Source: Syntrophaceae bacterium (GTDB lineage: Bacteria > Desulfobacterota > Syntrophia > Syntrophales > UBA2185). From it: a DNA stretch of 37,423 nucleotides. Positions 1 to 37,423 of this stretch are shown here, piece after piece (position 1 is the first letter of the stretch; each line of letters opens with the position of its first letter). The stretch lies in the NCBI GenBank assembly GCA_003142635.1, contig PLMX01000239.1, forward strand, positions 55,298 to 92,720. The letters run 5' to 3'. The position numbers and the translations under genes were made by a program. The notes under the pieces are model-generated. The model ran no database searches, was not told the DNA's origin, and saw nothing but the letters and a program-made list of their open reading frames with translations.

Positions 1-516
1 GTTGATATCGGACATCTGACAAATCCTACGATCCTTGTCCTTATTATGCTGATGTTCATAGGAGCGTCGCCTGGTTCAACGGGGGGAGGCATTAAGACAA
101 CGAGTTTCGCACTTCTCCTCCTGATGATCTGGAATCGGCTGAAGGGACAGGAACAGGTGAACGTCTATGACAGGACAATCCCCGGTGAGGTTCTCACACG
201 AACCATTGCTATTATTTTCGCTTCGGCCTTTTCGGTTACCCTGATCACGTCCATTCTGCTATTGTTAGGCGGTGCAGGGGATTTGCCTCCTGGTGAAAGC
301 CGACATTTCTTTGTGGAGTATCTTTTTGAAACGGTATCCGCCTTTGGCAATGTGGGACTGTCCATGGGCATAACTCCGACCCTGAGTACGGGCCAGAAAC
401 TGGCGATCATCCTAACGATGTTTGCGGGACGCATAGGTCCGCTCACACTCGCCTTTTCCTGGTATTCACCGAAAAAGGGCTTAACATATGCGGAAGAGTC
501 TGTCATGGTTGGATAA
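1..516 (+). CDS. ktrB: TrkH/KtrB-type potassium uptake channel subunit, C-terminal part (5' end outside window)
   Basis: The frame is open from base 1 and ends at a TAA at 514-516, giving the last 171 residues of a membrane protein. It shows the SPGSTGGGIKTTS stretch, typical of a TrkH/KtrB third pore loop, and a second filter-like stretch SAFGNVGLSMG about 85 residues later, between hydrophobic helices. TrkH/KtrB proteins form the K+-translocating pore in the inner membrane and need a cytosolic RCK protein for gating; that partner starts 12 nt downstream. The C-terminus is complete. The KtrB label rather than TrkH rests on the single-RCK partner and is an inference; family membership is secure. 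Confidence 0.9.
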   Translation, partial: VDIGHLTNPTILVLIMLMFIGASPGSTGGGIKTTSFALLLLMIWNRLKGQEQVNVYDRTIPGEVLTRTIAIIFASAFSVTLITSILLLLGGAGDLPPGESRHFFVEYLFETVSAFGNVGLSMGITPTLSTGQKLAIILTMFAGRIGPLTLAFSWYSPKKGLTYAEESVMVG

Positions 517-528
517 GGAGGTTCGGTA

Positions 529-1188
529 ATGGCTTCAGTAACGCGGCGCGTGATTGTAGTTGGGCTCGGCATCTTTGGCTCCAATATTGTCAAAGAATTA
601 TATGAAAATGGATTCGATGTCATTGCCGTCGATAAGGATAAGGAAGCCGTCCATCGGTTAAAAGATTTTGCCACTAAGGCAATTGTCGCCGATGGTACGG
701 ACAACGAGGTGATGGATCATATCGGCGTTCAGGAAGATGATGTCGTCATTATCTCCTTTGGCGAAGACCTCGCGGCCAGCACGCTCATAACCCTTCACGT
801 GAAGAAAATGAAGGTCAAGCAGATAATCGTCAAAGCCCCCAACGAAGAACATAAACTTATTCTCGAAAAGGTTGGTGCAACTGACGTTATCATTCCGGAA
901 AAGGAAGTTGCCAGCAAGGTTGCCAAAAGTCTGATTTCGCCGAGTGTCCTTGATTGCCTTCCCCTCTCTGAGGGCTATATGATATTTGAAATTGCGCCTC
1001 CTAACAGTTTCTTGGGGAAAAGCATTGGTGAACTTGAGTTGAGGAGCAGATATCATATAGAGGTCATCGCAGTGAAAGACGTGCTGACAGACCAAGTGCA
1101 CATGGTGCCGGCCGCTAATTTTGTCCTGAAGGATGGAGAGATACTCGTAGTCATAGCCAAGGAAAAAGATATCCAGAAGATTAAATGA
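529..1188 (+). CDS. ktrA: KtrA/TrkA-type potassium uptake regulatory protein (single RCK module)
   Basis: A 219-aa cytosolic protein with an N-terminal Rossmann fold: the GLGIFGS dinucleotide motif lies at about residues 13-19, followed by an acidic AVDKD end of the second strand. The second half (about 135-219) fits an RCK_C (TrkA_C) domain. Its length equals one RCK unit, as in KtrA, and not the doubled TrkA of enterics. Family members form an octameric ring that binds ATP/ADP or NAD(H) and gates the TrkH/KtrB pore. A strong AAGGAGG ribosome site precedes ATG 529, and only 12 nt separate it from the channel gene, so the two are very likely co-transcribed. Confidence 0.93.
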   Translation: MASVTRRVIVVGLGIFGSNIVKELYENGFDVIAVDKDKEAVHRLKDFATKAIVADGTDNEVMDHIGVQEDDVVIISFGEDLAASTLITLHVKKMKVKQIIVKAPNEEHKLILEKVGATDVIIPEKEVASKVAKSLISPSVLDCLPLSEGYMIFEIAPPNSFLGKSIGELELRSRYHIEVIAVKDVLTDQVHMVPAANFVLKDGEILVVIAKEKDIQKIK

Positions 1189-1231
1189 TTGGCCATTCGG
1201 GAACGATGCCGGGTGGGGATGGAGGTTCATT

Positions 1232-1516
1232 ATGAGCGTCATTGTAGATTTTTCCATTTTCCCGATTGGTAAAGAGGAGAGCGTGAGCAAATACGCAGCG
1301 CGGGCTGTTAAAATAATTAAGGACAGCGGCCTTCCCCATCATATCGGCCCGATGGGTACATCGATGGAAGGAGAATGGGATGAGGTCATGCTTATTGTAA
1401 GACGCTGCATGGATGATCTTAAGAAAGACTGCCCGCGTTTATACATGACCATGAAAGTGGACTGCAGGCAAGGCGAGGCCGGCCGTATGGGGAAGAAGGT
1501 AAAGAAGGTGGAGTAA
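1232..1516 (+). CDS. MTH1187/YkoF-family thiamine-binding protein (DUF77)
   Basis: A 94-aa protein matching the MTH1187 family in length and pattern: an N-terminal VDFSIFPIGK strand, the helix with SKYAARAVKIIKDSG, a GPMGTSMEG turn and a final strand ending in KVDCRQGEAGRM. These small ferredoxin-like proteins form tetramers and bind thiamine or related ligands; their physiological role is poorly defined. A GGAGG site lies just upstream of ATG 1232. It follows the ktrA-like gene by 43 nt and may be in the same transcript, although there is no obvious functional link to potassium uptake. Thiamine-handling genes (pyrophosphokinase and ThiD) also occur at 21017-22485. Confidence 0.85.
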   Translation: MSVIVDFSIFPIGKEESVSKYAARAVKIIKDSGLPHHIGPMGTSMEGEWDEVMLIVRRCMDDLKKDCPRLYMTMKVDCRQGEAGRMGKKVKKVE

Positions 1517-1573
1517 GATTATCAGACCTTCACAAGAGGCACTCCTCGCGGCTCTTTCCACCCATGGATTATC

Positions 1574-3409
1574 TTAATGGACGATTAATGCCTCCTGAGG
1601 GCAAGTCATGACCGTGTCATCCTCATTCTTAATCACCTCTGCCGCAAGGAAGGCGTTGGGCAATACCGTGTTGACGTAATACCTGGCGCACGCGATCTTC
1701 CCTTTATAGAATGTTGTATCGACTGCATCGGGGGACATGTCATCGAGCGCCTTCTTCGCAATGAGCGCCTGTTCCATCAAACACTCGGCAACCTGGACCT
1801 GCGAACAGACGAAAAGCGCCTTTAATGCATTGAGAGGTATAAGGGACCTTTTCTGCCCTATATTGCCGTACCAGGAATCATAAGTTGCCTTTACCTCTTC
1901 CAGGCACCGGTAGCCCTTGGCCAATTTACTCATCTCTTTCTCGAACCCCGGCGCATTCCGGTTGGCATCGATGAATTCCTTTATGGTCGCCATCCAGTTC
2001 GTGAAAGAAGAGCCTCTCTTCATGCGCATCTTCCTCCCCACCAGGTCGTTTGCGTGGATAAAAGAGGTTCCTTCCCAGATCGACAGGATTTTTGAATCCC
2101 GTAGATATTGTTCGACCGGATATTCCTGGGTATAGCCGACGCCTCCGAGGACCTGGATTGCCTGGGAAATAATCCCGAGGCAGGCCTCACTGCCGTAACA
2201 TTTCACCAGCGGGGTGAGTATTTCGGCCAACTCACCGAGCTCCCCGGTCCTCTCTTTGTCGCTGGAGTTTGTCTGAATATCGAGATAATAAAATGCCTTG
2301 AAGACCATGGCCCTGATGCCCTCGACGTGCGCCTTCATGTCAAGGAGCATCCGCCTGACATCTTCGTGCTTTATGATCGGGACGCGCTCGGCGTCCTTCA
2401 CCCCGAACGGTCTTCCCTGGATGCGCTCTGTCGCGAACTGGGATGCGAAATAGTATGCCGCAGCCGCTTGAGTGTTTGCGTTGTGCCCGGTGCCTATCCG
2501 GGACTCATTCATCATGTGAAACATCATCGCGAGGCCATTGGAACAGCCACTGTCGTCCGGCGGCGGGCCGAGGCGGATTCCGTAGCATTCATCGTCATCG
2601 CCGAAATTGAGGAGGGCCGTAGCCTGGGCATGGAGCCCCATCTTGTGCTCCAGGCGCGCTGTCTTGACATCATTGGGTTTGCCCAGCGTCCCGTCCTCGT
2701 TCACCCATATCTTGGGAACGATATAGAGTCCGATACCGGGGGAACCTTGGGCGCCTCCCTCCGGGCGCGCCAGCACCATGTGTATCGTGTTTTCACAATG
2801 GCCGCCGTCCCCGCCGGTGATGAACATCTTGGTGCCCTTGATCTTGTATAGACGGGGATCATTGGTCGGGAATGCCCTCGTCGTGATATCTCCCACATCC
2901 GATCCAAAGTTTGGTTCGGTAAGGCACATGGTTCCCTGCCACTCGCCGCCCAGCATCTTTTGCAGGAACATGGCTTCATCCTTTTCTGTGCCGAAGCGCA
3001 GAATCAGATTGGCTGCACCGCTGGTAAGCTTGATGTATGATGTCAAAGCGGGGCATGCGGCCTGGTTGATCTCAGAAACGGCCTTGTAGAGGATAAGGGG
3101 CATACCTGTGTTAAGCTTTATGCATTCGCTGCTTGATCCCCATCCGTTTTGCTGAAGAAACTGGTACGCTTCCTTGAAGCCCGGGGAAGGTGTCACCACA
3201 CCGTTCTCCAGTATGGCTCCTGTCTTGTCTCCGACGGCGTTTATGGGGTTCACGATCTCCCGCGCGACCTTGTAAACTTCGTTCAAAACGATATCGATAT
3301 CATCAATACCAAAAGTGTTCTTGAACCTGTCGCAGGCAAACACTTCCTCTGAAGGCAGCCATTCCTTCAGAATAAATTTAAAATCTCTCAAGTCGTATTT
3401 GAATTCCAT
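1574..3409 (-). CDS. Acyl-CoA dehydrogenase, long (about 600-aa) type with C-terminal extension
   Basis: A 611-aa flavoprotein of the AidB/DmdC-like branch, about 220 residues longer than standard acyl-CoA dehydrogenases. An N-terminal helical domain is followed by CLTEPNFGSD near residues 162-171 (FAD/substrate loop) and MFITGGDGGH near 195-204. The catalytic base is probably Glu446 in SIWEGTSF. Residues after about 470 form the extra C-terminal domain (PF12806-like) of this branch. The reaction would be alpha,beta-desaturation of an acyl-CoA with electrons passed to ETF; the substrate cannot be read from sequence. It is the last gene of the right-to-left operon, 39 nt after the next dehydrogenase, with GGAGAGG upstream of ATG 3409. 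Confidence 0.92.
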   Translation of the reverse strand: MEFKYDLRDFKFILKEWLPSEEVFACDRFKNTFGIDDIDIVLNEVYKVAREIVNPINAVGDKTGAILENGVVTPSPGFKEAYQFLQQNGWGSSSECIKLNTGMPLILYKAVSEINQAACPALTSYIKLTSGAANLILRFGTEKDEAMFLQKMLGGEWQGTMCLTEPNFGSDVGDITTRAFPTNDPRLYKIKGTKMFITGGDGGHCENTIHMVLARPEGGAQGSPGIGLYIVPKIWVNEDGTLGKPNDVKTARLEHKMGLHAQATALLNFGDDDECYGIRLGPPPDDSGCSNGLAMMFHMMNESRIGTGHNANTQAAAAYYFASQFATERIQGRPFGVKDAERVPIIKHEDVRRMLLDMKAHVEGIRAMVFKAFYYLDIQTNSSDKERTGELGELAEILTPLVKCYGSEACLGIISQAIQVLGGVGYTQEYPVEQYLRDSKILSIWEGTSFIHANDLVGRKMRMKRGSSFTNWMATIKEFIDANRNAPGFEKEMSKLAKGYRCLEEVKATYDSWYGNIGQKRSLIPLNALKALFVCSQVQVAECLMEQALIAKKALDDMSPDAVDTTFYKGKIACARYYVNTVLPNAFLAAEVIKNEDDTVMTCPQEALIVH

Positions 3410-3448
3410 TTCTTGCCTCTCCTGTCCGGACTGTGTTTGTCTTGTACC

Positions 3449-4606
3449 CTACACCCTGTTTGGGGCATAGCCGAGAGCGGCATTGGCCACGATCATGGTA
3501 TGCATGTTGGAAGTCCCCTCGAGCGTTTCAAACTGCTTTGAATCCCGCAGGAAGCGTCCGCAGGGATATTCCTCGGAGTAACCGTAGGAGCCGTGAAGCT
3601 TCATACATTCATTGGCCGCATGAACGACGATCTTCGCCCCGTAGAGCTTGGACATCGAGGTCTCCATCACGTTTGGAAGGTTCTTGTCTTTCAGCCAGGC
3701 CGCCTTGTAAACCAGCGCGGCCAGCGCTTCATGCTCCATCTTCATTTCCGCGATCTGCTGCTGAATCAGCTGGTATCTGCCAATCTCTTTTCCGAACTGT
3801 GTTCTTTCATTTGCATATTTAATGGATTGCTCCAGGATGGCGCCGGAAAGGCCCAGGGCGCCGGCCGAGCAGCCCAGGCGGGTCGTGTTCAATTGTGTCA
3901 TGCATATCTGGAATCCCTTGTTCACCTTTCCGAGGACGAGCTCCTTGGGAACCTTGACATCCTCAAAGGCGATTTCCGCCGTATCGGAGGCCCACAATCC
4001 CACCTTGTCGTGAAGCTTCCTGCGGGTGATGCCCGGCAGGCTGTAATCCATTATCAGGCAGGTTATCCCATTCGCCCCGGCATCCTTGTCCGTCTTCACA
4101 TAAAGGAGGCCATGATTGCATATCGTCCCATTGGTAATGAACATCTTTGTACCATTCAGAAGAAAATGATCCCCCTTATCCTGCGCGAGGCAGCGCATGC
4201 TGGCGACGTCGGACCCGATATCGGGCTCCGTCATCGCGAAGCTCCCGATGAATTCACCGGCGACAAACCTGGATATGTAATGCTCCTTCTGTGCCTGCGT
4301 GCCGAATTTCTGGATTGTCAATGCCGGGCCCCAACACTGCATGTTAAAGGCCATCCGCCAGGAAGTATGGACCTTTGCAACCTGCTCAATCGCGAGGCTC
4401 CCCTCGAGAAACCCCATGCCGTTGCCGCCATATTTCTCGTCGATGCAGAAGCCGAAAAAACCCAGTGCGGCCATCTTTTCGAATATCTCCCTGCGCCAGT
4501 GCTGGTTCTTTTCATCCTCCTCCACATGTGGCTTGATTTCCTTCTCGGCGAAATTACGCGCCATGTCCTGAATCATTTGCTGTTCTTGAGTTTGTGCGAA
4601 ATCCAT
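3449..4606 (-). CDS. Acyl-CoA dehydrogenase, glutaryl-CoA dehydrogenase-like
   Basis: A 385-aa protein of normal family length. AMTEPDIGSD (about 124-133) and MFITNGTICN are the FAD/substrate loops; the catalytic base is probably Glu363 in LEGTSN. Arg84 in SWRMAFNMQ aligns by eye with the Arg of the YRSAMSVQ motif that contacts the distal carboxylate in glutaryl-CoA dehydrogenases, suggesting a dicarboxyl-CoA substrate. The residue before the catalytic Glu is Leu, where decarboxylating glutaryl-CoA dehydrogenases have Tyr. Alternatives include cyclohexane- or cyclohexenecarboxyl-CoA and benzylsuccinyl-CoA dehydrogenases. It lies 18 nt downstream of the thiolase gene with AGGAG before ATG 4606, so the two are co-transcribed. 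Confidence 0.92.
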   Translation of the reverse strand: MDFAQTQEQQMIQDMARNFAEKEIKPHVEEDEKNQHWRREIFEKMAALGFFGFCIDEKYGGNGMGFLEGSLAIEQVAKVHTSWRMAFNMQCWGPALTIQKFGTQAQKEHYISRFVAGEFIGSFAMTEPDIGSDVASMRCLAQDKGDHFLLNGTKMFITNGTICNHGLLYVKTDKDAGANGITCLIMDYSLPGITRRKLHDKVGLWASDTAEIAFEDVKVPKELVLGKVNKGFQICMTQLNTTRLGCSAGALGLSGAILEQSIKYANERTQFGKEIGRYQLIQQQIAEMKMEHEALAALVYKAAWLKDKNLPNVMETSMSKLYGAKIVVHAANECMKLHGSYGYSEEYPCGRFLRDSKQFETLEGTSNMHTMIVANAALGYAPNRV

Positions 4607-4624
4607 TTTGTTCTCCTTGCTGAT

Positions 4625-5893
4625 TTACGATTTTCTCTCTACGATCATGCAGATACCTTGTCCGCCGCCGCCGCAGATGGTCGAAAGCCCGTAACGGGCA
4701 TTGCGCCTCTTCATTTCATGGAGGAGCGTCGTCAGTCTCATCGTGCCGGTTGCGCCTACCGGATGGCCGAGGGAAATGCCCGATCCATTCACATTTACCT
4801 TATCTTCCATATCTTTTTCGCTGAGCCCGCAGAGCCTTGCATCTGCCAATGCCTGGACTGCAAAGGCCTCCTGGACCTCAATGAGGTCTATCTGATCGAT
4901 TTTCAAACCGGCCTTACTGAGAGCCCTGGAAACGGCCACAGGCACCGCTGGATATGTCAAGGTCGGATCCGTGGCGGCAACGGCACATGAGCGAAAAAAT
5001 GCAATCGGCTTTATACCGAGTTCAGTTGCTTTTCTTTCAGATGCGAGGATAACGACAGAAGCGCCGTCATTCTCAGAAGATGAATTGCCGGCAGTGCAGA
5101 CCCCGTCAGGGTAAACGGGCTTGAGCTTCGCAAGCTTTTCCATGGTCGTTTCGCGACGCGGCCCCTCATCGGTGTTAAAAAAGATAATGTCCCTGCCTTT
5201 CCCCTTTCCGACCGGAACGGGGACTATCTCATTCGCGAATTTCCCGGCATCCCATGCAGCAATAGCCTTCCTGTGGCTGTTATATGCCCACCTGTCCGCC
5301 TCTTCACGGGTTATATGTTCCCTCTTCGCCGCCTCCTCCGCCCAGGACATCATCGAGTTCAACTCTCCGTAACGGTGGATGGGCTGGGACATCACCCTGC
5401 CACGCTGTATTCTGTCGTAGAGCGGAATGCCCCACATAGCGAGGGCGCCGTGACCTCTGGGCATGAAACCGTACTTTTCATGATTCTTTCCACCAAGACC
5501 CCACTTGATATCACCCGGTATATAGAGTTCCGCCTGACTCATGCTGTCCATGCCGCCAGCGACGATAATCTCTTCATTTCCTGTTTGGATCTGTAAAGCA
5601 CCATAAAAGATGGATTCCAACCCCGAACAACAGCGACGGTCCAGCACGACACCCGGCACAGTATCCGGCCAACCGGCATCAAGAACTGCCATCCGGGCGC
5701 CGTTGGCGCATTCCCCGTTCTGGTAGGACGTCCCCATGATGACATCATCAACCGCAGCAGCGTCAATACCGGCCTTCCTGACGGCCTCGTTTAAGACTAG
5801 GCTCCCCAGCCGGTAAACTGGAATATCTTTCATTGCGCCGCCATAGGCGCCTATCGGTGTGCGGACACAGCTCAAAATGACCACATTTTCCAT
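4625..5893 (-). CDS. Thiolase (acetyl-CoA C-acyltransferase family)
   Basis: A 422-aa thiolase with all three catalytic elements: nucleophile Cys88 in LDRRCCSGL (unusually followed by a second Cys where Ala or Gly is common), His377 in the GHPVGATG loop and Cys407 in CGGGGQG. It would cleave a 3-ketoacyl-CoA with CoA to acetyl-CoA plus a shortened acyl-CoA, or run in reverse. It lies between the ADP-forming ligase gene upstream and two acyl-CoA dehydrogenases downstream, which supports a degradative CoA-thioester pathway. Chain-length preference is not readable. An AGGT-containing ribosome site precedes ATG 5893. Confidence 0.93.
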   Translation of the reverse strand: MENVVILSCVRTPIGAYGGAMKDIPVYRLGSLVLNEAVRKAGIDAAAVDDVIMGTSYQNGECANGARMAVLDAGWPDTVPGVVLDRRCCSGLESIFYGALQIQTGNEEIIVAGGMDSMSQAELYIPGDIKWGLGGKNHEKYGFMPRGHGALAMWGIPLYDRIQRGRVMSQPIHRYGELNSMMSWAEEAAKREHITREEADRWAYNSHRKAIAAWDAGKFANEIVPVPVGKGKGRDIIFFNTDEGPRRETTMEKLAKLKPVYPDGVCTAGNSSSENDGASVVILASERKATELGIKPIAFFRSCAVAATDPTLTYPAVPVAVSRALSKAGLKIDQIDLIEVQEAFAVQALADARLCGLSEKDMEDKVNVNGSGISLGHPVGATGTMRLTTLLHEMKRRNARYGLSTICGGGGQGICMIVERKS

Positions 5894-5952
5894 TTTTCAT
5901 TACCTCGTATTTTTCCTTAAGTCTTCTGACACATTTAAATTTGTAGAGCCCA

Positions 5953-8049
5953 TTATCTCAAGACAATCGTGGCGTCAACTGCTATCATAGTCCCATTTTC
6001 TCCCAATATGAGAGGGTTTACGTCAATCTCTTGAATCCGCGGATAATGAAGACCGATGTCGCCCACTGCAACGAGTACCGCTGCGAGTTCTTCCCTGTTA
6101 ACAGGCGGTTCTCCCCTAAAGCCGGCGAATATCTTCTGTCCTCGCAAGCGACCGATTAGCGCCAGAGCATCCTCCATGGTCAGCGGAGCTGGAGCGAAGA
6201 CCGCATCACTCAATATCTCTGCCATTATACCTCCCAGCCCGAGCATCACACAGGGGCCGAAATGAAAATCCCTGACGAGTCCGACGATGATTTCGATTTT
6301 TCCTTTAACCTGCTTATAGGCAAGGACCTGACCCGACGGGTCCATCTTCTTCTTCAGGGAATTGAAAACCTGAAGGGCAGCCTCCGGCGTTTCTATGTTT
6401 AAATGCACCAGGCCGCGTTCGGTCTTATGCACCTTTCCCTTTTGCAGGCCCTTCATGACAAGCGGAAAGCCAAGCCTGTTTGCGGCCTTCTCGCACTCCG
6501 CTTCATCCAATATTATCTCCTCTTCTACAGTGGGAATTCCATGAAGTCTGAGAATAGTCTTGGAGGCATACTCGTCCAAAGGTCCTACTTCTTTTTCGAG
6601 GACGTCATCGAGCTTATCAGGGATGCGTATAGCCTTTACTTGCTCCGGCGGTCGTTCAAGAATTTCAGATGACCTCCGTTGATGGAAAACAGCACCAAGG
6701 CATTCCACAGCACGGGATATTTCCTGGAATACGGGAATACCAGAAGAGATGGCCTCTGCCTTGAAACGAAGGGCGTCTTCTTGTCTTCCAAGGAGCCATA
6801 CGAACACAGGCTTGCCGGCGGCACGCGCCTGCCGGGCAATATCTGTGACACTGAATACAAGCTGGGAATGTCCTGCAAAGGCGTGGAGGAAAACGGCGTC
6901 GACTGCGGGATCGTTGAGGGCTGCAGCAAGAGCCGTGCTGTATACATCGATGTTCGTTCCGCCCTGCTTTTCTATGGCTGGCCACAAGTCGACGGGATTC
7001 CCGACAGGCATCCAGTCGGGGAAAAGAAGTCCCAAGGCGTTTTTGGTTTCATGGGAGAGTTCTGCTACGGTCAGGCCATGCTTTTCAATGAAGTCAGAGG
7101 CGATAATGCCGGAACCGCCGCTGAACGTGAGAATAGCGACGCGACCATCTTGCCCGGCCGGCCGTAGTTTTGTAGCGAGTGAACGGCAGAGGTCCATCAT
7201 CTGATGAAAATCTCCGGCTTCAGCCACCCCTGCCTGGGCCAAGGCACCTGAGATGATCTTATGATTTCCGGCCATGGATGCCGTATGGCTCATTGCAGCT
7301 TCGGCTCCTTTCCTACTCTTTCCGCCGTGGAGGACGACGATGGGTTTTGTGCTTTTCCGGCACAGTTCCATGAAGCGCCTGCCGTCGGAAAAAGATTCCA
7401 GATAATGGCCGATAACTTCGGTGTTAGTATCTTGAATCAGGTAAGATAGCAGGTCGCACTCGTTCACGTCGATCTTGTTCCCTATGGAGCAAACCTTACT
7501 GATGCCCATCACGCGGTGGCTCATTACATCGACGAGAAAGCCGGCGGATAGCAATCCGCCCTGCACGACGAGCGATACGTTTCCGGGAATGAGGAGTTCC
7601 TGCTGCAATGAACGCGGGTCCATAAAGGAAAAAACAAAGCCTTCGACCGCATCGACAAGCCCCATACAATTGGGCCCCCACAGACGAATCCCCGTTCGTT
7701 TGCATATGTCTTTGAGAGATTGCTGCAGAAGACTTCCATCCGGACCGGCTTCTGCAAAGCCGCCGGATTCTATCATGACTCCCCGCACACCCTTGGCCGC
7801 ACAATCCTCTATGACTTCCGGTACGAACTTTGCGGGCACAAAGACGATGGCTAGGTCAACATGACCGGGGACGGTCCCTACCGATGGGTAACAGGCAATA
7901 CCCTCAATTTCATTGTAGCCGGGATTGACAGGATAGATGCTTCCCTTGTAGCCTAAGAGGAGATTCTTGAAGATGGCATACCCGCCTTTGAGAGTATTCG
8001 GCGTCGCGCCGACAGCAGCGATTCCGCCCGGGTTAAAGAAGAAATTCAT
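5953..8049 (-). CDS. ADP-forming acyl-CoA (acetate-CoA) ligase, fused alpha-beta type
   Basis: A 698-aa fusion of both subunits of an NDP-forming acyl-CoA synthetase. Residues 1-130 are a CoA-binding Rossmann domain, and about 150-450 are succinyl-CoA-ligase-like domains containing MSHTASMAG, where His255 is the expected phosphohistidine. About 480-698 is an ATP-grasp domain (GFPLVMKG, AEILSDAVFAPAP, DVNPL). The reaction is acyl-CoA + ADP + Pi = acid + ATP + CoA, used by anaerobes to gain ATP from acyl-CoA or to activate acids. It is the first gene of the operon with the thiolase and two dehydrogenases, 59 nt before the thiolase. GAGGAG precedes ATG 8049. Confidence 0.92.
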   Translation of the reverse strand: MNFFFNPGGIAAVGATPNTLKGGYAIFKNLLLGYKGSIYPVNPGYNEIEGIACYPSVGTVPGHVDLAIVFVPAKFVPEVIEDCAAKGVRGVMIESGGFAEAGPDGSLLQQSLKDICKRTGIRLWGPNCMGLVDAVEGFVFSFMDPRSLQQELLIPGNVSLVVQGGLLSAGFLVDVMSHRVMGISKVCSIGNKIDVNECDLLSYLIQDTNTEVIGHYLESFSDGRRFMELCRKSTKPIVVLHGGKSRKGAEAAMSHTASMAGNHKIISGALAQAGVAEAGDFHQMMDLCRSLATKLRPAGQDGRVAILTFSGGSGIIASDFIEKHGLTVAELSHETKNALGLLFPDWMPVGNPVDLWPAIEKQGGTNIDVYSTALAAALNDPAVDAVFLHAFAGHSQLVFSVTDIARQARAAGKPVFVWLLGRQEDALRFKAEAISSGIPVFQEISRAVECLGAVFHQRRSSEILERPPEQVKAIRIPDKLDDVLEKEVGPLDEYASKTILRLHGIPTVEEEIILDEAECEKAANRLGFPLVMKGLQKGKVHKTERGLVHLNIETPEAALQVFNSLKKKMDPSGQVLAYKQVKGKIEIIVGLVRDFHFGPCVMLGLGGIMAEILSDAVFAPAPLTMEDALALIGRLRGQKIFAGFRGEPPVNREELAAVLVAVGDIGLHYPRIQEIDVNPLILGENGTMIAVDATIVLR

Positions 8050-8069
8050 GGAAGCTCCTCATCAGAAAA

Positions 8070-8534
8070 TTATGGTTTGTTGATGGTAACGTCGAGATAC
8101 TTTCTACCCCATGCCTTGCAATCTTTTTCATCCGAGAAGAAAATGTCGATGTGGTCTCCCTTGATGGCAGTACCCGTATCATGCACCTCTCCCCAACCGT
8201 AACCGGGGACATACATCTTTGTGCCGTAAGGGTACCTGCTGATGTCCGCTGCGATTGTCCCTTTTTTTGCTTTGGTTCCGTCAGAGGTGATGCCCACTTT
8301 CTTTCTCTCTCCCTCGTGTGGTCCGTATGCATAGACCGGCGGCATCAGGAAGCATCCGTATTTGTTTTTCCAGCCCGTAGATTGCTTGCCGGCGTCATAG
8401 GCGGTGACCAGCATCTTCCGCGTTTCTGTCTCGCCATGTCCGCGTTGGATGGTGGCGCATCCGGAGACAAGCATGATGTACAAAGCGGAAAAGCCAAGCG
8501 CAAGTAAAGAGACTTTTTGTGAACGTGGCATCAT
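8070..8534 (-). CDS. 3D-domain lipoprotein
   Basis: A 154-aa protein with a lipoprotein signal: a hydrophobic stretch ending in LVSGC, with Cys26 as the lipidated residue. The rest is a 3D (Asp-Asp-Asp) domain as in MltA-type lytic transglycosylases and YabE-like cell-wall proteins: AADISRYPYGTKMYVPGYG, then DTGTAIKG and DHIDIFF, giving Asp97, Asp119 and Asp130 as the conserved acids. It is probably anchored in the outer membrane and acts on or binds peptidoglycan. It lacks the larger MltA domain, so lytic activity is uncertain. It ends 20 nt short of the next minus-strand gene's start codon and may be co-transcribed with it. Confidence 0.85.
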   Translation of the reverse strand: MMPRSQKVSLLALGFSALYIMLVSGCATIQRGHGETETRKMLVTAYDAGKQSTGWKNKYGCFLMPPVYAYGPHEGERKKVGITSDGTKAKKGTIAADISRYPYGTKMYVPGYGWGEVHDTGTAIKGDHIDIFFSDEKDCKAWGRKYLDVTINKP

Positions 8535-8703
8535 GAATCTCTGAAATCTCGATGATATCTGCGAGGCAAGCTAGCATAACGACGGCCTCTATTTCAAGGC
8601 AAGTTTGAACTCATCCATGATTTCTCATGTCAATTTTCCGGCCTATTATTGTGGCGAGTTGTCAGGGCTATTACGGATGTCTCTCCATTGGATTTACAAG
8701 CAT

Positions 8704-10686
8704 CTACAGATCGACACGGATTGGCAATATGACGGTGGTGATGCCCTTCCACTGCAGGCGCCGCTGAATTGAAAAGGCCGTTTCATTGTGGAGCAGCTTC
8801 TGGAAAGGGTTTTCTTCACGAAAGATTAGTTTGCCGGTGAAGACCGTTGCTCTAGGGAATTCTTTTACGAGAGCTTCGCACAACTCCGTTGCAATATCAG
8901 CGACGTCGGTTCCTATCTCCATTCTGCAGTCAGCGGGGAATCCGTAGGAACGGACAAGGCGGACGTATCTTGTCAGATCACTGTCTACGGATTTTTTCAG
9001 TGCATCTATTTCCGCTATGCCTTTGAATGAACCGGAGTCGATTTCTCCGACAGAGACAAAAATGAAATTCTTGTAGAGTTTGGGAAATTCACGGACAACG
9101 GAGAGCCACACATGAAGACCGAATCCGCTGTAGCCCCTTACGAGCAGTATCGCCGTGGTCTCCTTCGGATCCAACGGGTCGTTATTGGGTTGACTGCCTC
9201 TGGGAAGTTCAGACAGAATCTCCTCGAGTTGGCGAACCCCTCTGCGGACTTTTCTATAGTGTCCCCTGATCAGATAGCACAGCCCGATAACTCCGGAGGT
9301 GATCAAGAGGGTCAGCCAGCCGCCCTCTTCAAATTTAATAACTACAGTAATGATGAGGATTGTGAGGCAGAGGACCAGGCCCACCACATGCACAGCAATA
9401 TGTCTTTTCCACGCCTTATCCTTCTCCCTGTTGCGGAAGAAAAAAGTCGCCATTCCGAACTGTGACAATGTAAAGGTGAGAAACACGTTGATGGAGTACA
9501 TTATAACGAGGGCGGAAACGGAACCGTCGGTGTATAGTAAGAGTAGAAGGGCTGCACCGCCCATGAGCAGAACGCCGTCCTGCATGGAAAGGCGTTCCGA
9601 TAACGATGCAAAGCGCCGGGGCAGCCAGGAATCGATGGCCATATTTGCCATTACCCTCGGCCCGTCAACAAACCCGGCCTGTGCTCCCACGATCAGAAGG
9701 GCACCCTCGGAGAAAATTGTAATCAGCGCGAGTGTCCCGCCGAGGGGCCAGTTGCCGAATGTAAGATCGGCGAGCACGGCATTCAATGTTCTACCCTCGA
9801 CAGGTATTATTCGGTAAAGCGAATAGCAGAACAAGAGACCTCCTGCCGTAATCGCAAGCGATGTGGCCAGGTATACCATCGTGCGCTTGCCCGTCTGAAC
9901 TCTCGGCTCACGCATGATCTGCATGGCATTGGAAACCGCTTCGATCCCAGTATATGTTCCTCCCCCCAGAGAAAATGCCCTGAGAAAGATGGCCAGCATC
10001 GTTACATAGCCTATAGTGGATAGATCATATTTAAAATTCGCCTCGAAAGCCATCGATACCGGTCCGACCTGATTGGCGTGGCTCAGAATGCCATAACCGA
10101 TCAACAGAATGTGGGTTACTACAAATATCATGAAGATAGGTGCGAGGGCTGTTACAGACTCCTTCACCCCTCTTAAGTTCATGACAACAAGGAGGAAGAT
10201 TAAGAAGACCACGAAGATCAACTTGTACTTGAGATACGCGGCGGGCAAATAGCTGAACAGGGCATCCCCGCAGGAAGCAAGAGATACGGTGATGGTAAGT
10301 ACGTAGTCAACGAGGAGGGCGCAGCCGGATATTACGCCGGCGTTCTTGCCGATAGTATGGGTGGAGACGATGTATCCGCCGCCGCCATGGGGAAAATGCT
10401 CGATGATACGTGAATATGCATAGGAAATTATAAAAACAGTCAATGCCGTCGCCAGGGCCAGGAATACGGCAAGGTAGGTATGGGGACCGAGCGCTTTAAA
10501 GGCCTCTTCCGGACCGTAAGAAGAAGAAGAAAGGCCGTCGGCTCCCAGGCCGATCCACGCAAGGACTGGGATGAGAGATATCCTGTGAAATATTGAAGGC
10601 TCATGGATATCTCGCGGTGGCCCTATCAATCTGCGGCGCAACTTCCCGGCGAAATTTGTTTTATGTCCCGAATCGTCAGAGTTCAT
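8704..10686 (-). CDS. APC-superfamily permease with C-terminal cytosolic domain
   Basis: A 660-aa protein with about 12 predicted membrane helices in residues 40-480 and a soluble tail in 500-660. The first helix carries GLGADGLSSSSYGPEEA, an APC-family unwound-helix motif also resembling KimA/KUP-like potassium importers, and GGGGYIVST follows in helix 3. The tail (from about 510) alternates strands and helices like a universal-stress or CoA-binding type regulatory domain, but no diagnostic motif is visible. Amino acid or cation uptake are both possible. It is separated from flanking genes by 169 nt and 63 nt and is probably a separate unit. Confidence 0.8.
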   Translation of the reverse strand: MNSDDSGHKTNFAGKLRRRLIGPPRDIHEPSIFHRISLIPVLAWIGLGADGLSSSSYGPEEAFKALGPHTYLAVFLALATALTVFIISYAYSRIIEHFPHGGGGYIVSTHTIGKNAGVISGCALLVDYVLTITVSLASCGDALFSYLPAAYLKYKLIFVVFLIFLLVVMNLRGVKESVTALAPIFMIFVVTHILLIGYGILSHANQVGPVSMAFEANFKYDLSTIGYVTMLAIFLRAFSLGGGTYTGIEAVSNAMQIMREPRVQTGKRTMVYLATSLAITAGGLLFCYSLYRIIPVEGRTLNAVLADLTFGNWPLGGTLALITIFSEGALLIVGAQAGFVDGPRVMANMAIDSWLPRRFASLSERLSMQDGVLLMGGAALLLLLYTDGSVSALVIMYSINVFLTFTLSQFGMATFFFRNREKDKAWKRHIAVHVVGLVLCLTILIITVVIKFEEGGWLTLLITSGVIGLCYLIRGHYRKVRRGVRQLEEILSELPRGSQPNNDPLDPKETTAILLVRGYSGFGLHVWLSVVREFPKLYKNFIFVSVGEIDSGSFKGIAEIDALKKSVDSDLTRYVRLVRSYGFPADCRMEIGTDVADIATELCEALVKEFPRATVFTGKLIFREENPFQKLLHNETAFSIQRRLQWKGITTVILPIRVDL

Positions 10687-10749
10687 AGAGCCTTATTTGT
10701 GCCGTGGATTAATTACCCGGATAATACTCTCGGTATGTGGTAAGATTAA

Positions 10750-11097
10750 TCAGGTAATCGGGTTTTCAACATGAATACCCTCACCGACCTGACCGCAGAG
10801 AAAGCCGCGCTTTCCGTTAAGATGTGTGCCCTGCTCGTCGTAGATTCTAATGGAAAAATCTTCGGTAAGAATCTTCAAATGGAGCGATCTGCCGTCCGCA
10901 ATTGTTATCTGTATAGGTTTGCAATTCGTAGGGAGATTGTCGGTATCAGTATCCTTGAAGCATAGTTCATGTTTGCCGGGTTCGATTTTCAGCGAAGTGG
11001 ACTGCAGTGAAAATACCTCTCCGTTCTCGTGTCCATCGAGAAGAATGATGTAACTGAAATGTCTGCCGAGGTTTGTAACAGTTAATTCTGCACTCAT
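10750..11097 (-). CDS. Hypothetical 115-aa protein, small beta-rich domain
   Basis: Not recognised. The sequence reads as a compact beta-sandwich: alternating strands with LKIEPGKHELCF, which resembles the turn of PEGA-type repeats, and a Ser/Leu-rich core. There is no signal peptide and no membrane segment. The start at 11097 has only a weak ribosome site. It is 63 nt upstream of the permease gene on the same strand and could share its transcript. It diverges from the DUF2845 gene. Confidence 0.6.
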   Translation of the reverse strand: MSAELTVTNLGRHFSYIILLDGHENGEVFSLQSTSLKIEPGKHELCFKDTDTDNLPTNCKPIQITIADGRSLHLKILTEDFSIRIYDEQGTHLNGKRGFLCGQVGEGIHVENPIT

Positions 11098-11170
11098 AAT
11101 TTCATATTATAAAATGGGCCAAAGACGGTGTCAAATGAAAATAATGACGTGAATTTGGGTTGTTTTATCA

Positions 11171-11186
11171 TATACATTGACGTATA
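11171..11186. promoter_or_regulatory. Small inverted repeat in divergent promoter region
   Basis: The arms TATAC and GTATA are separated by six bases, in the space between the divergent genes at 11097 and 11238. It is operator-like in form, but five-base arms also arise by chance. Confidence 0.2.
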
Positions 11187-11237
11187 CGATAGATGCCAAC
11201 CTCGAAGGAAGTGTTGCATATCGCGGAGAATGAATCT

Positions 11238-11526
11238 ATGAAGAAGATATTGCTATTAATTATCATCTTCCTGCTCATATCCGGGGAGGCACGCTCTTCA
11301 TCCTCAGAGAGCTTACGTTGCGGCAGTGAACTCACTGCGGTAGGGGACACGAAGGTTGAGGTCATGACGAAATGCGGTCAGCCATCTTTCAAAGAAAAGA
11401 CATCGTCAAGAAGGGGTGGAATTGAAAAATGGTATTACGATAAGGGTTCGGGCGATTTCATTTACGTCCTGATTTTTTGACGGCGGCATGTTGAAATATG
11501 TAGAGCAGGCGGGTCGCGGTAAGTGA
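11238..11526 (+). pseudogene. DUF2845 secreted protein, frameshifted near the C-terminus
   Basis: The frame from ATG 11238 (GGAG at 11225-11228) encodes a signal peptide (MKKILLLIIIFLLISG) and the DUF2845 core: LRCGSEL, VGDTKVEVMTKCGQP and EKWYYDKG, ending early in IYVLIF with TGA at 11478-11480. Skipping one T of the six-T run at 11473-11478 continues in the next frame as DGGMLKYVEQAGRGK, with a stop at 11524-11526. That restores the family's usual ending (phenylalanine, a Gly-Leu turn, then a Gly-x-Gly tail). The upstream ATG at 11193 would add 15 non-signal residues and is less likely. This is a real frameshift mutation, a sequencing error in the homopolymer, or a programmed shift. Function of the family is unknown; it is periplasmic. 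Confidence 0.75.
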
Positions 11527-11670
11527 ATTGTCAATGACTTACGATGTCTAACTCATTCGCGCCTTCGCATCTTACCCACCGGGAAGCCTTCAGCATCCCA
11601 TGTGGGAACAGGATGTCAGCGAAGTTCACGGCGCTTTATCGGTTGCCCGTGCGATCTCATGCAAGACTCA

Positions 11671-12039
11671 TTATTCGGAAAGCACAACCTGCAGCATTTT
11701 AAGTAAATCTTCGGCCTTGAAAGGCTTGGCAAGAAAGTATTGGCCGCCTATCTTGTGGCTCTTCGGAACCTCGCTTGCCTTAACAGCACCGGTAAGAAAA
11801 ATTACGGGAATTTTAGATATACTGGGGTCGTCTTTCATTTCATGTGCAACACTTGACCCATCCATGTCCGGCATCATTAGATCGAGTATGACTGCGTCAG
11901 GCTTTATCAGCTTGCATTTTCTCAGTCCTTCCTCTCCTGTATGCGCAGTGTGCACCTCATAACCATTTGCTGAGAGCCGCAATTCCACTATTTTAACTAT
12001 GTCAGGATCATCATCGACAACAAGAATTACCTTTCCCAC
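11671..12039 (-). CDS. Stand-alone response regulator receiver (CheY-like)
   Basis: A 122-aa single-domain receiver. The acidic pocket is VVDDD (residues 7-11), the phospho-acceptor is Asp53 in VILDLMMPDMDG, and the conserved Thr and Lys lie in FLTGAVKA and LAKPFKAEDLL. No output domain is present, so it probably acts by protein contact within a phosphorelay. The start is GTG at 12039 with a strong GGAGGAGG site. No kinase is adjacent; the nearest in the window is the hybrid kinase at 29495. Confidence 0.92.
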   Translation of the reverse strand: MGKVILVVDDDPDIVKIVELRLSANGYEVHTAHTGEEGLRKCKLIKPDAVILDLMMPDMDGSSVAHEMKDDPSISKIPVIFLTGAVKASEVPKSHKIGGQYFLAKPFKAEDLLKMLQVVLSE

Positions 12040-12106
12040 TGGGCCTCCTCCTCAATCTTAAACACAGACGGCAGTTAGCTTTTATTGGAATCCCGGACTT
12101 TAGTTC

Positions 12107-12406
12107 TTAATCCTTCTTTTTTGATTCTTCTTTCATCCTGTCGAGCTCTTCTTTATACTTTTCGGCCTGGGCTCTCACCATTTCGATTTCTTCCCTTGCC
12201 TTTGCCAGACTTTCCTCCTGTTTTTGCCTTTCTTCCCTCAGCTTGTCCTGAATTTCATCAAGACCGATATAAACGGCAAGTATACCGCCCAGTACAATAA
12301 TGATGGGGATTCCGCCCTTCAGGATGATAACAAAATCACTCCACCAGAATATGAGACCTAAGAGTCCGATAATTACGGAGACTACACCGCCAATTAGCAA
12401 TGACAT
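12107..12406 (-). CDS. Two-TM small membrane protein with cytosolic coiled coil
   Basis: A 99-aa protein read from ATG 12406, which has AGGAGG 7 nt upstream; an upstream in-frame start at 12541 would add 45 residues without a good site and is rejected. Two hydrophobic helices (about 3-20 and 26-48, with a Trp-Trp pair between them) are followed by a strongly charged tail from residue 50 to 99, rich in Glu, Lys, Arg and Gln with heptad-like spacing, so a coiled coil is likely. The two-helix pattern recalls MamI-type small membrane proteins, but I cannot confirm relation. It lies 67 nt upstream of the receiver gene's start on the same strand. Confidence 0.7.
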   Translation of the reverse strand: MSLLIGGVVSVIIGLLGLIFWWSDFVIILKGGIPIIIVLGGILAVYIGLDEIQDKLREERQKQEESLAKAREEIEMVRAQAEKYKEELDRMKEESKKKD

Positions 12407-12599
12407 GGCCTGACCTCCTATTAAACAATTCAACGATAATGCGTCGAGGCGGAAACAATTGCTGTAAGGTGCTAATATTTGTAATATATTAAGGCGGAAC
12501 ATAACACAGTATTGAGGCGCAGGCAAGGTGAAAGTTAACAAATTTCAAAGGAATGTCCGGCGCAAGGGCGTGGATTCAGGGAAGATGGGAAAATATTCC

Positions 12600-12628
12600 T
12601 TGACATTATCAGCAAATACTTTTAGGTT
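12600..12628 (+). promoter_or_regulatory. Candidate sigma-70 promoter for liv operon
   Basis: A perfect TTGACA at 12600-12605 is followed after 17 nt by TAGGTT at 12623-12628, matching three of six -10 positions. If used, it would give a leader of roughly 240 nt before livK containing the micro-ORF and hairpin. Confidence 0.25.
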
Positions 12629-12658
12629 TCGCGCAATATCAGAAACAGTGACGAGAGA

Positions 12659-12718
12659 ATGAAAAAAGAATTCCTGGATCTCCTAAACGAACAGACCCGC
12701 TGTAAATACACATATTGA
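12659..12718 (+). other. 19-codon micro-ORF in the liv leader (possible leader peptide)
   Basis: ATG 12659 is preceded by GAGAG and encodes a 19-residue charged peptide ending Lys-Tyr-Thr-Tyr, stopping one base before the hairpin at 12720. The placement resembles an attenuator leader peptide, but there is no long run of a regulatory codon. It may be chance. Confidence 0.2.
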
Positions 12719-12719
12719 T

Positions 12720-12754
12720 GCCTGCTGTGCGCCTCGTTGGGCGGGCATGCAGGC
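12720..12754 (+). other. Strong intergenic hairpin
   Basis: GCCTGC at 12720-12725 pairs with GCAGGC at 12749-12754, and the stem continues inside with 12726-12733 against 12740-12747 (one mismatch, one wobble, one bulged T). In total 14 paired positions close a six-base loop. No T run follows, so it is not a standard intrinsic terminator. Confidence 0.5.
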
Positions 12755-12872
12755 CTGATCCGAATCAACCCCAGACAGTTTTAATCCCCATAATTAAAAG
12801 CAAAAAAATAATTGTACCACTTTCTTAATGGGAGGATTACAAAAGAACGATAAATTTATCAGGAGGTACAAC

Positions 12873-14018
12873 ATGTTAAAGAAAATAATCGTCAAATCAA
12901 TTTGCATTTTCTCTCTTCTTCTTATCTTTACGGTAAACTCTTGGTCGCAGGAGCCGATTAAGATCGGAGGACTGTTTGCCGTTACCGGCCCGCCGTCATT
13001 TCTCGGCGAACCGGAACGTAATACGGCCAATATCATGGTGGATCAAATCAACAAGACAGGTGGCATCAAGGGGCGGAAGCTGAAACTGGTATTCTACGAT
13101 ACCCAGGGTGATGCCACCAAGGCAGTACAGGCCGCCACACGACTCATCAAGGAAGACCGGGTCAGCGCCATCATTGGGCCCAGCACGACGGGCGAGACAA
13201 TGGCCGTAATTCCTGTTGTCGAAAATGCGGGTATTCCGCTGATTTCGTGCGCCGCAGGAATCAAGATTACGGAACCGGTAAAGAAATGGGTCTTTAAGAC
13301 TGCCCAGAATGATTCCCTGGCAGTGGAGCGCATCTACGACAACCTGAGGAAACGGAACCTGCATAATGTTGCCATACTCACAGTATCCGACGGTTTCGGG
13401 GCTTCGGGCAGGGAACAGTTGAAACTTCGTGCAAGAGACTCCGGCATCACCATAGTAGCCGATGAGATCTACGGGCCCAACGATACGGATATGACAGCAC
13501 AGCTGGTTAAGATACGCGGGAGCAAGGCGCAGGCCATTATTTGCTGGGGAACGAATCCGGGACCCGCCAAGGTGGCCAGAAACGCCAAGCAACTTGGGCT
13601 TAGCCTGCCGCTCTATATGAGCCACGGCGTTTCTTCGAAAAAATTTATAGAACTGGCCGGAGATGCAGCGGAAGGGATAACCCTCCCCTCGGGACGGGTT
13701 ATTGTTGCGAATGTGCTTCCAAAATCCGATCCGCAGAAAAGATCACTGCTCGCTTTCGTAAACGATTACAAGAATCATTACAGGGTGGAGGGGGATCATT
13801 TCGGTGGTCACGCATGGGATGCGATAATGCTTCTCAAAGGTGCGATTGAACGTGGAGATGGTTCGCCCGCCTCTATTCGTAATGAACTTGAGAATACCCG
13901 CAATTTTAAAGGAATCGGCGGCATATTCAACTTCACTCCTCAAGACCACGCAGGTCTGACAAAGGACGCCTTTGTTCTTGTCACGATTAAGAACAAGGAG
14001 TGGATGCTGGTAAAGTAA
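12873..14018 (+). CDS. livK: ABC transporter periplasmic substrate-binding protein, LivK type
   Basis: A 381-aa binding protein from ATG 12873, chosen because AGGAGG lies 6 nt upstream and a clear Sec signal follows (MLKKIIVKSICIFSLLLIF up to a probable cut after NSWS). The mature part starts EPIKIGGLFAVTGP and has the Peripla_BP_6 pattern: INKTGGIKGRKLKLVFYDTQGD, IIGPSTTGETMA and GHAWDAIMLL. Such proteins bind branched-chain amino acids or, in anaerobic degraders, aromatic or short acids. It starts a six-gene unit with livHMGF and paaK, which hints at an aromatic acid ligand; this is inference. Confidence 0.93.
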   Translation: MLKKIIVKSICIFSLLLIFTVNSWSQEPIKIGGLFAVTGPPSFLGEPERNTANIMVDQINKTGGIKGRKLKLVFYDTQGDATKAVQAATRLIKEDRVSAIIGPSTTGETMAVIPVVENAGIPLISCAAGIKITEPVKKWVFKTAQNDSLAVERIYDNLRKRNLHNVAILTVSDGFGASGREQLKLRARDSGITIVADEIYGPNDTDMTAQLVKIRGSKAQAIICWGTNPGPAKVARNAKQLGLSLPLYMSHGVSSKKFIELAGDAAEGITLPSGRVIVANVLPKSDPQKRSLLAFVNDYKNHYRVEGDHFGGHAWDAIMLLKGAIERGDGSPASIRNELENTRNFKGIGGIFNFTPQDHAGLTKDAFVLVTIKNKEWMLVK

Positions 14019-14075
14019 TGTTTGGAATCTGGAAGGTCATATTGATATGATTTTCCAGATATAAGTATTAGCCCT

Positions 14076-14960
14076 ATGGAACTTATTGAGCAGTTGCTGC
14101 AATATACTCTGTCCGGTCTCTCTACAGGGGCGATTTACGCCCTCATTGGGCTTGGTTTCGCCATCATCTACAATTCCACGAGCATAATCAACTTTGCGCA
14201 GGGTGAGTTTGTGATGCTTGGCGGTATGCTGACGTTATTCTTCCACGTCACCCTCGGGCTTTACCTTCCGCTTGCGGTCGTCCTTGCCATTGCAGTTGCA
14301 ACGGCAGTGGGCGCATTATTTGAACGCCTCGCCATCAGCCCCCTTAAGGATGCTGAACCGATCATTCTCGTCATCATCACCATAGGCGGAAGCATTCTTA
14401 TCCGCGGGGTTGCCATGCTCCTTTGGGGAAAGGATACACATGCCCTGCCTATGTTTTCCGGAGATGAGCCGATCATTTTACTGGGTGCCGCAATAATGCC
14501 CCAGAACATTTGGATCTTCGGCGTGACGCTGATAATTATCACAGCGAACAGGCTCTTCTTTCACCACAGCATGAGCGGGAAGGCGATGCGCGCCTGCTCC
14601 TTCAACCGCGTGGCGTCAAGACTAGTCGGGATCGATGTCAAGCGCATGATTCTTTTTTCCTTCGCCATAAGTTCGGCCATGGGCGCCGCCGCGGGAATCA
14701 TCATCGCGCCACTTACCATGACGTCATATGATGTGGGCGTCATGCTCGGATTGAAGGGGTTCTGTGCCGCCATAATCGGCGGCATGAGCACCGGCATGGG
14801 AACGGTTGCCGGCGGTTTGATTGTAGGCGTTCTGGAGTCTCTCGGGGCGGGCTTAATATCGTCAGGTTATAAGGATGCCATCGCCTTTATCATTCTCCTC
14901 GTCATTCTGCTAATCAGGCCTCAGGGGTTATTCGGAAAAGGAGAAGCGGAAAGGGTATAA
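14076..14960 (+). CDS. livH: Branched-chain amino acid-type ABC permease LivH
   Basis: A 294-aa inner-membrane permease with about eight helices and the LivH hallmark start (GLSTGAIYALIGLGFAIIY) followed by STSIINFAQGEFVMLGG. The EAA-like coupling loop lies around the SFNRVASRLVGID segment, and the GLKGFCAAIIGGMSTGMG loop is typical. With LivM it forms the transport path. It is 57 nt after livK, and the ribosome site at ATG 14076 is weak. Confidence 0.94.
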   Translation: MELIEQLLQYTLSGLSTGAIYALIGLGFAIIYNSTSIINFAQGEFVMLGGMLTLFFHVTLGLYLPLAVVLAIAVATAVGALFERLAISPLKDAEPIILVIITIGGSILIRGVAMLLWGKDTHALPMFSGDEPIILLGAAIMPQNIWIFGVTLIIITANRLFFHHSMSGKAMRACSFNRVASRLVGIDVKRMILFSFAISSAMGAAAGIIIAPLTMTSYDVGVMLGLKGFCAAIIGGMSTGMGTVAGGLIVGVLESLGAGLISSGYKDAIAFIILLVILLIRPQGLFGKGEAERV

Positions 14961-14977
14961 GATTATTGGACGGATAG

Positions 14978-15949
14978 ATGAAACGTGAATTGATGAAGTT
15001 TCTTGTATTTGCTGCCGCAGTTCTCACTGCCCCACTGTTCCTCAAGGGCGGCTATATCGTAAATGTGCTGGTCTTCGTCGGCATTTATACTATCTTAGCC
15101 GTGGCTCTGAACCTGCTGCTCGGGCTTGCCGGTCAAATCTCCCTCGGGCAGGCGGCATTTTTCGGACTTGGCGCTTACATATCCGGGGTGTTAACGGCAA
15201 CACATGCCGCCAATCCCTGGGTGGCCATGGTCATCGCCGTCATTGCCGTGGGTGCCATAGCCTTTGTCCTCGGCTTTCCCATCCTCAAGCTCAAGGGACA
15301 TTACCTGGCGATGGCGACGCTCGGCATGGGGATTATCGTCTACATCATCTTCAACGAGACTGTCGATATAACGGGCGGCCCTTCGGGACTATCTGGTATA
15401 CCGAATCTCTCTATCTGCGGCGTTGTCTTCAACACCGACATGAAGAATTATTATTTGGTGTGGTCGTTCGCCATGGCTACTATTCTTCTATCCCTCAATC
15501 TTTCCGCCTCAAGGATCGGCAGGGCTCTTCGGGCCATTCACGACTCCGAAGTTGCAGCCCGCATCCTCGGAGTGAATGTCAGACTCTTGAAAGTGCAGAT
15601 TTTCACCGTTTCTGGCATCTTCTCTGCCCTTGCCGGAAGCCTCTATGCCCACACTGTTCAATTTATCTCGCCCGCATCCTTCGGGTTCAATGTTTCCATA
15701 GAGCTCCTTACTATGGTGATTATCGGGGGACTGGGCAGTATCTACGGTTCTTTCCTGGGCGCTGCTATTCTGACTTTGCTGCCCGAGCTTTTCAGGACTT
15801 TTCAGGATTATGATATTGTCGTTTACGGTACTGTTCTGATAGTAATGACCATGTTCATGCCGGGCGGCATCGTGCGAGGTGTGCCGCTTCTGGCGAGATC
15901 CCTGCTTGTCAGGGTAAAGGCCGTCCGCTCTTCTGAGAAAAGGGTTTAG
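14978..15949 (+). CDS. livM: Branched-chain amino acid-type ABC permease LivM
   Basis: A 323-aa permease with a highly hydrophobic N-terminus, then ALNLLLGLAGQISLGQAAFFGLGAY (residues about 43-67), the LivM hallmark, and ALRAIHDSEVAARILGVNV as the coupling helix. VIIGGLGSIYGSFLGA near the end is also conserved. It pairs with LivH in the inner membrane. It starts 17 nt after livH and ends 12 nt before livG. Confidence 0.94.
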   Translation: MKRELMKFLVFAAAVLTAPLFLKGGYIVNVLVFVGIYTILAVALNLLLGLAGQISLGQAAFFGLGAYISGVLTATHAANPWVAMVIAVIAVGAIAFVLGFPILKLKGHYLAMATLGMGIIVYIIFNETVDITGGPSGLSGIPNLSICGVVFNTDMKNYYLVWSFAMATILLSLNLSASRIGRALRAIHDSEVAARILGVNVRLLKVQIFTVSGIFSALAGSLYAHTVQFISPASFGFNVSIELLTMVIIGGLGSIYGSFLGAAILTLLPELFRTFQDYDIVVYGTVLIVMTMFMPGGIVRGVPLLARSLLVRVKAVRSSEKRV

Positions 15950-15961
15950 GGGAATTATAAG

Positions 15962-16714
15962 TTGCTCAAGATAGAAAGCATGACAAAAATATTCGGCGGC
16001 CTCACGGCCCTACAGGATGTTTCTTTCTCAATTTCAGCGGGCGACATCACCGGCATCATCGGTCCCAATGGAGCTGGCAAGACAACGCTGTTTAATGTTG
16101 TAACTGGTATCTATGATCCCACATCCGGCAAGGTCTACTATGACGGGAAAGACATAACCGGATTTTCCCCGGAGAAGCTTGCCCGACTCGGCTTGGTGCG
16201 CACATTTCAGGGTATTGAATTATTCGGTCAAATGACGGTTCTGGAAAATGTCATGGTTGGTCTTCACACAAAGTCACAAAGCGGCATCATTGCTTCGGCT
16301 TTAAAATTACCCGCCCATTTGCGGGAGGAACGCCAGATCAGGGAACGGGCGATCTCCTGGCTCGAATTCGCAGGCATCGCGGACCTGGCTGGTATGAAAG
16401 CGGCCAACTTGCCGTTTGGCAAGGGGAGGCTTCTCGAGATTGCGCGTGCGATGGCCGTTGAGCCCAGGATCATTCTCCTCGACGAACCGGCAGCTGGCCT
16501 CAATAGCAGGGAGACTTCCGATCTCGCCCTGCTGATTAAGAGAATAAAAGATGCGGGGATCACAGTAGCCCTCGTGGAACATGATATGGAGCTGGTCATG
16601 GGAATTTGCAGCCGTATCGTAGTTCTCAATCTCGGGCATAAACTTGCCGAAGGAACGCCGCGACAGATTCAGGAAGACGAACAGGTGATAACTGCTTATC
16701 TGGGCGAGGGTTAA
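15962..16714 (+). CDS. livG: ABC transporter ATPase LivG
   Basis: A 250-aa ATP-binding subunit: Walker A GPNGAGKTT (about 34-42), signature region LPFGKGRLLEIARA in the LivG style, Walker B IILLDEPAAGL and switch His in LVEHDM. The start is TTG 15962, supported by AGGGGA 8 nt upstream and by alignment of the N-terminus with other LivG proteins; the first internal ATG (15980) would remove part of strand 1. It couples ATP hydrolysis to LivHM. Confidence 0.94.
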   Translation: MLKIESMTKIFGGLTALQDVSFSISAGDITGIIGPNGAGKTTLFNVVTGIYDPTSGKVYYDGKDITGFSPEKLARLGLVRTFQGIELFGQMTVLENVMVGLHTKSQSGIIASALKLPAHLREERQIRERAISWLEFAGIADLAGMKAANLPFGKGRLLEIARAMAVEPRIILLDEPAAGLNSRETSDLALLIKRIKDAGITVALVEHDMELVMGICSRIVVLNLGHKLAEGTPRQIQEDEQVITAYLGEG

Positions 16715-16730
16715 CGGTGCTTTGTCAGCA

Positions 16731-17474
16731 ATGCTGAAAATTAAAAACATCAACACATATTACGGTAAACTGCACGCCCTGAGAAACGTCTCCCTCCACG
16801 TCAACGCAGGAGAGATCGTTGCACTTATTGGCTCTAACGGCGCCGGGAAGACGACAATATTGAATACAGTCTCTGCCGTCACGCCGCCCGCAGACGGCGA
16901 AATATATTTTGATGGCATCTCGATCAGCAGGCTTGCCACGGATACCATAGTCAAACTGGGCGTCTCCCAGGTCCCCGAGGGGAGGCAGATATTCAAACCT
17001 CTTTCCGTTGAAGATAATCTTGAACTCGGCGCATATCTCCGCTCTGAGGCCGGGGAAAGAAAGAAAGATATAACGAAGGATAAGGACGCAGTGTATGCGC
17101 TATTCCCGCGACTTGGGGAACGACGTAAACAGACTTCGGGAACCCTGTCGGGTGGTGAGCAGCAGATGCTGGCTATAGGCCGGGCGCTGATGGCGAAGCC
17201 GCGGCTGCTCCTGCTTGACGAACCGGCGATGGGACTTGCGCCGCTCCTGGTGCAGGAGATATTTCGAGTTATCGAGGAGCTCCGCAGGCAGCAGGGAACT
17301 TCCATACTTCTCGTAGAACAGAATGCACGGGTGGCGCTCAGAGTTGCCGATCGGGGTTATGTGCTTGAAACCGGAAGGGTGATTCTTGAAGAGACGGCAT
17401 CAGAGCTTCTGGCGAATAGGGATGTGCAGCGGGCATATCTCGGAAAAGACAAAAAGGAAATCTGGGAACGTTAA
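16731..17474 (+). CDS. livF: ABC transporter ATPase LivF
   Basis: A 247-aa ATP-binding subunit with Walker A GSNGAGKTT, signature LSGGEQQMLAIGRA, Walker B LLLLDEPAMGLAP and switch His replaced by Gln in LLVEQNA, as is normal for LivF. ATG 16731 gives the usual LivF start (MLKIKNINTYYG). A TTG at 16722, with GAGGG at 16706-16710, would add three residues and cannot be excluded. It forms the heterodimer with LivG. Confidence 0.93.
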   Translation: MLKIKNINTYYGKLHALRNVSLHVNAGEIVALIGSNGAGKTTILNTVSAVTPPADGEIYFDGISISRLATDTIVKLGVSQVPEGRQIFKPLSVEDNLELGAYLRSEAGERKKDITKDKDAVYALFPRLGERRKQTSGTLSGGEQQMLAIGRALMAKPRLLLLDEPAMGLAPLLVQEIFRVIEELRRQQGTSILLVEQNARVALRVADRGYVLETGRVILEETASELLANRDVQRAYLGKDKKEIWER

Positions 17475-17494
17475 CAGTAAGACGTGAGGTGCTT

Positions 17495-18796
17495 ATGAAA
17501 ATTTGGGACGCCAAATATGAATGTATGCCGCGCGAAGAGCTGGAGGAACTCCAACTCGAAAGGCTGCAGGCAACTCTAAACAGGGTCTATAAAAATGTGA
17601 CGTTCTACCGCAAAATATTTGACGAGTTGGAGATAGTTCCTGAGAGTATGCAATCCCTCTCCGGGTTGGTGAATATCCCGTTTACCAACAAGGAAGACTT
17701 GAGGATGAATTATCCCTACGGCATGTTTGCGGTTCCTCTCCGCGAAGTGGTGCGGGTGCATTCATCATCGGGAACAACTGAAAAACCTGTTGTGGTCGGC
17801 TACACAAGAAATGACATCAAGGCGTGGACGAATCTTGTGGCCCGCGTCATGACTGCCGTCGGGGTTACCCGCGATGACATGGTGCAAATCACCTTCAGTT
17901 ACGGTCTGTACACGGGCGCCTTCGGGTTTCATTATGGGGCGGAGGCAATAGGTGCGAGTGTAATTCCCACGGGCACCGGCAACACGGAAAAGCAGATAAT
18001 GATTATGCAGGACTACATGACATCCGCGCTTATTTCCACGCCGACCTATGCGATGACGCTCGCAGAAAGGATGGATTGCATCGGCGTCGATCCTAAAAAG
18101 TTGTCATTGAGGGTCGGCCTGTTCGGCGGAGAGCCTTTATCGGAGGCCATGCGCGGAGAGATTGAATCGAGGCTGGGCATCACTGCGACAGACAATTACG
18201 GATTATCGGAGATTATCGGTCCGGGCGTGGCAGGGGAATGCGAATACAGATGCGGCATGCACATCTTTGAAGACGCCTTCATTCCGGAGATTATTGACCC
18301 CAAGACGGGCGAACGGCTGCCTGTCGGAAGCGTCGGGGAACTTGTTCTGACGACCATCAAGAAAGAGGCCTTTCCCATGATCCGCTATCGCACGGGGGAC
18401 ATGACATCTCTTGAATATGGGCCATGCAGATGCGGGAGAACCATGGTGCGGATGAATAAAACAGCGGGGCGATCAGACGACATGCTCATCATCAGGGGGG
18501 TTAACGTATATCCTTCGCAGATAGCGTCTGTATTGGCCGCCATTGTGGGAATGGCGCCGCATTATCAGATTGTCGCGGATCGGAAAGGCGCCCATGATTT
18601 TCTGGAGATTCATTTTGAGGCTGCGGAAGGGACCTTCTTTGACGAAATGAAAAGGCAAAAAGCTTTCTTAGAGATGGTTGAAAAGAGGATAAGGTCCGTT
18701 ATAGGAATAAGCGCCACAGTGAAACTGGTCCCGCCCAACACGATTGCCAGGCAGGAAGGCAAAACCGGGATTGTTATAGATAGACGTAAGACTTAG
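17495..18796 (+). CDS. paaK: Phenylacetate-CoA ligase family protein
   Basis: A 433-aa AMP-forming ligase of PaaK length. The ATP/AMP loop is SSSGTTEKP (about 90-98); later come GLFGGEPLSEAMR, TDNYGLSEIIGPGVAGEC, MIRYRTGDMTSL and the C-terminal hinge SDDMLIIRGVNVYPSQI. It activates phenylacetate or a related aryl/short acid to the CoA thioester with ATP. ATG 17495 with GAGG 5 nt upstream is preferred to GTG 17489, which overlaps the site. It is 20 nt downstream of livF, so uptake and activation genes are coupled. Substrate specificity is not determinable here. Confidence 0.92.
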   Translation: MKIWDAKYECMPREELEELQLERLQATLNRVYKNVTFYRKIFDELEIVPESMQSLSGLVNIPFTNKEDLRMNYPYGMFAVPLREVVRVHSSSGTTEKPVVVGYTRNDIKAWTNLVARVMTAVGVTRDDMVQITFSYGLYTGAFGFHYGAEAIGASVIPTGTGNTEKQIMIMQDYMTSALISTPTYAMTLAERMDCIGVDPKKLSLRVGLFGGEPLSEAMRGEIESRLGITATDNYGLSEIIGPGVAGECEYRCGMHIFEDAFIPEIIDPKTGERLPVGSVGELVLTTIKKEAFPMIRYRTGDMTSLEYGPCRCGRTMVRMNKTAGRSDDMLIIRGVNVYPSQIASVLAAIVGMAPHYQIVADRKGAHDFLEIHFEAAEGTFFDEMKRQKAFLEMVEKRIRSVIGISATVKLVPPNTIARQEGKTGIVIDRRKT

Positions 18797-18916
18797 GGTC
18801 GAGGAGTTTGTTCCGAAATACTGATGTTCGGCGCCTCCCTGTGGGAATGTAAATCGCTGAATCGCCATCGCCGTTTTAGATTGGAGTCCGTTGCTTTCTT
18901 ATCCCCCGCCATCTTG

Positions 18917-19783
18917 TCAAATCTGGATGTAATCTTGTGTCCTGCCCGGCTTGAGCAGGCCGACTGTGAAGTGATACAGGGCAAACAGTTCCATGGAAAA
19001 TGGCAGGTATCCGAGATAACCGGGGAGCGGCATTTCAAAGATGTGGAGAAAGTTGAAGAAGGGTATGCGATATATCCACTTCGGATATGAGTAATAATTC
19101 CACATCTCCCAGAAGAAACCGCAAATGATGCACCCGACCCATAGGGACAGCAGCGGTTGCCAGTTGTCCGCGGCAATGTACTGGAGAAGTGTGCGGTTCC
19201 GGAGCCAGGCATTAAGCGGTTCGAGCATTAAATAGACTGACAGCCAGACAAAACAAAAAAAGTAATTAGGCCAGATCAACATCAACACCAGCATAAGAAG
19301 GCCTGCAGCAAAGAGGGCAATCAATCTGGTCGGAGTTATCCGAAATTGAAGCCCTGATTTCATCCTGCTGATCCAGGCGAATGTGCCGGCGAGCTCGGCC
19401 GTGCCGAATACTGCAGGCATGACCGTCGAGAAGCTTAGCGAAGAAAACATAAAGAACTCGGCATCAGTGAAGTATTGCTCGCCCAGGTAGTACCAGTTCT
19501 GTGTGCGCAGATTTATAATTTCAAAAAGCCACCACGCCGGCACGGAAATTAGAAAGAGTGTGGCATAAGCGCCTGGATCGCGCGTCAAAAGCGAATGGCC
19601 CTTCCTGGTGAAAACCACGGCATCGATGGTGAGGCAGTATCCCAGCCACATGGGGAAGAACCCCCACTGGGTGCGCAGTCCGGGAAGGGACCAGTTCAGA
19701 ATCCAGAATGTAAGGGCGAGTCCCGAACCGAGCCACCCGTAAATGGGCCAGTGCCAAACGCGTGATGTCAATTTCACAGTCAT
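18917..19783 (-). CDS. Unrecognised polytopic membrane protein
   Basis: A 288-aa protein with about seven hydrophobic helices and an unusual richness in Trp, Tyr and Phe (motifs such as VPAWWLFEIINLRTQNWYY and FFWEMWNYYS). No catalytic motif is recognised. The start ATG 19783 has AGGTG six bases upstream; the TTG at 19801 would add six residues. It is convergent with paaK (120 nt between stops, no clear terminator) and divergent from the next operon. Confidence 0.75.
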   Translation of the reverse strand: MTVKLTSRVWHWPIYGWLGSGLALTFWILNWSLPGLRTQWGFFPMWLGYCLTIDAVVFTRKGHSLLTRDPGAYATLFLISVPAWWLFEIINLRTQNWYYLGEQYFTDAEFFMFSSLSFSTVMPAVFGTAELAGTFAWISRMKSGLQFRITPTRLIALFAAGLLMLVLMLIWPNYFFCFVWLSVYLMLEPLNAWLRNRTLLQYIAADNWQPLLSLWVGCIICGFFWEMWNYYSYPKWIYRIPFFNFLHIFEMPLPGYLGYLPFSMELFALYHFTVGLLKPGRTQDYIQI

Positions 19784-19998
19784 TGCAACACCTGTTGGCA
19801 ACTTGAAGTGAAAACGGAGAGCAAAAAAGAGAGAAGTTAAGGTGAAAAGTTCACGCTTCTCTAAACCTCTCAGAGTTTATCCAATTTGATTTTTGCTGTC
19901 AAGACGTCGCTCTTCTTTTTGTATTTGTTGAAAAAAAAGAAAAAGTGTAATAGATACTGTTCAATGTTTACCAAATGTCTGAGATAAGGGAGGAAGTC

Positions 19999-20157
19999 AT
20001 GATGAAGGAAAGACGGTCTGGTTGCGAAGGTGAGACTGACAAGAGAATTCTTGCGAGGATGTTGATTGATGGACAGATTACAGAGAAGGATTTGCAGGCC
20101 TACCTTAAGGAACTTCCCGACATGTCATCCTGTGCTGACGAGATAGAAATAGAGTAG
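19999..20157 (+). CDS. Small 52-aa hypothetical protein upstream of tatD
   Basis: A short acidic protein from ATG 19999, chosen because GGGAGG ends five bases upstream. The central segment RMLIDGQITEKDLQAYLKELPD resembles a short helical hairpin seen in many small deltaproteobacterial proteins, and the tail is acidic. There is no membrane segment. It is the first gene of the tatD-thiN-thiD-cca-nlpC run, 31 nt ahead of tatD. No function can be assigned. Confidence 0.65.
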   Translation: MMKERRSGCEGETDKRILARMLIDGQITEKDLQAYLKELPDMSSCADEIEIE

Positions 20158-20188
20158 TCCGGCTGGTGAACATTGCACGGGAATGCCT

Positions 20189-20953
20189 ATGATCGCTGAT
20201 TCGCATGCGCATCTGGAGATGAGGGACTTCGACCGCGACAGGGCTGAAGTTATAAAAAGGGCTGAAGACGCGGGAGTTGACCTGATTGTAACGGTCGGCA
20301 CGACCTTGGATGATTGCAGAAAGGCGGTTTCCATTGCCGGGAAGTTTAAGAATGTGTACGCGGCGATTGGCATTCATCCGCACGATGTGAAGGAAATTGA
20401 CGATGGGACTTACGATTCTCTCAGGAAGCTGGCAAAAATGGATAAAGTTGTGGCCTTCGGGGAAATCGGTCTTGATTTTTTCCGCAATCTGTCTCCGAGG
20501 GAGACGCAGATCAGGAGGTTTGGAGAACAACTGGAGGTAGCCGGTGAGATTGGGCTACCCATAATCATACATGATCGCGACGCCCATAGAGAAACCGTAG
20601 ACATGCTCGGAAGACGGAAGCATGAGCAAAGAGGAGTCATCCACTGCTTTTCCGGCGACCAGGCGATGGCGGCAAAATGTCTCGACATGGGTTTTCTCAT
20701 TTCTATACCGGGTGCGGTTACGTTCGGGAAGTCAGAGAAGCTGCAGGAAGTGGTGAGATATATCCCGGTCACGAGTCTTCTGGTAGAGACTGATGCACCC
20801 TACATTACCCCTCATCCGCATAGGGGGAAAAGGAATGAACCTGCCTATGTTGTCCATACGGCAAAAAAGGTGGCGGAGATAAAAGGCCTGTCCCTTGAAG
20901 AATTGGCCAGTGTGACATATCAAAATACAAAGGATGTCTTTGGCATTAAATAG
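20189..20953 (+). CDS. tatD: TatD family metal-dependent hydrolase (DNase)
   Basis: A 254-aa TIM-barrel protein with the metal ligands of TatD: DSHAHL at the N-terminus, GEIGLDFF, IIHDRDAH, VIHCFSGD and VETDAPYITPHPHRG. TatD proteins are 3'-5' exonucleases acting in DNA repair or RNA quality control. ATG 20189 is preferred to ATG 20183 because GGGA then lies at proper distance. Operon context: after the 52-aa gene, before the thiamine genes. Confidence 0.93.
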   Translation: MIADSHAHLEMRDFDRDRAEVIKRAEDAGVDLIVTVGTTLDDCRKAVSIAGKFKNVYAAIGIHPHDVKEIDDGTYDSLRKLAKMDKVVAFGEIGLDFFRNLSPRETQIRRFGEQLEVAGEIGLPIIIHDRDAHRETVDMLGRRKHEQRGVIHCFSGDQAMAAKCLDMGFLISIPGAVTFGKSEKLQEVVRYIPVTSLLVETDAPYITPHPHRGKRNEPAYVVHTAKKVAEIKGLSLEELASVTYQNTKDVFGIK

Positions 20954-21016
20954 AGAGTCCAAGAATTGCTGGCCGGACATTAGATAATCCTTTTGACAAA
21001 TTCTCATATTAATCCC

Positions 21017-21691
21017 ATGAATAAAGTCATAATAGTCGTTGCCGGCGGCGAGATCAAAAACCTGGCATTCTTCCGGTCAAAGATCTCCGAGTTGAAACCT
21101 GCCGAGATAATCTGCGCAGACAGCGGCGCCGGCTATCTGCGCGCAATCGGTATGGTCCCGCAGGTCATAATAGGCGATATGGATTCTCTCTCGCCCGGTG
21201 TGCTGGAGTACTTCAAGGAGCGGGGAAGCCGGATTATCAGATATCCGGAGGGCAAGAACGAAACTGATACGCAACTGGCTTTGGAATATGCTTTTGGTAT
21301 TGCCCCTGATGAAATCTATGTGTTCGGCGCCTTGGGAGCCAGGATCGATCACACCCTTGCCAATGTATCGCTCCTCGCTCTCGGCTCGAAAAAGGGCGTG
21401 CGAATTAAATTGATCGATGAATGGTGTGAGACTTTTATCGTGGGCAACGAGTATGCCGTTGAGGGTGAACCGGGGCAGACGGTATCCCTTCTCCCCTTCT
21501 CGGATACGGTCACAGGAATAACAATCGACGGATTTGAGTATCCGCTTAAGGATGGAACAATGGAGATCGGGGCGCCTTACGGGGTCAGTAATCGCTTAGC
21601 TGCCGCGAAGGGCGTTATTTCCGTTAAGACAGGTCATCTCCTTGTAATCAGATATTTCAAGGCGGGGGCCCTGCCCCGAGGGGACAAATGA
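21017..21691 (+). CDS. thiN: Thiamine pyrophosphokinase
   Basis: A 224-aa enzyme matching the TPK fold: CADSGAGYLRAIGMVPQVIIGDMDSL (Asp35, Asp54, Asp56 as metal/phosphate residues), PEGKNETDTQLALEYA (about 77-92) and GALGARIDHTLANVSLL. The C-terminal half is the beta-rich thiamine-binding domain with GVSNRL. It converts thiamine plus ATP to thiamine diphosphate, i.e. salvage. ATG 21017 replaces a TTG at 20993; neither has a strong ribosome site. The stop overlaps the thiD start (ATGA at 21688-21691), indicating translational coupling. No TPP riboswitch was recognised upstream. Confidence 0.9.
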   Translation: MNKVIIVVAGGEIKNLAFFRSKISELKPAEIICADSGAGYLRAIGMVPQVIIGDMDSLSPGVLEYFKERGSRIIRYPEGKNETDTQLALEYAFGIAPDEIYVFGALGARIDHTLANVSLLALGSKKGVRIKLIDEWCETFIVGNEYAVEGEPGQTVSLLPFSDTVTGITIDGFEYPLKDGTMEIGAPYGVSNRLAAAKGVISVKTGHLLVIRYFKAGALPRGDK

Positions 21692-22485
21692 AATTAGTCC
21701 GGGTCTTAACCATCGCCGGTTCGGATTCCTGCGGCGGCGCAGGGATACAGGCGGACCTGAAGACAATCATGGCGCTGGGCGGTTTGGGGATGAGCGTTAT
21801 AACAGCCCTCACCGCGCAGAACACCTCTGGCATCCAGGATATATATGAGATCGCACCTGAATTTGTGGAGAAACAGTTTGCATCTGTCATGGCCGATACG
21901 GGTGTTGATGCCGCCAAAACGGGGATGCTGACGAATACTGCGACATTAAGGACAGTGGCGGGCATGATCAGGAAACACGGCATCGAAAAGGTCGTCGTCG
22001 ATCCGGTAATGGCGGCCAAGGGAGGGGAGGCATTGATAAGAGGCGGGGCGAGGGAGGCATTGATCAGCGAGTTGATTCCTCTGGCCTTTGTCGTGACTCC
22101 GAATATACCTGAGGCAGAGGTCTTAGCGGAAATGCAAATAACCTCAACAGCCGACATGGAAAAAGCTGCGAAGATAATTTACGGCTTCGGTGCGAAGAAT
22201 GTGGTCGTTAAAGGCGGACATCTGACAGGCGATGCTGTAGATATCCTCTTCGACGGCAAGAGATTTCGGAGATATTCTTCCGAAAGAATCGATAAGATGG
22301 AAACGCACGGCACAGGGTGCACTTTTTCCGCCGTCATTGCTACCTTGCTGGCCAAAGGCGAGAGCGTATCTAAAGCAGTGGCGGGGGCAAAGGCCTATAT
22401 AACACAGGCCATAAAGACTTCATACAGTACCGGCACAGGATACAGATTGATAACGCACTTTTTTCCGGCTTCGTCGGATGAATAG
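21688..22485 (+). CDS. thiD: Hydroxymethylpyrimidine/phosphomethylpyrimidine kinase ThiD
   Basis: A 265-aa ribokinase-fold kinase: AGSDSCGGAGIQADLKT at 10-26, VVDPVMAAKGG near 103-113 and HGTGCTFSAVIA with Cys211 in the anion hole. It phosphorylates HMP and HMP-phosphate in thiamine pyrimidine synthesis or salvage. It overlaps the preceding pyrophosphokinase gene by 4 nt. No ThiE domain is fused, unlike some anaerobes. Confidence 0.95.
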   Translation: MKLVRVLTIAGSDSCGGAGIQADLKTIMALGGLGMSVITALTAQNTSGIQDIYEIAPEFVEKQFASVMADTGVDAAKTGMLTNTATLRTVAGMIRKHGIEKVVVDPVMAAKGGEALIRGGAREALISELIPLAFVVTPNIPEAEVLAEMQITSTADMEKAAKIIYGFGAKNVVVKGGHLTGDAVDILFDGKRFRRYSSERIDKMETHGTGCTFSAVIATLLAKGESVSKAVAGAKAYITQAIKTSYSTGTGYRLITHFFPASSDE

Positions 22486-22537
22486 GAAGACTCTCCATCT
22501 TCCCGTGTACAAGTTTAATGAACAGGGCGGATGATCT

Positions 22538-23896
22538 TTGTTAGCTGATAGCTCCGGAAAATTCAAAGCGTCCCGCGATACGGCGGCAAGCATTGTTCGT
22601 CGGTTGCAAGATGCCGGGCATGAAGCATACTTCGTGGGTGGATGCGTGCGTGATCTCCTGCGCGGCGTGCAGCCCGGAGATTATGATATCGTTACCTCAG
22701 CGCTGCCCGCGGATGTCTGTTCGCTCTTTCCTCATACGGTGCCGGTGGGTATAAGTTTTGGCGTCGTTATTGTGGTTGAGGAAGGCCACGGTTATGAAGT
22801 CGCCACATTTCGTGCGGAGAGTCGCTATGACGACGGGCGCAGGCCGTCCCACGTCGAATTCACGAATGCACATGGGGATGTGTGCCGCCGCGACTTCACC
22901 ATCAATGCCCTGCTCATGGACCCGATGACGGGGAACATAATCGATTATGTCGGCGGCAGGAAGGATATCGCGGACCGTGTCATCCGGACAATCGGAAATC
23001 CCGGCGAGCGCTTTGCCGAGGATCATTTAAGAATGCTTCGCGCTCTTCGTTTTTCCGCCAATCTCGGGTATGCAATTGATCCCGATACTTCCCTCGCCAT
23101 AAAAAGACACGCGTTCGAGATAAGACGTATCAGCGCCGAACGCATACGAGACGAATTGACAAAGCTCCTCACGCGCGGCGGTGCGCGCGGCGGAATGGAA
23201 ATGATGGCGGAAACCGGTCTTCTTGCTGAAATCTTACCAGAAGTGTATTGCCTGCGTGGCATCGAACAGCCGCCGGCATTCCACCCGGAAGGCGACGTCT
23301 GGGAACACACGCTCCGCATGCTTGACCTGCTGCCTGCGGGAGACGCGGAGAACGACTCGCGTCTTGCCTGGGGTGTACTATTGCACGACGTTGGCAAGGC
23401 CTGCACAGGTTCCGTTGATGCATCAGGCATTCACTTTTACGGTCATGTGCGCGAAGGCGAGAGGATCGCGGAGGCAGTGATGCGGCGCCTCAGGTTTTCC
23501 CGTGCAGACATGGAGACCATTCTTGCCCTCATTCAGTATCATATGCTCTTCATGAACGTTGCGGACATGAGACCGAACAAATTAAAACGCTTCCTCAGAA
23601 TGCCCGACTTCCAACTGCACATGGAGCTTCATCGGTTGGACTGCCTTGCGAGCCACGGGTTTCTCGACAGCCATGAGTTCTGCATGAGCAAGCTTGCGGA
23701 AGTGGGGGAGGATGAACTCCGTCCGCCGCGATTACTTACGGGAGATGACCTTGTTGCCATGGGCTTTCCTCCGAGTCCTCTTTTCGGCGAGATACTTGAT
23801 GCTGTTGAGGATGCGCAGCTCGACGGGACGATAGCGACGTCCGACGATGCGCGCAGGCTGGTAATGGATCGCTGGGCGGATAAGTTGCCGGGATGA
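22538..23896 (+). CDS. CCA-adding/poly(A) polymerase-type tRNA nucleotidyltransferase with HD domain
   Basis: A 452-aa class II nucleotidyltransferase. The head domain has FVGGCVRDLLRG (33-43) and the catalytic GDYDIV with Asp48 and Asp50, then CRRDFTINALLMDP and EDHLRMLRALRF. An HD domain follows with LLHDVGKA (His283, Asp284). It adds or repairs the tRNA 3' CCA; a poly(A) polymerase role cannot be excluded. The start is TTG 22538 preceded by GGGCGG; no in-frame ATG lies upstream. It is in the same run as thiD (52-nt gap) and the lipoprotein gene (37-nt gap to the chosen start). Confidence 0.9.
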   Translation: MLADSSGKFKASRDTAASIVRRLQDAGHEAYFVGGCVRDLLRGVQPGDYDIVTSALPADVCSLFPHTVPVGISFGVVIVVEEGHGYEVATFRAESRYDDGRRPSHVEFTNAHGDVCRRDFTINALLMDPMTGNIIDYVGGRKDIADRVIRTIGNPGERFAEDHLRMLRALRFSANLGYAIDPDTSLAIKRHAFEIRRISAERIRDELTKLLTRGGARGGMEMMAETGLLAEILPEVYCLRGIEQPPAFHPEGDVWEHTLRMLDLLPAGDAENDSRLAWGVLLHDVGKACTGSVDASGIHFYGHVREGERIAEAVMRRLRFSRADMETILALIQYHMLFMNVADMRPNKLKRFLRMPDFQLHMELHRLDCLASHGFLDSHEFCMSKLAEVGEDELRPPRLLTGDDLVAMGFPPSPLFGEILDAVEDAQLDGTIATSDDARRLVMDRWADKLPG

Positions 23897-23933
23897 CTTC
23901 ATACGTTTGAAAAATCTACTGACGAGTATTCCT

Positions 23934-24725
23934 ATGCATGTGGAACAAACAGAACGTGCTCTAAGACTGCGATGCTTCCTGAAAGTCACGATCGCCGTTT
24001 TTTTAGTTATCCTGCTTTTTGCAGGCTGCGCGGGACGCCGGGCATACAGTAGTCGACCTAAGACTATAGAAAAGCCTCTTGCGCGCCTGGGTTATACCAT
24101 TCAGGTTGGCGCCTTTGCCGCTGTCGAAAATGCCGCCCGGCTGACTGACCAGCTCCAGGCCCGTGGGTTGGATGCCACCTATTTCGTGGCTCGCGCAGGA
24201 TTGTATAAGGTGCGGTTTGGCAACTATCCTTCCAAGACTGCAGCCCGCCAAAAGGCGGAAAGCCTGAAGTCGTCCGGAGTGATCGGTGAATTCTATATCG
24301 TCAACCCCGATGAATATGCTGTTGCCAGGCAACAAAAGTACGGCGACATGTATGTCCGGGAGGAACTGATAAAGACGGCAGAGAGCTTCGTCGGTGTTCC
24401 ATATCTCTGGGGCGGCACCTCGCCAAACACCGGATTTGATTGCAGCGGTTTGTCAATGACAGTCTATCAGTTAAACGGTCTCGATCTTCCCCGCTCATCG
24501 AAGGAGCAGTACGAGACAGGTGCACCTGTTGAAAGGAACGACCTTCTGAAAGGTGATCTCGTTTTTTTTGCTACTTCCGGCAAAGGCAAGGTTGCGCACG
24601 TCGGCATATATGTAGGGGACGGCCGATTTATCCATGCCGCGGGCAAAGGCAAGAATATCCGTGTGGATCACTTGTCGAGTAGCTATTACAAGAAAAGGTA
24701 TGTAGGTGGCAGGACATATATATGA
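23934..24725 (+). CDS. SPOR and NlpC/P60 domain lipoprotein (putative peptidoglycan endopeptidase)
   Basis: A 263-aa lipoprotein: charged n-region, hydrophobic core and lipobox LLFAGC with Cys32. A SPOR domain (about 53-125; YTIQVGAFAAVENAARL, YKVRFGNYPSK) binds denuded septal glycan. An NlpC/P60 domain follows (about 145-263) with nucleophile Cys170 in FDCSGL, His222 in VAHVGIYVG and His234 in FIHAAGKG. It probably cleaves D-Glu-mDAP links in the periplasm near the septum. ATG 23934 is preferred; TTG 23907 would add nine residues ahead of the signal. Confidence 0.9.
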   Translation: MHVEQTERALRLRCFLKVTIAVFLVILLFAGCAGRRAYSSRPKTIEKPLARLGYTIQVGAFAAVENAARLTDQLQARGLDATYFVARAGLYKVRFGNYPSKTAARQKAESLKSSGVIGEFYIVNPDEYAVARQQKYGDMYVREELIKTAESFVGVPYLWGGTSPNTGFDCSGLSMTVYQLNGLDLPRSSKEQYETGAPVERNDLLKGDLVFFATSGKGKVAHVGIYVGDGRFIHAAGKGKNIRVDHLSSSYYKKRYVGGRTYI

Positions 24726-24837
24726 GTTTGCCAAGCGCCCTGCGATAGGCATACATGATGTCTCAATATCTTTTCTGCAGCCGGCTGGTTGATTAAATTC
24801 AGGATAAGATTTCAGCGTACATGATGTTAATGGCAAT

Positions 24838-24874
24838 CTGTCAGGGCAGGGAAAACGTATCGCTTTCCCGACAG
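24838..24874 (+). other. Hairpin in the rfbB leader
   Basis: CTGTC (24838-24842) pairs with GACAG (24870-24874) and GGGAAA (24849-24854) with TTTCCC (24864-24869), leaving a six-base bulge on the left arm and a nine-base loop. It ends 34 nt before the rfbB start, and no T run follows. Confidence 0.35.
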
Positions 24875-24908
24875 AATTGATGTAAGAATCGACAATATAG
24901 GGGGAACA

Positions 24909-25970
24909 TTGAATATCAATAATCTGATGGTCACAGGCGGCTGCGGGTTTATCGGCACTAACTTCATCCATTATGTGCTGAAGGAAACGGGGTTCGCAGG
25001 CAGAATAATTAATGTCGACAAGCTGACCTATGCAGGGAATCCTGAAAACCTGAAAGGCATAGGCGAACGATTTGGCAACAGGTACGTCTTTCAGAAGATG
25101 GATATCTGTGACGCCGGTGGCATGGGGAAAATCTTCAGTGACTACAATATTGATGCAGTATGTCATTTCGCAGCGGAGTCTCATGTCGACCGGTCGATAA
25201 AGAGGCCGGAGAGCTTCATCTACACAAATATTATCGGAACTTTCAACCTCCTTGAGCTTGCCAGGGCAAGGGCGGATAAATTTGTCCTCTTTCATCACGT
25301 GAGTACTGATGAGGTCTTTGGCAGTCTCGGGGATGCAGGATATTTTACAGAGGAGACCCCGTACCGGCCTAACAGTCCCTATTCAGCCTCCAAAGCGGCC
25401 TCGGATCACCTGGTCCGCGCCTATCATGAAACCTACGGCCTCCCCGTTGTCATTAGCAATTGTTCCAACAATTATGGCCCTTACCAGTTTCCGGAAAAGC
25501 TGATCCCTCTGATGATCTTAAATGCTGTTGAGGGCAAGCCTCTGCCCGTCTATGGAGATGGCCGTAATGTCCGTGACTGGCTGTATGTCAAAGATCATTG
25601 TGAGGCCATCTGGACGATCATGCAATCCGGGGAAAGGGGAGGGACGTTTAATATAGGCGGCAATTCAGAGATGGAAAACATCGTCATTGTGGAGATGATC
25701 TGCGATATTCTCGATGAGGTTCTTCCTTCCCCTGCCGGGATATCGAGGAGAAAACTGATCACTTTTGTGAAGGACAGACCGGGGCACGACCGCAGGTACG
25801 CCATTGACTTTAGCAAGCTGCAAAAGCAGCTTGGCTGGGCCCCGCGGGAATCTTTCGCCTCGGGCATCAGGAAAACGATAACCTGGTACCTCGATAATAA
25901 AGCATGGATTGAGAATATAAGGAGCGGCGAATACCAGATGTGGATTGACGAGCATTACGGAGAAGATTGA
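24909..25970 (+). CDS. rfbB: dTDP-glucose 4,6-dehydratase
   Basis: A 353-aa extended short-chain dehydrogenase. The NAD motif is GGCGFIG (10-16); catalytic elements are STDEVFG (Thr133, Asp134, Glu135) and YSASK with Tyr158 and Lys162; the substrate-binding NNYGPYQFPEKLIPL and GDGRNVRDWLYV are as in RmlB. It makes dTDP-4-keto-6-deoxyglucose for surface glycans. TTG 24909 is taken as start because AGGGGG ends 4 nt upstream; ATG 24927 would cut into strand 1. No rmlA, rmlC or rmlD is nearby, so the product's fate is unknown. Confidence 0.94.
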   Translation: MNINNLMVTGGCGFIGTNFIHYVLKETGFAGRIINVDKLTYAGNPENLKGIGERFGNRYVFQKMDICDAGGMGKIFSDYNIDAVCHFAAESHVDRSIKRPESFIYTNIIGTFNLLELARARADKFVLFHHVSTDEVFGSLGDAGYFTEETPYRPNSPYSASKAASDHLVRAYHETYGLPVVISNCSNNYGPYQFPEKLIPLMILNAVEGKPLPVYGDGRNVRDWLYVKDHCEAIWTIMQSGERGGTFNIGGNSEMENIVIVEMICDILDEVLPSPAGISRRKLITFVKDRPGHDRRYAIDFSKLQKQLGWAPRESFASGIRKTITWYLDNKAWIENIRSGEYQMWIDEHYGED

Positions 25971-25976
25971 AGCTCT

Positions 25977-25997
25977 CCGCAGCAAGCTGCTGAGAAT
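25977..25997 (+). repeat. Short repeat copy 1 (GCAGCAAGC-type)
   Basis: A 21-nt unit sharing 17 of 21 positions with copy 2 at 26042 by eye (GCAGCAAGC core, ending GAGAAT). This copy contains GCAG-CAAG-CTGC, a small hairpin. It starts 7 nt after the rfbB stop. Confidence 0.5.
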
Positions 25998-26010
25998 CTT
26001 TGATTCTTAG
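25990..26010 (+). terminator. Hairpin after rfbB, possible terminator
   Basis: CTGAGAATC pairs with GATTCTTAG across a TTT loop, nine pairs with one wobble. It begins 20 nt after the rfbB stop. No T run follows, so termination would be weak or the stem may protect the RNA end. Confidence 0.35.
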
Positions 26011-26041
26011 GGAACAGTCGTTCGGCATTCACTCGTTTACC

Positions 26042-26062
26042 ACGCAGCAAGCCGCGGAGAAT
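26042..26062 (+). repeat. Short repeat copy 2 (GCAGCAAGC-type)
   Basis: Second copy of the unit at 25977, 65 nt downstream. It is flanked by complementary segments: TTCGGC at 26021 with GCCGAA at 26072, and GCATTC at 26025 with GAATGC at 26059. The leader of the methyltransferase gene is therefore largely self-complementary. Confidence 0.5.
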
Positions 26063-26099
26063 GCACTCGCTGCCGAATTCCAAATAGAAGGGGACTTGT

Positions 26100-27095
26100 A
26101 TGGATAGACAGGCATGGAGTCCGGATAAACTGCTCAAGGTATCGGGGTCCTACTGGCAGTCTTTCACCCTGCACGCCGCAGTTAAACTCGGGATATTTAC
26201 TATATTAGGCAGCGGAGAACTTTCATCTGGGGATATTGCTGAGAGGTTGAATGCGAAGGAAAGAGGCGTTGTAATGCTGCTCAACGCCCTGGCGGCAATG
26301 AATCTTCTTGTTAAGAGGGGCGACAGATACTCCAACACGCCGTCCAGTACATCTTTTCTCTCCAAGAAATCCCCGGAATATATGGGCCATATGATCATGC
26401 ATCATCACCATCTTGCCCTATCGTGGTTGAAGCTGGATGATGCAGTAAGGACGGGCGGCCCCATGAGGGCGAGATCATCCGGGAGCGACGAAGACGCTCG
26501 GGAAAGTTTTCTCATGGGTATGTTCAACATCGCCATGAATCTGGCTCCCCGGCTGGTCAATACAATAGATATCTCCGGAAGCCGTCACCTGCTTGATCTT
26601 GGCGGCGGGCCCGGCACATATGCCATCCACTTCTGCCTCAACAACCCCCGGCTGAAGGCGACCATCTATGACCTTCCGGGAACCGAACCATATGCCGTAA
26701 AGACAATAGAGAAGTTTGGCCTGTCAGACCGTATTGATTTCGTGGCAGGCGATTACCTGAAAGAAGATATTCCCGGAAGCTATGACGTAGCATGGCTTTC
26801 TCAAATTCTCCATGCGGAAGGTCCAGAGGATTGTCAGAGGATAATCGAGAAAGCGGCGTCAGTCTTGGAGCCCGGAGGCCTGTTGTTGATCCATGAATTT
26901 ATCCTGGAAAACTCCAAGGACGGCCCGCTCCAGCCGGCGCTTTTTTCCCTGAATATGCTTCTCGGAACGGCAAACGGCAGGTCTTACTCTGAGGCGGAAA
27001 TAATGGAGATGCTTGCCGGGGTCGGGGCAAAAGAGATTAAGCACATCCCTTCCCAATTTCCAAGTGAATCGGGAATTATAGCGGGGATCATTTAA
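26100..27095 (+). CDS. Class-I SAM-dependent methyltransferase, O-methyltransferase (PF00891-like)
   Basis: A 331-aa protein with an N-terminal winged-helix dimerisation domain (about 15-90) and a Rossmann methyltransferase domain with SAM motif LLDLGGGPGT (about 164-173), acidic turn IYDLPG, and WLSQILHAEGPEDC followed by LEPGGLLLIHEF. This layout is that of plant-type and hydroxyneurosporene O-methyltransferases. The substrate is unknown, probably a small hydroxylated or quinone-like molecule. AGGGGA precedes ATG 26100. It is 129 nt after rfbB with structured repeats between, and convergent with the next gene. Confidence 0.85.
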   Translation: MDRQAWSPDKLLKVSGSYWQSFTLHAAVKLGIFTILGSGELSSGDIAERLNAKERGVVMLLNALAAMNLLVKRGDRYSNTPSSTSFLSKKSPEYMGHMIMHHHHLALSWLKLDDAVRTGGPMRARSSGSDEDARESFLMGMFNIAMNLAPRLVNTIDISGSRHLLDLGGGPGTYAIHFCLNNPRLKATIYDLPGTEPYAVKTIEKFGLSDRIDFVAGDYLKEDIPGSYDVAWLSQILHAEGPEDCQRIIEKAASVLEPGGLLLIHEFILENSKDGPLQPALFSLNMLLGTANGRSYSEAEIMEMLAGVGAKEIKHIPSQFPSESGIIAGII

Positions 27096-27140
27096 ATAAG
27101 ACGTATTATCAAACGGCTTGGAAAACATATAAAAGGCTAT

Positions 27141-28274
27141 TTACTGGTCAGCCTCAATCGAACAAAGAAGTTTTAATTTTTGCTTCGCTAAGTCAACTCC
27201 CAGACCCGAATTTAGAGATGTGTCTTTGCCGCTGCTTCGCTTCCGGAAGTCCTCTTCCTTTGAATCTTCAAAAAGCAGATATGAGAATCCTTCGAAACAA
27301 AAGAGGTTTCGGGTGGTCATTGCGAAATATCTGCCTGCCTTGTCTAAAATATCTGTCTCTCCTACATGTGCTCCCACTTGGCAGGGTATATTTTTGGACT
27401 CTGCGAAATCTCTGATCTCTTTGGATTTCAACAGACCTCCGCACTTGGAGATTTTTATATTTATGATGTCGCAGGCCTTTGCTTCAATTAATTTCTTCGC
27501 ATCTGATAGGTTGCACAAAGATTCATCGACGATAACGGGTATACCCGTTCTTCTTCTGATCTCCTGCAATCCTTCGATATCACCTGCTGCTACCGGTTGT
27601 TCAACTCCGGAAATATTGAATCTCTTCAACCCCTCAATGTGTGAGAGCGCCTGCTCTACGGACCACTTACCATTGGCTTCAATACGAATTTTAACGCGAT
27701 CTCCAAATAAAGACCTGATCAAATGTACCCTCTTTATATTGTCGCTTTCTCCTTCGCTGAGTAATACTTTTACTGATTCATACTCGAGCAATTTATATTT
27801 ATAGTAAAACTCCTTGATTTTCGCCAAAGGGAGAAGGGGGATTGAAAGAGACCATGATATGCTCTGTTTCACAATTGGATACAAGAATTCATGAAGAACT
27901 TTTCCCTGAGATTTTCCGAAGGCATCCAACAGTGCAACATCTATTGCCCCAAGGGCTGAGTTATAAGCTGTGATATTCTTATAGAAACACTCTTCTTCCA
28001 GCGCGTGTAGGATACCTTCTATATCCTTAACTGAATTGACCTCTGTATCAAAAAGAATTTTTGCAAAATAATGTTGAATGATTTGAACAACTGTTGCTGA
28101 AGATTCGCCGGTTACGTATATTCTTGGAGCACTTTCGCCACACCCTGAAATGCCGTTGTTGAATTTTAGTATTACTATTATGGATTCTGACTGATGTCTG
28201 ATCGCATGTGAAGAATGAAAGCGAAATTTGAAAGGTGAATCGCATCTTGAAAGTATGATCTTGGTCACTTTCAT
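27141..28274 (-). CDS. Enolase-superfamily enzyme, dipeptide epimerase-like
   Basis: A 377-aa protein of the mandelate racemase/muconate lactonising group. Catalytic set by eye: Lys169 in SVKV (second Lys of the usual KxK; the first is Ser), metal ligands Glu199 in RIEANG (Asp in most relatives), Glu225 in VEQPV and Asp250 in VDES, and Lys274 in NIKISKCGG on the opposite face. This matches L-Ala-D/L-Glu epimerase types, so an amino acid or dipeptide substrate is plausible; o-succinylbenzoate synthase is an alternative. It lies 9 nt after the PP-loop gene, so they form a two-gene operon. The base composition is visibly richer in A/T than in the CoA and liv operons. Confidence 0.83.
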   Translation of the reverse strand: MKVTKIILSRCDSPFKFRFHSSHAIRHQSESIIVILKFNNGISGCGESAPRIYVTGESSATVVQIIQHYFAKILFDTEVNSVKDIEGILHALEEECFYKNITAYNSALGAIDVALLDAFGKSQGKVLHEFLYPIVKQSISWSLSIPLLPLAKIKEFYYKYKLLEYESVKVLLSEGESDNIKRVHLIRSLFGDRVKIRIEANGKWSVEQALSHIEGLKRFNISGVEQPVAAGDIEGLQEIRRRTGIPVIVDESLCNLSDAKKLIEAKACDIINIKISKCGGLLKSKEIRDFAESKNIPCQVGAHVGETDILDKAGRYFAMTTRNLFCFEGFSYLLFEDSKEEDFRKRSSGKDTSLNSGLGVDLAKQKLKLLCSIEADQ

Positions 28275-28283
28275 TTGTGAAAG

Positions 28284-29357
28284 TTACCTTGACCACTCGG
28301 CCTTTTCATCAACATCATCTCTGGATAATCCTAATTCTTCTAAGAAGGAGTCATAAATATTCGGTTCTTCGGTCTGCTCAAAGGACATCATTTCTAATGC
28401 CTCTTCACGAGTCATCATACCTTCTCGGATCATCACGCTGTTCTTGATTGTTTCTTGGGTTAACCCGTATCTTTTAAATTTAAAAAATTCTTTTATCGGG
28501 AAAACTGAACAATCAAAGTGGCTGTCATGAGTATTTGGCGGCTGCTTCCATCCTACAGCATCTTTCAAAAGTTGAGGCATCTTTCTGACATTCCATCTGA
28601 TGTAGTCCGGCAATTGTATAAAGTTCATAACATGATCACCAAATTCTTTGCGTTCCTTTGAGTCAATATGTGCCTGCCTGGGGTCGTTCAGACGCATATA
28701 ACCGCGAACCACCTTTTCTTCCATAAATGGGTTTGCAATCAGTTCTTCAAACAACTCCGGGCTTAAATGCTTAAAAAAGTAGGGCATGGATGTGACTGAA
28801 ACACCCGGCTGGTACTCGTATTTTTTGGACCATCCTCCTACCGCCAGAGGTGAATATCCTAAGGATAATCTTTGATTCCATACGAAACTTGCAATAAGCA
28901 GATAACCCATATTATTGCAAACCGAGCAGAATTCTCCCCGCTTCCGTAAAAAATGAGCATACAATTTTTTGAGAAATGATTTGTTGGGTTTGATTGTGAC
29001 CAAATCAATTTCTAACTTGTCGACCAGAGCGTCTAAATTTCTAATTGCATATTCGGATCGGTATCCATTATCAAAATTGACTCCCAACATCTTCAGACCA
29101 TACTCCTGACGCAGGTAATAGGCAACATAGCTGCTGTCTTTACCTCCGCTTAAACCAACCACGACATCGTACTTCCCTTTTCCTTTGTGGGATTGGATGA
29201 TTTTATCAAGTTTAGTCTTCAGATCCTTCTCAGACAGCTTGTTTTCTTCGACCGGTAACAAACAATAACTGCAGACGCCTTGCTCATTGAACTGAATATC
29301 GGGGTAGGTGGCAGGAAGAACGCATTTTTTACATCTGGTGACTATTTTTGACATCAT
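28284..29357 (-). CDS. PP-loop ATP pyrophosphatase, N-acetyl sugar amidotransferase-like
   Basis: A 357-aa protein with an N-terminal zinc-ribbon-like set Cys9, Cys12, Cys29, Cys32 (CKKC, CSYC), then a PP-loop SGGKDSS at 70-76 that adenylates a substrate carbonyl, and CSVCNNMGY about 75 residues later. This is the architecture of WbpG/LegG-type sugar amidotransferases. The HisH-like glutaminase and HisF-like synthase partners of that family are not present in this window, and the expected WGEN-type motif is not evident, so the acceptor and the nitrogen or sulfur donor are open. It is the first gene of a pair with the enolase-family gene. Confidence 0.8.
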   Translation of the reverse strand: MMSKIVTRCKKCVLPATYPDIQFNEQGVCSYCLLPVEENKLSEKDLKTKLDKIIQSHKGKGKYDVVVGLSGGKDSSYVAYYLRQEYGLKMLGVNFDNGYRSEYAIRNLDALVDKLEIDLVTIKPNKSFLKKLYAHFLRKRGEFCSVCNNMGYLLIASFVWNQRLSLGYSPLAVGGWSKKYEYQPGVSVTSMPYFFKHLSPELFEELIANPFMEEKVVRGYMRLNDPRQAHIDSKERKEFGDHVMNFIQLPDYIRWNVRKMPQLLKDAVGWKQPPNTHDSHFDCSVFPIKEFFKFKRYGLTQETIKNSVMIREGMMTREEALEMMSFEQTEEPNIYDSFLEELGLSRDDVDEKAEWSR

Positions 29358-29494
29358 CTTTGTCTGCCCTCACTTTTATGTGTTTGCTTGTTAATATTGA
29401 GTTCACTACTGACCCTCATGTTTATTCTTCTGATGTTCTTTCATAGCCAAACTAACACGCCAGGCTGCAACGAATAATATAAGACAGGCGGTCA

Positions 29495-32368
29495 CTATCT
29501 TTTCGCATCCAAAACATCCCTCACCTTTTGCGAAAGGGTATTTACACTGTACGGTTTTTGAATGAAGCCATAGCAACCCTCTTCCATCATCCTCGTTGAA
29601 CGTGCGTCTGCGCTGTATCCGCTGGAAAGGATCACTTTGATGCCGGGATCGATGCACTTTAGAGCATTGAATGTTTCGCCTCCATCCATCTCCGGCATGA
29701 TCATGTCCAGGATGACCATGTCGATCTCATGCTGCTTTTCTTTGTATATCTCTATAGCTTCCCGACCGCTCCTCGCTACAGAAACCTTGTACCCCAGAAC
29801 CTCCAGGATTTCGCTGCCTACATCAATGATCACCTCTTCGTCGTCCACAAGAAGGATTGTACCCTCACCCCTCGCGATATCCGTGGAGACCTTCTCTTCT
29901 TTGACAAGCTCTTTCTCTGAAGCAGGAAGATAGATCGTAAAAGTCGCCCCGTGGCCCTTTTCACTGTATACATCTATTATACCGTTGTGCCCTTTGACAA
30001 TACCGTAAACAGAAGCAAGACCGAGACCCGTGCCCCTCCCCATCTCCTTGGTCGTGAAAAAAGGCTCAAATATTCTGTCCCGCGTCTGTTCATCCATGCC
30101 GATACCCGTATCGGTCACAGCAACACGCACATACCTCCCGGGGTTCACACCATACTGTCTGGCAGACTCCTCGTCAAGAAAGACGTTGGCCGTCTCCAGG
30201 TACAAATCGCCACCGCCAGGCATGGCCTGCCAGGCATTGACATAAATATTCAAGAGCAGCTGCTCTATCTGCCCGCGATCAACCTCCACTGCCCAGATAT
30301 TGTCCTTATAGTTGCGGTGAATAGTGATTTCCTTTTTCGTCCTCCCGAACATGGATGACGTCTTATTGATGATTTCGTTCATGTCGGTTACACTGACTTC
30401 ATATTTGCCGCCACGGGCAAAGCCCAATAGCTGCTTGGTCAGCTCCGCACCGCTTCTCACCTGGTCTTCAATTCCCTTTAGCTTATCATAAAGAGGATGG
30501 GTGATATTCATATCGAGAAACATTAGAGAGGCGTACCCCTGTATGCCCGTAAGGAGATTGTTGAAGTCATGGGCGATGCCTCCGGCAAGGGTTCCTACGG
30601 CTTCCATCTTCTGGGCATGGAGCAGCTGTGATTCAAGCTGCTTCTGTTCGGAGATGTCTCTGAAGATTCCGACGATACCAGTCACATTTCCTTTCAAATC
30701 AAGGTTTGGGGCTCCACTTAGATTAAATACTCTTTCTGAGCCATCTTTGTGCAGAATCGTGCCGACCTTGTCCCTTAGAATAAGTTTTCCATCCCTTACC
30801 TGTTCAAAAAGGAGGAGGTACTCTCTGGCGTCCTTCTTTGTCATGAAGTCGACAAAATTTCGCCCTATTACCTCGTCCGGGCGATGTCCCAGAATTTTCT
30901 CCCAGACGGGATTTATATAAGTAAATGAACCATTAAAATCAAGAGTGTAAATAATGTCCGGGGCATTCTCACTTAAAGAGCGGAACCGCTCTTCACTTTC
31001 GAGTACTTTTTGATAGGATGTTGCATTATTCATACTTATCGCGATCTGAGTCGCTATCCCCATGAGAAGGCTAACATCACTCTGCCTAAGATGCCTCTTT
31101 GATATGATGTTATCAACCAGCAAGACCCCTAAGGACTCGTTTTCGAAAACAATAGGAACGCATATGAATGCATTTGCTCCCATCATCCGGGCAAACTGCT
31201 GACTCCTTTTTGAGAGGTTCTCCTCTATCTTAGATATGTCATCGATCAGGATCGGTTTCTGGAGGCGAAAAGCTTCCACGGCGGGTCTCTTGGAAGGTGG
31301 CCCGTCAAGGTGAAATTCCACACTTGTGAGATATTCCTCATGTTCAGGGTTGTAACCGAAACCCACCGTATAAATCAGATGTGTCCTCTCCTCGTTAGCA
31401 AGCATGATCAGGCCACGATCGAAGTCCAGTCGTTTCTCCATGACTTCCATAACCAACTTGAGAAGCTTATCGCTATCCATGATCATCGCGGTTGCCTGGC
31501 CAATCTCCTGAATGAGGAGGGCATTGTTGTAACGAATATTGATCTCATCTAAAAGGGTATCAGCTAAATCACCTTGGTTTTTAAGGTTTACAGCAAGCTC
31601 CCTTTTTTCGACATGCTCAGAGTAAAAAATGAAAATCAATACAAGAAATACATAAAGCAAAACAGGAACTGCCCATAACCACTCGGTGTCGTGGAGAATA
31701 AAGAATAAGGCTGGACAGACCACAAAAGCCGAAAGTGCAACGTAATTGCGGATTGTCTTCCATAGTAATGAAGGGGTTTTCTTCCAGCTTATTATGTAGC
31801 GGCAACTATTTCCTCCTCTATGTATGCAGGTCGGATGTTCGATACTTGCGAATTTGGCTGTGAATAATTTGGCAATCGATTCGAACGTTCCTATCCGATT
31901 CTCGCATTGGTACTGTTTTTCTTCAACACCCGGATTTGGTGTGGCAACAACTTCAACCTTGTTAGAACCTAGACTTCTTGTATGAATCGTGCAATGGCGG
32001 CTAAATATGTGGTGGAGTTTCCCGAGGACTGAGTATGCAACCGCAGGTGTAATAAATCCCAGTGCGTATTGTGACACGGCGCCAGCGGCTTTCGAAAATG
32101 GTACATGACGACCGACATTTTTGGGAATGTCAGGGTCTTTTGTTTGTTGGGTCATGCCTTCGTGGAAAAGGTCCACTTGCCTCTGGCTGAACCAGTGCCC
32201 CCCATCTTCGAGCTGGTAGGTTGTAATTCCGGCGTAATCGAGAAGAGTGTTTATATTGACTTCGGGCTCGTGCTCTTTAAGATATTCGACATAATTCTTG
32301 ATAAGTCTACTGTTGTATAGAGGTATGTCTTTCATTCTAATATTTTGGTGTCTATTTTTATTACTCAT
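29495..32368 (-). CDS. Hybrid sensor histidine kinase (V4R-like, 2 TM, GAF, PAS, HisKA, HATPase, REC)
   Basis: A 957-aa multidomain kinase. Residues 1-195 are a soluble V4R-like sensor ending in Cys181 and Cys189 ([13 protein letters not shown]). Two helices lie at about 207-226 and 231-250, then GAF about 285-450, PAS about 462-575 ([17 protein letters not shown]), HisKA with His600 in [11 protein letters not shown], a HATPase domain ([23 protein letters not shown]) and a receiver with Asp888 in [12 protein letters not shown]. The signal passes from His600 to Asp888, or on to a separate partner such as the stand-alone receiver at 11671. The ATG overlaps the end of the PilZ gene by 8 nt, so the two are translationally coupled. 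Confidence 0.92.
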
Positions 32369-34451
32369 ATCTCATTCTAAAATGGCGCCGCACGTACTCC
32401 AGGAATTTATTGGAATGGCGCATATATGTGATCCACAGTTGATATCTCTTTTCGATCGGGATATGCATAACATCGGAATAAGTAGATGGATAAATTAAAA
32501 GAGGAATAGTGTCAGATTGGTAAACCCCTGTAAGTTGTGCTACGGCTGCGTAAAGCACTTCCCGTGGTAGACTTTCCGCGTCGATCACCAGCACTGTAAT
32601 GCCGTTTAACACCTCCGATAAATTCACTCCCACATCAGACTGATTGACAATCAATACAGATTTCAGACAACCGCTGTTGACGAGCGAGTAGACGGCCCAC
32701 TTTCTTGTGAAACCGAGGCGTTGGGATACCTTTTCCAGTGAGTCCTCCGTAAGGTCCCTTTTCCCTAAATTTAGCACGTCGAACAATAACCCTCCTGAGG
32801 AATGTTTCAAGAATTGTTCGAGCTGCCATAATTCGGAATTGGTGCTTTCGTGTAATGACCAGCCCCGTGGCAGTTGGCTCTCGGGTACTCCGACAGGAAA
32901 TGTCATGTAAGAAAAGAGGTCAAGCGAACAGATACGGGGATTATTCAACTCCCTCGCGAAGCCCCCGAAGACGCGGTCGGGAAATTTGTTCTCTGGACGG
33001 AAGAAGCACATTACGTAGTCCATATTTGCGGAAGGGAGATGGTACATGCCGTACAAAAAAAGTATCATATGTTTCAGAATTTGAAATCCCGGCAGTTTAT
33101 TGTGCATCGGCCTCGCCGCATGGTGGTGTATCAACCAAGCGTGCTCGTAGGCCCTGAGCATGGACATATGGCCATAAATGCGACCATTTTCCTCGTATGT
33201 AAAGTGCATGGCGATTTCAGGGTTCTCCTGATAGAGCTTTCTGTAGGTATTCTTGAAATCTTCCCGCCGGTCATGGAGTAGCTTATACTTCTTGGGGTAT
33301 ATGAAACCGGTATCGAAAAAGAATTCCCAGAGGGCATCCATATCCACTTCCGTGGATATGAAGGAATGAGGGTCCATATTTAGAGTGATTATCCTGTTCA
33401 AACGGCTGTAGCTGTGGACGTCCATATCCAGGATGGCAACACCGCAGCAGATTTTATTTTCCTCCTGCTTCTTGCGGTAGATTACCTGGGCAGTACAGTT
33501 CATTTTCAACTCCCCGGCGTAGATTATTGACAACCCATGTATAATCATTCCGGGTAACAATATGCCGTCTATTGCATCGTCATACAAAGAAAAACCTGTA
33601 ATGGAGATATCTGTGATTTCTCGCTGGATTTTTCTTCCAAAAAATGGATGCTCAAAGACGGCCATCGGGGAAGGGGATATCCGGCGTCGCGGATGGCGAA
33701 CCGTTCTTGTCTGGAAGCGCTTGATCTGTTCATTCAGGGGAGCAAGAACGATTTCCCAGTCGTGAATTTCATGCTTTTCTCTGAGACAGCGGCAGTTTCC
33801 GGAAAAAAGCATTTTTCCATTGCTTGTTAATCTGATGGTAACCGTGCCATCGGGATTGAACTCGTGATAAGATGAGGGCATTTCAGGGCTTACCTTTATG
33901 CGGAAAGACTGCGGGCTGAAATCTATAAGGCTGCCTCTGGCCAAAAAACCGCTCTGCGTCAACTCCGCGGTGACATCCCGGCAGGGAAAGCGGTTTGTTA
34001 CTCGCTTGCTTATAAGGTAGCTCTCCTCTGGCAGCAGTACCTTGAATCCCGCATTGTCTATGCCCAGAAGTTTTGCAGGAATAAGGATGATGGACTGCTG
34101 ATCCATTACTATGAGGTAACTGAAGTGAAAATTTTCGAGGCCGAAACTCATATTACTCTTATCCCAGGAACAGGCTAATTCATCTCCTTCGATAGTCTCC
34201 GGAATTGCCTTTACGAGAATAGCTTCGTCATACCTGGGGTAACGCAATAGGGCGCAGATAGAATCGCCCATGAAATGGATCCGGTTTAGAGTGTTTATCA
34301 GATTCTCTTTCTTGATGCGGCTGCCGGCATCGATGGCGTTAATGAGATCATCGTGCTGAAAAAACCACAGCGGCAGGAATGGTTCCTCTGGAGCTTTCCT
34401 GACTTTCCCGATGTCAATGAGAATGGGTTGCCTGGTTTTTTTGTCTTCCAT
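32361..34451 (-). CDS. PilZ-domain protein with degenerate first PilZ and GNAT-like region
   Basis: A 696-aa soluble protein. Residues about 145-245 look like a degenerate PilZ or YcgR-N unit (RVTNR at 150-154, DFS at 177-179 but no final Gly). About 250-360 is a full PilZ domain with RHPRR (252-256) and DISITG (281-286), the RxxxR and DxSxxG c-di-GMP-binding signature. About 370-560 shows a pattern like an acyltransferase (GNAT) fold (GHMSMLRAYEHAWLIHHHAA), called with low confidence. It probably responds to c-di-GMP and is coupled to the hybrid kinase by an 8-nt overlap. No enzymatic activity can be assigned. Confidence 0.8.
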   Translation of the reverse strand: MEDKKTRQPILIDIGKVRKAPEEPFLPLWFFQHDDLINAIDAGSRIKKENLINTLNRIHFMGDSICALLRYPRYDEAILVKAIPETIEGDELACSWDKSNMSFGLENFHFSYLIVMDQQSIILIPAKLLGIDNAGFKVLLPEESYLISKRVTNRFPCRDVTAELTQSGFLARGSLIDFSPQSFRIKVSPEMPSSYHEFNPDGTVTIRLTSNGKMLFSGNCRCLREKHEIHDWEIVLAPLNEQIKRFQTRTVRHPRRRISPSPMAVFEHPFFGRKIQREITDISITGFSLYDDAIDGILLPGMIIHGLSIIYAGELKMNCTAQVIYRKKQEENKICCGVAILDMDVHSYSRLNRIITLNMDPHSFISTEVDMDALWEFFFDTGFIYPKKYKLLHDRREDFKNTYRKLYQENPEIAMHFTYEENGRIYGHMSMLRAYEHAWLIHHHAARPMHNKLPGFQILKHMILFLYGMYHLPSANMDYVMCFFRPENKFPDRVFGGFARELNNPRICSLDLFSYMTFPVGVPESQLPRGWSLHESTNSELWQLEQFLKHSSGGLLFDVLNLGKRDLTEDSLEKVSQRLGFTRKWAVYSLVNSGCLKSVLIVNQSDVGVNLSEVLNGITVLVIDAESLPREVLYAAVAQLTGVYQSDTIPLLIYPSTYSDVMHIPIEKRYQLWITYMRHSNKFLEYVRRHFRMRYE

Positions 34452-34813
34452 TTATCTAAGGCCTACAATTTATTCGACATGACGAATTTGTGGCAGTCTC
34501 ACCATGTTGTCGAGAAATGCTCAGGATGCCGCTCTTCTTATTAAAAAGCGTATTCGGCCATAAGGATTTGAAAGCAAATGCAACACAGAAGGCAGAAATG
34601 CGATTTCCGCAAGACAGTTTAAGAAGATGCCGGATCAGAAAAGACCACTTCATGTCAATCCGGAAGCGCTGTCCTTCCTCGAGACAAAAATTAGCATCAA
34701 TTTATATACTAAATGATGATGCCATGTCAAACTTTATATGAGCAAATACAGCGGCGATTGAACTGCGTGAGGATTCTTTCAACGGTATGGGTTCGTTCGG
34801 ATATTTGTCATTA
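34452..34813. other. 362-nt intergenic region between HDOD and PilZ genes
   Basis: Both neighbours are on the minus strand, so this holds the downstream end of the HDOD gene and the promoter of the PilZ-kinase unit. The short ORFs in it on either strand lack ribosome sites and recognisable motifs. The only structured element seen is an inverted repeat at 34472. Confidence 0.5.
34472..34487. promoter_or_regulatory. Inverted repeat upstream of PilZ gene
   Basis: ATTCG and CGAAT arms with a six-base spacer lie about 20 nt before the PilZ start codon. Position and symmetry fit an operator; the arms are too short to be sure. Confidence 0.25.
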
Positions 34814-35665
34814 TCAAGACAACTTCTGTTTTGGCGCTGGCGGCCTCTTAATCTCAATATAACCTCCAAGCCCGACGGCTTTGAATATCTCCTCGATCGT
34901 TGCGCCCATTGTATGCACGATCGTCCCTTCCGAATCAGGCATGGGTGATAATAATACGAGCTTGTTATCAAACCTTCTAAAGCTCAGGTCTACGATGCTG
35001 TAGGCCACAATGACGACGCCGGAAAGAGAAATAAGCTCGGTCTCAAGAGTGAGGCACGTCATAGAAATTACATCCTTAAGGAATTCCGGCAAACCAAATT
35101 TCTCCATGAATTTCATGCCCAGTTGTGATTGGTACTGAGAGATAAAATCTTCTCCTATTTGGGCTTGCTCATACTCATCTTTATACAGCGACCTGTACAG
35201 GGCAATGATGATCTTACCGATTTCGAGGAGAAGCCCCCCTATCTCCACTTTTCTTGCATCATCGTCCCTCAGTCCGAATTCTTTCGCGAGCATTCTGCCA
35301 CCAATTACGGAAGTCGCAAAACTCTTGGCGCAAATGATTCTCACCTCCTTATCCTTTGATAGGGCTGCGAAAGATAAGAATATTATAAGAACCCGGGCGA
35401 AGTCCATGCCCAGCCGGGAAACAACCTTGTAGAATGTATCAACCGTTCCCCTCTTCAGATGGCCGTAATAGGCGGAGTTGGCGATGCTGAAAAGTCTTCC
35501 CAGGATTTCATCTCCCACCTTTGACTTCAAGAGCTCAATTTCGCTCTCGTCCGCGTCGGGATCACTGAGCACGGCAAGCACATCGGGGTCGAAACCGAGG
35601 TTAACATTGTTGAGTATCTTATCTTCGATATCTGAGATTATCTGATTAACTGTTCCGGCGTCCAT
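34814..35665 (-). CDS. HDOD domain protein
   Basis: From ATG 35665 a 283-aa protein with a single HDOD domain: an early SDPDADESEIELLKSKVG segment, LFSIANSAYYG, VSRLGMDFARVLIIF and IGGLLLEIGKIIIALY follow the family pattern. HDOD proteins are non-catalytic HD relatives used as signalling scaffolds, often with c-di-GMP or chemotaxis systems. The frame is open to a GTG at 35818 (334 aa), but that start has no ribosome site, whereas AGGAGG lies 12 nt before ATG 35665; residues ahead of it look non-domain. The true start is uncertain. Confidence 0.85.
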   Translation of the reverse strand: MDAGTVNQIISDIEDKILNNVNLGFDPDVLAVLSDPDADESEIELLKSKVGDEILGRLFSIANSAYYGHLKRGTVDTFYKVVSRLGMDFARVLIIFLSFAALSKDKEVRIICAKSFATSVIGGRMLAKEFGLRDDDARKVEIGGLLLEIGKIIIALYRSLYKDEYEQAQIGEDFISQYQSQLGMKFMEKFGLPEFLKDVISMTCLTLETELISLSGVVIVAYSIVDLSFRRFDNKLVLLSPMPDSEGTIVHTMGATIEEIFKAVGLGGYIEIKRPPAPKQKLS

Positions 35666-35908
35666 TTCCTGACTGTTCCTCCTGTCAGTGAGACCGAATG
35701 CTGACGAGCAAGCTGAATAATTTAGATATGCGTTTCGCTCATTTCTTGCAGCACGTTCTTTGATGAACTGTGACGGGATATTCATCCTGCATAGCTGCTG
35801 AAGAGACGTCTCCTCCACGTCGCGTGGTGAGTTGATGTTCTATGTAGATACCACAAATATGAAAAAAATTACAGAGTATAAATGTTATTACTTGCATGAA
35901 GGACGTGG

Positions 35909-35929
35909 TATCCGCCGGTTAAGCGGGTA
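35909..35929 (+). other. Hairpin in divergent region
   Basis: TATCCGC pairs with GCGGGTA (seven pairs, one wobble) across a seven-base loop. Purpose unknown; it lies about 225 nt before the hydratase start. Confidence 0.35.
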
Positions 35930-36097
35930 GCCTCAGATCATCGAAGAGCCCTTCAGGCGAAGATCAGGAGAGCAGGGCATATTCGTCTTGAGGTTGACCG
36001 GTAAATTTGATAAGTATCTCCATGTTCTACTGTCTCGCAGCAAACGGCTGGGGCTTAGTGTCCAAGCCGCGTCTCTTGTAAATACTTCCGATATTAA

Positions 36098-36117
36098 GGG
36101 GCAAGCCGTTATGCCCC
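36098..36117 (+). terminator. Hairpin with trailing T run ahead of enoyl-CoA hydratase (attenuator-like)
   Basis: GGGGCA pairs with TGCCCC across eight bases, and a run of six T begins 9 nt later at 36127, just before the AAAGGAG ribosome site. The gap between stem and T run is too long for a standard terminator, so a weak attenuator is the most that can be said. Confidence 0.3.
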
Positions 36118-36153
36118 GCTATTCACTTTTTTGCGCCTGGAAAGGAGAACCTT

Positions 36154-36960
36154 ATGGGCCTGGTTTATGAGAAGGATGGGCACATCGCAAAAGTAGGTCT
36201 GAATCGTCCCGAGGAAAGGAACGCCCTTGATCCCGAAATCCTGATGGATTTGCATCGTGCGTGGACGGATGTCAATGCGGACGAGATGGTGCGCGTCGTT
36301 ATCCTCTATTCATGCCTGCCGGATATCTTTTGCGCAGGCATGGATCTGAAGACGGCCATACCTGTGCTCACAAGGGCCAGGGAGCCCGGGAGCGAATCCG
36401 AGAGATGGCTGGTGCAGGTGGGACCGCATGTCGGGGAAGCTATGCTGAAGCCGAACATCGTGAAGAAGCCCGTAATTGCCGCTATCAATGGTTACTGTCT
36501 GACAGGAGGCTTTGAGATGGTCATGGGCGCCGATCTCCGCATCGCCTCGGAAAATGCAGTTTTTCAGATGAGAGAAGCGAGTCTCGGGATCATGCCGGTC
36601 GGCGGGTCGAACGTTTATCTGCCCCGGCAACTGTCACCCTGCCGGGCCTTTGAAATCCTTCTGACCGCTGGCAACTTCCGCGCGAGAACTCTCCATGAAT
36701 GGGGTTTCCTCAATCACGTGGTGCCACAGGAAGACCTGATGAAGAAAACTATGGAATTAGGGGACAGGATTGCGAGTAACGGTCCCCTTGCCGTTCAAGG
36801 CATAATTAGATGCTTCCGGGAATCGCAGGATATGTCATATAGCGATGCCTTCAAAAGGGAACTGGAGATCGGTATGCCCGTATTCGGGAGTAAGGACGCA
36901 CGTGAAGGCATTCTTGCCCAGAAGGAAAAGCGGAAACCTAATTTTCCGGGCCGGTTTTAG
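36154..36960 (+). CDS. Enoyl-CoA hydratase/isomerase (crotonase family)
   Basis: A 268-aa crotonase-fold protein. The oxyanion hole is formed by FCAGMDLK (Ala61-Gly62) and CLTGGFEMVMGADLRIAS (Gly118-Gly119). Both general acid/base glutamates are in place by alignment to rat hydratase: Glu121 in GGFE and Glu141 in QMREASLG. It would hydrate 2-enoyl-CoA to 3-hydroxyacyl-CoA, complementing the dehydrogenase/thiolase operon at 1574-8049, although the two loci are far apart. AAAGGAG is well placed before ATG 36154. Confidence 0.9.
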   Translation: MGLVYEKDGHIAKVGLNRPEERNALDPEILMDLHRAWTDVNADEMVRVVILYSCLPDIFCAGMDLKTAIPVLTRAREPGSESERWLVQVGPHVGEAMLKPNIVKKPVIAAINGYCLTGGFEMVMGADLRIASENAVFQMREASLGIMPVGGSNVYLPRQLSPCRAFEILLTAGNFRARTLHEWGFLNHVVPQEDLMKKTMELGDRIASNGPLAVQGIIRCFRESQDMSYSDAFKRELEIGMPVFGSKDAREGILAQKEKRKPNFPGRF

Positions 36961-36984
36961 AGATTTTGTTGAAGGCCCCGTCTG

Positions 36985-37001
36985 ATAGTAAGATATACTA
37001 T
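36985..37001 (+). promoter_or_regulatory. Inverted repeat containing a -10-like TATACT ahead of Na/Pi gene
   Basis: ATAGTA and TACTAT arms flank five bases; the right part includes TATACT (36994-36999), a good -10 match, with TTGAAG 19 nt upstream as a poor -35. It lies 38 nt before the transporter start. Confidence 0.3.
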
Positions 37002-37039
37002 AGCGGTGTGAGTTCCTTATATCAGAGAAAATACCTGCC

Positions 37040-37423
37040 ATGAAAGAAGTATTGTTTTTTGCGTCCGGTCTCATTTTGTTTCTATTCGGCATGAGAAAAT
37101 TGAGCGCCGGGGTGCAGCAGCTTTTTACTTCACGTATCAGAGAATATATCAAGTATTCGGTGAGAAGACCGGTTTACGGACTGTTGACCGGCATAGTGAC
37201 AACAATTCTCTTTCAGAGCAGCGGGGCAACGACACTCCTCACAGTTGGTATGGTGAGCGCCGGATTGATGACCTTTTACCATTCCCTCGGCATCATTCTG
37301 GGTGCGGACATCGGCACTGTACTCACCGTTCAACTGGTCGTTTGGAAAATTGCCGATATTTCTCCCCTTATTATTGTCTTGGGCGGCATTCTCTGGCTTA
37401 CGGGAAAGGCAAAATGGAAGGAT
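37040..37423 (+). CDS. Na+/phosphate cotransporter family protein, N-terminal part (3' end outside window)
   Basis: From ATG 37040 the frame stays open to the window end (128 residues). It shows hydrophobic helices and the family's LFLFGMRKLSAGVQ start, a QSSGATTLLTVGMVSAG motif (the QSS repeat of NptA/PhoU-linked Na/Pi transporters) and ILGADIGTVLT. These inner-membrane proteins import phosphate with sodium and often carry a C-terminal PhoU domain, which is not visible here. It is 79 nt downstream of the hydratase gene. Confidence 0.9.
   Translation, partial: MKEVLFFASGLILFLFGMRKLSAGVQQLFTSRIREYIKYSVRRPVYGLLTGIVTTILFQSSGATTLLTVGMVSAGLMTFYHSLGIILGADIGTVLTVQLVVWKIADISPLIIVLGGILWLTGKAKWKD

Follow-up and report, generated by a model that had tools for sequence, protein, structure and literature searches.

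The window, the whole 37,423-nucleotide stretch of Syntrophaceae DNA analysed here, contains an enolase-superfamily gene (Eno-1) and a gene for a PP-loop (AANH) protein that lie 9 nt apart on the minus strand (Table 1). The pair terminates a four-gene block that encodes a PilZ protein, a V4R-like/GAF/PAS sensor kinase, the PP-loop protein and the enolase. Both open reading frames were confirmed as the initial annotation had described them, and so was the AT-richness noted for the pair: the GC contents are 40.5% and 40.7%, compared with 46% in the genes of the sensor and the PilZ protein and, on the other flank, 49-56% in pcnB, the NlpC gene, rfbB and a MTase gene. This AT-richness by itself, however, is no indication of foreign origin, because the GC content of the same genes in another genome (G139) is close to that of the flanks. 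Of the suggested acquisition by transfer, what stands is an exchange of parts of the block within the genus, which is supported by the typing data given below. Searches of viral contigs with six patterns found no relative of the PP-loop protein, and among 18 plasmid records the best full-length match to it was 27% identical. Promoter- and terminator-like sites occur at the locus in a number near chance expectation, and in a defence-system scan the PP-loop region gave a weak SspD match of 21.9 bits and the kinase two marginal matches. No carrier-protein or NRPS gene was detected with Pfam among the ten neighbours scanned. An enoyl-CoA-hydratase-like gene lies beyond the PilZ gene in the family of the window, as it does in two genomes from a different family.

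Table 1. Genes, domains and key residues of the locus, with their positions in the window
Feature	Position	Strand	Basis or remark
NlpC/P60 gene	23907-24725	opposite to enolase	Pfam
Enolase-superfamily ORF (Eno-1, MLE subgroup), 377 aa	27141-28274	-	Pfam MR_MLE_C 134 bits, MR_MLE_N 37 bits
Eno-1 K274 (beta-6 lysine)	27453-27455		
Eno-1 D250 (metal ligand)	27525-27527		
Eno-1 E225 (metal ligand)	27600-27602		
Eno-1 E199 (metal ligand)	27678-27680		
Eno-1 L171 (second KxK position, beta-2)	27762-27764		
Eno-1 K169 (beta-2)	27768-27770		
PP-loop (AANH) protein, WbuX/NASAT type, 357 aa	28284-29357	-	TIGR03573 191.9 bits; alignment
PP-loop protein C283	28509-28511		
PP-loop protein C147	28917-28919		
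PP-loop protein C144	28926-28928		
PP-loop protein SGGKDS (residues 70-75)	29133-29150		
Membrane hybrid sensor kinase, 957 aa	29495-32368	-	V4R-like N-domain aa 12-198, hydrophobic TM stretch, GAF, PAS, HisKA-HATPase, REC
V4R-like sensing domain of sensor kinase	31775-32335	-	V4R 16.4 bits; Arabinose_bd 27.7 bits
PilZ-domain protein, 696 aa	32361-34451	-	Pfam PilZ 32.1 bits; overlaps sensor ORF by 8 nt
Typed part of PilZ protein (aa 201-696)	32361-33851		

We surveyed 155 genomes of the order for these genes. Eno-1 was present in 12 of them, and in all 12 the sensor gene adjoins it, either directly or across one slot gene. The PilZ gene is located on the Eno-1 contig in 10 of the 12 genomes (for G016 this is just the end of the gene, at the edge of the contig), and the two remaining contigs break off inside the sensor gene; the PilZ protein family itself occurs in 95 genomes of the order, and G001 gave no PilZ match. 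The PP-loop subfamily was found in 6 genomes, each of which also has Eno-1. Between sensor and enolase, the slot is occupied by a PP-loop gene or a B12-radical SAM gene or is empty, and in G044, where the sensor gene is convergent, the PP-loop gene lies outside the slot. Since relatives of the enolase and the PP-loop protein are encoded next to each other in 6 of the 7 loci with this PP-loop subfamily (in the exception, G007, they are on different contigs), the pairing is more than chance, and the co-occurrence in other genomes on which the initial annotation depended is borne out. Its description of the pair as a two-gene unit had to be abandoned, because the sensor gene and mostly the PilZ gene go with the pair, and the PP-loop gene is an optional part.

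The PP-loop protein combines SGGKDS with four cysteines (C9/C12/C29/C32) arranged as C9xxC12 ... G27-V-C29xxC32, which agrees with the motif definition of NASAT proteins, SGGxDS plus CXXCXn[GN]XCXXC, as given in PMC10607449. It also has a cysteine triad, C144, C147 and C283, that is present in 7 of 7 members of the subfamily. Among WbuX/NASAT-type proteins this triad is nearly all-or-none: all three cysteines occur in 39 of 70 rows, none in 29, and a partial set in 2. In the rows from matches above the WbuX cut-off (n = 26) the corresponding numbers are 5, 19 and 2, so the triad is also found in proteins curated as amidotransferases. A PP-loop, a CxxC and a distant third cysteine constitute the pattern of [4Fe-4S] PP-loop sulfur transferases. 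The ligands of NcsA are described as C142/C145/C233, LarE is described as using a CXXC-C that binds [4Fe-4S] as in NcsA, and CtaC (closthioamide) as an Fe-S AANH thioamide synthetase that performs natural-product thioamidation in an anaerobe. Because the triad shares its CxxC...C arrangement with the [4Fe-4S]-binding cysteines of NcsA and LarE, sulfur transfer by the PP-loop protein appears likelier than amidation. Of the two reactions proposed initially, thiolation would thus fit the triad, and amidation appears weakened but still conceivable, as triad-bearing and triad-free proteins both score above the WbuX cut-off. The CxxC-C and SGGxDS features are common to the PP-loop protein and NcsA/TtuA, LarE and CtaC, as far as these are described in the sources, but the protein lies outside their sequence families, and its cluster and sulfur transfer are putative.

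It is quite unlikely that the protein is a WbuX/WbpG-type amidotransferase that forms an acetamidino group on a surface sugar from free ammonia, with the enolase as a functionally unrelated neighbour. TIGR03573 is its best family, and it resembles the NASAT proteins (LpNASAT, WbuX, WbpG) in the SGGxDS PP-loop, the tetra-Cys motif and the overall fold, LpNASAT (8wex) being the best fold match of its AF2 model (pLDDT 81). Nevertheless, its score of 191.9 bits is under the curated cut-off of 203.2 and its setting is a sensory locus; LpNASAT, an amidotransferase, is without the triad, as are 29 of the 70 rows, although the 5 triad-bearing rows above the cut-off count in favour of amidation. The rfbB gene 1.2 kb from the pair in the window, and the rfbB-like gene next to the enolase in G132 and G139, which belong to a different family, would suit a sugar-modifying enzyme, yet G001 and G132 possess rfbB and the enolase while a PP-loop gene of this kind is absent. 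Pfam found no HisH/HisF-like partners among the scanned neighbours of the PP-loop gene. In the genome, which is 95% complete, His_biosynth has two strong matches and a third of 27.0 bits (cut-off 23.6), and a single HisH match exceeds the cut-off; these all lie on separate contigs. No second HisF/HisH set was found in the genome, in line with the initial remark that this partner context is missing. The triad and the N-terminal tetra-Cys, both as in NcsA, would also suit a TtuA/NcsA-like tRNA thiolase whose neighbour is incidental, but this is highly improbable: NASAT is the closest family, the score against the TtuA model NF049949 is 23.4 bits (cut-off 450), so that by sequence the protein is not a TtuA family member, 149 of the 155 genomes have no subfamily member, and the gene is linked to a variable sensory locus.

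Eno-1 resembles the MLE subgroup (1JPM epimerase, muconate cycloisomerases) in its MR_MLE N and C domains, three acidic metal ligands (E199, E225 and D250) and beta-6 lysine (K274), and its PDB relatives include 3q45 and 1jpm. The Eno-1 sequences form one group with a support of 100/100. On beta-2, K169 is kept and the second KxK position is occupied by leucine (K169-V-L171). Hence the active-site conservation initially claimed for both genes applies to SGGKDS, the metal ligands and K274, and not to the second KxK lysine. We compared 33 sequences (13 Eno-1, 6 Eno-2 and 14 phylum relatives) and found this lysine replaced by Leu or Ile in all 13 Eno-1, with the beta-6 lysine kept, whereas it is retained in all 6 Eno-2 and all 14 phylum relatives, which have Arg on beta-6. 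L-Ala-D/L-Glu epimerases employ two acid/base lysines, one on beta-2 and one on beta-6, and OSBS uses the KxK lysine that Eno-1 is without. Dipeptide epimerase, OSBS and other named enolases were rejected, since no NCBIfam cut-off was reached in a scan of three proteins of Eno-1, two of Eno-2 and two phylum relatives. That Eno-1 is an ordinary dipeptide epimerase of peptidoglycan recycling is barely credible: although 1jpm is among its best solved relatives and an NlpC/P60 gene lies in the window, that gene is on the opposite strand, FEGF of the enolase aligns with the FDFD stretch of 1jpm, the score against NF041118 is 104.4 bits (cut-off 500), and one of the two required lysines is missing throughout. 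The peptide substrate considered initially is not upheld either, because the enolase does not have the residue that dipeptide epimerases use. H303 on beta-7 was rejected as catalytic base, because G043 has Leu at that position. Four of the five Eno-2 proteins scanned with Pfam are fused to an alpha/beta-hydrolase, and MenC, in a MenC-MenH-like fusion, was considered as a candidate identity for Eno-2.

The N-terminal domain of the sensor kinase scores below the Pfam cut-off for V4R (PF02830, cut-off 31) with 16.4 bits in the window and 12.4 and 14.0 bits in two relatives, and it barely passes that for Arabinose_bd (PF12625) in the window, at 27.7 against 27.6 bits. Nonetheless it is like MopR, DmpR/CapR, PoxR and PcrS in its weak V4R match and perhaps in invariant residues: C155, C181 and C189 as well as E150 and E163 are invariant in 10 sensors, which gives two candidate glutamates for the one in the V4R zinc site, described as three Cys and one Glu (PMC10715001). 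The named V4R sensors, those of known function, are described as detecting external phenols. The sensor differs from them in that a TM stretch and GAF/PAS domains couple the V4R-like domain to HK-REC, or to an HD-GYP-like output in relatives. For the C-terminal part of the PilZ protein, a GNAT-like fold was considered and received no support from Pfam (E up to 1), a PDB profile search or AF2 (pLDDT 41).

Typing within the genus was based on four genomes (G000, G001, G002 and G003), in three of which (G000, G002 and G003) the V4R-like domain could be read. The enolase, the sensing domain and the C-terminal part of the PilZ protein fall into types that are at odds with the flank. Nucleotide identity of the V4R-like domain is 93.6% between G000 and G003, compared with 69.7% for G000-G002 and 70.9% for G002-G003. 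The informative sites that group G000 with G003, G002 with G003 and G000 with G002 number 144/17/10 in the V4R-like domain, 213/66/36 in the enolase and 297/74/57 in PilZ aa 201-696, as opposed to 22/80/16 in the terminal 680 nt of the sensor gene and 14/30/9 in the flank, which PilZ aa 1-200 follows. The enolase and the sensing domain thus covary by type against the kinase part and the flank in these three genomes, and in G001 the enolase fits, being nearest to G002 (82.8%) while the flank pairs with G000 (95.5%). The enzymes of G000/G003 are designated type A and those of G001/G002 type B. The sensor end of G001 departs from the flank pattern, with 80-83% identity to each of the three others, and its sensing domain is outside the contig. 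A mix-up with a second PilZ/sensor copy of the genome was rejected, since that copy shows 55% identity and the window is colinear with the contig of G003. In a comparison of nine genomes from the order, enolase and V4R-like domain have a partial correlation of 0.41 when GAF-PAS is controlled for (a value reached in 10 of 2000 permutations) and of 0.30 when the PilZ N-part is controlled for (89 of 2000); the enolase tracks the untyped PilZ N-part better (0.70). These values are moderately supportive of an enolase-V4R link that is not specific to the typed parts.

The joint variation of enolase and sensor domain between sister species suggests that the pair makes or processes the molecule sensed. 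Building on the observed gene content, linkage, residue patterns and mosaic typing in one genus, we tentatively propose, with rather less than even confidence, that the pair is the enzymatic half of a typed four-gene sensory locus and makes or processes the ligand of the sensor. The PP-loop protein would adenylate a carbonyl or carboxylate with ATP and exchange its oxygen for sulfur held on a [4Fe-4S] cluster with C144, C147 and C283 as ligands. The enolase would form a Mg-stabilised enolate with K274 as single catalytic base, and because this base is on beta-6 alone, its step would be a one-face elimination, cycloisomerisation or similar reaction rather than an epimerisation. The small product (or substrate) of the pair, probably hydrophobic or aromatic, would be bound by the V4R-like domain of the adjacent kinase. 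The PilZ protein may be a c-di-GMP-responsive partner whose C-terminal part also helps to make or recognise the ligand, and the slot would hold the tailoring enzyme specific to each type (PP-loop, B12-radical SAM or none).

Relatives in the phylum bear on this proposal and on a second explanation. In favour of the proposal, 9 of the 16 phylum loci fetched have a kinase gene with a comparable N-domain in the vicinity of the related enolase, in genomes that carry 0-2 copies of this domain; against it, a reverse search with the N-domain of the phylum sensors (E 1e-8) matched none of four Syntrophales-type genomes. Near the related enolases there is an LpxL-like acyltransferase gene in 15 of the 16 loci (Pfam-tested in two) and a homologous FadL/TodX-type transporter gene in 8 (Pfam-tested in one). 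A DUF1611/DgcN partner of the phylum-wide enolase was rejected, as Pfam gave LpxL-like acyltransferase for both proteins tested. In the Syntrophales-type loci searched, neither the LpxL-like profile (E up to 1) nor the FadL-type profile (E up to 1e-3) had a match. It is possible, if doubtful, that the enolase, alone or together with the PP-loop enzyme, helps to take up or degrade an aromatic or lipophilic compound from the environment which the sensor detects, the types being substrate specialisations. The phenol binding described for V4R domains of known function, the transporter and acyltransferase genes, the hydrolase fusion of Eno-2 and the enoyl-CoA-hydratase-like gene beyond the PilZ gene would all agree with this. 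However, no degradation gene set recurs across all families among the neighbours compared, ATP-dependent sulfur insertion would be biosynthetic, and the PP-loop gene is present in just half of the 12 enolase genomes.

Extended further, our proposal that the pair makes or processes the sensed molecule would describe a polymorphic locus for cell-cell signalling that represents a new class, in anaerobic bacteria of the Syntrophales type, a broader claim that we consider unlikely as a whole. The enolase synthase and the PilZ-linked partner would produce a small hydrophobic signal, to be read by a V4R-type kinase (or HD-GYP) sensor; the pherotype would be set by an exchangeable tailoring gene ([4Fe-4S] PP-loop sulfur insertion here, B12-radical SAM in a sister species), and a wider version with LpxL-like acyltransferase and FadL transporter would exist across the phylum. 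In ComP, the N-terminal part is variable and the kinase end conserved. The genes of a processing enzyme and a sensor kinase are likewise described as adjacent and polymorphic in ComQXPA of Bacillus (PMC4408185); the present locus differs in its V4R-like sensing domain and in that no peptide gene was seen, and a self-made signal is putative. To our knowledge, little is known about the signalling chemistry of syntrophic-type anaerobes. In the literature searched, we found no paper that joins Fe-S sulfur insertion in NASAT-like PP-loop proteins, a one-lysine enolase lineage and a typed sensor locus. Triad-bearing relatives adjoin asparagine synthase, NAD-synthase-like, AMP-ligase and phosphoesterase genes, which counts against our reading. 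If it is true, three things come together in syntrophic-type anaerobes: a typed sensor locus, sulfur insertion of the Fe-S type by NASAT-like PP-loop proteins, and an enolase lineage that lacks one catalytic lysine and whose relatives lack the other. The name 'N-acetyl sugar amidotransferase' includes proteins that bear the cysteine triad and may be sulfur transferases.

The two AT-rich genes that the initial annotation placed 9 nt apart on the minus strand, encoding a PP-loop ATPase of the WbuX/NASAT type and an enolase-superfamily enzyme (the latter sequence type hereafter Eno-1), were recovered at those positions in a genome of 3.47 Mb (260 contigs, 95% complete). Their GC contents are 0.407 and 0.405, respectively, versus 0.46 in the sensor and PilZ genes of the same block and 0.49–0.56 in pcnB, NlpC, rfbB and MTase. 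Among 155 genomes of the order, Eno-1 is present in 12 and the PP-loop subfamily (at least 57% identity) in 6, all of them Eno-1 genomes (C(12,6)/C(155,6) = 5e-8, shared ancestry ignored), which confirms that the two genes co-occur; one further subfamily member was found in a named record (L055). They do not form a free-standing two-gene unit, however, because a sensor gene adjoins Eno-1 in all 12 genomes, either directly or across one gene in the intervening slot, whereas the PP-loop gene is found in only 6. The sensor comprises a V4R-like N-domain, a TM stretch, GAF and PAS, followed by HK-REC in the window and in G002, G007, G015 and G043, or by an HD-GYP-like stretch in G044, G016, G132, G139 and G131 (both read from the alignment). 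G044 has a convergent sensor gene, and its PP-loop gene is found beyond the enolase gene. A PilZ-domain gene is located on the Eno-1 contig in 10 of the 12 genomes, only its end being present in G016. The contigs of the same-genus genomes G001 and G003 end within the sensor gene and carry its end only; the PilZ gene of G003 lies on another contig with the 5' part of the sensor gene, and no PilZ match was found in G001 at E 1e-40. Since the PilZ family occurs in 95 of the 155 genomes, the PilZ-sensor pair represents a wider unit. As in the window's family, G132 and G139 have an rfbB-like gene adjoining the enolase gene; likewise, G132 and G131 have an enoyl-CoA-hydratase-like gene past the PilZ gene.

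Coordinates of features in the window and in related loci
Feature	Position	Strand
Enolase-superfamily ORF	27141-28274	minus
PP-loop ORF	28284-29357	minus
rfbB-like gene, recurring beside the block in another family (L070, L071)	24909-25970	plus
Enoyl-CoA-hydratase-like gene, recurring likewise (L070, L072)	36154-36960	plus
HDOD-domain gene	34814-35818	minus
Sensors sharing one N-half but ending in either of two outputs (HK-REC or HD-GYP-like, depending on the genome)	L045:7614-9908, L050:355-2655, L070:7004-9304, L071:5033-7708, L072:7224-9572	
B12-binding radical SAM gene of G001	L047:11187-12611	
Enolase-superfamily and alpha/beta-hydrolase fusions adjoining or near PilZ/sensor genes, in further genomes of the order	L095:5789-7879, L093:9217-11412, L098:4869-6962, L112:1944-3992	
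Phylum neighbourhood loci	L193-L208	

The arrangement suggests that the enolase and PP-loop proteins make or process a ligand of the adjoining sensor. The likeness to ComQXPA (PMC4408185) is one of pattern, not of membership. The main rival is that the sensor detects a substrate rather than a signal; we regard this as possible, if rather doubtful, and it keeps its standing because those V4R domains that have an assigned function are phenol binders (PMC10715001). The V4R label is itself our own provisional assignment, as Pfam narrowly favours Arabinose_bd. In a literature search, conducted mostly outside subscription journals, we found no description of an enolase-sensor locus of this kind, nor of a Cys triad in NASAT-like proteins.

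The window's genome (G000) and three genomes of the same genus are syntenic at this locus, but different segments pair the genomes differently. The flanking methyltransferase gene, 45 nt away, pairs G000 with G001 (95.5% nucleotide identity) and G002 with G003 (92.7% over 354 nt; other pairs 86-88%), whereas the enolase pairs G000 with G003 (89.4%) and G001 with G002 (82.8%; other pairs 72-77%). The V4R-like domain follows the enolase type (G000-G003 93.6%, G002-G003 70.9%), but for every sensor domain from GAF onwards G002-G003 is the closest pair among G000, G002 and G003 (87-98%). The PilZ protein pairs as the flank over residues 1-200 and by type over residues 201-696. In these three genomes the two typed blocks agree in type though about 2 kb of flank-following sensor sequence separates them.

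Informative-site counts supporting each pairing of three same-genus genomes
Region	G000=G003	G002=G003	G000=G002
PilZ aa 1-200	20	47	21
PilZ aa 201-696	297	74	57
V4R-like domain	144	17	10
TM and linker	39	18	23
GAF-PAS	54	77	38
Sensor aa 578-675	1	19	3
Sensor last 680 nt	22	80	16
Enolase	213	66	36
Methyltransferase	14	30	9

The slot varies as well: G000 and G003 have the PP-loop gene there, G002 has 73 nt only, and G001 has a radical SAM gene (GC 0.34) with relatives of 30% identity in two blocks of Eno-2, the second enolase group of the order. Against the typing, the sensor end of G001 (680 nt; the 5' part is off the contig) is 80-83% identical to each other genome. Sensor protein identity between G000 and G002 rises from 64% (V4R-like) through 81% (GAF, PAS) to 91-92% (kinase, receiver), a gradient that is weak by itself because faster evolution of input domains is common. 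In a set of nine genomes from the order, controlling for GAF-PAS leaves a partial correlation of 0.41 between enolase and V4R-like domain, and controlling for the PilZ N-part leaves one of 0.30; the enolase tracks the untyped PilZ N-part better (0.70). The mosaic demonstrates exchange between members of the genus. The suggested acquisition by transfer holds in this narrower form. No origin outside the order is evident: searches there found no close relative, although the contig scan among them relied on two short patterns and would miss members such as L071.

The MR_MLE domains of the window enolase score above the cut-off. In an alignment of 33 sequences (13 Eno-1, 6 Eno-2 and 14 phylum relatives drawn from the best-scoring matches), Eno-1 forms one group (support 100/100). 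Its KxK motif retains the first Lys and has Leu or Ile at the second in 13/13, with the beta-6 Lys in 12/12 (L055 is truncated). Eno-2 has both KxK and the beta-6 Lys, and the phylum relatives keep KxK with Arg on beta-6 (14/14); Eno-1 thus retains one base and the relatives the other. The G-x-x-x-GE stretch on beta-7 is common to all three groups wherever covered. In Eno-1 the metal ligands are kept, the beta-3 Glu in 12 of 13 with Asp in one. Epimerisation by the established mechanism of the superfamily needs two bases, so the replaced Lys excludes a two-base epimerase for Eno-1, and a dipeptide epimerase becomes very unlikely. Of the active-site residues called conserved, the metal ligands, the beta-6 Lys and the SGGKDS motif of the PP-loop protein are indeed kept, but the second KxK Lys is not.

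The PP-loop protein matches TIGR03573 (WbuX) best, at 191.9 bits, under the cut-off of 203.2, and carries the tetra-Cys motif of that family besides SGGKDS. Its ordinary relatives are about 30% identical, and the single other match in its genome is part of a 517-aa ORF (E 4e-4). A Cys triad, C144xxC147 and C283, is present in 7/7 subfamily members. Among 70 WbuX-type rows (these seven and 63 locus matches, at least three genes being represented by two rows), the triad is complete in 39, absent from 29 and partial in 2 (L153, truncated, and L143, reading YCC); an intact tetra-Cys motif is seen in 68. Although typical of below-cut-off kin, the triad is not exclusive to them, since 34 of the 44 rows not derived from above-cut-off matches carry it (none in 10), versus 5 of the 26 above the cut-off (none in 19, partial in 2). 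The best match to the AF2 model (pLDDT 81, pTM 0.82) is LpNASAT, at E about 1e-13, a solved structure that, unlike the window protein, lacks the triad in the profile alignment; NadE, TtuA (5ztb), LarE (8cnz) and NcsA (6scy) follow at E about 1e-5. The protein shares its scaffold with NASAT and its Cys pattern with the sulfur transferases NcsA and LarE. MmNcsA ligates a [4Fe-4S] cluster through C142, C145 and C233, its free fourth iron binding sulfide (PMC10067955), Thermotoga LarE uses CXXC-C likewise (PMC9283937), and CtaC, an Fe-S AANH enzyme from an anaerobe, forms thioamides in vitro from sulfide and ATP (PMC6772006). We infer that the triad of the PP-loop protein binds a [4Fe-4S] cluster.

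Eno-2 occurs at 21 places in 20 of the 155 genomes, and at 20 of these places the coordinates put a PilZ gene no more than about 6 kb away; the exception, G099, is a genome without a PilZ match. Four of the 5 Eno-2 proteins scanned are fusions with an alpha/beta-hydrolase. For the phylum, 16 loci were fetched out of 38 genomes matching besides the window's own. An LpxL-like acyltransferase homologue overlaps or precedes the enolase gene in 15 (Pfam run on 2), with HFG[AG][VL]E in all 14 aligned, and 8 contain a FadL/TodX-type gene (Pfam run on 1). Nine loci contain a kinase with an N-domain matching the window-type sensor profile (E 5e-10 to 6e-6, scored within the small ORF set of the 16 loci); because 15 of the 16 genomes contain just one or two copies of this domain, chance does not readily explain these adjacencies. 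The two groups of sensors are only distantly related, since the reverse profile, run at E 1e-8 against four Syntrophales-type genomes, matched nothing there.

The PP-loop gene of G007 (L043, contig C114) is the sole subfamily gene located away from its enolase, and is accompanied by PALP, Cys/Met-metabolism, MetW-like and hexapeptide-transferase genes. The window's genome also has another PilZ/sensor pair (L105, contig C162, 3649 bp), with a sensor N-part 55% identical, on a short contig where no enolase is visible. G002 and G003 lack the HDOD-domain gene at this position, their alignment skipping from window position 34740 to about 36000, which reflects either an insertion in the window or a loss in G002/G003.
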